From: Spirochaetota bacterium
GTDB taxonomy: Bacteria; Spirochaetota; JAAYUW01; JAOAHJ01
Direction of reading: 5' to 3'
DNA: 50,152 bases
Assembly: GCA_026415295.1 (NCBI GenBank)
Contig: JAOAHJ010000028.1
Location: 66,964 to 117,115, forward strand
Below the pieces are notes generated by a model. That model did not search any database, was not told the origin of the DNA, and worked only from the letters and a program-made list of their open reading frames with translations. Of this stretch, positions 1 through 50,152 are shown piece by piece. The translations under genes and the position numbers were made by a program. Position 1 is the stretch's first letter; every line of letters begins with the position of its first letter.

Positions 1-979
1 CTATAGCATTATAAAAATTTCTATATAAAGGAGTATGACCATAACCATAAACAGCTTGAAAATCATTATCTTCTAGATTATATCCTTCATTAACTACTTT
101 TTCTTCAGTATCACCATACTTATCAGAATCTTTAAATCTCCATATTTCTATCTTATTTACAGCAAGCCCACCTATCTTAACAGTCCCACTTTCTCCAGAT
201 ATAAATAGAGTTTCTTCTAGATTTTTAGGATAAATATTTGCTGTACCTTCTATTATACCAATAGCTCCATTTCTAAATTTTATTATTGCTGACCCAAAAT
301 CTTCAGCTTCAATATTTTTTAAATATCTTTCTGTAGCCCCATATACTTCACAGGCATCTTCTCCAAGCATCCATTGTAATAAATCTATATTATGAGTACA
401 TTGATTCATAAGTGTACCTCCATCAAGAGACCATGTCCCTCTCCATGGTGCTTGCTTATAATAATCCATATTTCTTGTCCATCTAACACTAGCAACACCA
501 TAAAGTAGTTTTCCAAACCTTTTATTTTCAATAGCTTTTCTCAATAGTTGAATTGGTTTATTGAATCTATTTTGAAAAGAAACACATAGCAATCTTTTAT
601 ATTTATAAGAGACTTCTATCATTCTATCAGCATCTTTAATAGATAATGCCATAGGCTTTTCACAAATCACATGAACTCCTGAAGATAAAACATTTATAGT
701 TATCTCAGGATGATAACCTGATTCTGTAGAAACAATTGCAAAATCAGGTTTTAACTCTTTAATCATATCTTTATAATATTTATAAGTTTTTACTTCAATG
801 TTTACATTATTTCCTGAATTCTTAATTTTCTCATAGTATTCTTTTTTTATCTCAATAGCTCTTTCTTCTAAAATATCACAACATCCTATTAGTACCATTT
901 TAGGGAAATTGGCAATAAAAGCATCAACATGTTTATGAGATATTCTACCACAACCAATTATTACACCCTTTAAATCCAT
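1..979 (-). CDS. Gfo/Idh/MocA-family NAD(P)-dependent dehydrogenase, 3' end cut by the window edge
   Basis: About 326 codons are visible; the stop lies beyond position 1. The start is an ATG at 979, opening MDLKGVIIGCGRISHKH, a Rossmann nucleotide-binding turn of the form GxxGCGRI at residues 8-12. Residues 106-110 read CEKPM, the signature of this oxidoreductase family (the Lys is the usual catalytic residue), and a later HNIDLLQWMLG stretch near residue 200 supplies the conserved C-domain His and Asp. The family oxidises or reduces sugars, inositols and nucleotide-sugar derivatives; the substrate cannot be told from sequence. No frameshift is seen in the visible part. The next gene on the same strand lies upstream with an 80-base gap, so co-transcription is possible. 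The class assignment is firm and the substrate unknown. Confidence 0.85.
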   Translation of the reverse strand, partial: MDLKGVIIGCGRISHKHVDAFIANFPKMVLIGCCDILEERAIEIKKEYYEKIKNSGNNVNIEVKTYKYYKDMIKELKPDFAIVSTESGYHPEITINVLSSGVHVICEKPMALSIKDADRMIEVSYKYKRLLCVSFQNRFNKPIQLLRKAIENKRFGKLLYGVASVRWTRNMDYYKQAPWRGTWSLDGGTLMNQCTHNIDLLQWMLGEDACEVYGATERYLKNIEAEDFGSAIIKFRNGAIGIIEGTANIYPKNLEETLFISGESGTVKIGGLAVNKIEIWRFKDSDKYGDTEEKVVNEGYNLEDNDFQAVYGYGHTPLYRNFYNAI

Positions 980-1058
980 GAATTTTATCCTTTTTAATTT
1001 TATTTTTGATTTTCATATTTAAAAAATTTACACACATATAAAAAAAATCTTAATTTAT

Positions 1059-2000
1059 TTACAAAATACTTTTAATCCATTTATAAATATCTTCATATAC
1101 TTCACTTTTATTAATTTCATTAATCATCTCATGTCTACCATCTTTATAAAACTTATATTCAATGTTTTTTATGCCATATTTTTGATATATCTTAATTAAA
1201 TTTAATACACTTTTTGTATTTTCACCAACTGGATCTTTTTCTCCTGAAAAAATATAAATCTTAATATCTTTATTAATTTTTTTTAAATTACAATCTTTAA
1301 AATTTGATTTTATCCCTTTTAACAAATCATTAAAAAATAAAGTTGTACAAACAAAACCACAATAAGGATCATCAATATATTTTTTAACTTCTAATTCATC
1401 TCTAGAAAGCCAATCAAATTTTGTTTTATTTGGCTTAAAAGCATTATTATACTTTCCAAAAGATAACTTATCCATAATATAATTTCTTCTTTTAGAAGCA
1501 CCGAAAAATTTAAAAATTTCAGTAATAATAATTCCTAAACTCCCAAGAATTCCAGGATCTCCAGATGTGCCAGAAAGAATTACATAACTAACAGAATCTG
1601 GATATCTTTGAATAAAGGTTTGAGCTAAAAAAGATCCCATACTATGCCCAAATAAAATTATTTTAGAATTTTTATGAGTATCTTTAATTTTGTCATTAAT
1701 AATTTTTAAATCATCAACTACTTTAAGCCAACCATCTTTATCTGAAAAATACCCACATTTTTCTGGAGAAGCAGCAGTTTTTCCATGCCCTCTATGATCA
1801 TTTGCCCAAACTTCAATATTTTTAGAAACCAAAAAATTTGCTAAAGGTTCATATCTTAATGCATGTTCAGCCATACCATGAGCAATTTGAACAATAGCAT
1901 CTGGTTTTTTATTTTCAGGGTTACACCATCTATAACAATAAATTGGAACTTTATCTAAACCATTAATTGTAAACTCAATTCTTTCAAAATTAATACCCAT
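1059..2000 (-). CDS. alpha/beta hydrolase, monoacylglycerol lipase/lysophospholipase-like
   Basis: The 313-residue protein is a full-length serine aminopeptidase/monoglyceride lipase-type hydrolase. HGMAEH at 41-46 forms the oxyanion loop, DHRGHGKT follows at about 68-75, and the nucleophile elbow GHSMG places Ser120 as nucleophile. Asp256 (GEKDPVG) and His290 (DGRHEM) complete the triad. A cap region lies between about 150 and 235. There is no signal peptide, so it probably acts in the cytosol on lysophospholipids or monoacylglycerols; this is known for the family and not shown here. The ATG has a good upstream AAGGGGG. It sits 55 bases downstream of pckA on the same strand. Confidence 0.85.
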   Translation of the reverse strand: MGINFERIEFTINGLDKVPIYCYRWCNPENKKPDAIVQIAHGMAEHALRYEPLANFLVSKNIEVWANDHRGHGKTAASPEKCGYFSDKDGWLKVVDDLKIINDKIKDTHKNSKIILFGHSMGSFLAQTFIQRYPDSVSYVILSGTSGDPGILGSLGIIITEIFKFFGASKRRNYIMDKLSFGKYNNAFKPNKTKFDWLSRDELEVKKYIDDPYCGFVCTTLFFNDLLKGIKSNFKDCNLKKINKDIKIYIFSGEKDPVGENTKSVLNLIKIYQKYGIKNIEYKFYKDGRHEMINEINKSEVYEDIYKWIKSIL

Positions 2001-2055
2001 AAAACCCCCTTTTTAAATTTTATAACGATATTTTTATCAAAAAAATCATTTAAAC

Positions 2056-3690
2056 CTAATAACCTGGACAAACCTTAGATGGATCTTCAAAAAGCTTGAA
2101 ACTTAAGTAATGTTTATCAAAATATTTTTTAAATTCGGCAGCAAGCTTAAATGCTTGTTTTTTATAAGCTTCATTATCTAACCATGTATTAGATGGTAAC
2201 AAAAGTTTTTTATCTTCTATTCCCTCAACATCAATAACAACATCAAGCTTAAAGATAGAATCATAAATAGTTTTAGCATCATCAATTTTCCCAGATAAAA
2301 TACTCTCTATTATTTTTCTTGTAAAGTTTATGTCAAACCTTTTACCAACTCCAAACTGACCACCATACCAACCAGTATTAACAAGATAAACTTTAGAATT
2401 ATATTTTTTAACCTTTTCTATAAATAAATTTAAATAATAATGAGGTTTAGCTGGCATAAATGGTGCCCCAAAAAATCTTGAAAAAGTAGCTTGGGGTTCA
2501 ACAATACCAGTTTCTGTTCCTGCAAGTTTTGATGTATATCCCATCAAAAACCAAAATTTTAAATTTTCTTCATTTAATCTTGAAACAGGTGGTAAAACTC
2601 CATTAGCATCAGCTGTTAAAAAAATAATGTATGATGGATGATATCCTTTAGCTTCTTCCTTAACATTTTTTAAAAAGCTTAAGGGATATGATCCTCTACT
2701 ATTTTCAGTTAATCTAGAATCAAAAAGATCAAATGATCCATCTGGGAATATCATAATATTTTCAACTATAGCTCCATTTTCAAGAGGTTCTCTCGCCGAA
2801 AAGCAAGCATTATAAATATCTGGTTCTTTTTCTTTATTTAAATTTATTAATTTTGCATAACAACCATTTTCAAAATTAGCAATTCCATTATCAGACCATC
2901 CATGTTCATCATCACCTATTAAAAGTCTTTCAGGAGAAGTAGATAGTGTTGTCTTACCTGTACCAGATAAACCAAGAAACAAAGCTACATCTCCATTTTT
3001 ACCTTCATTTGCCGAACAATGTAAAGGTAAAATCCCTTCAAAAATAGTATAATAATTCATAATGGTAAACATTAATTTTTTCATTGAACCCATATAAGAT
3101 GAACCGATTATAAGACCACAATGTCTTTCATAATCAATACCAATGAATATTTTTGAGATTTTTCCATCTTTGCCCTCTTTTAATAAACCTCTATATTTTT
3201 CAGGATCAATATAGTCATTTGGAACAACAATAAGGTAAAAATCTTTGTCATTAAATACAGATAAAGACAAATTCTGATTTTTTCTGAACATATTATCTAT
3301 AAAAACAAGATAAAGTGGATTATCTGTAAGTACCCTAACTTTCATAGTATATGAATCATCAGCTCCAATAAATCTGTCCAATAAATATAATTTATTTTTA
3401 TTGTTTAATATCTTAATAGCATCATCAAGCAACATATCAAAAGTTTTTTCATCAATTGGATTATTATAATTAGAAAGCCAATCAATTTTATCAATATTTT
3501 CATCTCTTTTTACTGTATAGGTGTCTTGGGGTCTTCTTCCAGTTGAATGCTCTGGTGTAATTGTAGAAAGCGTACCACAATTTAACAAAAAACATCTTTT
3601 TGTTTGTATAGATTCATGAATTAAAAATCTTCGGGAAGGATTTTCAATAATATTATTTTTAAATTTAAGAAATTTTTTAATTCTTTCCAT
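2056..3690 (-). CDS. pckA: phosphoenolpyruvate carboxykinase (ATP)
   Basis: The enzyme interconverts oxaloacetate plus ATP with phosphoenolpyruvate, CO2 and ADP. At 544 residues it has the normal length for the ATP-type family. The kinase-1a P-loop GLSGTGKTT is at 240-248, and the metal-binding GDDEHGWSD begins at 259 with Asp260/Asp261. The substrate-binding region is written TGRRPQD (50-56), where many homologues have TGRSPKD. The run HCSAN near 224 and the C-terminal LPSNTWLDNEAYKKQA are also typical. In a fermenter it may run in the ATP-forming carboxylating direction or supply gluconeogenesis; the sequence does not decide. The ATG follows AAGGG. A possible promoter lies about 30-60 bases upstream. 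Confidence 0.96.
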   Translation of the reverse strand: MERIKKFLKFKNNIIENPSRRFLIHESIQTKRCFLLNCGTLSTITPEHSTGRRPQDTYTVKRDENIDKIDWLSNYNNPIDEKTFDMLLDDAIKILNNKNKLYLLDRFIGADDSYTMKVRVLTDNPLYLVFIDNMFRKNQNLSLSVFNDKDFYLIVVPNDYIDPEKYRGLLKEGKDGKISKIFIGIDYERHCGLIIGSSYMGSMKKLMFTIMNYYTIFEGILPLHCSANEGKNGDVALFLGLSGTGKTTLSTSPERLLIGDDEHGWSDNGIANFENGCYAKLINLNKEKEPDIYNACFSAREPLENGAIVENIMIFPDGSFDLFDSRLTENSRGSYPLSFLKNVKEEAKGYHPSYIIFLTADANGVLPPVSRLNEENLKFWFLMGYTSKLAGTETGIVEPQATFSRFFGAPFMPAKPHYYLNLFIEKVKKYNSKVYLVNTGWYGGQFGVGKRFDINFTRKIIESILSGKIDDAKTIYDSIFKLDVVIDVEGIEDKKLLLPSNTWLDNEAYKKQAFKLAAEFKKYFDKHYLSFKLFEDPSKVCPGY

Positions 3691-3722
3691 AAGATACCCT
3701 TATAAAATTAAATAATACAAAA

Positions 3723-3752
3723 TTAATATTTAATATTAAATTTTAAAGTCAA
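3723..3752 (-). promoter_or_regulatory. candidate sigma-70 promoter for pckA
   Basis: On the minus strand TTGACT (3752-3747) is followed after 18 bases by TATTAA (3728-3723), about 33 bases upstream of the pckA ATG. The -35 box matches five of six consensus bases; the -10 is weaker. In DNA this AT-rich a -10-like hexamer is common, so the call rests mainly on the -35 and its position. Confidence 0.35.
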
Positions 3753-3832
3753 CAAAAAAGTAAATTAATTTGAATTTCTTATACTTAAATTTCTCAATTA
3801 TAAAAATTTTATAAATATTAAATTTTTATTTT

Positions 3833-6800
3833 TTAAATCCTTGGAATGTTATTAAAATTAACATTTTTTATATCTTTATGATTAATTTTTTTTATTTTTT
3901 TTAATAAGTAATGGATAGCCTTATCAAGTTGTGAGTCTCTACCCTTTTGCCAATCTTCCGGAATTAATTCAACCTCATAATCTGGCTCAACTCCAAAATT
4001 TTCTATTTTAGCTCCTATATCTTTAAACCAAAATATATATTCTGGTTGAGTTGTATAAGCCCCATCAATCATTCCTCCTTTATAGCTCACCCCAATTATA
4101 CCACCCCAAGTCCTTGTTCCGAGAATTTTACCAAGTTTCATAAATTTAACTGCATAAACAAATATATCACCATCAGAACCAGTATATTCATTCGCCAAAA
4201 ATATCATGGGTCCTTTAGGAGATTCTTTAGGGTAAGTTTCTGGTTTACTTACCCATCTAGTAAAATCATAACCTATAATTTTTCGTGACAATTTTTCAAC
4301 TATAAGTTCTGAAACAAATCCTCCTTTATTGTATCTAATATCTATAATTAAACCTATATAATTTATCTCCTTTAAAAAATATTTATGAAACTCAGAATAC
4401 CCAAAATATTCCATATCAGGTATATGTATATATCCTATTTTACCACCACTTTTTTTATGAACATAATCCCTATTATTATCAACCCAATGTCTATATCTCA
4501 AATATTTTTCAGATGGAACTGTTTTAATATAAATATGAAATGTTTTAATCATTTTATTTTTAAAAATCAAAATATCGTTTTTTTCATTATTATTTCTAAT
4601 TTTTTTAGTATCTTTTTTTAATTCTATAGTTCTTCCAATTACTATATCAACAAAATCATTTGGTTTATTTTTAAGAAGCTTATTTATAGGATTTTTTAAA
4701 TCTACTTTGTTTCCATCTATACTGATTATATAATCGCCTTCTTTAACATTTATACCAGGAGTTAAAAATGGTGATCTATTTACTTCTATCCAAGGATCTC
4801 CTGGATAAATTTTTAATATTTTAAAAAAATTAAGTTTTTTATCAAATTCAACATCTATTCCTAAAAATCCAATATTATAAAAGGGGGCTTTTCTTTTGTC
4901 CCCTCCATATTCATAACAATGAGAAGTTCCAAGTTCTCCTTGCATTTCTTTTATTAAATCAGATAATTCTGTTCTTGTAGAAACTTTTGGTAAAATTTTA
5001 TAATATTTATTAAAAACTTCTATCCAATCTTCTTTAATAAAGTTCTCATTCCAAAAATAATCTCTCTGCAACCTCCATGCTTCTTTAAACATTTGTTCCC
5101 ATTCACCTTCAGGTTCAACATATATTTTAATTCTTTTAATATCGATATAACCATCTTTAGGGTTAAAACTGTAATTATCAGTAGGTTTTTCTGAAGAATC
5201 AATTATTCTAAAATCATACTCTGAAGTAAGTAAAAATAGTTTTTTCCCATTATCAATAAGTTTAAAATCAACAACACCTTCATAAAATATTTCAATTTCC
5301 TTAGTTTTCAAGTTATAAGTATATAAATAACCAAAATCACTATTTTTTAAATTACTTTCAAATTCTCCTTTTAATGGAAATAATAAGAAAAAAAATTTTT
5401 CATAATTAGCTTCAATTTTGGTATAAATTCCACCAACAACAGGGAATTCTAGAATTCTTCTCTTTATATTATCAAAATCAATCCTTCGTTGTTCCTTTTC
5501 ATTTAATTTTTCTTTTTTATTAAGATTATCCACAAATTCAAAGATTATTTTTTCTTTTGTTTTGCTACTTTTTTTTATTTTCATTTCATCAAATAAATCA
5601 ATAGCATTTAATTCACTTTCATTTTCTTCAAAATCATTTAGAGAAAAAGCGAAAGGATCAGATAATGTTTTATCAAGTAAAATAATATAGGGTTTAAGAC
5701 CAAATGGAAAACTTATTTCAAATTGTAAATAATCATCAACTGGATCAAAATTTCTTCCTGAAATAAATAGTAAATATTTTCCATCAGGTGAAAAGTAAGG
5801 TGCAAAATCAAATCCAAGACCATCTGTAATTTCATATCTTCGATCATTTTGGATGTCATAAATTTTTATTATACTTTTATTAAATGAAATAGGAAAAGAA
5901 TAAGCGATATAATTTGAATCAAAAGAAAATGAAAATGAATCTATTACCCCATAACTAGATTTATCTATAAACTTATATGTTTCATTTTCAATATCTATAA
6001 AATACAATTCATTTCTATGGTTTGAAATACAAATATAGTTTTTTATTTTAGAACTCTCAATTTCTATAATATTCCCAAAATCCCATTGTTTAAATATTTT
6101 TCTTTTTGTTTTTAATTCAGATGATAAAATCTTACTTATAGCTAACCTAACATCATTTAATTCATCTGTAACAAAACAGATAGTTTCATTATCTGATAAA
6201 AAAACAGGCAAACTATCTCTTATATTATTTTTATTAGTAATTATATCTACTGGTCCATACCAATTATACATACCAGCTATTTTACCTCTTATATTTAAAG
6301 CAATTTTTTTCCCATCATTAGAAACAGTGTAGCCTTGAATATAATTTTCTATATCAATATATTTTCCTCTTTTTTGTGGCTTTGAAGAAAAATAATTTAT
6401 ATTTACTAAATCATATTTCTCAGTTAATAAATCAAATTTATATATATTACCACCACATTGATATACTATTATTTTCTCATCATAATTAAGCGAAGGATTT
6501 CTAACATAAAAATCACTATGATTTGTTAATTTTTTAATTTTCTTTAAATCAAGATCAGATTTATAAAGATTCCCAATTCCTTCAAAATCAGAAATGAAAA
6601 TAATAAATTCTTCATAAAATATAGGGTTTGAAATATTACCTTTTTCAAATTTTAATAATTTAAATTTTTTTGATCCATCTTTTTTAATCCATAGTTTACC
6701 AGCACTACCCCCTCTATATCGTTTCCATTGAGTCATATCTTCTGTATATGGCTGCAATATTATGTTATTTAAATCAAAATTATTGTTCTTAAAAGAAACA

Positions 6801-7210
6801 AACCTTGCACAACCAACATTAATTTTTATTATTTCTCCACTTTCAATATCTATAGAATATAGGAAAAATATTTCATTAAATGGATTATTGTAATTTGATG
6901 TAAATAATATCTTATTATCATTATCAAAAAACATAATAGGAAAAATATTTGAACCTAGATATGTTAATCTATATATTTGTCCATTTTTTAAATTAAGTAA
7001 GAAAAGTTCTTCATCTCCTTCTTCATTACCACTAAAAACAATTAGCTCTCCATTAGAAGATATTACTGGATTTTTAATTTCTCCTTTTGTACTTGTTAAT
7101 TTAATTGATCTTTCAATATTAAAATCATATTGCCATAAGTTTTCTTCAGATATAAAATATATAGAATTATTCTTATAAATAGGGTATTGAAAATAGCCAT
7201 TGTTTTTCAT
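3833..7210 (-). CDS. tricorn-type protease (family S41), full length
   Basis: The 1125-residue protein has the tricorn layout: two N-terminal beta-propellers of PD40/WD-like repeats (roughly residues 15-300 and 300-690), a helical domain near 700-765, a PDZ domain near 770-890 and the C-terminal serine protease fold. The catalytic set is intact: Ser763-His764 (GTSHCYEYGG), nucleophile Ser1012 (GSDGD) and Glu1070 (AKIENFGVEPD). The spacing from nucleophile to Glu matches that known for the Thermoplasma enzyme (Ser965/Glu1023). Tricorn degrades oligopeptides released by larger proteases. No signal peptide is visible, so a cytosolic role is inferred. It is transcribed in the same direction as pckA, 142 bases upstream of it. 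No partner aminopeptidase gene is adjacent. Confidence 0.93.
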   Translation of the reverse strand: MKNNGYFQYPIYKNNSIYFISEENLWQYDFNIERSIKLTSTKGEIKNPVISSNGELIVFSGNEEGDEELFLLNLKNGQIYRLTYLGSNIFPIMFFDNDNKILFTSNYNNPFNEIFFLYSIDIESGEIIKINVGCARFVSFKNNNFDLNNIILQPYTEDMTQWKRYRGGSAGKLWIKKDGSKKFKLLKFEKGNISNPIFYEEFIIFISDFEGIGNLYKSDLDLKKIKKLTNHSDFYVRNPSLNYDEKIIVYQCGGNIYKFDLLTEKYDLVNINYFSSKPQKRGKYIDIENYIQGYTVSNDGKKIALNIRGKIAGMYNWYGPVDIITNKNNIRDSLPVFLSDNETICFVTDELNDVRLAISKILSSELKTKRKIFKQWDFGNIIEIESSKIKNYICISNHRNELYFIDIENETYKFIDKSSYGVIDSFSFSFDSNYIAYSFPISFNKSIIKIYDIQNDRRYEITDGLGFDFAPYFSPDGKYLLFISGRNFDPVDDYLQFEISFPFGLKPYIILLDKTLSDPFAFSLNDFEENESELNAIDLFDEMKIKKSSKTKEKIIFEFVDNLNKKEKLNEKEQRRIDFDNIKRRILEFPVVGGIYTKIEANYEKFFFLLFPLKGEFESNLKNSDFGYLYTYNLKTKEIEIFYEGVVDFKLIDNGKKLFLLTSEYDFRIIDSSEKPTDNYSFNPKDGYIDIKRIKIYVEPEGEWEQMFKEAWRLQRDYFWNENFIKEDWIEVFNKYYKILPKVSTRTELSDLIKEMQGELGTSHCYEYGGDKRKAPFYNIGFLGIDVEFDKKLNFFKILKIYPGDPWIEVNRSPFLTPGINVKEGDYIISIDGNKVDLKNPINKLLKNKPNDFVDIVIGRTIELKKDTKKIRNNNEKNDILIFKNKMIKTFHIYIKTVPSEKYLRYRHWVDNNRDYVHKKSGGKIGYIHIPDMEYFGYSEFHKYFLKEINYIGLIIDIRYNKGGFVSELIVEKLSRKIIGYDFTRWVSKPETYPKESPKGPMIFLANEYTGSDGDIFVYAVKFMKLGKILGTRTWGGIIGVSYKGGMIDGAYTTQPEYIFWFKDIGAKIENFGVEPDYEVELIPEDWQKGRDSQLDKAIHYLLKKIKKINHKDIKNVNFNNIPRI

Positions 7211-7328
7211 AAAAGAATTTTAACACATTTAAAATAAAAAAAAATAATGTAGAAAATTTTATATATATTTTTATTTGATATTTGAAATGAATATATTAAT
7301 ATATTTTAAAAGAATTGAAAGGTTTGAT

Positions 7329-7820
7329 ATGTTGATAGATTATGAAAAAGATACAGTTGGATATCTTGATATAACATTTGGTCCAGTATGGGACTATATT
7401 CCATTAACAAGAAATTTTATAGAAAATTTTCTATTAATTAATTTAATTGAGAAAAAAAATATAAGTAAAATTTCTCTTGCAGTTTCAGAACTGCTTGAAA
7501 ACGCTATTAAATATACAAAAAATGATGTAATTAGACTAAAATTAATAAAAAAAGTTAAAGAAAACATAATTGATATACATGTTTTTAACTATTCAGATAA
7601 AAAACACGCAGAAACTTTGAAAGAATATTTAAAAGTTATGTACACAAAAGACCCTTTAGAATTTTATTTAGAAAAAATGAAAAACATTTCTAAAACAAAC
7701 AAAGAAAACTCAAGCATTGGTCTTGCAAGAATCAATTATGAGGCAAAAGCAAAAATTGATGCAATTTATGATGAAAAAACTTCAATTTTAGAAACTCATG
7801 CAAAAATTAATTTAGAATAA
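7329..7820 (+). CDS. HATPase-type partner-switch regulator, Slr1658-like
   Basis: The protein has about 163 residues. The N-box-like SELLENAIKY (Glu54, Asn58) is that of GHKL ATPases and anti-sigma kinases, and SSIGLARI near 128-135 stands where the G-box lies. The pattern with DPLEFYLEKM in between is what is known for Slr1658-superfamily regulators, which pair with an Slr1659-type STAS protein; that partner gene follows after 13 bases. The reading frame is open back to a TTG at 7275, but ATG 7329 is preceded by GAAAGG six bases away and gives the family-like N-terminus, so it is preferred. Its target is unknown. It probably controls a signalling protein by phosphorylating or sequestering the STAS partner. 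Confidence 0.75.
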   Translation: MLIDYEKDTVGYLDITFGPVWDYIPLTRNFIENFLLINLIEKKNISKISLAVSELLENAIKYTKNDVIRLKLIKKVKENIIDIHVFNYSDKKHAETLKEYLKVMYTKDPLEFYLEKMKNISKTNKENSSIGLARINYEAKAKIDAIYDEKTSILETHAKINLE

Positions 7821-7833
7821 ATAAGGATATTTT

Positions 7834-8220
7834 ATGCAAAACAACAAAATAACAATTAAAGAACAAAACTATAGTATAGAATTTTCTGATAATATAATTA
7901 AGATTTTTGGAGTAGTAGAAATTAAAAATCCAAACGACAACTTCTCATTACATATAAAAAAAATTAATTCATTAATATTAGAAAGAAATTTAAAAGAAAT
8001 AATTTTCGATTTAACAAACCTCGAATTTATGAATTCATCTGGAATAAAAGTATTAGTGGAATGGATTTTAAGATTAGAAGAATTACCTGATGATCAAAGA
8101 TTTAAAATATTATTTATATATAATCCCAAGATATTATGGCAAGAATCAACTATAAATACTTTATTATTCTTAAATGAAAAACTTTTAAGTAAAAAATCAA
8201 TTGATGAAAATAATTTTTAA
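7834..8220 (+). CDS. STAS-domain protein, Slr1659-like
   Basis: The protein has 128 residues. The core DLTNLEFMNSSGIKVL (59-74) is the STAS phosphorylation loop, with Ser68/Ser69 before the Gly in the position of the phosphorylatable Ser of SpoIIAA-like antagonists. Downstream, a LWQESTINTLLFL stretch resembles the IPWQGKSLKNLQRL part known in the Slr1659 family. ATG 7834 has AAGGA upstream. It lies 13 bases after the HATPase gene, so the two are almost certainly co-translated as a switch pair. Its stop is 7 bases from the end of the converging HD-GYP gene, hinting at, but not proving, a functional link to c-di-GMP signalling. Confidence 0.75.
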   Translation: MQNNKITIKEQNYSIEFSDNIIKIFGVVEIKNPNDNFSLHIKKINSLILERNLKEIIFDLTNLEFMNSSGIKVLVEWILRLEELPDDQRFKILFIYNPKILWQESTINTLLFLNEKLLSKKSIDENNF

Positions 8221-8227
8221 TTATATT

Positions 8228-9088
8228 TTATTTTTCATATATCTCTTTTATTTTTTGTTTAAGTCTTTTAAAAGCTTCCACAACTTTTGGATCAAATTGA
8301 ATACCACTCTTATTTATTATATATTCAAAACAATATTCAAAATTAAGTGATTCTTTATAATGTCTTTTTGTAAATAAAGCATCAAAAACATCTGCAACTG
8401 CAACAATTCTTGCCTCAAGTGGAATATCATTTTCTTTAATACCATAAGGATATCCATTTCCATTCCAGTATTCATGATGATATAAAGCAATATTTCTTGC
8501 CATCTGATCTATTCCAGAAGAAGACAACATTTTAGCACCTATCTCTGTGTGCTTTTTCATAATATTAAATTCTTCTTCAGTATAAGAATCTTCTTTTTGT
8601 AATATATTATTTGGAATGCCAACTTTACCAACATCATGTAAAACAGAATACATCTCAATTCTTTGGATAAATTCATTATCTAATTTCATCTCTTTAGCTA
8701 TTTCAAAGCTTAATTTAGCAACCCTTCTGATATGCAAGCCTGTAATTTGATCATTTTCATAATTAGCCATCTCCAAAGCATTTATTAAAGCTAAATTTAT
8801 CTCTTTTATCTGTTCGGTTTTCTGATCAACAAGTTCCTTTAAAAGCATTGCTTTATCACTCAACATTTTATTCTTTTCAATAAGCTGCTTTTGTGCTTGA
8901 TTTAGAGATTCTTCTAACTGATCTGAAATTTTAAGTATAGCTTCATACTCCTTTAAAATCTTCAAATATCTATTTAAAAGTTCTTGGTACTCCTTATAAA
9001 TATCAAAGTCTACTTGATTTAATGAAAGCTTTTTTAAAATTTCTTTGCAGTGATTTATATATTCATCACAATCTATATTTTCAAACAA
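8228..9088 (-). CDS. HD-GYP domain cyclic-di-GMP phosphodiesterase with N-terminal coiled coil
   Basis: Counting from the longest frame (start 9103), residues 30-100 form a long heptad-rich coil and 105-285 the HD-GYP domain. LHDVGK holds the His156-Asp157 metal pair, HHEYWNGNGYP supplies His209-His210-Glu211 and Gly217-Tyr218-Pro219, and ADVFDALFTKR follows. All signature residues are present, so hydrolysis of c-di-GMP is likely. No receiver or membrane domain is present; the coil may mediate dimerisation or partner binding. There is no ATG near the beginning. TTG 9088 has GAGGAAAGG just upstream and is chosen; TTG 9103 is the alternative and lacks a Shine-Dalgarno. The gene converges on the Slr1658/1659 pair. 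Confidence 0.85.
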   Translation of the reverse strand: MFENIDCDEYINHCKEILKKLSLNQVDFDIYKEYQELLNRYLKILKEYEAILKISDQLEESLNQAQKQLIEKNKMLSDKAMLLKELVDQKTEQIKEINLALINALEMANYENDQITGLHIRRVAKLSFEIAKEMKLDNEFIQRIEMYSVLHDVGKVGIPNNILQKEDSYTEEEFNIMKKHTEIGAKMLSSSGIDQMARNIALYHHEYWNGNGYPYGIKENDIPLEARIVAVADVFDALFTKRHYKESLNFEYCFEYIINKSGIQFDPKVVEAFKRLKQKIKEIYEK

Positions 9089-9230
9089 ACCTTTCCTCTT
9101 CAAAGTAATTTATAAAAACACATAAAAAAAATTATTTAATAAAGTCCATCATTTTTATAAGTTTGAATAATTAAAGTATTTTAAAATATCCGTAAGACTT
9201 TTTATAAAAAAATACAAATATTTAATTAAA

Positions 9231-10415
9231 TTAGATATTTTCAATTAATATTGCAGTAGCTTGTCCACCACCTATACATAAAGAAGCTATACCATATCTA
9301 GAATTTCTTTTTTTCATTTCATAAATTAATGTTGTTGTAATTCTGGCACCTGAGGCTCCAATAGGATGTCCTAAAGCTATTGCCCCACCATTAACATTTA
9401 CTTTTTCAATTGGAATATCTGGTAATTCTCTAAAAATTGAGATTGATTGTGCTGCAAATGCTTCATTTAATTCCCATAAATCAATATCTAAAACATTTAA
9501 CTTTGATTTTTGTAATAATTTTCTTATTGCAAAAGCAGGTGCTACTCCCATTATTTCTGGTTCAATAGCTGCAGTGGAATAGTTAGCTATTCTTACAAGT
9601 GGTTTCAAATTATATTTTTTACAAGCTTCTTCTGAAGCAATAATTAAATATGAAGCTCCATCATTAATACCAGACGAATTTCCTGCAGTAATTGTTCCAT
9701 CTTTTTTAAAAACAGGTTTTAAAGAAGCAAGTTTCTCTAAACTTGTTCTTCTTGGATGCTCATCAATTTCAAATATTGTCTCTACTCCTTTTTTATCTAT
9801 TAGTTTATATGGAACTATTTCTTCCTTAAATTTACCAGTCTCTATAGCTTTTAATGCTTTTTCTTGTGATTCAAAAGCAAATTTATCCTGTTCCTCTCTT
9901 GTTATTTTATATTTTTCAACAAGATTTTCTGCAGTTATTCCCATATGATAATTATTAAAAACATCAGTTAATCCATCATAAACCATGTGATCTATAACCT
10001 CTGAATTTCCAAGTCTATATCCATATCTTGCATTTTTAAGTATATAAGGAGCCATATCCATATTTTCAGTTCCACCCGCAACAACAACTTCATTATCTCC
10101 AGCTATAATTGATTGACATGCAAGAATAATAGATTTCATTCCTGAACCACAAACTTTATTAACAGTAAAACTTGGAATTGAAATTGGAAGCTCGGCTTTT
10201 ATACTAACCTGTCTTGCAATATTCATACCTAAACCAGCTTGTAAAACTGTTCCACTTATTAATTCATCAATGTTTTCAGGTTTTATTCCTGCTTGATCTA
10301 TACAAGATTTAACAACAGTTGCTCCAAAATCAGCAGGATGAATATCTTTGAAAAAACCACCAAAAGTTCCTATAGCAGTTCTTTTTGCAGCAACGATATA
10401 TATATTTTTCATCAT
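9231..10415 (-). CDS. atoB: acetyl-CoA acetyltransferase (thiolase)
   Basis: This 394-residue biosynthetic-type thiolase condenses or cleaves acetoacetyl-CoA. The nucleophile is Cys89 (NKVCGSGMKS), His350 lies in GGAIALGHPIGASG, and the second catalytic Cys380 in CIGGGQ. NEAF at 317-320 completes the active site. It is the last gene of a cluster with both CoA-transferase subunits, starting 10 bases after the subunit B stop. The products together interconvert acetoacetate, acetoacetyl-CoA and acetyl-CoA, which fits either ketoacid degradation or the first step towards butyrate or acetone-type products. Two adjacent ATGs exist; AGGAG lies seven bases before the first. Confidence 0.95.
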   Translation of the reverse strand: MMKNIYIVAAKRTAIGTFGGFFKDIHPADFGATVVKSCIDQAGIKPENIDELISGTVLQAGLGMNIARQVSIKAELPISIPSFTVNKVCGSGMKSIILACQSIIAGDNEVVVAGGTENMDMAPYILKNARYGYRLGNSEVIDHMVYDGLTDVFNNYHMGITAENLVEKYKITREEQDKFAFESQEKALKAIETGKFKEEIVPYKLIDKKGVETIFEIDEHPRRTSLEKLASLKPVFKKDGTITAGNSSGINDGASYLIIASEEACKKYNLKPLVRIANYSTAAIEPEIMGVAPAFAIRKLLQKSKLNVLDIDLWELNEAFAAQSISIFRELPDIPIEKVNVNGGAIALGHPIGASGARITTTLIYEMKKRNSRYGIASLCIGGGQATAILIENI

Positions 10416-10425
10416 AAATGTCTCC

Positions 10426-11091
10426 TTAATCTATATTTATTATTTTAACATCATCAGCAACTTTTATATCAGCATTTGTGTTTTTAATAACAAAATCTAT
10501 ATCATATGGTTGAAAAACTTCTTTTAGATAGAATTTTTTATCCCTTATTTCAAAAAACCCAAGATCAGTTACAACATAATCAACTTCTTCCTTTGCAGTA
10601 AGAGGAAGCGAGCATTTTCTAACAAGCTTTGGTACTCCTTCCTTCTCCATATGAAGTGTAGCTGCTATAACTTTTTTTGCTCCAACAGTAAGATCCATAG
10701 CTCCACCCATACCAGGAACAAGCTTTCCAGGAATTTTGTAATTTGCAAGATTCCCTTCTTGGTCAACTTCTAAAACTCCAAGTACTGTGTAATCTATATG
10801 ACCACCTCTTATTATTAAAAATGAAAAGGATGAATCAAAGAAAGCTCCACCAGGTAAAATAGTAACTGGCATACCTCCAGCATTTGTAAGATCTGGATCT
10901 TCATTACCAGGTTCAGGTGCAGGTCCTAAACCTACAAAACCATTCTCAGATTGTAAAATAATCGTTATATCTTTAGGAATATAATTTGCAACTAAAGTTG
11001 GAAGTCCTATTCCTAGATTAACAACATCTCCATTCTTAAAAAATTTAGCTATTCTTTTAGCAATCCTCTCTTTATTTGGAATATAATCCAT
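10426..11091 (-). CDS. atoA: 3-oxoacid/acetoacetate CoA-transferase subunit B
   Basis: The 221-residue beta subunit carries the catalytic glutamate Glu49 in QSENG, followed by the typical GLGPAPEPG and GGAFFDSS runs. It forms a thioester intermediate while moving CoA between an acyl-CoA (acetate, butyrate or succinate) and acetoacetate. The donor cannot be chosen from sequence, so atoA, ctfB and scoB are all possible names. The ATG follows GGAGGAAAT. The subunit A gene lies immediately upstream with a 46-base gap. Confidence 0.92.
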   Translation of the reverse strand: MDYIPNKERIAKRIAKFFKNGDVVNLGIGLPTLVANYIPKDITIILQSENGFVGLGPAPEPGNEDPDLTNAGGMPVTILPGGAFFDSSFSFLIIRGGHIDYTVLGVLEVDQEGNLANYKIPGKLVPGMGGAMDLTVGAKKVIAATLHMEKEGVPKLVRKCSLPLTAKEEVDYVVTDLGFFEIRDKKFYLKEVFQPYDIDFVIKNTNADIKVADDVKIINID

Positions 11092-11137
11092 ATTTCCTCC
11101 AAAAGAAAAACTTTAAATTTTCTTTTTTATTTTATTA

Positions 11138-11812
11138 TTATTTATTTAAAACAAGATAGTCTACAAAAATGGATGGAGTTATAACATCCTCAGGATCAAT
11201 TTGACCAATTTCAACTATTTCATCAACCTCAGCTATAACTACTTTAGCAGCTGTGGCCATTACAGGATTAAAATTTCTTGCTGATTTCGAATATACAAGA
11301 TTACCTGCCCTATCAGCTCTTTTTGCCTTAATCAAAGCAAAATCGGCATAAAGTGGTAATTCAAGCAAATACTTTTTCCCTTCTATTTCAATAATTTTTT
11401 TACCATTTTCAACTTCAGTACCAATTCCAGTTGGAGTTAAAATTCCACCAAGTCCAGCTCCTGCAGCTCTAATTCTTTCTGCAAGTGTCCCTTGTGGTAC
11501 AAGTATAACTTCGGTTTCCCCTTCATTCATTTGTCTCCCAGTTTCTCTGTTAGTCCCAATGTGAGAAGTAATAATTTTTTTAAATTTTTTCTTTAATACA
11601 ATTTTAGCTACTCCTTTTATTATATTCTTTTCTGGATTATATATTCCTGAATCATTACATATTAAAGTTAAATTTTTTAAATCAGAATTTGCTATTTCAT
11701 CAATTAATTTTAATGGAGAACCACAACCAAGAAAACCTCCAATCATCAAGGAATCACCATCTTTTATCATTGAGACCACTTCTTGCGGATTAATTATTTT
11801 TTTTTCAATCAT
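11138..11812 (-). CDS. atoD: 3-oxoacid/acetoacetate CoA-transferase subunit A
   Basis: The 224-residue alpha subunit has the GGFLGCGSP loop near residues 27-35, SHIGTNRETGRQ, the glycine-rich AAGAGLGGILTPTGIGT and ARNFNPVMATAA, all family hallmarks. It contributes the CoA-binding half of the heteromeric enzyme whose catalytic glutamate is on subunit B. The start ATG is preceded by GGAGGACTTA. The upstream neighbour, a ketopantoate-reductase-like gene, ends 41 bases before it, so all four genes from 13185 down to 9231 could be one transcript. Confidence 0.92.
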   Translation of the reverse strand: MIEKKIINPQEVVSMIKDGDSLMIGGFLGCGSPLKLIDEIANSDLKNLTLICNDSGIYNPEKNIIKGVAKIVLKKKFKKIITSHIGTNRETGRQMNEGETEVILVPQGTLAERIRAAGAGLGGILTPTGIGTEVENGKKIIEIEGKKYLLELPLYADFALIKAKRADRAGNLVYSKSARNFNPVMATAAKVVIAEVDEIVEIGQIDPEDVITPSIFVDYLVLNK

Positions 11813-11853
11813 TAAGTCCTCCGAAATTTTTAATCAAAGTTAATATAAAATTT

Positions 11854-13185
11854 TTAAAATTTTTTACAATATAAAATTGTATCAATTAATAAAGTTAATT
11901 TTTTTTCAAAAGTTTCATTATTTCTTTCAGTCTTTTCATATAAACCAGTAATTTTTTCATAGAATATTTTATCTATTTCACTTTTTAACAAGTTTAAAAA
12001 ATTCTTGTTAAATTTTTTTATTTTTATGTTATAGCATTTGTCAATAAAAAAAGAAACTATAAAACTAAATTCATTTATAAGATTAAATTCTAATTCATCA
12101 ATCCCAACTTCCTTTTTAACATCACATAAAGTTTTATATAGTGAATTATAACCTTTTGGTAAAGATTCTAAAAAAAATTTTTTTAAATTTTTATAATTCG
12201 TTAATTTAATAATATTTTTTATCAAAATAAAAAAATTTTTTCTATTAGAGCCCAAAATAGATAACTTTATAAAATCTGTAATTGCTAAAAAAAGTATTCT
12301 TAAATAAAATTTAAAAAAGATAAAAATACTTTTTTTTTCATAAGTTATATAAATAAAATCAATAATATCTATAGGATCTAAATAATTAAATCTTACAATT
12401 TTTATTTTATTTTTTTTTATTATTAAAATTAAAAATTCTAAAACATTCTTCAATAAAATAGCCACTTTTCTATTTTTAATCGCTTCATAAAAAGTTAAAT
12501 TAAGATAAGTAAAAATACCATTTGTAAAATTAATAATAAGTTTATTTATTATAAAATAAGAAATATTATTTGTAAACCTTACTTTTATAATAGATTCAAA
12601 AATTAACTTATTTTTGTTTTTTGTTTTTTTTATTTTTTGAAATAATTCTTTTAATATATTATTTTTTTCTAAAATTAATTCACCTTTTGAAGTTTGAATA
12701 ATTTTATTATCTATCTTAGAAACATTATATAAAACTATTCCTCTTAAAATATTAATCTTAATTATTTTATAATTTTTTTCTATATATTTTTCCCAACCAT
12801 AGCCATTTTGAATAAACAAAATATTTAATTCTATTTTTTCACCAGGTTCAATAATATTAGATTGTATTATTTTATCCTCAATTTTTTTTAAAAATTCATT
12901 AAATTTTAAGATACCTACAATTTTAAAAGAAGCTACAATAAGATCAGGAATAAAAAAATTTTTATCTAAATTAAACTTTTTGACTTCAATATTAAAACTT
13001 AAATTTGAGTTTTCATTTAATAATTCACCTCTAATATTATATTCAATAAACCCTTTTTTTAAAAACTCTTTTTCCGAATTAAAATCACCTGTTAAATAAA
13101 CATCTACATCATTATTATCTAATAAAAAACTTATTGAACTTCCAATTAAACCACAACCATATATTAAAACTTTTTTTTTAATCAT
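11854..13185 (-). CDS. ketopantoate reductase-like protein (PanE/ApbA fold), enlarged and divergent
   Basis: The 443-residue protein opens with YGCGLIGSSISFLL (residues 9-22), an NADP-type Rossmann turn, and continues with LTGDFNSEKEFLKKGF, the pattern where PanE proteins read the 2'-phosphate pocket. The Asn-Gly of IQNGYG (near 126) matches the conserved NG motif. SLPKGYNSLYKTL in the C-terminal third resembles the PanE substrate region. Usual PanE proteins have 290-320 residues; this one carries about 120 extra, very Lys/Ile/Asn-rich. The catalytic Lys of true PanE could not be assigned. It may be a different 2-oxo or 3-oxo acid reductase, and its place before the CoA-transferase genes is suggestive only. 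Confidence 0.55.
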   Translation of the reverse strand: MIKKKVLIYGCGLIGSSISFLLDNNDVDVYLTGDFNSEKEFLKKGFIEYNIRGELLNENSNLSFNIEVKKFNLDKNFFIPDLIVASFKIVGILKFNEFLKKIEDKIIQSNIIEPGEKIELNILFIQNGYGWEKYIEKNYKIIKINILRGIVLYNVSKIDNKIIQTSKGELILEKNNILKELFQKIKKTKNKNKLIFESIIKVRFTNNISYFIINKLIINFTNGIFTYLNLTFYEAIKNRKVAILLKNVLEFLILIIKKNKIKIVRFNYLDPIDIIDFIYITYEKKSIFIFFKFYLRILFLAITDFIKLSILGSNRKNFFILIKNIIKLTNYKNLKKFFLESLPKGYNSLYKTLCDVKKEVGIDELEFNLINEFSFIVSFFIDKCYNIKIKKFNKNFLNLLKSEIDKIFYEKITGLYEKTERNNETFEKKLTLLIDTILYCKKF

Positions 13186-13479
13186 CTATTTTTATCTTAC
13201 TTTGTTATTCTTTTTTATCTTTTTTTATTTAATTATTCATAAATTTACAAGATATATATGTAATAAAATACCTCAGAAAATTTATTAAAAAAATAGAAGC
13301 ATTAATTCATTATAATATTATAATTGAAAATAAAATTAATTATAATATTTTAAATACATAAACTAATTTAAGATAAAAATAATGCTTAATAAAACTTAAC
13401 TAACATTAAAGAAACATTAAAATATTTAATAAATATTTTTTGTAAGACATACAGAAATAAATTAAAAGGTACCATTTTA

Positions 13480-14442
13480 ATGAATATAATATTAAATACA
13501 ATTTTATCAATTTTAATACCAATTTTTTTCGGTTTTCTTATTAAAAATTTAAAAGTTTTTCAAGATGGTGATTCTCTAATAATAAGAAAATTTGTTATAA
13601 GATGCACTGTTCCATTTATAATATTTAAAAACCTTTACTCTGCAGATATCTCAGAATTCAGCCAGCTATTACCTTGTTTTTCTGGATTTTTATTAATTAC
13701 TATTTTTTATTTTGTACTAGTTTACATTTTATATGATATTCTTAAAATTAGCAAACCAGAAAAGAACTCATTCTCTTTTTCTACAATGTACGGAAACTAT
13801 GGTTATATGGGATGGGGGGTTGTTAATAGTTTTTATGGAGAAAAAGGGTTAAATAGATCTATTTTTTTTACTATATTTTTTTGGCCAATTTTTTTAATAA
13901 CAGGTTTTTTATTCATTTTTTTAAAAAATCACAAAGGAATTTCAAAGAAAGTTTTTTTTAAAACTACTTTAATAAATGCTTCAATACCAATAATTTCAGC
14001 TATACTAGGAATTCTTTTTAATTTTTTTAATATCATACTTCCACAATTTATTCTTAATTTTATATCGAGCTTTTCAAGTTTAACTATTCCATTAATTCTC
14101 TTTACAATTGGACTTGAGTTAAATTTGAAGTTAAATTTTTCTGATACCAGATTAATATTTTTAAGTTTAATAATTAGACTATTACTATCACAAATATTTG
14201 GATTAATTACTATAATTATATTAAAAATTTTTATTAAAAATATTGATACAATAACAATAAAAGTAATTTTAATTGAAACGGTTATGCCCACTGCAACAAT
14301 GACTCCTTTTTTTTCAGAATACACAGAATCTAATAGATCTTTAATTTCATCAATCATTACTTTTTCAACTTTAATAAGTTTAGTAACTATTCCTATTTGG
14401 TATGTACTAATTGAAAAATTTTTAATAAATCTATTAAAATAA
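13480..14442 (+). CDS. AEC (auxin efflux carrier) family transporter
   Basis: The 320-residue membrane protein has about ten hydrophobic segments in two halves separated near residue 155. The opening LNTILSILIPIFFGFLIKN and the mid-protein YGNYGYMGWGVV resemble the crossed-helix region of malonate/auxin-type carriers, and LTIPLILFTIGLEL and ETVMPTATMTPFFSEY fall in the second repeat, as in this family. Bacterial members export or import carboxylates such as malonate or malate; the substrate here is unknown. ATG 13480 has AAAGG about ten bases upstream. nadC follows after 155 bases, apparently as a separate unit. The DNA before it (13186-13479) is AT-rich and shows nothing recognisable. Confidence 0.82.
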   Translation: MNIILNTILSILIPIFFGFLIKNLKVFQDGDSLIIRKFVIRCTVPFIIFKNLYSADISEFSQLLPCFSGFLLITIFYFVLVYILYDILKISKPEKNSFSFSTMYGNYGYMGWGVVNSFYGEKGLNRSIFFTIFFWPIFLITGFLFIFLKNHKGISKKVFFKTTLINASIPIISAILGILFNFFNIILPQFILNFISSFSSLTIPLILFTIGLELNLKLNFSDTRLIFLSLIIRLLLSQIFGLITIIILKIFIKNIDTITIKVILIETVMPTATMTPFFSEYTESNRSLISSIITFSTLISLVTIPIWYVLIEKFLINLLK

Positions 14443-14597
14443 AATATTTTAATATTTATGAAATATTAATAAAATAAAAAAATTGAAAAAATTATATTTA
14501 AAATTTATTTTTAATAAAGAACAGAAATTAATTCCAAATTAAAAAGAATAAGAAAATAATAATTAATTAATAGAAAAATCGGTAAGATATTTAAGAT

Positions 14598-15581
14598 ATG
14601 AATGAAATATTAATTAAAAAATTTATAGAAGAAGCAATTTCTGAAGATATTGGTTTTATAGATCATTCTACATTTCCATTATTTAGAGATAAACTATTAA
14701 AAGCAGAAATAAAAGTAAAATCTGAAAGTGGAATACTTTGCGGAATAGAATTACTAAAAAATATATTTTTGACTCTTAATTCTTTATCAAACAATCTTCA
14801 AAGCAAAAAAAATTTTAAAGAATTAAATATAATTAATTATAAGGAAGATGGAGATCTAATAAAAAAAGGAGATATAGTTTTAACTATCGAAGGAAATGCA
14901 GAAGTTATACTAAAAGGTGAAAGAGTTTCCCTAAATTTATTATCATATTTATCAGGTATATCTACAAAAGCTTTTCGCATAAAGAGATTATGGGAAAAAA
15001 AAATAGATGAAATAGAAAATAGAAAATATAACTCTCAAATTAATAATGATATTAAAACAAAATTTGATAAAGTAATAACTATTATTAAAAATATAAAAAT
15101 AACTGATACTAGAAAAATTTTACCTTTATATAGACAATTTGTAAAATATGCAGTAAGGGTGGGTGGATTATTTAATCATAGATTTAATCTATCAGATGGA
15201 ATAATGTTAAAAGAAAATCATATAAAAGCAGCAGGTTCTATAAAAAAAGCTTTAAGTATCTTAAGAGAAAATTCACCTCTTTTAACAAAAATAGAATGTG
15301 AAGTAGAAAACTTTGAAGAATTTTTAGAAGCTTATGAAGGAAAAGCTGATGTTATAATGCTTGATGAATTTGATATAAAAGAATATAAAAAAGTTTCAGA
15401 ATTCTTAAAACAAAATGAAAAAAATTTTTTACTCGAAGTATCAGGGAACATTAACGAAGAAAAAATTTCAAATCTCATAGACATAATAATTGAAACAGAA
15501 ATTCCAATAGATATTATCTCAATAGGAACAAGCTTAACATTAAATGTCGAAGTTATAGATTTTTCAATGAAATATTCTTAA
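14598..15581 (+). CDS. nadC: nicotinate-nucleotide pyrophosphorylase (carboxylating)
   Basis: The enzyme converts quinolinate and PRPP to nicotinate mononucleotide in de novo NAD synthesis. ERVSLNLLSYLSGIST (108-123) matches the conserved ERTALN...LSGIAT segment, TRKILPLYR (171-179) the PRPP/quinolinate Arg-Lys motif usually written TRKTTPGLR, and KYAVRVGGLFNHRFNLSDGIMLKENH (split over 183-208) the rest of the site. At 327 residues it is about 45 longer than usual, mainly through an insertion around 132-165. The related ModD protein was considered, but the NHR...KENH set favours NadC. No nadA or nadB lies nearby. The Shine-Dalgarno is weak (GGTAAG about ten bases away). Confidence 0.85.
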   Translation: MNEILIKKFIEEAISEDIGFIDHSTFPLFRDKLLKAEIKVKSESGILCGIELLKNIFLTLNSLSNNLQSKKNFKELNIINYKEDGDLIKKGDIVLTIEGNAEVILKGERVSLNLLSYLSGISTKAFRIKRLWEKKIDEIENRKYNSQINNDIKTKFDKVITIIKNIKITDTRKILPLYRQFVKYAVRVGGLFNHRFNLSDGIMLKENHIKAAGSIKKALSILRENSPLLTKIECEVENFEEFLEAYEGKADVIMLDEFDIKEYKKVSEFLKQNEKNFLLEVSGNINEEKISNLIDIIIETEIPIDIISIGTSLTLNVEVIDFSMKYS

Positions 15582-15728
15582 GAATTAAATAAATTTTTTT
15601 TAATTTTAAAATTTAATTTAAGCATTAATTTAATTAAATTTTTTAAATTATAAATATTTTTTATAATTAAATTCATTTGTGCTTTTTTATTATTATCATT
15701 TCTTTTAATATACAAGTAATATTTAATC

Positions 15729-16682
15729 TTATTTATTAAAAAAATTTAAATCTTTTAACCTTAATTTTCTTTCTTTCAAATAATTTTTTATACCATCCAA
15801 TATTTCAATTGAAGCTATTGGATTAACAAAATTAATACTGCCAGTTGCTATAGCATCTGCTCCAGCAATTAAAAATTCAATAGCATCTTTATAATTACAT
15901 ATACCACCCATTGAAATTATAGGAAGTTTAGTGATCTGTCTTGCCTCATAAGTCATAAATAGAGCAATAGGCTTTATTGCAGGTCCAGATAAACCAGCAA
16001 CTATATTGTTAAAAATTGGCTTTCTTTTTTGAATATCAATAGCCATTCCCCTCAATGTATTAATAAGGCTAATTATATTTGTACCTGCTTCTTCAGCTGC
16101 TTGAACATATTCTTTTATGTCTGAAACATTCGGTGATAATTTTGTAATTAAAGGTTTTTTGGTAACTTTAGCTATTTCTTTAACAAGATCATAAACAGTT
16201 TCAGGTTTTTTTGAAAAGGAAATTCCACCTTCTTTCACATTTGGACATGAAACATTTATTTCGTAATAATCAAATAGGTTTGATTCATTACATTTTTCAA
16301 CAATTTTTAAAAAATCTTCAACCTGTTTACCATTTATATTAATAATAACTTTTGTCCCTTTCTCCTTTAGCTTATTAAAATATGTTTCATATTTATAAAT
16401 GGTTTCATCTATTCCAATATTTGCAAGACCAATTGAATTCAACATTCCTGAAGAGGTTTCATATACTCTTGGAGGAATATTTCCTGGATTTGGATTTAAT
16501 GTAGTTCCCTTTATTGTTATAGCACCTAATAAAGAAACATCAAAAAAATCTTCAAACTCTTCTCCATAGCCAAAAGTACCAGATGCTGTTAAAACAGGAT
16601 TTTTTAGCTCAAGAACTCCATTTTGAACTTTTAAATCAATTTCAAATTCTTCTTCTTTCGAATGTTTCTCTAAGCTATTCAT
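15729..16682 (-). CDS. pyrD: dihydroorotate dehydrogenase B, catalytic subunit
   Basis: The 317-residue FMN enzyme oxidises dihydroorotate to orotate. The active-site base is Cys146 in INVSCPNVKEGG, the mark of the class 1 (cytosolic) forms. TASGTFGYGEEF (32-43) and SMGGICNYKDAIEFLIAGADAIATGS near the C-terminus bind FMN. Together with the adjacent pyrK it makes the class 1B heterotetramer that passes electrons to NAD+, which suits an anaerobe. The ATG has AAAGGAA upstream. It is the last gene of the pyrC-pyrK-pyrD run, 141 bases after pyrK. Confidence 0.95.
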   Translation of the reverse strand: MNSLEKHSKEEEFEIDLKVQNGVLELKNPVLTASGTFGYGEEFEDFFDVSLLGAITIKGTTLNPNPGNIPPRVYETSSGMLNSIGLANIGIDETIYKYETYFNKLKEKGTKVIININGKQVEDFLKIVEKCNESNLFDYYEINVSCPNVKEGGISFSKKPETVYDLVKEIAKVTKKPLITKLSPNVSDIKEYVQAAEEAGTNIISLINTLRGMAIDIQKRKPIFNNIVAGLSGPAIKPIALFMTYEARQITKLPIISMGGICNYKDAIEFLIAGADAIATGSINFVNPIASIEILDGIKNYLKERKLRLKDLNFFNK

Positions 16683-16823
16683 AATTCCTTTCTATTTTGC
16701 AAATTAAATATTTTTTTATACAAATAATTTTATATACAAACAAATTTTTACATAATTTTAATAATTTATATATCAATTTTTTTTAAAAATTATAATTATT
16801 GAAATTTAATAAAAATTAATAAT

Positions 16824-17741
16824 TTAAATTTTTATATCATTCCACAAAAACACTGGTCCATCATAGCACACATATTTATAGTTTCCATCAGAACACATTA
16901 CAGCACAACCAAGACATGCTTTAAATCCACAGCCCATAAATGATTCTAATGATAACTCAGCATAAAAGTTTTTATCTAAATTCCATTTAACGAAACTTTT
17001 AAGCATAGGGTCAGGACCACAAACATAAAATCTTATTGTCCCGTAGTTTTCTAATTGATTAATAAAATTAATTTTTTCTTCAATTAATTGTAAAACATTT
17101 CCTTTAAAAAAAGAGAATTTTTTAATTATTTTATCTATATTTAAATTTTCAACTTTATAATAATCTCTATCTTTTATTATAGGTTCATCAACAGAAAAAA
17201 AATTATTATCAAAAAGCTTACTATAATATTTAGGATCTATAAAATTTTCAAAATCTCTACTTCCATAAAAAAGGACATTATAATTGCTTTTTGAATTTTG
17301 ATTTTTAAAATAATTAGCAAGATAAACAACAGAAGCAATCCCAATCCCACCAGCAACAAAAATATTTATTTTTTTACTAATTTTATCTTTAGTTAAATTA
17401 TCAAAATCATTTTTTAAACTATAATTTCCCTCAGAACTTAAATTAAATCCTCTTCCCAATGGTCCTATAAAATCAACTTCTTCATATTTTCTTTTTTCAG
17501 AAAGAATTTTTGTTCCTTTTCCTTTAACTTGATATAAAAGAAATATCTTATCTTCTTTAATATTAAAAATAGAAAATGGTCTTCTTAAAAATGGATCTGA
17601 AGAATATTCATCTATAAGCAAATTAATGAATTGACCAGGATCAATAAGAAAATCAGTTGGTTTTTCTAAGACTAAAAGATAAATATTTTTATTTAGTCTT
17701 ATATTTTCTAAAATTTTTGCTTTATATTGTTTTTTTTTCAT
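16824..17741 (-). CDS. pyrK: dihydroorotate dehydrogenase B, electron-transfer subunit
   Basis: This 305-residue FAD and [2Fe-2S] protein links PyrD to NAD+. The N-terminal flavin domain contains DPFLRRPFSIF, and VAGGIGIASVVYLA provides the nucleotide-binding loop. The C-terminal cysteines Cys271, Cys276, Cys279 and Cys292 have the spacing of the iron-sulphur site (MGCGxxxCxGC...VCYDGPVF). An additional Cys283 is present. The protein is some 40 residues longer than common PyrK proteins, mostly in a Lys/Asn-rich middle part (about 105-130 and 160-220). It lies between pyrC (74 bases) and pyrD. Confidence 0.93.
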   Translation of the reverse strand: MKKKQYKAKILENIRLNKNIYLLVLEKPTDFLIDPGQFINLLIDEYSSDPFLRRPFSIFNIKEDKIFLLYQVKGKGTKILSEKRKYEEVDFIGPLGRGFNLSSEGNYSLKNDFDNLTKDKISKKINIFVAGGIGIASVVYLANYFKNQNSKSNYNVLFYGSRDFENFIDPKYYSKLFDNNFFSVDEPIIKDRDYYKVENLNIDKIIKKFSFFKGNVLQLIEEKINFINQLENYGTIRFYVCGPDPMLKSFVKWNLDKNFYAELSLESFMGCGFKACLGCAVMCSDGNYKYVCYDGPVFLWNDIKI

Positions 17742-17815
17742 TTAATTAGTTAAAAATTTAACTATTTTAATCTTTTTATAAAAATTCTAAAATTATTTAT
17801 TTAAAATTTATACAA

Positions 17816-19117
17816 TTAAACTCTAAAAATTTTTCCATTATCAAAAATTATTTCTCCATCTTTAAAAACTTTGCATATTTTTCCTCTAAGTTTTTGCCCA
17901 AAAAATGGTGAATTTAAAGATTTAGAGAAAAAAAAGTTCTTATCTATATTTACCTCTTCATTTGGATTAAAGATGACAATATCTGCTTTATTTCCAACTT
18001 TTAGAGAACCTTTTTTTTCAATATTAAATATTCTAGAAGGATTAAATGATATCATTCTTATTATGTCAATAATCTTAATTTCCTCTTTTAATACAAACTT
18101 ATTATATAAAGCTAAAAAAGTAGTTTCAAGGCCTGTTAATCCAGGTAGAGCCATTTTAATATCTATATTTTTTTCATTATTTGCGTGGGGGGCATGATCT
18201 GTAGCTATAATATCTATTTTCCCATCTTTCATATACTTAACAAGATTACTTCTATTTTCCTCATCCCTTAAAGGAGGCATAACTTTAAATAATCCAGATT
18301 TAGTTGCAATATTTTCTTCATTGAAAATTAAATGATTTGGGGTTACATCAAAAGTTATACTCTTATGCTTATCTTTTGCTTCAAGAATTAACTTAACCCC
18401 TTTTGCTGTTGAAACATGAGTAAAATGGATATTACCACCTGCTAATATTGCAAGTTCAATATCTCTAAAAATAACATTTGTTTCACCAACATCTGGTAAT
18501 CCATTAAAATTAAAATTTTTTGAATAATGGCCATAATTTATTATTCCATTTTCAAAAAAGTTATTATCAAGAGAGTGTTCCATTATTATAAAGCCATATT
18601 TACCTGATTCTCTAAGAGCTTGAAACATTAAATAAGGATTTTTAACATGTTCACCATCATCAGTAAATATTTTGTATCCTTCCTTAAAAAGCACTTCTAA
18701 ATTATTTAATTCTTCCCCTTTTCTATCTTTAGTAATAGATAAAGCAGGTATTATATCTATCCATTTTGATCTATTTTTAACATAAGAAGCAATCTCAATA
18801 TTTGAAATAGGTGGATTTGTATTAGGCATAGCAATACATGTAGTATAACCTCCATGTATTGCTGCATAAGAGCCAGATTCAATGTCTTCTTTATATTCAT
18901 AACCGGGTTCTCTAAAATGGGTATGAATATCAATAAAACCAGGTAAAACATAAAATTTTTCATCTAAATCTATAATTTTATCCTTATCTATATTTGTGTG
19001 ATCAATATTTATTCCTATTTTTGAAATATATCCATTCTCTATTAATATATCAAGCTTTTTATTTTCAAGAAATAATTCCCAATCAAATATTAAAGCATTT
19101 TTAATTAGCTTTTTCAA
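17816..19117 (-). CDS. pyrC: dihydroorotase
   Basis: The 433-residue class I amidohydrolase cyclises carbamoyl-aspartate to dihydroorotate. Metal ligands are visible as His65 and His67 (DIHTHFREPG), the FTDDG motif near 151-155, His181 (EHS), His234 (HFTHVS) and Asp307 (ATDHAPH). AMPNTNPP at 96-103 is the substrate-binding motif. The start is a TTG at 19117 with GGGAGGAA five bases upstream; no in-frame ATG is available near it. It is the first gene of the pyr run, and 206 bases of AT-rich DNA without a recognised regulator site separate it from the next gene upstream. Confidence 0.95.
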   Translation of the reverse strand: MKKLIKNALIFDWELFLENKKLDILIENGYISKIGINIDHTNIDKDKIIDLDEKFYVLPGFIDIHTHFREPGYEYKEDIESGSYAAIHGGYTTCIAMPNTNPPISNIEIASYVKNRSKWIDIIPALSITKDRKGEELNNLEVLFKEGYKIFTDDGEHVKNPYLMFQALRESGKYGFIIMEHSLDNNFFENGIINYGHYSKNFNFNGLPDVGETNVIFRDIELAILAGGNIHFTHVSTAKGVKLILEAKDKHKSITFDVTPNHLIFNEENIATKSGLFKVMPPLRDEENRSNLVKYMKDGKIDIIATDHAPHANNEKNIDIKMALPGLTGLETTFLALYNKFVLKEEIKIIDIIRMISFNPSRIFNIEKKGSLKVGNKADIVIFNPNEEVNIDKNFFFSKSLNSPFFGQKLRGKICKVFKDGEIIFDNGKIFRV

Positions 19118-19323
19118 TTATTCCTCCCATTTACAAACTAATCAATTTTGCTAAAAAATCAAGACAATAATTATTTTATTTTCCATATTAAACAGTATTA
19201 AAATAAATTTGTTAATGAAATTATAAAAGAAAAATTATAAATTGCTATATAATTAAAGAATAAATTAAGACAAAAAATACAATTTGAAATGGATTAAAAA
19301 TTAATAAAAATTAAATTTATTAA

Positions 19324-19980
19324 TTATGTAATATCCTCTTCTCTTAACATAAGATTAATTTTATTTTCAACAATTCTATAAAATTCATTTATATTTTTAA
19401 CAACAATCTCATTTTGTTTTAATATTATTTTATTTTGACTATTTAAATTCATTAAAATATCTCTTGTTTTATTTATATCTAGAGCAGCCCATTGAGATAT
19501 AGATTCTATAGTTTCATTAAAAGTAATTGGCTCAAATGTATTTTTCCCTATATTTTTACATTCAGCTAACATACAAAATGTATCAAGTATCCTAATTTCA
19601 GGATCATTAAGTAAAAGTAATCTTACCCTTCTCTTAGCTTCATATATTCTTTTTGAAAAAGATTTAAATAATTTAAGTCCCCAGATAGGATTAGATTGTA
19701 AAAGTGATTTAAAATTTTCTTTATTAAAAACAAGTACTTTAACATCTGTAAGAGCTTCAACTGTAGCTGACCTTGGTTGATTTTCTATTATAGCCATCTC
19801 TCCAAAAATATCTCCAGGTCCAAAAACATCTAAAGTCTTTTCTTTATTTTCAATTATCTTGGTTACTTTAACTTTGCCTTCCTGTATTACAAAGAAAGAG
19901 TCCCCTGGCTCATATTCTCCAAAAATAATTTCACCTTTTTTATATATTTTTCCAAACTTTTGAAAAAGTTCTATACTCAT
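19324..19980 (-). CDS. Crp/Fnr-type transcription regulator with intact cyclic-nucleotide pocket
   Basis: The 218-residue protein has a cNMP-binding domain in residues 5-115. The phosphate-binding cassette FGEMAIIENQPRSATVEA keeps Glu61, Arg70 and Ser71, the set that contacts cyclic nucleotide in CRP. A long helix follows at about 100-125, then a C-terminal winged-helix-like region (about 150-200) with weak helix-turn-helix similarity in ETIESISQWAALDINKTRDILMNL. Such proteins act as dimers on promoter DNA; here targets and ligand are unknown. The gene begins 10 bases after the stop of a second cNMP-domain gene, so the two are probably co-expressed. Confidence 0.82.
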   Translation of the reverse strand: MSIELFQKFGKIYKKGEIIFGEYEPGDSFFVIQEGKVKVTKIIENKEKTLDVFGPGDIFGEMAIIENQPRSATVEALTDVKVLVFNKENFKSLLQSNPIWGLKLFKSFSKRIYEAKRRVRLLLLNDPEIRILDTFCMLAECKNIGKNTFEPITFNETIESISQWAALDINKTRDILMNLNSQNKIILKQNEIVVKNINEFYRIVENKINLMLREEDIT

Positions 19981-19990
19981 TTTAGCTTCC

Positions 19991-21004
19991 CTACTTTTTG
20001 CTCTCTTTTAATGTTGAAATTAATTTCTTTGCTTTAGTAGTTGTTTCATTCGCAGGTTGAATTTCAATTATTTTATTTAATATATTCATAGCTTTTTCTT
20101 TATCTCCTAATTTTATATATGTTGAAGCCATCTCATAAAGAACTTCTTTAAGTAAAATATTTTCCTTAAATTCGTTTAAGATTTTTTTGTATATATTTAT
20201 AGCATTATCATATTTTTTAATATTATATAAAGCACGACCTATTTCATACATGGCTTTTATTTTATATTCATCTGTAACATCAGGAACTTTAATCACATCT
20301 GTAAACCTTTGTATAGCAGAATCATAATCTTCATTCTTTACATAATTCAAAGCTTCATAAAATATTTTTACATATTCTTTATCATTTTCTGATTTTTCTT
20401 TAGATACACTTTCAGATATTTCTTCTTTAGAACCTTCTTGTTGTCCTCCATCTACATTTTTTTCTTGAGAATAAGAAATATTTGTTGCATTATTAATCAA
20501 TTCATCAACATTATTAAGTTTTGCATATTCAGGATAGTATAATTTTAATTTATTCAAAAAATATAAAGCTTTTTCAGGTTTTTTATTATTTAAATAATAT
20601 TTAGCATAAGAAAACATTCCATCAAATGGAGTAATAACTTTTGCACCAAAAATATCACTTACTTTTTTTATAGTATCTCTCAATTCTTTAGATAATATCT
20701 TTAATATTTTAACTTGTAAATCAATATTTTTAGAAATAAGATTTAAAAATTCATTTTCATCAAGAACTAAAACAACTGAATCTTCAATTGTTTGAGCTGT
20801 TTCCTCTTTTGGATAATGCCCTAAAGCCGATTTTAATCCAAAAAATTCACCTTCCTTTATATATGTAACTATTTCTTTGAAAGAATCAGCAGGTGTTTCC
20901 CTTATTATTACTTTACCAGACCTTAATATATAAATATTTGAATCTGTATCGCCTTTGAAGTAAATTATCGAATTAGAAGTATATCTTTTTATAATTGGAG
21001 GCAT
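19991..21004 (-). CDS. cNMP-binding-like domain protein with C-terminal TPR repeats
   Basis: The preferred product has 337 residues. The N-terminal part has the Crp-like barrel (IYFKGDTDSNIYILRSGKV...), but the phosphate cassette reads FFGLKSALGHYPKEETAQT, without the Glu and Arg of a working cAMP site. There is no DNA-binding domain; instead the C-terminal half carries TPR-type helices (about 140-170 and 215-337, e.g. YEIGRALYNIKKYDNAINIYKKIL, split as repeats of about 35). A low-complexity acidic linker lies between. It may be a scaffold or a ligand-independent sensor. The frame continues to TTG 21040, but ATG 21004 has AGAGAG six bases upstream and is preferred. It precedes the intact Crp-type gene by 10 bases. 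Confidence 0.78.
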   Translation of the reverse strand: MPPIIKRYTSNSIIYFKGDTDSNIYILRSGKVIIRETPADSFKEIVTYIKEGEFFGLKSALGHYPKEETAQTIEDSVVLVLDENEFLNLISKNIDLQVKILKILSKELRDTIKKVSDIFGAKVITPFDGMFSYAKYYLNNKKPEKALYFLNKLKLYYPEYAKLNNVDELINNATNISYSQEKNVDGGQQEGSKEEISESVSKEKSENDKEYVKIFYEALNYVKNEDYDSAIQRFTDVIKVPDVTDEYKIKAMYEIGRALYNIKKYDNAINIYKKILNEFKENILLKEVLYEMASTYIKLGDKEKAMNILNKIIEIQPANETTTKAKKLISTLKESKK

Positions 21005-21116
21005 TTTAATCTCTCTAGTTTTAAAATAAAACTTAAACAAAATTTAATATAAAAATTAAAATATTTCAACTTTTTATTTTAACTTAATTACTAATTTATA
21101 ATTAAAATAAAATTTT

Positions 21117-22175
21117 TTAATTTAAATCTTCAAATAATTCAAAAAAGAATTGACCATATTGTGAATTTCTAATTTTTTCTAAGGCTTTTTTTTGAATTTG
21201 CCTTATTCTTTCTCTTGTTAACTTTAAAACTTTTCCTGTTTCATCTAAAGTATAGGGTATACCACTTTCAAGACCATATCTTAATTTTAATACTATTTTT
21301 TCTCTATCAGTTAATAAATTTAAAGCATCATTAATTCTTTTCCTAAATTCCTCGTTTGTAAGAAAATTTTTATTCATAACATCTTCAGATTCTTCATATA
21401 CAAGATCCTCTATCATAAAACCTGATTCACAAGATATTGGATCATTAAAAAAGTTGATGTCTGAAGTTATATTAAATATTTTCATCAATTTAAATTTATC
21501 AATTGAAAATTTTTCTGAAATTGCTTCAATTGATGGTTTTTTACCTTCAAATTTTTCATATTCATTTACATAATCATTTATTTTCTTGATCAAATTATTC
21601 AAATAAAGAGGTATTCTTATCATTCTAGTTTTATCAGATAAAGCTTTCATAACAGCTTGTTTTATCCAATATATCGCATAAGTTGAAAATTTTGTTCCTC
21701 TTCTATAATCAAATTTCTCAATGGCTTCCATTAATCCAATATTTCCTTCATTTATCAAATCTACTAAACTAATATTTCTATTTTTATATTTTGAAGCAAT
21801 ATGAACTACAAGTCTTAAATTACCAGTAATTAGTTGATTTCTAATATTTTGAATATTAAATTTTATACTTTCAATTTCATTATCAATTTTTTCAATTTCA
21901 TTTATAGAAGTTAAACTCTTTTTCTCGTTTTCAAGTTTATCTAATTTTTTCTTATTTAATGATAATTCTCTAAATAACTTTATCTCCTTATCAGGATCTA
22001 ATAAATTAAAAGAACTTATCTGCCTAAAATATATATTATAAATATCAATATCTATATCTTCATGAGAAACAAATTTTTTAAACTCTTCATTATCTAAATT
22101 TTCAAATTCAGAAAAATCATCAAAATAATTAAATTCCTCTTTTAAAAATTCACTTTTTGATATTTTATTTGACAT
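21117..22175 (-). CDS. RNA polymerase sigma-70 factor (RpoD/RpoS group)
   Basis: The product of 352 residues lacks region 1.1. A region 1.2-like IYFRQISSFNLLDPDKEIKLF is followed by a helical spacer, then region 2 (NLRLVVHIASKY through FSTYAIYWIKQAVMKAL, which includes the -10 melting and recognition helix), region 3 and region 4 (LTDREKIVLKLRYGL and the recognition helix LTRERIRQIQKKAL). The region 3.2 finger area reads NFFNDPI in place of the usual SLD-type sequence. It could be the primary factor of a reduced type or a group 2 factor. The frame extends to GTG 22217, but ATG 22175 has AAGGGGG at ideal distance and is chosen. Confidence 0.88.
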   Translation of the reverse strand: MSNKISKSEFLKEEFNYFDDFSEFENLDNEEFKKFVSHEDIDIDIYNIYFRQISSFNLLDPDKEIKLFRELSLNKKKLDKLENEKKSLTSINEIEKIDNEIESIKFNIQNIRNQLITGNLRLVVHIASKYKNRNISLVDLINEGNIGLMEAIEKFDYRRGTKFSTYAIYWIKQAVMKALSDKTRMIRIPLYLNNLIKKINDYVNEYEKFEGKKPSIEAISEKFSIDKFKLMKIFNITSDINFFNDPISCESGFMIEDLVYEESEDVMNKNFLTNEEFRKRINDALNLLTDREKIVLKLRYGLESGIPYTLDETGKVLKLTRERIRQIQKKALEKIRNSQYGQFFFELFEDLN

Positions 22176-22389
22176 AAATGCCCCCTTGACTTTTCTCTTA
22201 TAATAATACAAATTCACTTTTTAAAATCCTTTTTTTATTTTTAATTTTTTTAATATTTTATAAAATAATAATATAAAATTAATTATAAATTAACTTTTTC
22301 TTTACTTAATATTAAAATATTACATATTGAAAATTAAAAGATAAACTGAAAGTTAAAAAATTTCAAAATTATTAAAGAATTTATAATTT

Positions 22390-23025
22390 TTATTTTTTAA
22401 CAAAGTTACTTAAATCTAATATTTTTTTATCTTTGAAAATACTTACAGATATATTTGAATCTTTAAAGATATTACCAATATAAGTACCTAAATTTATTTC
22501 TTGACCTACTTTGACTCCTATAGAATCGAATCCTCCGATAATTATCATATAATTATTTGTATTTATAAATATTGTTTGTCCATAACCATTTATATATTGT
22601 ATATCTTTTATAATTCCTCTATCAATAGGTGAAAAACAGTTTATTTTATAATCATTTACATTTGAATAAATTTTTAATATATGATTTGTTTTAAGCTTTA
22701 TATTATAATTTTCAAATAAAGAGTAAAATTCTAACCCGCTATTTTTAATTATTAATTTTTGACCTATCTTAATTTTATTGTCAATTAAATTGTTAATTTT
22801 TACTATATACTCAATTGAAACTCCATATTTTTTCGAAAGAGAAAAGAGAGTATCTCCCTTTTCCACAATATGAAATACATTTTCGCCTATTGAAAATATC
22901 AAATTGTCTTTAAAATTTTTTTTTACTGAATAAAATTCAAATTTTATTAATTGATTCTCACCTTCAATTAAAACAATATTTATTAATAAGCATATGATTA
23001 TAAAAAAAAATCTAAACTTTTTCAT
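22390..23025 (-). CDS. LysM protein with degenerate LytM/M23 domain, secreted
   Basis: The 211-residue protein has an N-terminal hydrophobic signal (residues 4-20), a LysM domain at about 52-94 (HIVEKGDTLFSLSKKYGVS...KIGQKLII) and a C-terminal fold resembling M23/LytM (SPIDRGIIKDI, GYGQTIFI, VKVGQEINLGTYIGNI). The zinc-binding His residues of M23 peptidases are missing: the position of YAHL reads GGFD, and no HLHF exists. It is therefore probably non-catalytic, like EnvC/NlpD-type activators of cell-wall amidases; that role is inferred. It follows acyP by 42 bases, and the gap holds a hairpin touching its start codon. Confidence 0.75.
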   Translation of the reverse strand: MKKFRFFFIIICLLINIVLIEGENQLIKFEFYSVKKNFKDNLIFSIGENVFHIVEKGDTLFSLSKKYGVSIEYIVKINNLIDNKIKIGQKLIIKNSGLEFYSLFENYNIKLKTNHILKIYSNVNDYKINCFSPIDRGIIKDIQYINGYGQTIFINTNNYMIIIGGFDSIGVKVGQEINLGTYIGNIFKDSNISVSIFKDKKILDLSNFVKK

Positions 23026-23055
23026 AATTTTCCGATATTATTATTTCGGAAAATT
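23026..23055 (-). promoter_or_regulatory. RNA hairpin abutting the start codon of the LysM gene
   Basis: Arms AATTTTCCGA and TCGGAAAATT (perfect 10-base complement) flank a 10-base AT loop. On the minus-strand transcript the second arm ends directly before the ATG at 23025 and contains the only Shine-Dalgarno-like stretch, GGAAAA. No T-tract follows, so it does not look like a terminator. If it folds, it would hide the ribosome site. Confidence 0.5.
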
Positions 23056-23067
23056 TTGTTTATAAGT

Positions 23068-23352
23068 TTAATAATCTATAAAAAAATCATTAAATTCTCT
23101 TTTTATAATTTTTTCTTTTTTAATATTCATATTATATATTCTACTATAACCATTACCTTTTTTTATAATTTCTATCAAATTATTAAAAGAAGATTCATCA
23201 GTTTCAAAAACAGCAAAAACTGTCCCATCATCCTCATTTCTTACATAGCCAGTTATTCCCATTCTTAAAGATACTCTTTGAACGAAATATCTAAAACCTA
23301 CCCCTTGCACCAAACCTTCAAAAATTATACTAAATCTCCATAGATCTTCCAT
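23068..23352 (-). CDS. acyP: acylphosphatase
   Basis: The 94-residue protein is a complete acylphosphatase. GLVQGVGFRYF carries the phosphate-binding Arg21, and GYVRNEDDGTV the catalytic Asn39. It hydrolyses carboxyl-phosphate bonds such as those of acetyl phosphate or carbamoyl phosphate. The ATG has GGGAGATAAAA upstream. It is placed 36 bases after the PIN-PhoH gene and 42 bases before the LysM gene, so the three are probably transcribed together. Confidence 0.93.
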   Translation of the reverse strand: MEDLWRFSIIFEGLVQGVGFRYFVQRVSLRMGITGYVRNEDDGTVFAVFETDESSFNNLIEIIKKGNGYSRIYNMNIKKEKIIKREFNDFFIDY

Positions 23353-23388
23353 TTTTATCTCCCATAAACAAAAATCTCTAGAGTTTAA

Positions 23389-24720
23389 TTAAAGTTTTTC
23401 AGCTGCAAGAGAAGCTAGTGAGGATCTTTCAGTCTTAACTAATAAAATTGAACCAGTTAATTCAGAATCTTTAAGTCTATCTACAACATAAGTAAGACCA
23501 TTTGAATCTTCATCCAAATATGGATTATCTATTTGTTGAGGATCTCCTGTAAGCACTATCTTAGTTCCCTCACCTGCCCTTGAGATTATAGTTTTTACCT
23601 CTAGTGGAGTAAGATTTTGGGCTTCATCAATGATTATAAATTGTTCTGGTATTGACCTTCCTCTGATATAAGTTAAAGCTTCTATTTCAAGAATTCCAGT
23701 ACTTATCAAACTTTTAATTTTTTCATTAGGTTTTGTCTTATCATCATATAGAGAAAAAAGAAATTCAAGATTATCATAAATTGGTTGCATCCAATTGATC
23801 AACTTTTCTTCCTTTGTACCAGGAAGATAACCTATATCTTTTCCCATTGGTATAACTGGTCTTGCAACTAATAATTTTTTATAAATTCCTTTTTCAAATA
23901 TTTTTTTCAAAGCTACCGCAAGAGCTATTAAAGTTTTTCCTGTTCCAGCTTTACCAATTAGATTAACTAACTTCACATTATCATCTAATAAAAGATCAAA
24001 AGCAAATATTTGTTCTTTATTTAATGGTTTAATACCAGATGCTACAAATTCAGAAGAGTTAATAAGCTTAATATTTTTATTTTGAAAATCATATCTACCT
24101 AAAGCGGTATGTTTAATGTTTTCTTTATCAATAAAACATACATATTGATTTGGGAAAAGTTGCTTATCAATTATCGTTGACTTATTTAAATAAAAGTTAT
24201 CTATAAATTCTTTTGAAACATAAATATCTATATAACCAGTATATATTGTGCTATAATTTGTCTTTTGTTTTTCATAATCTACAGCTTTAATTCCTAAACT
24301 ATCAGCTTTTATTCTTGCATTAATGTCTTTTGAAACAAAAAAAACTCTTTTCCCTATATCTTTATAATATTTAGCACAAAGCAAAATTTGATCATCTGCT
24401 ATAAAAAAAGATAGTTGTTTTGGAACTTCTTTGGAAATTTCCATAGACACAAAAATTTTTCCTCCTGCTTGAGTTTTGACTCCCTCTTTTAAGGAACCTT
24501 TTTTTCTATAATTATCAAGTATTCTTGAAACCTCTCTTGCATTCTTACCTATTTCAGTTCTTTCTTTTTTAAATTTATCAAGCTCTTCTAAAACTTTAAT
24601 AGGAATAATAACATAATTATCTAAAAATGAATCCATAGCATAAGGATAATGTAACAAAACGTTTGTATCAATTATAAAATACTTGGGTTCATTCAAATTA
24701 TTATTTTTCAATTTAGCCAT
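23389..24720 (-). CDS. phoH2: PIN domain-PhoH ATPase fusion (PhoH2 type)
   Basis: The 443 residues combine a PIN nuclease domain (about 12-150) with a PhoH-type ATPase (about 230-440). PIN acidic residues are Asp18 (IIDTNVLL), Glu45/46, Asp109/110 and Asp132. The Walker A sequence GKAGTGKT is at 256-263, followed by ARPVIPMGKDIGYLPG, the Walker B-like FIIDEAQN and LTGDPQQID. Homologues are known as ATP-driven RNA helicase/ribonucleases. The length and motif order are normal. No antitoxin-like gene lies upstream, where a non-coding divergent region begins. The ATG follows GAGAGGAA. Confidence 0.93.
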   Translation of the reverse strand: MAKLKNNNLNEPKYFIIDTNVLLHYPYAMDSFLDNYVIIPIKVLEELDKFKKERTEIGKNAREVSRILDNYRKKGSLKEGVKTQAGGKIFVSMEISKEVPKQLSFFIADDQILLCAKYYKDIGKRVFFVSKDINARIKADSLGIKAVDYEKQKTNYSTIYTGYIDIYVSKEFIDNFYLNKSTIIDKQLFPNQYVCFIDKENIKHTALGRYDFQNKNIKLINSSEFVASGIKPLNKEQIFAFDLLLDDNVKLVNLIGKAGTGKTLIALAVALKKIFEKGIYKKLLVARPVIPMGKDIGYLPGTKEEKLINWMQPIYDNLEFLFSLYDDKTKPNEKIKSLISTGILEIEALTYIRGRSIPEQFIIIDEAQNLTPLEVKTIISRAGEGTKIVLTGDPQQIDNPYLDEDSNGLTYVVDRLKDSELTGSILLVKTERSSLASLAAEKL

Positions 24721-25148
24721 TTCCTCTCCTTTATTAAAATCATAATAAATTATAAATTTATTTGATTTAATAATAGTAAATAATCCTTTTATTAAAATTT
24801 TCTTTAAAAAATTATCTAAAAAATAATAATTTTTAAATATTAAATTTTATGTAAAATAATTATAAAATATTCATATTAAAATAATAAAAATTTTAAATAA
24901 AAAATATTTTTTATAAATTTAAAATTCTTTAAACCAATTAATTGAGATATTAAAAATTATTTATCAATAAAAATTATAATTGATAATTTTCTTTTTTAAA
25001 TATCAAAAAAATTGCTGTTCTATTGAAAAAATTGTTAGCATTTATGTTTAAATAAAAAAATATATTATTTTTTTTTAATTTCTATTGACAATTATGATAT
25101 ATCTATTTATAATTACAATGAATATTTAAAAACTTTTGGAGGATTATT
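24721..25148. other. 428-base non-coding region between divergent phoH2 and livK
   Basis: This is the longest gene-free stretch. It is nearly pure A/T. The only element supported is the livK promoter near its right end. No RNA gene, convincing hairpin, repeat or promoter for phoH2 was recognised in the rest. Confidence 0.6.
25085..25113 (+). promoter_or_regulatory. consensus sigma-70 promoter of livK
   Basis: TTGACA (25085-25090) and TATAAT (25108-25113) match the consensus perfectly with a 17-base spacer. Transcription would begin near 25120, giving a leader of about 30 bases that contains GGAGG before the livK ATG at 25149. This is the best promoter match seen in the window and implies strong, largely activator-independent expression. 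Confidence 0.85.
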
Positions 25149-26288
25149 ATGATTAGTATTAAAAAAATTTTATGGGTTTTAGTATCTATAACTCTTATTC
25201 TTTCTTCTTTAATTTTCGGTTGTAAAGCTAAAGAACAATTTATTTTAATTGGTGGTGTTGGTCCTGTTACTGGAGAAGCTGCAACTTTTGGGGTTTCTAC
25301 AAAAGAAGGCATTGAACTAGCCGTAGAAGAATGGAATGCTGCTGGTGGATTACTTGGTAAAAAAATTAAACTTATTTTCCAAGATGACAAAGGAGAACCA
25401 ACTGAAGCAGCAACAGTTTACAACAAATTAATTACACAAGATAAAGTAGTTGCTATTATTGGAACTGTTATGAGTAAATGCTCATTAGCTGGTGCTCCAA
25501 TTTGCCAAGATAATAAAGTCCCAATGATTTCTCCAACATCTACAAATCCAAAAGTAACTGAAGTAGGTGATTTCATTTTCAGAGCATGTTTTATAGATCC
25601 ATTCCAAGGTTTGGTTGGAGCTAAATTTGCTTATGAAAATTTAAAGGCAAGAAAAGCTGGAGTTATTTTTGATGTTGGAAATGATTATACAAAAGGCTTA
25701 GCAGAAGTTTTTAGAGATTCATTTACTTCTTTAGGAGGTCAAATAGTTGCTTTCGAAGCTCATCCAACTGGAACTACTGATTTCAAAGCTCAATTAACAA
25801 AAATAATTGCTGCAAAACCTGATATTATTTATATTCCAGATTATTATAACGATGTTGCATTAATTGCAAAACAAGCAAGAGAATTAGGGTTCAAAGGTAG
25901 TTTTATTGGTGGAGATGGTTGGGATTCCCCAAAATTAACTGAAATTGCTGGAACTGCTATAGAAGGTGGTTTTTTTACTAATCACTTTTCAAAAGATGAT
26001 CAAAGACCAATTGTTCAAGAATTTGTTAAAAAATATAAAGCTAAATATGGAAAAGAGCCTGATGCTTTAGCTGCTTTAGCTTATGATGCAGCTTATATAA
26101 TGTTTGATGCAATAAAAAGAGCTGGCTCAACAGTTGGTGAAAAAATTAGAGATGCATTAAAAGTTACAAACATCAATGTTGCTTCGGGATTAGTTAAATT
26201 TGATGAAAAAAGAAATCCTATAAAATCTGCAGTAATAATCCAAATAAAGAATGGTCAACAAGTATATTATACAACTGTTAACCCATAG
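25149..26288 (+). CDS. livK: branched-chain amino acid ABC transporter, substrate-binding lipoprotein
   Basis: The 379-residue periplasmic-binding protein (type I fold) begins with a signal peptide ending in IFGC, so Cys25 is the likely lipidated residue and the protein is membrane-tethered outside the cytoplasm. IGGVGPVTGEAATFG, GIELAVEEWNAAGG and LIFQDDKGEP are typical of the Leu/Ile/Val-binding family, as are PMISPTSTNPKVTEVGDFIFR and YDAAYIMFDAIKRAGS. The permease and ATPase genes follow on the same strand. A perfect promoter drives it and a strong terminator follows its stop, so it is likely made in excess over the rest of the transporter. Ligand specificity (branched-chain, other amino acids or amides) is uncertain. 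Confidence 0.93.
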   Translation: MISIKKILWVLVSITLILSSLIFGCKAKEQFILIGGVGPVTGEAATFGVSTKEGIELAVEEWNAAGGLLGKKIKLIFQDDKGEPTEAATVYNKLITQDKVVAIIGTVMSKCSLAGAPICQDNKVPMISPTSTNPKVTEVGDFIFRACFIDPFQGLVGAKFAYENLKARKAGVIFDVGNDYTKGLAEVFRDSFTSLGGQIVAFEAHPTGTTDFKAQLTKIIAAKPDIIYIPDYYNDVALIAKQARELGFKGSFIGGDGWDSPKLTEIAGTAIEGGFFTNHFSKDDQRPIVQEFVKKYKAKYGKEPDALAALAYDAAYIMFDAIKRAGSTVGEKIRDALKVTNINVASGLVKFDEKRNPIKSAVIIQIKNGQQVYYTTVNP

Positions 26289-26399
26289 TTTAGGTTATTT
26301 TATTTAAAAATTGAATAAAGGATTATATATTGTAAATAAATTATTGCATACTCATATTATTTATTTAATTAAAGTTTCAATCTAAGTTATTAAAATAAC

Positions 26400-26440
26400 A
26401 ATAAGGAGAACCCTAAAAAAGGGTATCTCCTTATTTTTTT
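26400..26440 (+). terminator. rho-independent terminator between livK and livH
   Basis: ATAAGGAGA (26401-26409) pairs with TCTCCTTAT (26426-26434), then A26410-T24 of the next block (26424), and CCCT (26411-26414) with AGGG (26420-26423), leaving one bulged A and an AAAAA loop. Seven T residues begin at 26434. It is by far the most GC-rich hairpin in any gap of this window. Partial read-through would give livK more transcript than livHMGF. Confidence 0.9.
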
Positions 26441-26482
26441 CTAAATATTAAGAAATTAAAGTTAATATAAATAAAAATGTTA

Positions 26483-26527
26483 AATACTAAAAATTTTTTA
26501 ATACTTTATATCCTCTCTTTTAGTATT
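26483..26527 (+). repeat. inverted repeat ending at the livH ribosome-binding site
   Basis: AATACTAAAA (26483-26492) and TTTTAGTATT (26518-26527) are perfect complements separated by 25 bases. The second arm is directly followed by AGGAGG, the Shine-Dalgarno of livH. With a single G-C pair the RNA stem is weak, so it may be a protein operator, a leader hairpin or chance. Confidence 0.4.
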
Positions 26528-26538
26528 AGGAGGACAAA

Positions 26539-27462
26539 ATGGAATTAATAATTCAACAATTAATAAACGGTATACAACTCGGTAGTATTTATGCCCTTAT
26601 TGCATTAGGTTATACTATGGTTTATGGTATAATTAGACTTATTAACTTTGCTCATGGTGATTATTATATGATAGGTGCATATGCTGCTTATGGGGGTTAT
26701 TTTTTAATTGGAGCTATAATGGGATTCAGACATAGTCAAACTTTTCATTCTGCTATTATTTTTATTTTAGTACTTATCATAAGTATGCTAGCTGGCGCAT
26801 TTATTGCTACTGCAGCAAATAAACTAGCTTATAAACCATTAAGGGATAAACCAAGATTATCTGCTTTAATTACTGCTATTGGTGTTTCAATGTTTCTTGA
26901 ATATTTTTTATCAGCTTTACCTTTTATAGGACCATCTTATAGAGGATTCCCAGAAATAATTTTCAAGAAAAACTTTTCAATAGGTAAATCTTTTATTTCT
27001 AACTATGTTTTAATTGACATTATCGTATCAGCAGTATTAATGGCTTTTCTACTTTATATTGTAAAATATACTAAAGTTGGAAAAGCTATGAGAGCTGTAT
27101 CACAAGATAAAGATGCTGCAAAATTAATGGGAATAGATATCGAAAAAATAATTTTTATAACTTTCTTTATTGGTGGTTCATTTGCAGGAATAGCTGGTCT
27201 TTTATCCGGCTTAACATATCCAAGAATATTTCCTTATATGGGAATTTTGCCAGGATTAAAAGCTTTTATTTCAGCTGTTCTTGGTGGTATTGGAAATATA
27301 CCTGGAGCTATGGTTGGTAGCTATATTCTTGGCATAGCAGAAACCTTTGCATCTTCAATAAATTCTTTAATAGGTGAAGGAATTGCTTTTGCTATACTCG
27401 TTTTAGTATTACTTATAAGGCCTCAGGGATTACTAGGGGAGAAAACTGCTGATAAAATTTAA
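26539..27462 (+). CDS. livH: branched-chain amino acid ABC transporter permease LivH
   Basis: The 307-residue inner-membrane protein has about eight hydrophobic helices. LINGIQLGSIYALIALGYTMVYGIIRLINFAHGD is the hallmark N-terminus (described here in part: QLGSIYALIALGYTMVYG at 13-30). VSQDKDAAKLMGIDIEKI is the cytoplasmic coupling loop that meets the ATPases, and AVLGGIGNIPGAMVG a conserved late motif. It forms a heterodimeric channel with LivM. The ATG follows AGGAGGACAAA. It is the first gene after the internal terminator. Confidence 0.95.
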   Translation: MELIIQQLINGIQLGSIYALIALGYTMVYGIIRLINFAHGDYYMIGAYAAYGGYFLIGAIMGFRHSQTFHSAIIFILVLIISMLAGAFIATAANKLAYKPLRDKPRLSALITAIGVSMFLEYFLSALPFIGPSYRGFPEIIFKKNFSIGKSFISNYVLIDIIVSAVLMAFLLYIVKYTKVGKAMRAVSQDKDAAKLMGIDIEKIIFITFFIGGSFAGIAGLLSGLTYPRIFPYMGILPGLKAFISAVLGGIGNIPGAMVGSYILGIAETFASSINSLIGEGIAFAILVLVLLIRPQGLLGEKTADKI

Positions 27463-27486
27463 TTAAATTAAAATAAAGGAGATTTT

Positions 27487-28563
27487 ATGTCTTCTTATAA
27501 AGATGGAGATATTAAAAACAAAAGCCTAATAAAAAAATTTGAATTTTTAATCAAAAGGAGACTTTCATTATTTTTAATTGCTTCTATTCTAATAATGTTT
27601 ATTATCTATTTTTTTAATAAACTAAATATTTTTAACAATTATATAATGCAGATAATAAATGTTTCTTTAATATATGTAATTCTAGCTGTATCTCTAAACT
27701 TAATAAATGGTTTCACTGGATTATTCTCAATTGGTCATATGGGTTTCGCGGCTATTGGGGCCTATGTTTCTGCAACCATTACTACTTTAATATTAAAAAT
27801 TAGACCAGATTCTTTTGGAAACTATTTAATTTTTATTATAGCAATTTTAATAGGAGGTATTTCATCTTTTTTTGTCGGTATACTTATAGGTTTTCCTTCA
27901 TTAAAAGTAAAAGGGGATTATTTAGCAATTATAACATTAGCTTTTGGAGAAATTATTAGGACTATTTTAAATAATATAAATTATGTAGGTGGTCCAAGAG
28001 GATTATTGGGAATACCAAAATTTTCAAATTTTATAATAATATATATTTCAACATTGCTAACAATTGTAATTATTAGAAATATAGTATTTTCTTCACATGG
28101 AAGAGCTCTTCTTTCTATTAGAGAAAATGAAGTTGCTTCAGAATTATTAGGAATAAACATTACTAAATATAAAATAATATCTTTTGCAATTGGTGCATTT
28201 TTTGCTGGAATAGCTGGAGGTTTATTATGTCATTTACTTCAAATAGCCCATCCTACTCAATTTGGTTTTTTAGGCTCTATACTTGTTTTAATTATGGTTT
28301 ATGCTGGAGGAATGGGAAGTATTTCAGGTTCAGTTATTGCAGCATTTGTTTTAACATTTTTATCAGAAGGACTCAGAATTCTTCTTGGAAATCTCAGTGA
28401 AATTTTAAACTTTCCAATAGGTGATCAGTGGAGAATGGTATTATATTCTTTATTGCTTATTTTTATAATGCTTTTTAGAAGTGAAGGTTTAATGGGTATG
28501 AAGGAATTTAAATTCCTTATTCCAGAAGAGGAGGAATCACATGCAGAATGTTCTAAAAATTAA
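27487..28563 (+). CDS. livM: branched-chain amino acid ABC transporter permease LivM
   Basis: The 358-residue permease has about nine hydrophobic helices and a charged N-terminal tail of about 30 residues. SLNLINGFTGLFSIGHMGFAAIGAY, LKVKGDYLAIITLAFGEIIR and IRENEVASELLGINITKYK (the coupling loop) are typical of LivM. It starts 24 bases after livH behind AAAGGAG, and its 3' end overlaps livG by 23 bases, so translation of the two is probably coupled. Confidence 0.95.
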   Translation: MSSYKDGDIKNKSLIKKFEFLIKRRLSLFLIASILIMFIIYFFNKLNIFNNYIMQIINVSLIYVILAVSLNLINGFTGLFSIGHMGFAAIGAYVSATITTLILKIRPDSFGNYLIFIIAILIGGISSFFVGILIGFPSLKVKGDYLAIITLAFGEIIRTILNNINYVGGPRGLLGIPKFSNFIIIYISTLLTIVIIRNIVFSSHGRALLSIRENEVASELLGINITKYKIISFAIGAFFAGIAGGLLCHLLQIAHPTQFGFLGSILVLIMVYAGGMGSISGSVIAAFVLTFLSEGLRILLGNLSEILNFPIGDQWRMVLYSLLLIFIMLFRSEGLMGMKEFKFLIPEEEESHAECSKN

Positions 28564-29371
28564 TAATTTAACACATTTTTTTGGTGGATTAAAAGCAGTA
28601 TCGGATTTTAATCTTGAATTACCAGAGGGAGCTCTTTATGGTTTAATTGGACCAAACGGAGCTGGGAAAACTACAATATTTAATCTTATAACTGGAGTTT
28701 ATAAGCCAACAAGTGGTTCTATTAAATTTTTAGATAAAGAAATTACAGGCAAAAAACCTTATCAAATAGTTCAAAGCGGTATAGCAAGAACTTTTCAAAA
28801 TTTAAGAATTTTTAATTCACTTTCAGTTCTTGATAATATTAGAATTGCAAAGCACTATTCAACTCAAAACATATCTCAAACAGAAACTAAAGGGAATGAT
28901 ATTTATAAATATGATAAACCATTAAGTTTTTTTGATTGTATATTAAGAACTGCACATTATAATAATGTAGAAAAAGATATTAAAGAGGAAGCTTACCAAT
29001 TACTCAAAATATTTAAACTTGAAAAATGCATATATGATCAAGCTAAAAATCTACCATATGGTATGCTCAGAAAATTAGAAATAGCTAGAGCACTAGCTAC
29101 CCATCCCACATTATTATTGCTCGATGAACCTGCTGCGGGAATGAATCCTGCTGAAGTATCTGAATTAATGGATTTAATCCATTTTATAAGAGACAAGTTT
29201 AAACTAACTATTTTCTTGATAGAACATCATATGAAAGTTGTTATGGGTATATGTGAGTATATAAAAGTAATAGATTTTGGTGAAACTATTGCTGAAGGAA
29301 AACCCACTGAAGTTGCAAACAATCCAAAAGTTATAGAAGCTTACCTTGGGAAAGGAGACAACAATGCTTAA
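28541..29371 (+). CDS. livG: branched-chain amino acid ABC transporter ATPase LivG
   Basis: The 276-residue ATPase carries Walker A GPNGAGKTT near residues 37-45, the Q-loop in ARTFQNLRIF, the signature LPYGMLRKLEIARAL (in place of the common LSYGQQRRLEIARAL), Walker B LLLLDEPAAGMN and the switch His in IEHHMK. A 20-30 residue stretch after the Q-loop (about 105-150) is variable. The ATG at 28541 lies inside the livM end, with GAGGAGG seven bases before it. It pairs with LivF to drive uptake. Confidence 0.95.
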   Translation: MQNVLKINNLTHFFGGLKAVSDFNLELPEGALYGLIGPNGAGKTTIFNLITGVYKPTSGSIKFLDKEITGKKPYQIVQSGIARTFQNLRIFNSLSVLDNIRIAKHYSTQNISQTETKGNDIYKYDKPLSFFDCILRTAHYNNVEKDIKEEAYQLLKIFKLEKCIYDQAKNLPYGMLRKLEIARALATHPTLLLLDEPAAGMNPAEVSELMDLIHFIRDKFKLTIFLIEHHMKVVMGICEYIKVIDFGETIAEGKPTEVANNPKVIEAYLGKGDNNA

Positions 29372-30068
29372 AGTTGAAAATTTAGAAGTTTTTTATGGAC
29401 ATATAAAAGCCTTAAAAGGAATTAGTTTTGAAGTACCTAAAAATAAAATTGTTACACTTATAGGGGCTAATGGTGCTGGCAAAACAACAACTTTAAGAAC
29501 TTTAACAGGTTTAATAAAAACAAAAAAAGGAAAAATAATTTTTGATGGCAATGATATAAGCCAATTAGAAGCTCATGAAATTGTTAAAGCTGGTATATCT
29601 CATGTTCCCGAAGGAAGAAGAATTTTTTCTACTTTAACAGTTCTTGAAAATCTAGAATTAGCAGCATGGAATATCAAAAATAAAAAGACAATAAAAGAAA
29701 GATTAGAATATGTATTTACTTTATTTCCTAGACTTAAAGAAAGAATAAAACAACTTGGGGGAACACTTTCAGGTGGTGAACAACAAATGTTAGCTGTTGC
29801 AAGAGCTTTAGTAACGGGTGGAAAACTTCTACTTTTAGATGAACCTTCAATGGGGCTTGCTCCAGTTTTAGTTGAAGAAATATTTAACACTATAATAAAA
29901 ATAAATAAAAGTGGCACAACTATTCTTTTGGTTGAGCAAAATGCCAAAAAAGCCTTACAGATTTCTGATTATGCATATGTTCTTGAAGTAGGCAATATAA
30001 TATTACATGGACCATCAAATGAAATAGAAAAAAATCCTAAGGTTAAAGAAGCTTATCTAGGTATATAA
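29364..30068 (+). CDS. livF: branched-chain amino acid ABC transporter ATPase LivF
   Basis: The second ATPase of the transporter has 234 residues. It shows Walker A GANGAGKTT, ARTLT-region Q-loop equivalent in GISHVPEGRRIF, signature LSGGEQQMLAVARAL, Walker B LLLLDEPSMGLAP and switch His replaced by Gln in LLVEQNAK, as is normal for LivF. A longer frame opens with TTG 29346, but ATG 29364 is six bases after AAAGGAG and overlaps the livG end by eight bases, a standard coupling arrangement; it is chosen. No terminator hairpin is evident downstream. Confidence 0.95.
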   Translation: MLKVENLEVFYGHIKALKGISFEVPKNKIVTLIGANGAGKTTTLRTLTGLIKTKKGKIIFDGNDISQLEAHEIVKAGISHVPEGRRIFSTLTVLENLELAAWNIKNKKTIKERLEYVFTLFPRLKERIKQLGGTLSGGEQQMLAVARALVTGGKLLLLDEPSMGLAPVLVEEIFNTIIKINKSGTTILLVEQNAKKALQISDYAYVLEVGNIILHGPSNEIEKNPKVKEAYLGI

Positions 30069-30315
30069 TAAAATTTTTAAAAAGTATTTTAATTTTATTA
30101 ATTAATTATTACTTATTTTAAAAAAATTAAATTTTATAAATTTAATAATTAAATTATCAAAATTCAACATTTAACTATTTTAATATAATTTTTTTATTTA
30201 AATAATTTAAAAGATAAAATTAATATAAATTCACATTTATTTTATAATTTTTTAATTAATTGATTTTTAATTTTTTTAAAATAAAATTTTCAATAAATAA
30301 TATTTGGAGACATTT

Positions 30316-31389
30316 ATGAATTATAAATTATTAATAATAAATCCGGGATCAACATCCACTAAAATTTCTATTTTTATTGATGAAAATGAAATATTAACAA
30401 CAACATTAAGACATACCACAGAAGAATTACTACCATTTAATTCTATTATAGAGCAATATGAATTTAGGAAAAAAATTATTGAAAAATTTTTAATCGAAAA
30501 TGGCCACAAAATTAACTCATTTAGCGCAATTGTTGGAAGAGGAGGACTATTAAAGCCCATAAAATCAGGTACATATGTTGTAAATGATAATATGCTTGAA
30601 GATTTAAGATCCTGCAAATATGGAGAACATGCATCTAATCTCGGAGCTTTAATTGCATACTCTATTGCAAAAGAAATCAATGTGCCTGCATACATAGTAG
30701 ATCCTGTAGTTGTAGACGAACTAGAAGATGTAGCAAGAATAAGTGGACATCCTTTGTTTTCAAGGATTTCTATTTTTCATGCTTTAAATCAAAAAGCAGT
30801 CGCAAGAGAAGTTTCAAAAAAATTTAATAAAAAATATGAAGATTTAAATCTTATTGTATGTCATTTAGGAGGTGGAATTTCAATAGGTATGCATAGAAAA
30901 GGTAAGGTTGTTGATGTTAATAATGCTCTTGATGGAGAAGGCCCTTTCTCACCGGAAAGATCAATGACACTTCCTTCTGGAGCCTTAGCAAAACTTTGCT
31001 TTTCTGGCAAATATACTTTAGATCAGGTAAAAAAAATGATAAAAGGAGAAGGAGGACTTGTAGCTCATTTAGGAACAAATGATGCTAGAAAAGTTCAAGA
31101 AATGATTAGAAATGGAGATGAAAAAGCTAAATTAATATATAAAGCTATGGCTTATCAAGTAGCTAAATATATTATGTCGCTATTCCCTGCAGCAAATGGA
31201 GAGGTAGACGCAGTTATCTTAACTGGTGGAATAGCATATGATAATGAATTTTTTGTACCATGGGTAAAAGAGTATTTGGGACCTAAAATTAATGTTATCG
31301 TATTTCCAGGTGAATTAGAAATGAAAGCTTTAGCCTTAGGTGGTTTAAGAGTTCTAAAAGGAGAAGAAGAAGCTAAAATCTACTCTTAA
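30316..31389 (+). CDS. buk: butyrate kinase (acetate/butyrate kinase family)
   Basis: The 357-residue kinase makes ATP from an acyl phosphate, normally butyryl phosphate. IINPGSTSTKIS is the N-terminal phosphate-binding loop, RGGLLKPIKSGTY, the HLGGGISIGMHRKG phosphate-2 loop and LTGGIAYDNEF the adenosine motif of the butyrate subgroup. The size fits Buk (355-360), shorter than acetate kinase. No phosphotransbutyrylase gene is next to it. ATG 30316 has TTGGAGA five bases upstream; the TTG at 30304 overlaps that site and is rejected as start. The preceding gap (30069-30315) shows no clear feature. Following livKHMGF, it may instead serve branched-chain acyl phosphates. Confidence 0.92.
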   Translation: MNYKLLIINPGSTSTKISIFIDENEILTTTLRHTTEELLPFNSIIEQYEFRKKIIEKFLIENGHKINSFSAIVGRGGLLKPIKSGTYVVNDNMLEDLRSCKYGEHASNLGALIAYSIAKEINVPAYIVDPVVVDELEDVARISGHPLFSRISIFHALNQKAVAREVSKKFNKKYEDLNLIVCHLGGGISIGMHRKGKVVDVNNALDGEGPFSPERSMTLPSGALAKLCFSGKYTLDQVKKMIKGEGGLVAHLGTNDARKVQEMIRNGDEKAKLIYKAMAYQVAKYIMSLFPAANGEVDAVILTGGIAYDNEFFVPWVKEYLGPKINVIVFPGELEMKALALGGLRVLKGEEEAKIYS

Positions 31390-31498
31390 ATTCTAATATT
31401 TAATAAATTTATTTAATTAATTATTTTTAGCAAAATTAGACAAATTAAGATTTTATAAAAAGATTAATCTTAAATGATTTTTAAAAAATTTAAGTGGT

Positions 31499-32746
31499 AT
31501 GGGTATGATAAAATATTTTTTTTCATTTTTTAATAAATTGACTATTCAAAATAATAAAAAAACTTTAAATTTTGATCGAAATTTTGCAAATATAATGAGG
31601 AAAATATTAATACCATTTTTCAATCTTTTCTTTAATATTGAAGTTGATGATAATATCATAAAAAACCTAAATCCTCCATATATTATCCTTGCAAATCATT
31701 CAAACTGGTGGGATCCATTTTTAATAGGAATCTTTATTAAAAAACCCCTTCATTTTATTGCAACTGAAGATATTTTTAGACTTTTTCCGTATAATTTTAT
31801 ATTACCTAAACTTGGAGCAATACCAAAAATAAAATTCTATCCTGATTTTGATACTATCAAAAAAATATTTGAAGTTAAACAAAATAATGGAATAATTGGA
31901 ATTTTCCCTGAAGGTGAAAGAAATTGGGATGGCAATACTCTTCAAATAGTACCTTCAACAATTAAATTATTAAAAAAACTATCTTTACCTGTTGTTATAT
32001 GTCTACTAAAAGGAGCTCATATGGTCTATCCAAGATGGGCTAAAACTTACAGAAAAGGGAATATCTTAGTTCATTTTACTCATCTTATTACAAAAGAAGA
32101 AATTGATAATTTAGATGAAGAAGCCTTGTATAATTTGATAAATGAAAAGTTTTCATATAACGAATATGAATTTTATAGAGATAAAAAAGCTTTATTTTTG
32201 GGGAAAAATAAATCTAAAGGATTAGGAAACTTTTTATTTATTTGCCCCCACTGTAAATCAATAAATAAAAATGATTCTAAGGGAAACTTCTTTTATTGTA
32301 GAAATTGTGGATATGAAGTCTTTATAAACAAATACAACTTTTTTGAATTATCAAAAACTTCTAAAGTAAATACTTTTTACTTTGACAACCCGTATGAATG
32401 GAACAAGTGGCAAATATCTTATATATCAGACCAAATAAAACAAAACAGTATCAATTACTTTTATAAAGATAAAGGAATAATTTTATTTTCAAGAAAAAAG
32501 AAAGGTTCTTTATTTAAAATTAATAGTGGAACTTTAAAGTTAGATAAAAATTCGCTAATTGTTCATACGTTGAGAGGCAAAGATATAATTTTTGAGTTAA
32601 AAAAAATAGCATCTATAAATGTTTTATATAGAAATATCCTAGATTTTTATTATGAAAATTCTTTTTATAGAATAATATTTGAGAATAGCAAAATTTCAGC
32701 ATATAAATATGTTATTACAATAAAAGCATTAAAAAGTATTTATTAA
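31499..32746 (+). CDS. PlsC-type acyltransferase with C-terminal zinc ribbon and extra domain
   Basis: Residues 30-215 are a lysophosphatidate acyltransferase domain with NHSNWWDP (catalytic His67 and Asp72, HX4D) and FPEGER (136-141). They would transfer acyl groups to lysophosphatidate or a similar lipid at the membrane. Unlike ordinary PlsC (about 240 residues), the 415-residue protein continues with a four-Cys zinc ribbon, Cys249-Cys252 and Cys267-Cys270, then a beta-rich tail (about 290-410) that alternates charged and aromatic strands. The tail might bind lipid or sense the membrane surface; this is inference. The start ATG has only a weak Shine-Dalgarno, and a second ATG lies six bases later. 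The gene stands 109 bases after buk. Confidence 0.8.
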   Translation: MGMIKYFFSFFNKLTIQNNKKTLNFDRNFANIMRKILIPFFNLFFNIEVDDNIIKNLNPPYIILANHSNWWDPFLIGIFIKKPLHFIATEDIFRLFPYNFILPKLGAIPKIKFYPDFDTIKKIFEVKQNNGIIGIFPEGERNWDGNTLQIVPSTIKLLKKLSLPVVICLLKGAHMVYPRWAKTYRKGNILVHFTHLITKEEIDNLDEEALYNLINEKFSYNEYEFYRDKKALFLGKNKSKGLGNFLFICPHCKSINKNDSKGNFFYCRNCGYEVFINKYNFFELSKTSKVNTFYFDNPYEWNKWQISYISDQIKQNSINYFYKDKGIILFSRKKKGSLFKINSGTLKLDKNSLIVHTLRGKDIIFELKKIASINVLYRNILDFYYENSFYRIIFENSKISAYKYVITIKALKSIY

Positions 32747-32766
32747 ATTATTTATTATTGCCCAAC

Positions 32767-33201
32767 TTATATATCAATATCCCTTTTTATTCTTTTGTAA
32801 TCATCAGTAATAACCTTTTGATATGTTTCAATATAATATTTAGAATTCAGAATATAATCTGCTGTGGATTGATTACAAGCAACAGGTATATTAAAAAGTA
32901 CAGCTATTCTAAGTAGAGCTTTAATATCTGGATCATGTGGTTGAGCTTCAAGAGGATCCCAAAAAAATATTAAAAGGTCTATTTTATCTTCAAGAATCAT
33001 ATTTCCAATTTGAATATCTCCCCCCAAAGGTCCACTTAAAAACCTATTTACCTTAATACCAAATTTTTCATTAATTAACATCCCAGTTGTTCCAGTAGCA
33101 TAAATTTCTTTATCCTTAAACATCTCTAAATTTTTTGAAATCCATTCTATTAATTCCTTTTTTTTACCATCATGAGCAATAATAGCAATTTTCTTAACCA
33201 T
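32767..33201 (-). CDS. mgsA: methylglyoxal synthase
   Basis: The 144-residue enzyme converts dihydroxyacetone phosphate to methylglyoxal and phosphate, a bypass used when phosphate is short or sugar phosphates accumulate. IAHDGKK (His10, Asp11), TGTTG (36-40), SGPLGGDIQIG with catalytic Asp62, and AQPHDPD with His89 are all present. The length is standard. The ATG has AGGGGATAAA upstream. It converges on the acyltransferase gene with a 20-base gap. Confidence 0.95.
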   Translation of the reverse strand: MVKKIAIIAHDGKKKELIEWISKNLEMFKDKEIYATGTTGMLINEKFGIKVNRFLSGPLGGDIQIGNMILEDKIDLLIFFWDPLEAQPHDPDIKALLRIAVLFNIPVACNQSTADYILNSKYYIETYQKVITDDYKRIKRDIDI

Positions 33202-33409
33202 TTTATCCCCTTACAAATTTTTTAAAAAAAATACATACAATTTAAAATTTTAAAGTAAAATGAAATTAATTTTTTTCTATTTTGATAAAATTTTCATATA
33301 ATTTAACCTGTTAAATTAAATTTGATTTTATAGAAATTTTCATTATATTTATTATAAATGGTATTTTTAATTAGATAAAATATTTTTTAAATTCTAAGGA
33401 GTTTATTGG

Positions 33410-34774
33410 GTGATTAATATTCTATTTTTTAGTGAAAAAAATGAATTATCAAATTCAATTGTAAAAGTTTTATCAAATGAAGGTTATAAATTTTCAATTT
33501 CAACTGGAAAAGTTCAAATAGATTTAATATTAAAAGAATTTTTGCCAGATATTATTCTTATTGATTCTTCAATAACTCTAATATCTCCTTTAAATCTTAT
33601 AAAATCTATAAGAAATAATATAAAAACAAAAGAGATACCAATCCTTCTAATTATAGAGGAAAATAAAATAAATGACCTCGAACAACATGTTAATTTAGGA
33701 ATAGATGAAATAATTAAAAAACCTGTAGATGTGAGATACCTATCATCAAGAATTAAAATAGTTCATAGAATGTTTTTAAGCAAAGATAGCAATCCTTTAA
33801 CTGGTTTACCCGGTAATAGATCAATTGAAAAAAATATTAACTTATTAATTGAAAATCAAGATAAAACTAAATTTGCTATTGTCTATGGGGATCTTGATAA
33901 TTTTAAACCTTATAATGATATATATGGATTTGCAAAAGGTGATGAAGTTATATTGTTCACATCAAATTTAATTAAAAAAGCTTTATCATTATATGGAAAT
34001 GCTGATGATTTTATAGGTCATATTGGGGGTGACGATTTTATTTTTATCACAACTGCTGATAAAGTAGAAAATGTTTGTAATTTTATATGTAATGAATTTG
34101 ACGAAAATATCCGAAATTTTTATAACGAAAATGATAAAAAAAATGGTTATATTATTGCAAAAGATAGGGAAGGAAATACAAAAAAATTCGGTTTTATTAG
34201 CATTTCTTTATCAATAATAACTAATGAAAAAAGGACTTTTTCTTCTTATCTTGAAATATCTCACCTTGCTGCAGAACTTAAAAAATTTGCTAAATCTCAA
34301 CCTAAATCTAAGTGGGTAAAGGATAAAAGAAATGGAGATAAGTCAAGTGAAGAAAATTTTATCAAAAATTCACCAATAGGAGATAGAAGAAATCCTAAAA
34401 AAATATATAATATTTTAGTTGTCGATGACTCAAAATTTATTGTAGAAGTTATAAAAAATATTCTTTTGCTGGAAGGATTTCAAGTTGAAACAGAAACCGA
34501 TTCTGAGAAAGCTTTATTTTTAACAGAAATAAAAAAATATGATCTTTTAATTTTGGATATTTCAATGCCAAAAATTGATGGTTTAACATTAATTTCTGAA
34601 ATAAGAAAGAGAAAACTAAACCAAAATACACCTATCATCATTATTTCAGCTTATAATCAAAAAAACATAATTTTAGAAGCTGCAAAACTAGGAATAAAAA
34701 AATATATCGTAAAACCATTTGACAATAAAGAATTAGTTTCTATTGTTCAAAAGTATGTTGAAATTCAAAGTTAA
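33410..34774 (+). CDS. REC-GGDEF-REC signalling protein with GGDDF motif
   Basis: The 454-residue protein has an N-terminal receiver-like domain (1-120, Asp52 candidate phospho-acceptor in LIDSS, acidic pocket incomplete), a diguanylate-cyclase-type domain (about 125-300) and a C-terminal receiver (333-452) with Asp339-Asp340, phospho-acceptor Asp383 (LDISMPKIDG) and Lys435. The cyclase signature reads GGDDF (206-210) and DLDNFKPYNDIYGF precedes it, the variant known in a subgroup of GGDEF proteins whose activity is uncertain. No I-site RxxD lies just before GGDDF. A GTG start at 33410 with AAGGAG eight bases upstream is used. No histidine kinase is adjacent. Confidence 0.82.
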   Translation: MINILFFSEKNELSNSIVKVLSNEGYKFSISTGKVQIDLILKEFLPDIILIDSSITLISPLNLIKSIRNNIKTKEIPILLIIEENKINDLEQHVNLGIDEIIKKPVDVRYLSSRIKIVHRMFLSKDSNPLTGLPGNRSIEKNINLLIENQDKTKFAIVYGDLDNFKPYNDIYGFAKGDEVILFTSNLIKKALSLYGNADDFIGHIGGDDFIFITTADKVENVCNFICNEFDENIRNFYNENDKKNGYIIAKDREGNTKKFGFISISLSIITNEKRTFSSYLEISHLAAELKKFAKSQPKSKWVKDKRNGDKSSEENFIKNSPIGDRRNPKKIYNILVVDDSKFIVEVIKNILLLEGFQVETETDSEKALFLTEIKKYDLLILDISMPKIDGLTLISEIRKRKLNQNTPIIIISAYNQKNIILEAAKLGIKKYIVKPFDNKELVSIVQKYVEIQS

Positions 34775-34789
34775 ATATTTTATATGATT

Positions 34790-34808
34790 ATCAAATTTGA
34801 AATTTGAT
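34790..34808 (+). repeat. 19-base palindrome after the REC-GGDEF-REC gene
   Basis: ATCAAATTT and AAATTTGAT flank one central G. It starts 16 bases after the stop codon of the upstream gene and lies about 115 bases before the next start. With AT-rich arms and no clean T-tract directly after it, it could be a weak terminator or a protein-binding site. Confidence 0.4.
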
Positions 34809-34922
34809 TTAAGTCTTTCAAATAATTTTTATATATAAATTTTTTATTTATTTTAATATTAATATGTAAAAATAAGGTTTAAAATATAATTTTTTTTATA
34901 TAAATTTAGGAGGTATTAAATT

Positions 34923-35231
34923 ATGGAAAATCTCCTTGAAAGTATTAAATTCAAGGACCTCAAAGCATATGATGTTAATGAAGCCACTGTAAATTCTGTA
35001 TGTTTTATTGGTACTCCTTTTAAAAATCCTACCATACAAGATAAAATTTTCATATCTAATCTATTTTTTTCCGATATGAACACATTTTTTGAATTTGATA
35101 TAAAAGATATAATAAAGTTTGAAGAAATTGATACTATTGTAAATAAAGATGGAAATAGTTACTCTCTTTATAAAATATGGGTAAGGAAAGGTGCAAAAGG
35201 AATTAAGCATGAATCATTTACAGTTATATAA
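34923..35231 (+). CDS. small unknown protein, 102 residues
   Basis: I do not recognise this family. The gene is well supported: ATG 34923 follows AGGAGG at good distance, codon use resembles neighbours and it has its own 148-base leader. The product is soluble and acidic-to-neutral, with a Cys at 27, a strand-rich pattern and phrases SVCFIGTPFKNP (26-37), NLFFSDMNTFFEFDIKDIIKFEEID (45-70 region) and YKIWVRKGAKG near the C-terminus. The last part, ending in ESFTVI, looks like a beta strand pair. No signal peptide or membrane segment is seen. It converges on hslO with an 18-base gap. Confidence 0.7.
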   Translation: MENLLESIKFKDLKAYDVNEATVNSVCFIGTPFKNPTIQDKIFISNLFFSDMNTFFEFDIKDIIKFEEIDTIVNKDGNSYSLYKIWVRKGAKGIKHESFTVI

Positions 35232-35249
35232 TTTATAAGTTATCTTTTT

Positions 35250-36119
35250 CTAAGTTTTATTTTTCTTCTCATTGGCAATTTTTATTAAATCTTCAAACTT
35301 TACTGAATACTCTCTATTACAAAATAAGCATTTAATGATAGGATTTTCTTTTTTTTCCATATATAAAACTAGCTCTTCTTTTTTCAATAATTTAATTATA
35401 TTTAAAGCAAATTCATATGAACAATCACACTTAAGAAAAATATTTTCTTCATTTAAAATATTCCCTTCTATATTACCAAAAAAGTTTTTTATTATCTTTG
35501 CTGGATCATTATTAATAGAATCAAGTATATTTATTTTATCATTACTTAAAAAATATAGAAAATTTAAATAATTTGAGTGCACATGTGGATAAGGGATAAC
35601 AACAATTGCCCCTGCTTCAGCAATATCAAAATTATTATCATTAAAATTATATTTTATATCAGATTTTATTAAAATATTTGAATCCCCCGTATCATAGAAA
35701 TAGTTTGCAAAATTTTGTTCAATAACAGAAGAATTTTTTTTAATAATAGTTTCAAGGTCATCCTTATAGCCTTTAAGTCTTCTTAAAAATTTAATGATCC
35801 CATGATCATTAAATAAATCTTCAAGTTTTCCACTTTGAGATGGATCTTTCACCATAATCTTAAAAATTCCACTTTTAGTAATAAAAATTTTAGTAAAATT
35901 ATCTTTATTCAACTCTACATCAATTAAAAGTTGGTCCTCTTGATTTTTTAATAATAAAGTTGAAAATATATTTGACAACATTGCAATTTTTCCAACAATA
36001 AAGCTTAAAGGTGCAGATAAGTTATGAATTTTTATTATTTCATTTAGAGTATTTCTAAAAGTTAATGCGTATATTCTTGCATTTTTATAATTATCAACAA
36101 AAATAATTTTTTTATCCAT
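35250..36119 (-). CDS. hslO: Hsp33 redox-regulated chaperone
   Basis: The 289-residue protein has the Hsp33 N-terminal fold and the C-terminal zinc switch with four cysteines as CxC-X30-CxxC: Cys231, Cys233, Cys264 and Cys267. In the family, oxidation of these cysteines releases zinc and turns on holdase activity, protecting unfolded proteins during oxidative stress. AGAIVVIPYPH (168-178) is a divergent form of the usual AGGLLVQ.LP stretch. The N-terminal half is poorly conserved. Start ATG 36119 lacks a strong Shine-Dalgarno. It ends against the 102-residue gene and begins 71 bases downstream of flgB on the same strand. Confidence 0.88.
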   Translation of the reverse strand: MDKKIIFVDNYKNARIYALTFRNTLNEIIKIHNLSAPLSFIVGKIAMLSNIFSTLLLKNQEDQLLIDVELNKDNFTKIFITKSGIFKIMVKDPSQSGKLEDLFNDHGIIKFLRRLKGYKDDLETIIKKNSSVIEQNFANYFYDTGDSNILIKSDIKYNFNDNNFDIAEAGAIVVIPYPHVHSNYLNFLYFLSNDKINILDSINNDPAKIIKNFFGNIEGNILNEENIFLKCDCSYEFALNIIKLLKKEELVLYMEKKENPIIKCLFCNREYSVKFEDLIKIANEKKNKT

Positions 36120-36190
36120 AATAAATATTAAATTTCTTTATAAATATCTTGTAAAAACTTGTGATATAAATTTCAAAATATCTTAATTTT

Positions 36191-36613
36191 TTATTTTAGT
36201 GATAAGTTAATTAGATTATAATTATTTTTTAATAACTCCATTACAGTTTGAAAAACTAAATTATTTTTAGATAAATCTGTCATCTCTTTTTCTATATCAA
36301 CATTATTGCCATCATTTCTCATAGTTGTTGAATAGTCAACTACTCTCTTAGCCTGAACCTCCTCCCATTTTATTGGTATGACAAATGGTATATGCCTTTG
36401 TCTTGATACTTTTGCTTGAAATCCTTGATAATTTTCCCTCTCTATTGCCCTTTTTAGTTGTGCTTCAAAAGTTATTTCTGATCTCTTAAATCCAGGGGTA
36501 TCCACATTTGCAATGTTATCAGCTATTACATTTAATCTTTTATTTAAAGCAGATAGATACATTTTTGACATTTGAATTATTCTATATGAATATCCTTTAT
36601 TGTTTAATTCCAT
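36191..36613 (-). CDS. flgB: flagellar basal-body rod protein FlgB
   Basis: The 140-residue protein forms part of the proximal rod of the flagellum. LNVIADNIANVDTPGFKRSEITFE (residues about 28-51) is the conserved N-terminal rod motif, and NDGNNVDIEKEMTDLSKNNLVFQ (about 104-126) the matching C-terminal part. Both helices needed for rod assembly are present and the length is normal. The ATG follows AGGGAAAA. FlgB genes usually sit with flgC and fliE, but here none is adjacent: hslO is downstream and a hydrolase gene upstream. Confidence 0.93.
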   Translation of the reverse strand: MELNNKGYSYRIIQMSKMYLSALNKRLNVIADNIANVDTPGFKRSEITFEAQLKRAIERENYQGFQAKVSRQRHIPFVIPIKWEEVQAKRVVDYSTTMRNDGNNVDIEKEMTDLSKNNLVFQTVMELLKNNYNLINLSLK

Positions 36614-36769
36614 ATTTTTTCCCTATATTTATTAGACTAATTTATTGTTTATATTTACTCTTCTTTATATAAATCGATAGAATTTTAGATTACTCAATAT
36701 ATTTTTTCTTTAAAAAATCAATTCTTTAAATTAATAAATTGAAATAATTATAATTATTTATAAAAACTT

Positions 36770-37918
36770 TTAATAAAACTTAGAAATAAATTCAAAAATT
36801 GAATCCCAATATCTGTTTTCATCAGAGTAAATAGATCTTGCATGTTGATTACATTCAAATACTTCTAAAAAAGTTATTTTATTTTTTTTATTTCTTTTTC
36901 TATAAATTTTGAAAGGCATAAATAATGGTATAAGTTCATCATATTTTGAATGAATTAATAAAACAGGCACATCAGAATTAATTAGATCATTTTCTGGATT
37001 TATGCTATCAATATTAAATCTAGCAAATATCTTAACAATAAATTTAGAAATTAATAAAATTATGAGAGATATAAATTTAAATTTTAATACTTTCTTAATA
37101 CTGTAAAAAGATAATTCTCTAAGTGAACTAAAAATTGAATCTAAAATTACAAAAGATGGTTTATATTTTAAATATTTTAGAGATTGAGCTGCTATAGCAG
37201 CTCCCATAGACTCTCCAAAGATACCAAAGCAAGTTTTATTAGAGATATTTTCACAATTAAAATATTTCATAATTACTTCATTTACTAACTCGCTATCAAA
37301 TAGATCAACTATAAATAAATCTTTTTCAAAAAATATTCCCAACTTATCAAAATATTTTTGCTCTTTTTGAATTTTTTTAATAGAGTTTAATGGTTTAAAT
37401 TGATTTATTTTACTTTTAAATTTATTAAAACTAGTTTTTTCTTCTTTTTTAGAAAAGTTAAAACTATTTATTTTATCTATAATATAATTTATAAGCTTAG
37501 CTAAATCATTTTTCTCATAGAAACCATATGTTGGGAAATAACCTCCGCTTTTCCCATGACCTTTAAGATCAATTAAGACACATGTCCAATTATTTTCTAA
37601 AAAAGGTAATAAATATTTATACATCCCATAGAGAGTCCATGTTACCCCATGAACAAAAAAAACTACTCTATCTAAGTTACCAGGAAATATTTGGCCATAT
37701 ATTTTATAACCAAAATCTGATTTATAATAAAAATGAATCTTCTTTAAATCCAATAAATAATTATTAAATTCTCCTTTTTTTAATCCATCAATAATAGTAT
37801 ATTTTACACTATACTTTTTATCTCTAATTAATTTCTTAACAAAATAAAGGGAAATAAAAGAGAAAAATAATAGTATTGATAAAATTAAAAAAATAAAAAA
37901 AAATAAAAAAACTTTCAC
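36770..37918 (-). CDS. membrane-anchored alpha/beta hydrolase
   Basis: The 382-residue protein begins with one hydrophobic helix (3-27) that probably anchors it in the membrane. The hydrolase domain shows HG at 90-91, DLKGHGKSGG at 117-126, the nucleophile elbow GESMG with Ser237, Asp327 (SKYDELIP) and His359 (NQHAR). A Lys/Asn-rich insertion of about 70 residues (152-222) separates the sheet strands. A second hydrophobic stretch lies at 278-300. It resembles bacterial BAAT/BEM46-like hydrolases; the substrate is unknown. The start is a GTG directly after an in-frame stop and has little Shine-Dalgarno, so the exact beginning is less sure. Confidence 0.78.
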   Translation of the reverse strand: MKVFLFFFIFLILSILLFFSFISLYFVKKLIRDKKYSVKYTIIDGLKKGEFNNYLLDLKKIHFYYKSDFGYKIYGQIFPGNLDRVVFFVHGVTWTLYGMYKYLLPFLENNWTCVLIDLKGHGKSGGYFPTYGFYEKNDLAKLINYIIDKINSFNFSKKEEKTSFNKFKSKINQFKPLNSIKKIQKEQKYFDKLGIFFEKDLFIVDLFDSELVNEVIMKYFNCENISNKTCFGIFGESMGAAIAAQSLKYLKYKPSFVILDSIFSSLRELSFYSIKKVLKFKFISLIILLISKFIVKIFARFNIDSINPENDLINSDVPVLLIHSKYDELIPLFMPFKIYRKRNKKNKITFLEVFECNQHARSIYSDENRYWDSIFEFISKFY

Positions 37919-37967
37919 TTATTTATAATAAAAAAATTTCATTTATTTCAGTCGAAAAATTATCTTG

Positions 37968-39383
37968 TTAAACATTATCTTTTTCACCGTGTTCTTTTAA
38001 TATTTTATTTACTTTCTTTTCATCATATTTCAATAAAAGTAACAATCCAATTATACAAAATACAACTGCAAATACTGCTGTAAGTCTTACTCCTCCAACA
38101 GTTGTTAATTTTGCCCCACTATCTATATCAATTGCCTTTATTTGACCAATTTTTAATGTAGCTATCATTGGAAAAAGAAGTAAAGTTATAGATTGACCTA
38201 ATTTACTCATAAAAGTTCTAGCTCCAAAAAAGATAGCAGCTTTAAAATTACCTTTTTCATAACCATCAGCTTCTGCAATATCAGCAACTATAGAGTTTGG
38301 GATAATTCCAAAAATTGCTAAAGGTAAACTTGCAAAAAACATAACTATCCAACCTTGAATATGATTTGGAATAGGATATTTTCCAAGGCCAATAGTAAGT
38401 AAAAACACAAAACCAAATATTAAAAATCCTACAATTAAAAGATTTTTTTTACCTATCCTGTTTGCAATCCCTGGAATAAAAAAATAAAAAACAAAAGACA
38501 AAATAAACATTACAGTCATAAATGTAGTTGTCATTTCTTTTGGAAGGTTCATCAATACAACTACATAGTAACTAAATCCTGTAGATATAAAAGTTAAAGA
38601 TAGCCAATATGTTAAATCAGAAAGAGTAAAATATAAAAAACCTTTATTTTTAAAAGCTGAAATTAGTGCTTCAAAAGTTCCTTCTTGTGAAACATGTTCC
38701 TCTACATATTTATTTTCATTTATGAATATAACAGGAAGGTACATAGCAATAAATCCTATAATGGCAAAAATAATGTTAACAGTTTGAAATGCTTTAACTG
38801 GAGAAAATCCCATCTTTTCAAATATACCTGAAAATAGATAAATTTGATTACCAAGCATATAACCTAAAGCCCAAGTAATAGAAATCATAGTAGAAAGTTG
38901 TAATCTCTCCTTTGAAGAATGCCCAAGTTCACTCATTAAAGCAAAAAATGGAGTAACATACATTGTCATAAATAAATAAAACAAAATAATTGTAATATAT
39001 AACCAGATAATATTTAAAACACTAACACCATTAACAGGTGGCATAAAAACAAGGATAGATAAAATTGCAAATGGTAATCCACCTATCAACAAAAATAACA
39101 TTCTTCTACCTATTTTACTTTTAGTTCTATCAGACCATGATGCTATTAAAGGATCTGTAATAGCATCAAATAATCTACTTACAAAACCAACTGAACTTAT
39201 AATAATAGGCATAGAAATAAATATTGGAAATATAGGTTTCCCAGTATTTTGGTTAGTTGGTGGAAGATAAAAATATAAGAGAGTATTTCCAACAGTAAAT
39301 GAAGCTAAAGACCATCCAAATTGTCCAATGGCATAAATTATTTTTTTCCATAAAGGAAGTTGTAAAACTTTTTTGTCGGACAT
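37968..39383 (-). CDS. GPH-family (MelB-type) sugar:cation symporter
   Basis: The 471-residue membrane transporter has about twelve helices. DAITDPLIASWSDRTKSKIGRRM (about 67-90) is the MelB signature with the cation-site aspartates; it is repeated in reduced form after the central loop (near 285-300). Family members take up disaccharides, pentosides or glucuronides with Na+ or H+. The sequence does not reveal the sugar, and no glycosidase gene is adjacent. A Met-free loop with charged residues (about 220-235) splits the two halves. The ATG follows GGAGGATTTAA. It is separated from the hydrolase gene downstream by 49 bases. Confidence 0.88.
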   Translation of the reverse strand: MSDKKVLQLPLWKKIIYAIGQFGWSLASFTVGNTLLYFYLPPTNQNTGKPIFPIFISMPIIISSVGFVSRLFDAITDPLIASWSDRTKSKIGRRMLFLLIGGLPFAILSILVFMPPVNGVSVLNIIWLYITIILFYLFMTMYVTPFFALMSELGHSSKERLQLSTMISITWALGYMLGNQIYLFSGIFEKMGFSPVKAFQTVNIIFAIIGFIAMYLPVIFINENKYVEEHVSQEGTFEALISAFKNKGFLYFTLSDLTYWLSLTFISTGFSYYVVVLMNLPKEMTTTFMTVMFILSFVFYFFIPGIANRIGKKNLLIVGFLIFGFVFLLTIGLGKYPIPNHIQGWIVMFFASLPLAIFGIIPNSIVADIAEADGYEKGNFKAAIFFGARTFMSKLGQSITLLLFPMIATLKIGQIKAIDIDSGAKLTTVGGVRLTAVFAVVFCIIGLLLLLKYDEKKVNKILKEHGEKDNV

Positions 39384-39529
39384 TTAAATCCTCCATATTA
39401 ATTAATAATCAATTTTCTTAACAAATATTAACATAAATCAATATTTGTTCAACTTCTAAATTTAAAATATTTTAAATATAATTATCAATTATTAAAATTT
39501 TCTATTTCTTTAACTTAAAAATATTATAC

Positions 39530-40177
39530 TTAAATTTCTTTAATAAATTTACCTTCAACCTTATTTACTTCCTTAAAACCAATACTTTTCAAATAATTTT
39601 TATGATTTTTGCTTGATGTTTTTGTTACTAATTTATTAATTCCTTTACTTTTTAATAAATCACTTTTTTCAAAAAAAATAAATTTAGCAATCTTAAAATC
39701 TCTATATTGTTTTATTACATAATCTAGAACTATAAAATATTCTTGATCAGATAATTTTTTTAAAATAAATAAACCCGCAGGCAAAAGATCTCTTAAAATA
39801 AAATAAAAATAGTATTTCTCAGTTAAAGATTCTTCTTTTATTTTATTTAAATTAAAATTTTTATAATATTTTTTAATATCTTCTATATAAAAATTAATAA
39901 ATTTTTGAAGATAATCATAATTCACTTCAACTTCATATAAACTAAAGTACTCTTTTCTTTTAAAAATATTAATTAAAAAGTATAAATTTATAAAACATAT
40001 AAATAAATTTAAAAGAAAAACTGGTATTGAATTAATAAATATTCCATATAAAGAAAAAATAAAACTTCCTGCTAAATTAAAAATTCGTAATTTATATATT
40101 GAAGTCATTAATAAAGAAATTGCTATTATTAAAGAAGCAATATAGCCAAAGATTTCAATATAATTAATTGCAATCAT
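39530..40177 (-). CDS. YgjV-like membrane protein fused to a GNAT-like domain
   Basis: The 215-residue protein has three hydrophobic helices in the first 70 residues (IFGYIASLIIAISLLM, then LAGSFIFSLYGIFI and FLLNLFICFINLYFLI), the pattern of the YgjV-type inner-membrane family. The C-terminal 130 residues look like an acetyltransferase fold, with LLPAGLFILKKL and the late NHKNYLKSIGFKEV that recalls the GNAT motif B. No clear acetyl-CoA loop (Q/RxxGxG/A) is visible, so catalysis is doubtful. The ATG has AGAGGTGG upstream. It is the last of three GNAT-fold genes in a row. Confidence 0.65.
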   Translation of the reverse strand: MIAINYIEIFGYIASLIIAISLLMTSIYKLRIFNLAGSFIFSLYGIFINSIPVFLLNLFICFINLYFLINIFKRKEYFSLYEVEVNYDYLQKFINFYIEDIKKYYKNFNLNKIKEESLTEKYYFYFILRDLLPAGLFILKKLSDQEYFIVLDYVIKQYRDFKIAKFIFFEKSDLLKSKGINKLVTKTSSKNHKNYLKSIGFKEVNKVEGKFIKEI

Positions 40178-40291
40178 TTATCCACCTCTACAATAATTTT
40201 AATAAATTTTTTATCTCCTTTTATACTTAAAAAAATAAATCCCAGAAAATAAAGCAAAAGTTTTTATTTTTATTAAACATTTATAAATAAT

Positions 40292-41281
40292 TTATTTAAC
40301 TTTATAAAATTTAAATGGTATAATCAAAATGTCTGGATTATATGAAAGTTTTGAATTTCTGAGTGATTCAATACCCATATCATCTTCTCTATTAATGTAT
40401 TTATATTTACTCTTAAAATAATTAGAAACAAGATAATTTATCATTTGTGAAGCCCCTATATAATCTGAATCAAACTTTTCGAAATGAACTGTAATCATAT
40501 TTTTATTCTGTACACTTGCAACTGAAAAAGCAATAATTTTCTGGTCTACTTCAATAATAAAAAGATACAAATAAAGTTCTTTGAAGAATTTACATATCTT
40601 TTCTAAAATCCCAAGTTCATATTTAACTATTTCATCAATTTTATCTTCACTATTTTTTTGATTTTTCTTATTATACCATCTTTTAGCTAATTCAAAGCAT
40701 TTATTAAAAACATCACAATCAATTTCTTCACTAACAAAATTATAAAATTTGTAAGATGGATATTTTCTTAAAAATTGATTTACAAGATTTTTTTTTGAAT
40801 GAAATTTCCTCCCAGCTAAATTAGCTAAATTTTCTGATAAATATATATAATTTGCAGAATCTCTATCTTCTTCAATAATGTATCCTAAACTTCCAAATTT
40901 ATCTTTAAATTTAAGATAAAATTCCGAATAAAAAATTAAATTTTGAGGAATATTCTTATCAGCACAAAATCCGATGAAATCTAAAAGTTCACTAAATGAA
41001 AAGAAATCTCCAATAGGTTCAAGGATAAAATTGGTAAGGCTATTTAAAATTATCAATCTATCTTTGTAAATAAACCATTTATACTTATAAAGATCTTTCC
41101 AGAAAAAAAGATTATTAAAGTTAAAATCACATAGATTATGATTGTATTTATAAAAATAGTAATTAAAAATAGATTTATACTCTATATTTATTTCATTAAA
41201 ACCTGAAATATCATATTCAAAGTTTTTTAGTTTACTACAAATATTTTCAAACTCAAAATCTTCTATATTACTTTTTCCCAT
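40292..41281 (-). CDS. DUF2156 protein (phosphatidylglycerol lysyltransferase C-domain-like)
   Basis: The 329-residue soluble protein belongs to the DUF2156 family, the double-GNAT fold also found at the C-terminus of MprF-type aminoacyl-phospholipid synthases. VHFEKFDSDYIGASQMINYLVSN and YINREDDMGIESLRNSKLSYNP near the C-terminus are the family signature. The MprF membrane part is absent. Relatives are known in lipid aminoacylation, but the substrate is not predictable here. The frame extends to ATG 41311; ATG 41281 has AAAGGA at proper distance, while the first has none, so the shorter form is chosen. Confidence 0.8.
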   Translation of the reverse strand: MGKSNIEDFEFENICSKLKNFEYDISGFNEINIEYKSIFNYYFYKYNHNLCDFNFNNLFFWKDLYKYKWFIYKDRLIILNSLTNFILEPIGDFFSFSELLDFIGFCADKNIPQNLIFYSEFYLKFKDKFGSLGYIIEEDRDSANYIYLSENLANLAGRKFHSKKNLVNQFLRKYPSYKFYNFVSEEIDCDVFNKCFELAKRWYNKKNQKNSEDKIDEIVKYELGILEKICKFFKELYLYLFIIEVDQKIIAFSVASVQNKNMITVHFEKFDSDYIGASQMINYLVSNYFKSKYKYINREDDMGIESLRNSKLSYNPDILIIPFKFYKVK

Positions 41282-41341
41282 TGAAATCCTTTCATATTTA
41301 TTAATATTCATAAAATATTATCAATCTTTAATATCATTTTT

Positions 41342-41767
41342 TTATAAATATTTAATTTGCGAATATTTATATGGGACATATTTCTCCATCTTTTCAAAAC
41401 CTAATTTTTTATAAAAATTTTCTGTACCTGGTTCACCTATTAGAGCTATCCAATTTATTTTTTTACTTTTAAGATATATCAAAATAAATTCAACAATTTT
41501 AGATCCAATTCCCTGTTTTCTATAATCTTTTGATACTACAACATCCTGTATATAAGCATCAGATACCCCATCAGATAAAACTCTTCCAATACCAACAAGC
41601 CTATTATTTAAAAAAGCACCTACAAAAATGTAACTGCCTTTAATAATTTTTTTAATTAAACTACTGTCTTTTTCATCATTTTTATCCCACCATCCTGCAT
41701 CTTTATATAATTCAATTATCTTTTCTTTTTCTATTTTTCTTATTATCTTTATTTTCAGATCTTCCAT
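41342..41767 (-). CDS. GNAT-family N-acetyltransferase
   Basis: The 141-residue protein carries VVSKDYRKQGIGSKIVEFIL (motif A, with the RKQGIGS acetyl-CoA loop at about 81-87) and EPGTENFYKKLGFEKM (motif B). It is a complete single-domain acetyltransferase. The acceptor, small molecule or protein, is unknown. It lies 60 bases upstream of the DUF2156 gene on the same strand. Upstream, 262 bases of AT-rich sequence separate it from the divergent flgJ-like gene. Confidence 0.88.
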   Translation of the reverse strand: MEDLKIKIIRKIEKEKIIELYKDAGWWDKNDEKDSSLIKKIIKGSYIFVGAFLNNRLVGIGRVLSDGVSDAYIQDVVVSKDYRKQGIGSKIVEFILIYLKSKKINWIALIGEPGTENFYKKLGFEKMEKYVPYKYSQIKYL

Positions 41768-41996
41768 ACTTAGACCCTCACTAAAACTATTAAATATCTT
41801 TATATTTTAGATTAATCTGCAATATTATTTTATAATAAATTTTTAAATAGTTAGATTAACTTAACAAATTTGTTTAACCTTTTTAATATTAATCAATAAT
41901 TTTTAAATGTAAAATAAATTAAATAATTAAATATATTAAATATAATGATATTTCATAATTAAATTTATTTTTTTATCATCAATTTATTTGTATTTT

Positions 41997-42004
41997 TTCG
42001 ATAA
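41997..42004 (+). promoter_or_regulatory. candidate sigma-28-type -10 element before the FlgJ-like gene
   Basis: TTCGATAA lies 25 bases before the start and matches six of eight bases of the flagellar sigma-28 -10 consensus GCCGATAA. The -35 box at the expected distance matches poorly (four of eight), so this is only a hint. Confidence 0.25.
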
Positions 42005-42029
42005 TAAAATAAATTAAAAAGGGATAAAT

Positions 42030-42410
42030 ATGTCTGATTTTTCATACATTAATATTTACAATCCTAAAGAATATTATAATATAGAAAAAAATCAAACTAT
42101 AAAAAACAAAGTAGACAAACTAAAAGCAGAATTATATTCTACAGATATTGAAAAAAATAGTAAATATGACTTAACAAAATTAAAAGAAATATCATCAGAT
42201 TTTGCTTCTCTTTTTATTAAAATGATGTTGGATGAGCTTAAAAAATCTTTAAATCCTGAAAATGATATTCTTTATGGTGGATTTAGAGAAGATTTATGGA
42301 AAGACATGCTTTTTGATGAATATTCAAAAAAGTTATCTAGAAATGGTCTAAATTCGCTATCAGAAATTATTTACAAATCAATAATCCAAAATCTATCAAA
42401 TTTAAAATAA
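42030..42410 (+). CDS. flgJ: FlgJ-like rod-binding protein
   Basis: The 126-residue protein matches the N-terminal rod-binding domain of FlgJ: ISSDFASLFIKMMLDELKKSL (about 53-73) followed by DLWKDMLFDEYSKKLSRNGLNSLSEIIY (about 89-116). The muramidase domain of enterobacterial FlgJ is lacking, as known in many flagellated phyla. It would cap the growing rod in the periplasm; there is no signal peptide, so export by the flagellar system is assumed. The ATG follows AAAGGGATAAAT. No other flagellar gene is adjacent. Confidence 0.85.
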   Translation: MSDFSYINIYNPKEYYNIEKNQTIKNKVDKLKAELYSTDIEKNSKYDLTKLKEISSDFASLFIKMMLDELKKSLNPENDILYGGFREDLWKDMLFDEYSKKLSRNGLNSLSEIIYKSIIQNLSNLK

Positions 42411-42459
42411 TTTTATTAATAATCTATTATTATCTAAAATTAATTATTTACGACCTATT

Positions 42460-43026
42460 TCAATAATCATAAAAATTTATTGATGAATAAATTAATTTTT
42501 CATAAACCTTTATTTTAAAGTTTAATTCCTTTAGTTTAAAGAAAATAGTAGAAAAAATATCCCATATTAGAACCCAAGCACCTATCATAATACCATTAGC
42601 TATAATATTTTTTATCATACTTATTTTAATAAGATCTTCAACAAATGATGAGAGTAATAAGAATATAACTCCAGTTATTGCATAAATAGAAGTGCTTTTT
42701 ATCAACCTTCTTTTTTCATTATAAATTCTTCTATAACCAAATTTTAAATTATTTTTAATAATTCTTTTTAATTTTTCTTCAATATCTTCATCTTTTAACT
42801 TTTCAGGTATATAAAAATTAATTGATATCTTCGATTTCAAAGGAATTTCCAAAGCACACTCTTCTATAAATTCTATAAGATCTGGATCAATATCCCTTTT
42901 TGTAAAAGGAGCAAAGTCCCATTCATTAAAAATATCTGAATATTGATCAAGGGAAATATCAATATTATAAGTATCAGTCTTTTTTTCATATCTATATATT
43001 TCTTTTAATTTTAAAACATCTTTCAT
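42460..43026 (-). CDS. unknown membrane protein, 188 residues
   Basis: I do not recognise a named family. The first 100 residues are soluble and charged, with DFAPFTKRDIDPDLIEFIEECALEIPLKSK (split, about 37-66) as the most distinctive part. Two hydrophobic helices follow at about 110-126 and 137-160, with a short charged linker, and a cytoplasmic-looking tail ends in SSINFYDY. The layout suggests a small membrane protein whose N-domain faces the cytosol. It converges with the FlgJ-like gene and is followed upstream by mraY (83-base gap, same strand). Confidence 0.65.
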   Translation of the reverse strand: MKDVLKLKEIYRYEKKTDTYNIDISLDQYSDIFNEWDFAPFTKRDIDPDLIEFIEECALEIPLKSKISINFYIPEKLKDEDIEEKLKRIIKNNLKFGYRRIYNEKRRLIKSTSIYAITGVIFLLLSSFVEDLIKISMIKNIIANGIMIGAWVLIWDIFSTIFFKLKELNFKIKVYEKLIYSSINFYDY

Positions 43027-43108
43027 AAAAATTTATTTTATACATATTGTTTTTGTTAAAATAAAACTTCATTTATTTATTAATTTAAATTTTTTAATCA
43101 AAAATATT

Positions 43109-44155
43109 TTATCTTATCTTTAGGAATATTCCTAAAAGTCCAAGTGTTATTAATAATTGTAAAATTAGAAATTTAACCATTACCTGAGTATTTGACCAGT
43201 TTCTAGTCTCTCTAAAATGGTCATGTAATGGAAACCTAGTATTTTTGAATATTCTTATTCTAAGAAACCTAATAAAAGCAACTTTTACAAGTCCAGTTCC
43301 TCCATTTATTAAGAGGACTGTAGAAACTATAAAATATATGAAGGGATTACCAATTTTTATAATTAAAACCCCGATAAAAAATCCTAAAGCTCTGGAACCT
43401 GCATCACCCATTAAAATTATTGATGGAAAAGCATTATACCATATATATGCAATTAAAGCTCCAGTTAAAACAAATGAAAGTATTCCCCATATAGCTCCAT
43501 CTTTTATGTGTGGTAAAAGAAGGTATTTCGATATATCTTTATGTCCTAAAATAAAATACATAAGAAAACCTAATGTTATTAAAGATACTAGAACTAACAT
43601 TCCTGATAAGCCATCAACTCCATCTGAACAATTGGTAGTATTTATAGATATCCATATTAAAAATGTCCCAAGTATATTAAATAACCATTTTGGTAAATAA
43701 ATCATTCCATTGTAAAAAGGAATCCATATATAAGAATTTTCAAAATAAGAAATAATAAATGTTGCCAAAAAAGCTAAAATCAAATCAATTAACCCTTTTT
43801 TATATTCATTCCATGGAATCTCACTCTTATCATCTAAGAAACCAAATAACATTGTTAAAAATGTTAAAATAAGAATTAAATATATCTCTAAGTCAAAGGG
43901 GATTACTAAAAAAGAAACAAAAATAAATATAGTAATAAAAATTACTCCAGCGCCAGTAGGTTTACCTTTAGCTTTTTCACTTTGCAAAGCAAAATTTCTT
44001 CCCCTATCATATGGCAATTTTTTTGAAAATTTTGGTAGCAATATAAAAGAGAGAAAAAAAGAAAGATAAAATCCAAGCATTGAAATAAAAGAATTTGAAC
44101 CAAACAATCTAAAAGGTCCAAAATATTGTTTTAAATTTTCAATATACCTTAACAT
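43109..44155 (-). CDS. mraY: phospho-N-acetylmuramoyl-pentapeptide transferase
   Basis: The 348-residue integral membrane enzyme makes lipid I for peptidoglycan. About ten helices are visible. Catalytic or metal residues appear in FLDDKSEIPW (Asp108, Asp109), NTTNCSDGVDGLSG (172-185) and LMGDAGSRALGF (Asp251). The C-terminal motif reads RFPLHDHFRE (His311, His313), where most bacteria have PLHHHFE. KGKPTGAGVIF near 63-73 replaces the common GTPTMGG. These changes mark a known divergent MraY branch; WecA-type enzymes were considered but the SDGVDGL and GDAGSR forms favour MraY. No mur gene is adjacent. Confidence 0.88.
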   Translation of the reverse strand: MLRYIENLKQYFGPFRLFGSNSFISMLGFYLSFFLSFILLPKFSKKLPYDRGRNFALQSEKAKGKPTGAGVIFITIFIFVSFLVIPFDLEIYLILILTFLTMLFGFLDDKSEIPWNEYKKGLIDLILAFLATFIISYFENSYIWIPFYNGMIYLPKWLFNILGTFLIWISINTTNCSDGVDGLSGMLVLVSLITLGFLMYFILGHKDISKYLLLPHIKDGAIWGILSFVLTGALIAYIWYNAFPSIILMGDAGSRALGFFIGVLIIKIGNPFIYFIVSTVLLINGGTGLVKVAFIRFLRIRIFKNTRFPLHDHFRETRNWSNTQVMVKFLILQLLITLGLLGIFLKIR

Positions 44156-44393
44156 ATTTAATCTTTCCTTTTTTAATATTTCAAATTTATAATATTTTAA
44201 TAGAGTTTATAAAATTTAATACTAACTAAATAATTTTTATATAATTTTTAAGTTGAATTATTTTATAAATAAATAAAATATATATCAAGAGAAGTATAAT
44301 ACCAAAAAAAAATAAATAAACTATTAAATTTAAAATAAAAATCAAACAATTTTCAATAAATTAATTTATATAATTTTTTATTATGGAGAAATT

Positions 44394-45221
44394 ATGAAAA
44401 ATTCTAAAGTTATATTAATAACTGGTGCGTCTTCAGGAATAGGCGAAGCTTGTGCTGTATACTTGAGCAAAAAAGGGCATAAAGTATATGGGACATCAAG
44501 AAAAGTTAAAGCTACCATTAATAAAGAAAACTATAAACTTTTAAAATTAGATGTTACCAATAATGAAACAATTAAAACATGTATTGAAGAAGTTATTATG
44601 AAAGAAGGTAAAATTGATGTTCTTGTTAACAATGCTGGATTAATGCTTGGTGGTCCAATAGAATCAGCAAGTCCAGAAGAAATAGAATTAATTTTTAAAA
44701 CAAATATATTAGGTCAAATAAATTTAATAAAAGAAATATTGCCTTATATGAGAAAAGAAGGTAAAGGTTTAATTATTAATATAGGTTCTATAGGAAGTAT
44801 ATTTGGATTACCATTTCAAGGATTATATTCATCAACCAAATTTGCCTTATACGGATTAACTCAAGCTTTATCTTTAGAAGTTGAAAACTTTGGTATCAAA
44901 GTTACAATAATAAATCCAGGTGATACTAAAACCAATGTTATTAAAAATAGAATGTTTCCAAATAATCCTTCTGTTGATATTTATTATCAAGATCAATTTG
45001 AAAAAACAAAAGAAATAATTGAAAAAGAAGAAAAAAATGGAATGGACCCTTACAAAATAGCTAAATTTATAGCTAAATTAATAAATAAAAAAACAATTAA
45101 GAATAGTTATATAATTGCAAAACCATCTCAAAAATTGGCATGTATACTTTATAAATTATTGGGTTTTGATCTTTTTAAATTTATTCTTAAAATATTTTAC
45201 AAAATAAACAATAAAAAATAA
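44394..45221 (+). CDS. short-chain dehydrogenase/reductase
   Basis: The 275-residue SDR has the cofactor motif TGASSGIG (10-17), NNAG (79-82) and the catalytic Ser132 (IGS), Tyr145 and Lys149 (YSSTK). TSRK after the second strand (34-37) suggests NADP use. INPGDTKTNV follows as usual. The C-terminal 40 residues are hydrophobic (KLACILYKLLGFDLFKFIL), a possible membrane attachment. The substrate, possibly a lipid or steroid-like ketone, is not determined. It precedes the phosphofructokinase gene by 16 bases and is likely co-transcribed. The 238-base leader shows nothing distinct. Confidence 0.88.
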   Translation: MKNSKVILITGASSGIGEACAVYLSKKGHKVYGTSRKVKATINKENYKLLKLDVTNNETIKTCIEEVIMKEGKIDVLVNNAGLMLGGPIESASPEEIELIFKTNILGQINLIKEILPYMRKEGKGLIINIGSIGSIFGLPFQGLYSSTKFALYGLTQALSLEVENFGIKVTIINPGDTKTNVIKNRMFPNNPSVDIYYQDQFEKTKEIIEKEEKNGMDPYKIAKFIAKLINKKTIKNSYIIAKPSQKLACILYKLLGFDLFKFILKIFYKINNKK

Positions 45222-45237
45222 TTAATAAGGAAAGATT

Positions 45238-46260
45238 ATGAAAATAGGCATTTTAACTTCAGGTGGAGATTCTCCTGGTATAAACGCTTTTATTAGAGCT
45301 CTATATTATATTCTGGAAAAAAATAATATTGAATTATATGGTATTTATAAAGGATACACTGGTTTAATAAATAACGAAATAAAAAAGTTAACAAGAGTTA
45401 ATGTTGAAAATATTACAAATTTTGGGGGAACAATTCTTAAAACTTCAAAATATAACCCTCTAAATGATCCAGAAGATATACAAAAAATTATCAACAACTA
45501 CAGAAATAATAATTTTGATTTTATAATTATATGTGGTGACTTTGATACTTTAAGGATCGCAAAAGAACTTCACAAAAAAGGTCTTAATATTTTTGGAGTT
45601 CCTCAGACCATCGATAATGATATACCTGAAACTGATTATACTTTAGGTTTTTTTTCAGCAATAAGAAACATTGTAAACTCAATTGAAATAATTAGATCAA
45701 CAAATGAATCTCATGAAAGAGATATTCTTGTAGAAATTATGGGCAAAGATAGTGGTTGGCTAACTGTTTTTTCAGCTCTATCAGTTAAAGTAGAGGGTTT
45801 TTTTATACCTGAAAGAGAAGCATCTTTAGAAAAAATAGCAGAGGTCTTTATTAATAGAAGAAAAAACGGCTCTAATGATAATATCGTTTTAATAGCTGAA
45901 GGAGTTCAAATTGAAAATATTTCTAAAAAAGTTGATCCAAATTTAATTTATCCAACTATTGATAGATCCGGAATAGTTATGGTAATTGCTGAAAAACTTG
46001 AAGCATATTTAAAAGAGAAACCAAAAGCAGTTATTCTTTCTTATATTCAAAGAGGAGGAAATCCTGATATTTTTGATATAATTTTAGCTTCAAGGTTCGC
46101 AGAAAAAATATATAATTTAATCCAAAATAATATTTGTGGTGTTTATGTTACTATAAAAGATAATGAACTTAGTTATTCTCCCCTTGATGTTTTAAATAAT
46201 AAAATTAAACATGTTTCTGATTACTATATAGACCTTGCATATAAAATGGTAAATAATTAA
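45238..46260 (+). CDS. pfkA: 6-phosphofructokinase family protein with altered phosphoryl-donor motif
   Basis: The 340-residue protein has the PFK fold: TSGGDSPGINAF (8-19), PQTIDNDI (122-129) with catalytic Asp126, STNESHERD (154-162, fructose-6-phosphate Arg), MGKDSGW (168-174) and YIQRGGNP near 274-281. All sugar-phosphate residues look intact. The donor motif, GGDGS in ATP enzymes and GGDDS in PPi enzymes, reads CGDFD (99-103), and TSKYNP replaces the SARFPE-type Arg. It may use a different donor, be a low-activity paralogue, or a regulatory protein. Overlap with SDR context gives no clue. The ATG follows AAGGAAAG. Confidence 0.8.
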   Translation: MKIGILTSGGDSPGINAFIRALYYILEKNNIELYGIYKGYTGLINNEIKKLTRVNVENITNFGGTILKTSKYNPLNDPEDIQKIINNYRNNNFDFIIICGDFDTLRIAKELHKKGLNIFGVPQTIDNDIPETDYTLGFFSAIRNIVNSIEIIRSTNESHERDILVEIMGKDSGWLTVFSALSVKVEGFFIPEREASLEKIAEVFINRRKNGSNDNIVLIAEGVQIENISKKVDPNLIYPTIDRSGIVMVIAEKLEAYLKEKPKAVILSYIQRGGNPDIFDIILASRFAEKIYNLIQNNICGVYVTIKDNELSYSPLDVLNNKIKHVSDYYIDLAYKMVNN

Positions 46261-46303
46261 GATATACTTTTAATAAAATTAGAATATTATTTGAGGAATT
46301 TTT

Positions 46304-46546
46304 ATGTTAAAAGAAATAGGAAAAGTTTTATTTTTCACAGGTATTATTTTTTTTATTATTGGAACTATATTAATATTAATAGAAAACATTAAAATACCAT
46401 TTTTAAAAAAAATAGGAAATCTTCCAGGAGATATCAAAATAAAAGGAAAAAATTTTATATTTTACTTCCCTCTAACAACATCTATAATTATTAGTATTCT
46501 TCTATCATTGATATTTTTTTTTATAAAAATAATAATTAAAAAATAA
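46304..46546 (+). CDS. DUF2905 small membrane protein
   Basis: The 80-residue protein has two hydrophobic helices (6-28 and about 55-78) bracketing the loop IGNLPGDIKIKGKNFIFYFPL, the DUF2905 signature (GxLPGDI...FYFPL). The family is widespread and of unknown function. ATG 46304 has GAGGAATTTTT upstream and lies 43 bases after the PFK stop, so it may be the last gene of that transcript. Confidence 0.85.
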   Translation: MLKEIGKVLFFTGIIFFIIGTILILIENIKIPFLKKIGNLPGDIKIKGKNFIFYFPLTTSIIISILLSLIFFFIKIIIKK

Positions 46547-46680
46547 ATTGCTTTTCTCTTCTTAATAAAGTTAATATTTTTATCATTCTAGTAATTACTG
46601 AAAAATTTTATTTTAATTAAAAAATTAAATTATAAAAAAACAAATCAATTTTAACTTAAATAAAAAAATATAGTCAATTT

Positions 46681-49002
46681 TTAATTTATATATAAAAGAT
46701 CATAATAAGTAGGAATAGGCCATCTATCTTTTTCAGTTCTTTCCTCTAATTTATCAACAATATTTCTTAAATTATCCATCATATTTCTTATTTTTGAATT
46801 GCAAATTGAAGCTTTTTCTTCTAAATTTTCTTTAGTTTTTAATAAATCCATTTCTTTTTCTAATTCTTCTAGAGAATATAATAAATTATCAACCAAATTT
46901 TTATATTCTAAAAAATAATTAAATTGTATCTCATAGTTTATTTTATTATTAACAGATTTATCCCCTTCTTTTAATTTTAATATCAAACTAAAATCTTCTA
47001 ATTTTTGAAGTTTATCAATTACATCAAATAGATCTTTTTGATATTTAAAAGAAACAGGAAGTATTTTAGTCTTTATCATATGGATCATTGTTTCAGCTTC
47101 TAATTCAACACTTTTAATAAACCTCTCCATTTTAATATTATACCTTGCATCTATCTCTCTTTCTGTTAAAACATTTGTTTTAATCAGGAGATCTTTATTT
47201 TTGGGATATAAAAAAGCTTTTAGTGCATCTGGTGTATTATCTACAACAAAAAGCTTTCTTCTTTTAGCTTCCTCCTTCCATTCTGGAGAATAATTATCTC
47301 CTTCAAATAAAATATCCTTAGACTCTCTTAAGCCTTCTATTATTATTTCCATTATTGTTTCATTAAATTTTATATTTTCTTTTTCAATAAGAAATTCATT
47401 TCCGTTTCCTATATGTTTAGTAAAATCTATATCTTTTTTGCCTAATTTACTTTCTATCTTTTGACCAAACTCTTCTAAAACTTTTGAAACTGCAGCATTT
47501 AATATAAAATTTGGAGTTGCTACTGATTGACTGGAACCAACAGCTCTAAATTCAAATTTATTTCCAGTAAATGCAAAAGGGGAAGTTCTATTTCTATCTG
47601 TATTATCCTTACTTATTATAGGTATCTTAGAAATCCCAAGATCTATAATATCTTTTGAAGTAAAATCAAATCTTTTGCTATAAACCAAACATTCTACTAT
47701 AGAAGATAATTTCTGACCAAGAAAAATAGAAATTATAGAAGGTGGAGCTTCATTTCCTCCAAGTCTATAATCATTTGATGCAGTTGATATTGATGCCCTC
47801 AATAAATCATTATATCTATAAACAGCAACAATAACTGATGTCAGAAATAATAAAAACTTCAAATTTTGATGAGGTGTTTCTCCTGGATCAAAAAGATTAT
47901 TTCCTTTATTGTCTGAAAGAGACCAGTTATTATGTTTTCCAGAACCATTTAAACCTTTAAAAGGCTTCTCATGAAGTAAAACAATTAAATTATTCCTAAT
48001 TGCTATTTTTTTCAAAATCTCCATTATTAATTGATTATGATCACTTGCAATATTAACATCTTCAAAAATTGGAGCAATTTCAAATTGAGCTGGTGAAACC
48101 TCATTGTGTCTTGTTTTTGCAGGTATGCCTAATTTATAAAGTTCAAATTCAACTTCTTGCATAAAATTTAGAATTCTTTCCTTAATGCTTCCAAAATAGT
48201 GATCTTCCAATTGTTGTCCTTTAGGAGGATTTTTACCAAAAAGTGTCCTTCCCGTAAAAACAAGATCCTCTCTATTGTAATAAAAATCTTTGTCTACTAA
48301 AAAATATTCTTGCTCAATACCAACAACTGGATACACCCTTGATGGATTTTCATTAAAATAATTAAGAATTTTACACGCTGACTTTGATAAACTCTCCATG
48401 GATCTTAAAAGAGGTGTTTTCTTATCAAGAGAATCTCCGTTATAAGATAAAAAAATCGAAGGTATACAAAGTGTTCCACCTTTTTCATTTTCCATAATAA
48501 ACATTGGAGAGGATGTATCCCATATAGTATAACCTCTAGCTTCAAAAGTTGATCTTATTCCTCCAGATGGAAAGCTTGAAGCATCAGGCTCACTTTTTAT
48601 AAGATTTTTTCCAGAAAATCTGTTAATAGGTGTACCATCTCTTTCTATATTTAAGAAACTTTCATGTTTTTCAGCAGTTAAACCTGTCATTGGTTGAAAC
48701 CAATGTGCAAAATGGGTAACACCTCTACTTATTGCCCATTCTTTAACTCCGTGTGCAATTTCATCAGCTAATATTTCATCAACTTTTTCACCCTTTTTAA
48801 TTATTTCTTTAAATCTTTTATATGCATTATATGGTAAAAATTTTCTCATTTTTTCATCATTAAATACATTATACTGGTATATATCTATTATATTGTATCC
48901 TTTATTATCGTTAATTTTGAATAATCTATCTTTCCCCTCATTAATTACAAAATCATCTTTTTTCTGAATAAAATATTCATTATCAAAATTTCTATTTTTC
49001 AT
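46681..49002 (-). CDS. glnN: glutamine synthetase, type III
   Basis: The 773-residue enzyme makes glutamine from glutamate, ammonia and ATP. It is the type III form: FAHWFQPMTGLTAEKHESF begins at 98, GIEQEYFLVD holds metal glutamates, RHNEVSPAQFEIAPIFE and GLNGSGKHNNWSL follow, then DYRLGGNEAPPSIISIFLG and NRTSPFAFTGNKFEFRAVGS. It is somewhat longer than the common 690-730 residues. The adjacent ATP and ammonium-site patterns are all intact. The C-terminal 130 residues form a helical bundle typical of the type. ATG 49002 has AAGGAG six bases away. It ends 30 bases after the unknown gene on the same strand, without a regulatory PII gene nearby. Confidence 0.95.
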   Translation of the reverse strand: MKNRNFDNEYFIQKKDDFVINEGKDRLFKINDNKGYNIIDIYQYNVFNDEKMRKFLPYNAYKRFKEIIKKGEKVDEILADEIAHGVKEWAISRGVTHFAHWFQPMTGLTAEKHESFLNIERDGTPINRFSGKNLIKSEPDASSFPSGGIRSTFEARGYTIWDTSSPMFIMENEKGGTLCIPSIFLSYNGDSLDKKTPLLRSMESLSKSACKILNYFNENPSRVYPVVGIEQEYFLVDKDFYYNREDLVFTGRTLFGKNPPKGQQLEDHYFGSIKERILNFMQEVEFELYKLGIPAKTRHNEVSPAQFEIAPIFEDVNIASDHNQLIMEILKKIAIRNNLIVLLHEKPFKGLNGSGKHNNWSLSDNKGNNLFDPGETPHQNLKFLLFLTSVIVAVYRYNDLLRASISTASNDYRLGGNEAPPSIISIFLGQKLSSIVECLVYSKRFDFTSKDIIDLGISKIPIISKDNTDRNRTSPFAFTGNKFEFRAVGSSQSVATPNFILNAAVSKVLEEFGQKIESKLGKKDIDFTKHIGNGNEFLIEKENIKFNETIMEIIIEGLRESKDILFEGDNYSPEWKEEAKRRKLFVVDNTPDALKAFLYPKNKDLLIKTNVLTEREIDARYNIKMERFIKSVELEAETMIHMIKTKILPVSFKYQKDLFDVIDKLQKLEDFSLILKLKEGDKSVNNKINYEIQFNYFLEYKNLVDNLLYSLEELEKEMDLLKTKENLEEKASICNSKIRNMMDNLRNIVDKLEERTEKDRWPIPTYYDLLYIN

Positions 49003-49032
49003 AGATACTCCTTAAAAGTACTATTAGTAACA

Positions 49033-49968
49033 CTAATTAAAATTTTCAATTTTAGTTATTAAATCAAAAAAAAGATTTTCTTCAAGTTGTTTTAACTCAG
49101 TAAGAATATATCTTACCTCTTCATTATTTATTTTAAAATAGTACCCTCCTAAAAATTTGAAATTATTTAAAGTAAAAATGGTATCTTTTTTGTTAATAGT
49201 TATTTTATCAAGAGAAAATAAGTATAAATCCATCTTTTCAATATATAACTTGGCAATTCCCATAAAATAAAAACTTAATTCATTAAAATCTATTTTGGCA
49301 CAAAAAATATTATTTTTAATTAAGGAATTTAAAAAATTATTTTTATCAAAATATTTTGATTCATCAAAATTATTTATATTATTCTTTTTTAAATTCACAT
49401 CTAAAAACCTATTAAAAAAAAGAAAGGATAATTTTTCATTATTTTTTAGATAATTTGGATTATTAAAATCAAAAAAAATTGAAAAAAATAAAAAATCACC
49501 GCTAAAAGGAAATAAAAGAATTTTATTTTTTGGCAAATAAATTTTCTCTTCCTTTTCTATATTCTTACTATCTTTATATTTTAGTAACAAATAATTTTTG
49601 TCTGATATATATTCATATGAATATTCATAAGGTTCTTTATAAAAAGCTTTTTTTTCTTTGCTGTAAAAATATATCTTAGATTTATGCTTTTTTATAAGCC
49701 ATTTATTTAAATCCATCACTGTTTTACTTATTTCTTTATTACTTTCTTTAATATAACTTACTTTATAAATTTCAATTTCATTATTATTTATATTTGAAAT
49801 ATAAAAATAGAAGAAATTCTCATTTTTATCAATAGTTTTATAAGCAAAAAATAGATTTTTTAAAACATCACTCAAATAATTATAATTAGAAAAGGATAAA
49901 ATATTAAAAATTATAAAAAATATAAAATAGAAAAAAATAAAAAAAAATAATTTTATTAAAACTCTCAT
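49033..49968 (-). CDS. unknown protein with N-terminal membrane anchor, 311 residues
   Basis: I do not recognise it. Residues 4-26 are strongly hydrophobic, either a signal peptide or an anchor (no lipobox Cys). The rest is rich in Phe, Tyr, Lys and Asn with a beta-strand pattern such as FFYFYISNINNNEIEIYKVSY and IYFYSKEKKAFYKEPYEYSYEY (each shown in part), suggesting an exported beta protein. A DUF3108-like fold is a guess. The gene starts at ATG 49968 and its stop is 30 bases before glnN, so the two may share a transcript. Composition is as AT-rich as the neighbours. Confidence 0.6.
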   Translation of the reverse strand: MRVLIKLFFFIFFYFIFFIIFNILSFSNYNYLSDVLKNLFFAYKTIDKNENFFYFYISNINNNEIEIYKVSYIKESNKEISKTVMDLNKWLIKKHKSKIYFYSKEKKAFYKEPYEYSYEYISDKNYLLLKYKDSKNIEKEEKIYLPKNKILLFPFSGDFLFFSIFFDFNNPNYLKNNEKLSFLFFNRFLDVNLKKNNINNFDESKYFDKNNFLNSLIKNNIFCAKIDFNELSFYFMGIAKLYIEKMDLYLFSLDKITINKKDTIFTLNNFKFLGGYYFKINNEEVRYILTELKQLEENLFFDLITKIENFN

Positions 49969-50093
49969 TTAATTAACTCTATAAATAATTATTTTTTATG
50001 CTATTAATTTTATATAAATATAAAATCATATCTTTAAAATTAAAATAAAAATTTAAATAATTATAAATTTTGATATTATTTTAGTAATCTTAT

Positions 50094-50152
50094 ATGTTTA
50101 ATTCTTTAAAAAAAATAAAATCTTTATTATATATTTTAAAACCATTTTTTAT
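50094..50152 (+). CDS. possible start of a gene running off the right edge
   Basis: An ATG at 50094 opens a frame without stops to the window end, reading MFNSLKKIKSLLYILKPFF, which resembles the start of a membrane or ABC-exporter protein. No Shine-Dalgarno is visible and only 19 codons exist, so the call is weak. The 125 bases between it and the divergent gene at 49968 are plain A/T. Confidence 0.3.
   Translation, partial: MFNSLKKIKSLLYILKPFF

Follow-up and report, generated by a model that had tools for sequence, protein, structure and literature searches.

One gene in the window (by which we mean the whole stretch of 50,152 nucleotides that was analysed) raises the question of what a phosphofructokinase (PFK) does once its phosphoryl-donor motif has been rewritten: does it still draw on ATP, does it use another donor, or has it taken on another role? 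We describe the gene and the register of its donor loop, the distribution of the variant, and the active-site columns in which it departs from its relatives, and then weigh the possible functions.

A PFK-A protein and the register of its donor loop

The product of the gene (Table 1; hereafter the query) is a genuine member of the PFK-A superfamily, matching Pfam PFK (PF00365) with 282 bits against a cut-off of 30.9 (E 6.5e-84). The two-domain PFK fold is predicted for it with confidence: the AlphaFold2 model has a mean pLDDT of 91 and a pTM of 0.89, with pLDDT below 50 at residues 234-243 only, and the 50 best PDB matches listed by Foldseek are all PFKs, Bacillus and Staphylococcus enzymes coming at the top (TM 0.88). 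In NCBIfam, the query passes the curated cut-off of the subfamily model NF002872, labelled “ATP-dependent 6-phosphofructokinase” (301 against 253 bits), as does the orthologue L005 (279 bits), while it does not reach the cut-offs of the ATP-PFK equivalog TIGR02482 (255.8 against 371.35 bits) or of TIGR02483, “PFK_mixed” (281 against 431 bits).

Table 1. Features of the window at and around the PFK-A gene. Query residues are set beside their Bacillus PFK positions where these are given.
Feature	Coordinates	Strand	Remarks
Short-chain dehydrogenase	44394..45221	+	16 bp upstream of PFK
Purine-rich stretch AAGGAAAG	45227..45234	+	likely ribosome-binding site, judging from its sequence; a little 5' of the ATG
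PFK-A paralogue, 340 aa	45238..46260	+	one of three PFK-family genes in the genome
Lys71 at Arg72	45448..45450	+	K in 4/4 clade members; R 36, N 4, K 1 in the 41 others
Donor loop G100-D101-F102-D103-T104	45535..45549	+	Bacillus PFK G101-G102-D103-G104-S105; orthologues G-S-F-D-T
Ile107 at Gly108	45556..45558	+	bulkier than Gly, a trait of PPi- and ADP-dependent types (PMC12203962, PMC11609450)
Gln123 at position 124	45604..45606	+	Q in 4/4 clade members, 0/41 others
T-I-D-N-D	45607..45621	+	retains Thr125, Asp127 (the catalytic base) and Asp129, by alignment
Arg161 at Arg162	45718..45720	+	sugar-phosphate contact, kept, by alignment
Lys263 at Arg243	46024..46026	+	K in 4/4 clade members; R in 41/41 others
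S268-Y269-I-Q-R272	46039..46053	+	Ser for Gly248, Tyr for His249; Arg252 retained
DUF2905 protein, 80 aa	46304..46546	+	43 bp downstream of PFK
Type III glutamine synthetase	46681-49002	-	downstream, in convergent orientation to the PFK and DUF2905 genes

A first-pass annotation of this DNA had equated the letters CGDFD with the ATP-type motif GGDGS and had placed Phe at the position that decides between ATP and PPi. The letters are indeed present at 45532-45546; their equation with GGDGS is off by one residue. phmmer aligns residues 2-223 of the query with residues 3-224 of the Bacillus PFK chain without a gap, MAFFT gives the same columns at the donor loop, and the first glycine of the motif (query G100, not Cys99) is invariant in 45/45 rows, so that G101-G102-D103-G104-S105 of the Bacillus enzyme corresponds to G100-D101-F102-D103-T104 of the query. 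We rejected the placement of Cys99 as the first motif glycine, which would require indels that cancel out on either side and would give up the invariant residue. In Bacillus PFK numbering, used below for all alignment positions, the residue at the deciding position, 104, is the Asp of PPi types, and it is Asp103 that Phe replaces. The predicted secondary structure gave no sign of an altered loop backbone, a strand at 95-100 and a helix at 102-113 being found both in the query model and in that of a GGDGS control (the Sporolactobacillus protein L036).

Distribution, ancestry and genomic setting

The order to which the genome belongs was sampled by four genomes, the window's own and three from another family, and all four contain an orthologue; the three other orthologues, 46-49% identical to the query, read G-S-F-D-T at the donor loop. 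Scanning 392 genomes of the phylum with a DNA pattern that joins F-D-T to P-x-T-I-D-N-D, set the correct distance apart, gave matches in the four genomes of this order (in the window at 45541) and in none of the 388 others sampled; with its fixed spacing, such a pattern finds the exact motif only. A looser pattern, whose validation covered the window and the retrieved orthologues, gave no match in 121 and 120 genomes around Chloroflexi and methanogen loci, nor in four single genomes outside the phylum, all of them sampled regardless of PFK content. The sequencing error at the motif against which the first-pass annotation had cautioned is not borne out, as the variant recurs in each genome of the order. 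Taken together, the sequences indicate that it is neither chance nor error, and identify a conserved PFK-A variant that is so far confined to one bacterial order.

The proteins that carry the variant form a fully supported clade in the family tree, the outcome for which that annotation had proposed to look, with support of 100 in a tree of all columns and 100/100 in a tree built without the donor and C-terminal active-site columns. In the latter tree the stem of the clade is the longest internal branch (2.45 changes per column) and the clade joins L008, which has GGDDT / PKTMDND (support 92/89); in the all-column tree with outgroups, from which L056, L057, L058 and L062 were omitted, it joins sequences with ATP-type motifs (SH-aLRT 90). 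Both trees gave long-branch warnings and the amino-acid composition of the query was flagged as unlike the rest, and the position of the clade among PFKs is, on these sequences, unsure. NG86 estimates of dN/dS are 0.05-0.14 among the three close orthologues, which is rough at a dS of 1.3-2.0, and 0.31-0.47 between the query and these orthologues, where dS is saturated.

Searching the window's genome for a canonical PFK, as had also been suggested, revealed two further PFK-family genes, one of 449 aa with GGDGT (NF005301, 662 against 400 bits) and one of 411 aa with GGDDT, for which the nearest model is one of PPi-PFK (365 bits against a cut-off of 550). The three related genomes encode a GGDGT / PKTIDND PFK (L060, L062, L063) and a GGDDT / PKTMDLD PFK (L056-L058), and both kinds of paralogue are thus present in 4/4 genomes of the order. 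The GGDDT proteins apparently belong to different subtypes, with PKTIDND in the window's genome (L003/L061) as against PKTMDLD in the relatives, and the PPi-type gene may therefore have been exchanged within the order.

The neighbours of the orthologue in the three related genomes differ from those in the window. There the PFK gene and a phosphate butyryltransferase-like gene point away from each other (the latter typed for L052, at 323 bits against a cut-off of 410, and assigned by eye in the two others). A membrane pyrophosphatase gene lies on the other side of the PFK in G001 and G003 with one gene between, which encodes a LUD-domain protein (typed for L052 only). In G002 a LUD-like gene is present beside the PFK and the pyrophosphatase is absent from this position, being on another contig, and in the window's genome it is likewise on another contig than the PFK. 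Membrane pyrophosphatase genes and transaldolase-family genes are each found in all four genomes. Since the window's neighbourhood differs from those of its relatives, gene order says little in favour of any function. As a separate observation, the dehydrogenase upstream of the PFK gene scores 283 bits with its nearest NCBIfam model, 3-ketodihydrosphingosine reductase, short of the cut-off of 400, which raises the question of a role in bacterial sphingolipid metabolism.

Active-site columns and donor classes

Residues were counted column by column in the four clade orthologues and in 41 relatives. The relatives are the best matches that yielded loci, and so a sample and not the whole family; they come partly from a contig scan seeded by short peptide patterns, by which some relatives may have been missed. 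The query's own duplicates (L001, L004), incomplete sequences (L039, L050) and matches weaker than E 1e-30 (L002, L003, L051 and the second L017 protein) were omitted beforehand.

At position 102 the clade has Asp or Ser (motif G-[DS]-F-D-T), where all 41 relatives have Gly. Position 103, at which Asp contacts Mg2+, is Phe in every clade member and Asn (18), Asp (14), Glu (6) or Gly (3) in the relatives, and position 104 is Asp throughout the clade and Gly (36) or Asp (5) outside it, the five relatives with Asp104 having Asp or Glu at 103. Loss of Asp103 alone is no proof of inactivity because 27/41 relatives have Asn, Glu or Gly there, and the argument that a PFK without Asp103 must be dead is weakened by this count. 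E. coli PFK has reportedly been the subject of mutagenesis by Hellinga and Evans (1987) and by Berger and Evans (1992). The third motif residue in fact varies much more than one would expect from the textbook GGDGS: GGNGT (Asn103) occurs in 18/41 relatives, and L031, L032 and L048 have GGGGT, with Gly at 103. Four of the proteins with GGNGT and PKTIDND (L034, L035, L037, L042) are encoded by PFK-A genes in Methanoregula or Methanoregulaceae records, i.e. in methanogens.

The differences continue beyond the loop. Position 108 is Ile, or Val in one orthologue, in the clade and Thr (14), Gly (10), Ala (8), Ile (5), Val (2) or Asn (2) in the relatives; position 124, usually Gly in ATP types and Lys in PPi types, is Lys in 31 relatives, Gly in 9 and Ala in 1. 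Position 248 is Ser in 4/4 clade members and Gly in 41/41 relatives, and position 249 is Tyr in the clade and His (28) or Tyr (13) in the relatives. We take Gly11, Arg72, Met169, Arg171, Glu222, Arg243 and Arg252 to be functional PFK residues. All four clade members retain Gly11, Thr125, Asp127, Asp129, Arg162, Met169, Glu222 and Arg252; Arg171 is kept in three of them, the query alone having Lys (Lys170), and is Arg (23) or His (18) in the relatives. Two claims of the first-pass annotation bear on these columns. It had reported Lys in place of a nearby Arg, which holds at Arg72 for the entire clade, and it had described the sugar-phosphate and catalytic residues as intact, which is right in so far as PQTIDND, ESHER, MGKDSGW and IQRGGNP are all found in the translated frame, but does not extend to Arg243 and Gly248, replaced by Lys and Ser in 4/4.

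Of 31 columns that are invariant in the 41 relatives, three (G102, R243 and G248) are altered in all clade members and 28 are kept. The same test altered no invariant column in any of nine other groups (2-7 rows each), and of the ten remaining single rows seven altered none, one altered one and two altered two. With a looser cut (95% conserved, 49 columns), nine columns are altered in all clade members, several of them outside the listed active-site positions. The strictest columns thus point to the active site, and the divergence, as far as these alignments indicate, extends beyond it.

How such columns relate to donor choice is described in PMC12203962: Asp104 of PPi enzymes takes up the place of the ATP alpha-phosphate and blocks ATP binding, PPi is held by Lys124, and adenine is kept out by a side chain at 108 that is bulkier than that of Gly. 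PPi enzymes may also have Tyr at 249 (PMC10339645). The clade resembles PPi-dependent PFK-A (GGDD, PKTIDxD) in having Asp104 and a bulky residue at 108 (I/V) in 4/4 members, and Tyr249, but differs from it in Phe for the acid at 103, in the absence of Gly102 and in Gln, again in 4/4, for the Lys124 of PKTIDxD. ADP-dependent PFKs retain Gly104 in the account of PMC11609450, and the cyanobacterial ADP-PFK-A described there shares Ile108 with the clade (Val in one orthologue) but not Asp104. Bacterial ATP-PFK (PfkA of Bacillus stearothermophilus and E. coli) is like the query in fold (TM 0.88), TIDND, R162, E222 and R252, and unlike the clade in reading GGDGS and not G-[DS]-F-D-T, with the further changes R72K, Q124, I/V108, R243K and G248S; where the ATP-dependent signature GGDG has Gly104, all four clade members have Asp.

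Among the sequences compared, Phe103 together with an acid at 104 was otherwise met only in eukaryotic PFK. In the regulatory halves of 3o8o_A and 3opy_B (3opy being, we assume, a yeast PFK structure), GGFEG and GGFEA align to the clade's loop, so that both of the two examined have Phe103 and an acid at 104, and Arg stands in the Arg162 column. Unlike the query, these C-terminal halves have TVSNN or TISNN for TIDND, with both Asp residues gone, and Gln for Arg252, and are fused to a catalytic half, where the query is a stand-alone unit of 340 aa. Kinship with the regulatory half is unsupported by the domain scores of the query, which are 108.7 bits (regulatory half) against 42.6 + 84.5 (catalytic half) for 3o8o_A and 87.7 against 44.0 + 88.1 bits for 3opy_B; as they show no special relationship, the resemblance would at most be a convergent one, at two positions. 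PMC12203962 states that in the C-terminal half of yeast and mammalian PFK the ATP pocket is wholly lost and the sugar pocket has become a fructose 2,6-bisphosphate site.

Regulator or enzyme

Automatic annotation would label the query an ordinary ATP enzyme, which it probably is not. The first-pass annotation had proposed an altered donor or a regulatory paralogue, and in breadth this proposal fits the evidence, because the ATP-type signatures are gone and GGDGT and GGDDT paralogues are encoded in the same genome; the reason that it gave is wrong in detail. Asp104 and the bulky residue at 108 argue against ATP, and with Lys124, Gly102 and the acid at 103 all missing, an ordinary PPi site would be missing too. 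The loss of donor contacts, combined with the parallel to the regulatory halves at Phe103 and acid 104, leads us to favour a sugar-phosphate binder in which donor use is lost or nearly so. We give somewhat less than an even chance to the reading that the clade comprises PFK-A paralogues without ATP use that serve as sugar-phosphate-binding regulators or partner subunits, and a regulatory sugar-phosphate binder appears more likely than an ordinary kinase.

In such a protein the donor pocket would be closed or much weakened by Phe103, the lack of Gly102, Asp104, Ile/Val108, a residue at 124 that is neither Gly nor Lys, and Lys72. Its main ligand would be a sugar phosphate, whether fructose 6-phosphate, fructose 1,6-bisphosphate or something closely related, and the protein would act as a regulator or partner subunit, like the duplicated C-terminal half of eukaryotic PFK without its ATP pocket; residual catalysis may persist. 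The aligned orthologues speak for this, in that the donor loop and neighbouring contacts are rewritten alike in all four and most sugar-side and catalytic residues are retained. Its fullest form, in which the active site of a free-standing bacterial PFK would independently have become an effector site for a sugar phosphate through the eukaryote-like Phe103 and acid 104, and the protein would control the cell's other PFKs or another partner, is a speculation that we regard as rather unlikely. The strongest point against a regulatory role is that Asp127 and Asp129, lost in the regulatory halves, are kept here: in a dead enzyme Thr125, Asp127 and Asp129 ought to drift, and all three are retained in 4/4 members. 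Positions 103 and 72 also vary among the relatives, and the secondary structure of the loop is like that of the GGDGS control.

Retention of the two Asp residues, the catalytic base among them, brings an active PPi-like enzyme to nearly equal standing. The protein would then be a phosphotransferase using PPi or another small phosphate donor and derived from a PPi-type PFK, a substantial possibility even if we doubt it on balance. Asp104 and the residue larger than Gly at 108 are PPi features in all four members (PMC12203962), and Tyr249 is seen also in PPi enzymes (PMC10339645), but Gln has taken the place of the PPi-holding Lys124, Gly102 is lost, Lys replaces Arg72, and Phe103 stands where the five relatives with Asp104 have Asp or Glu. 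The tree without active-site columns puts the clade beside the GGDDT / PKTMDND protein L008, with long branches flagged, a placement that is unstable given the union with ATP-type motifs in the all-column tree. Membrane pyrophosphatase genes occur in every genome of the order and close to the PFK in G001 and G003, yet on another contig in G002 and in the window's genome, and each genome already has a GGDDT paralogue.

The other readings carry far less weight. That the protein is an active PFK using ATP or another nucleotide and tolerating an odd donor loop would accord with the NF002872 scores of the query and L005, and with the Asn, Glu and Gly tolerated at 103 in relatives; we consider it improbable in view of Ile/Val108, the missed TIGR02482 cut-off and Asp104, which occupies the alpha-phosphate site in known PPi enzymes (PMC12203962). 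There is similarly little probability that the chemistry is the same and the sugar another one, the protein being a kinase for a different phosphorylated sugar or having a bisphosphate-directed activity. The 6-phosphate side is altered in 4/4 members (R243K, G248S, Y249), and sedoheptulose 7-phosphate is also a substrate of certain PPi-PFKs altered at 162 and 249 (PMC10339645), but the donor-site changes would be left unexplained. A sedoheptulose kinase replacing transaldolase was rejected, the usual reason for such an enzyme being weaker where transaldolase-family genes are present in all four genomes. A decaying gene or an error is very unlikely: the longest internal branch leads to the clade, Lys170 and Asp101 are found in the query alone and its dN/dS against the orthologues is 0.31-0.47 (with dS saturated), but decay is contradicted by the orthologues, with an open frame and the same motif in 4/4 genomes, low if rough dN/dS among the close orthologues, and 28 of the 31 family-invariant columns kept.

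A literature search of open-licence PMC papers found no paper on a bacterial PFK variant of this kind and no characterised homologue with the same motif. If the protein is a sugar-phosphate-binding regulator, bacteria would have arrived independently, by a second route, at the device that makes eukaryotic PFK-1 controllable; an active enzyme would call for a third class in the donor rules based on GGDG/GGDD and PGTID/PKTID. In both cases, a passing NCBIfam label of “ATP-dependent 6-phosphofructokinase” can mask a protein without an ATP-type site, a point of consequence for metabolic models that are derived from genomes.
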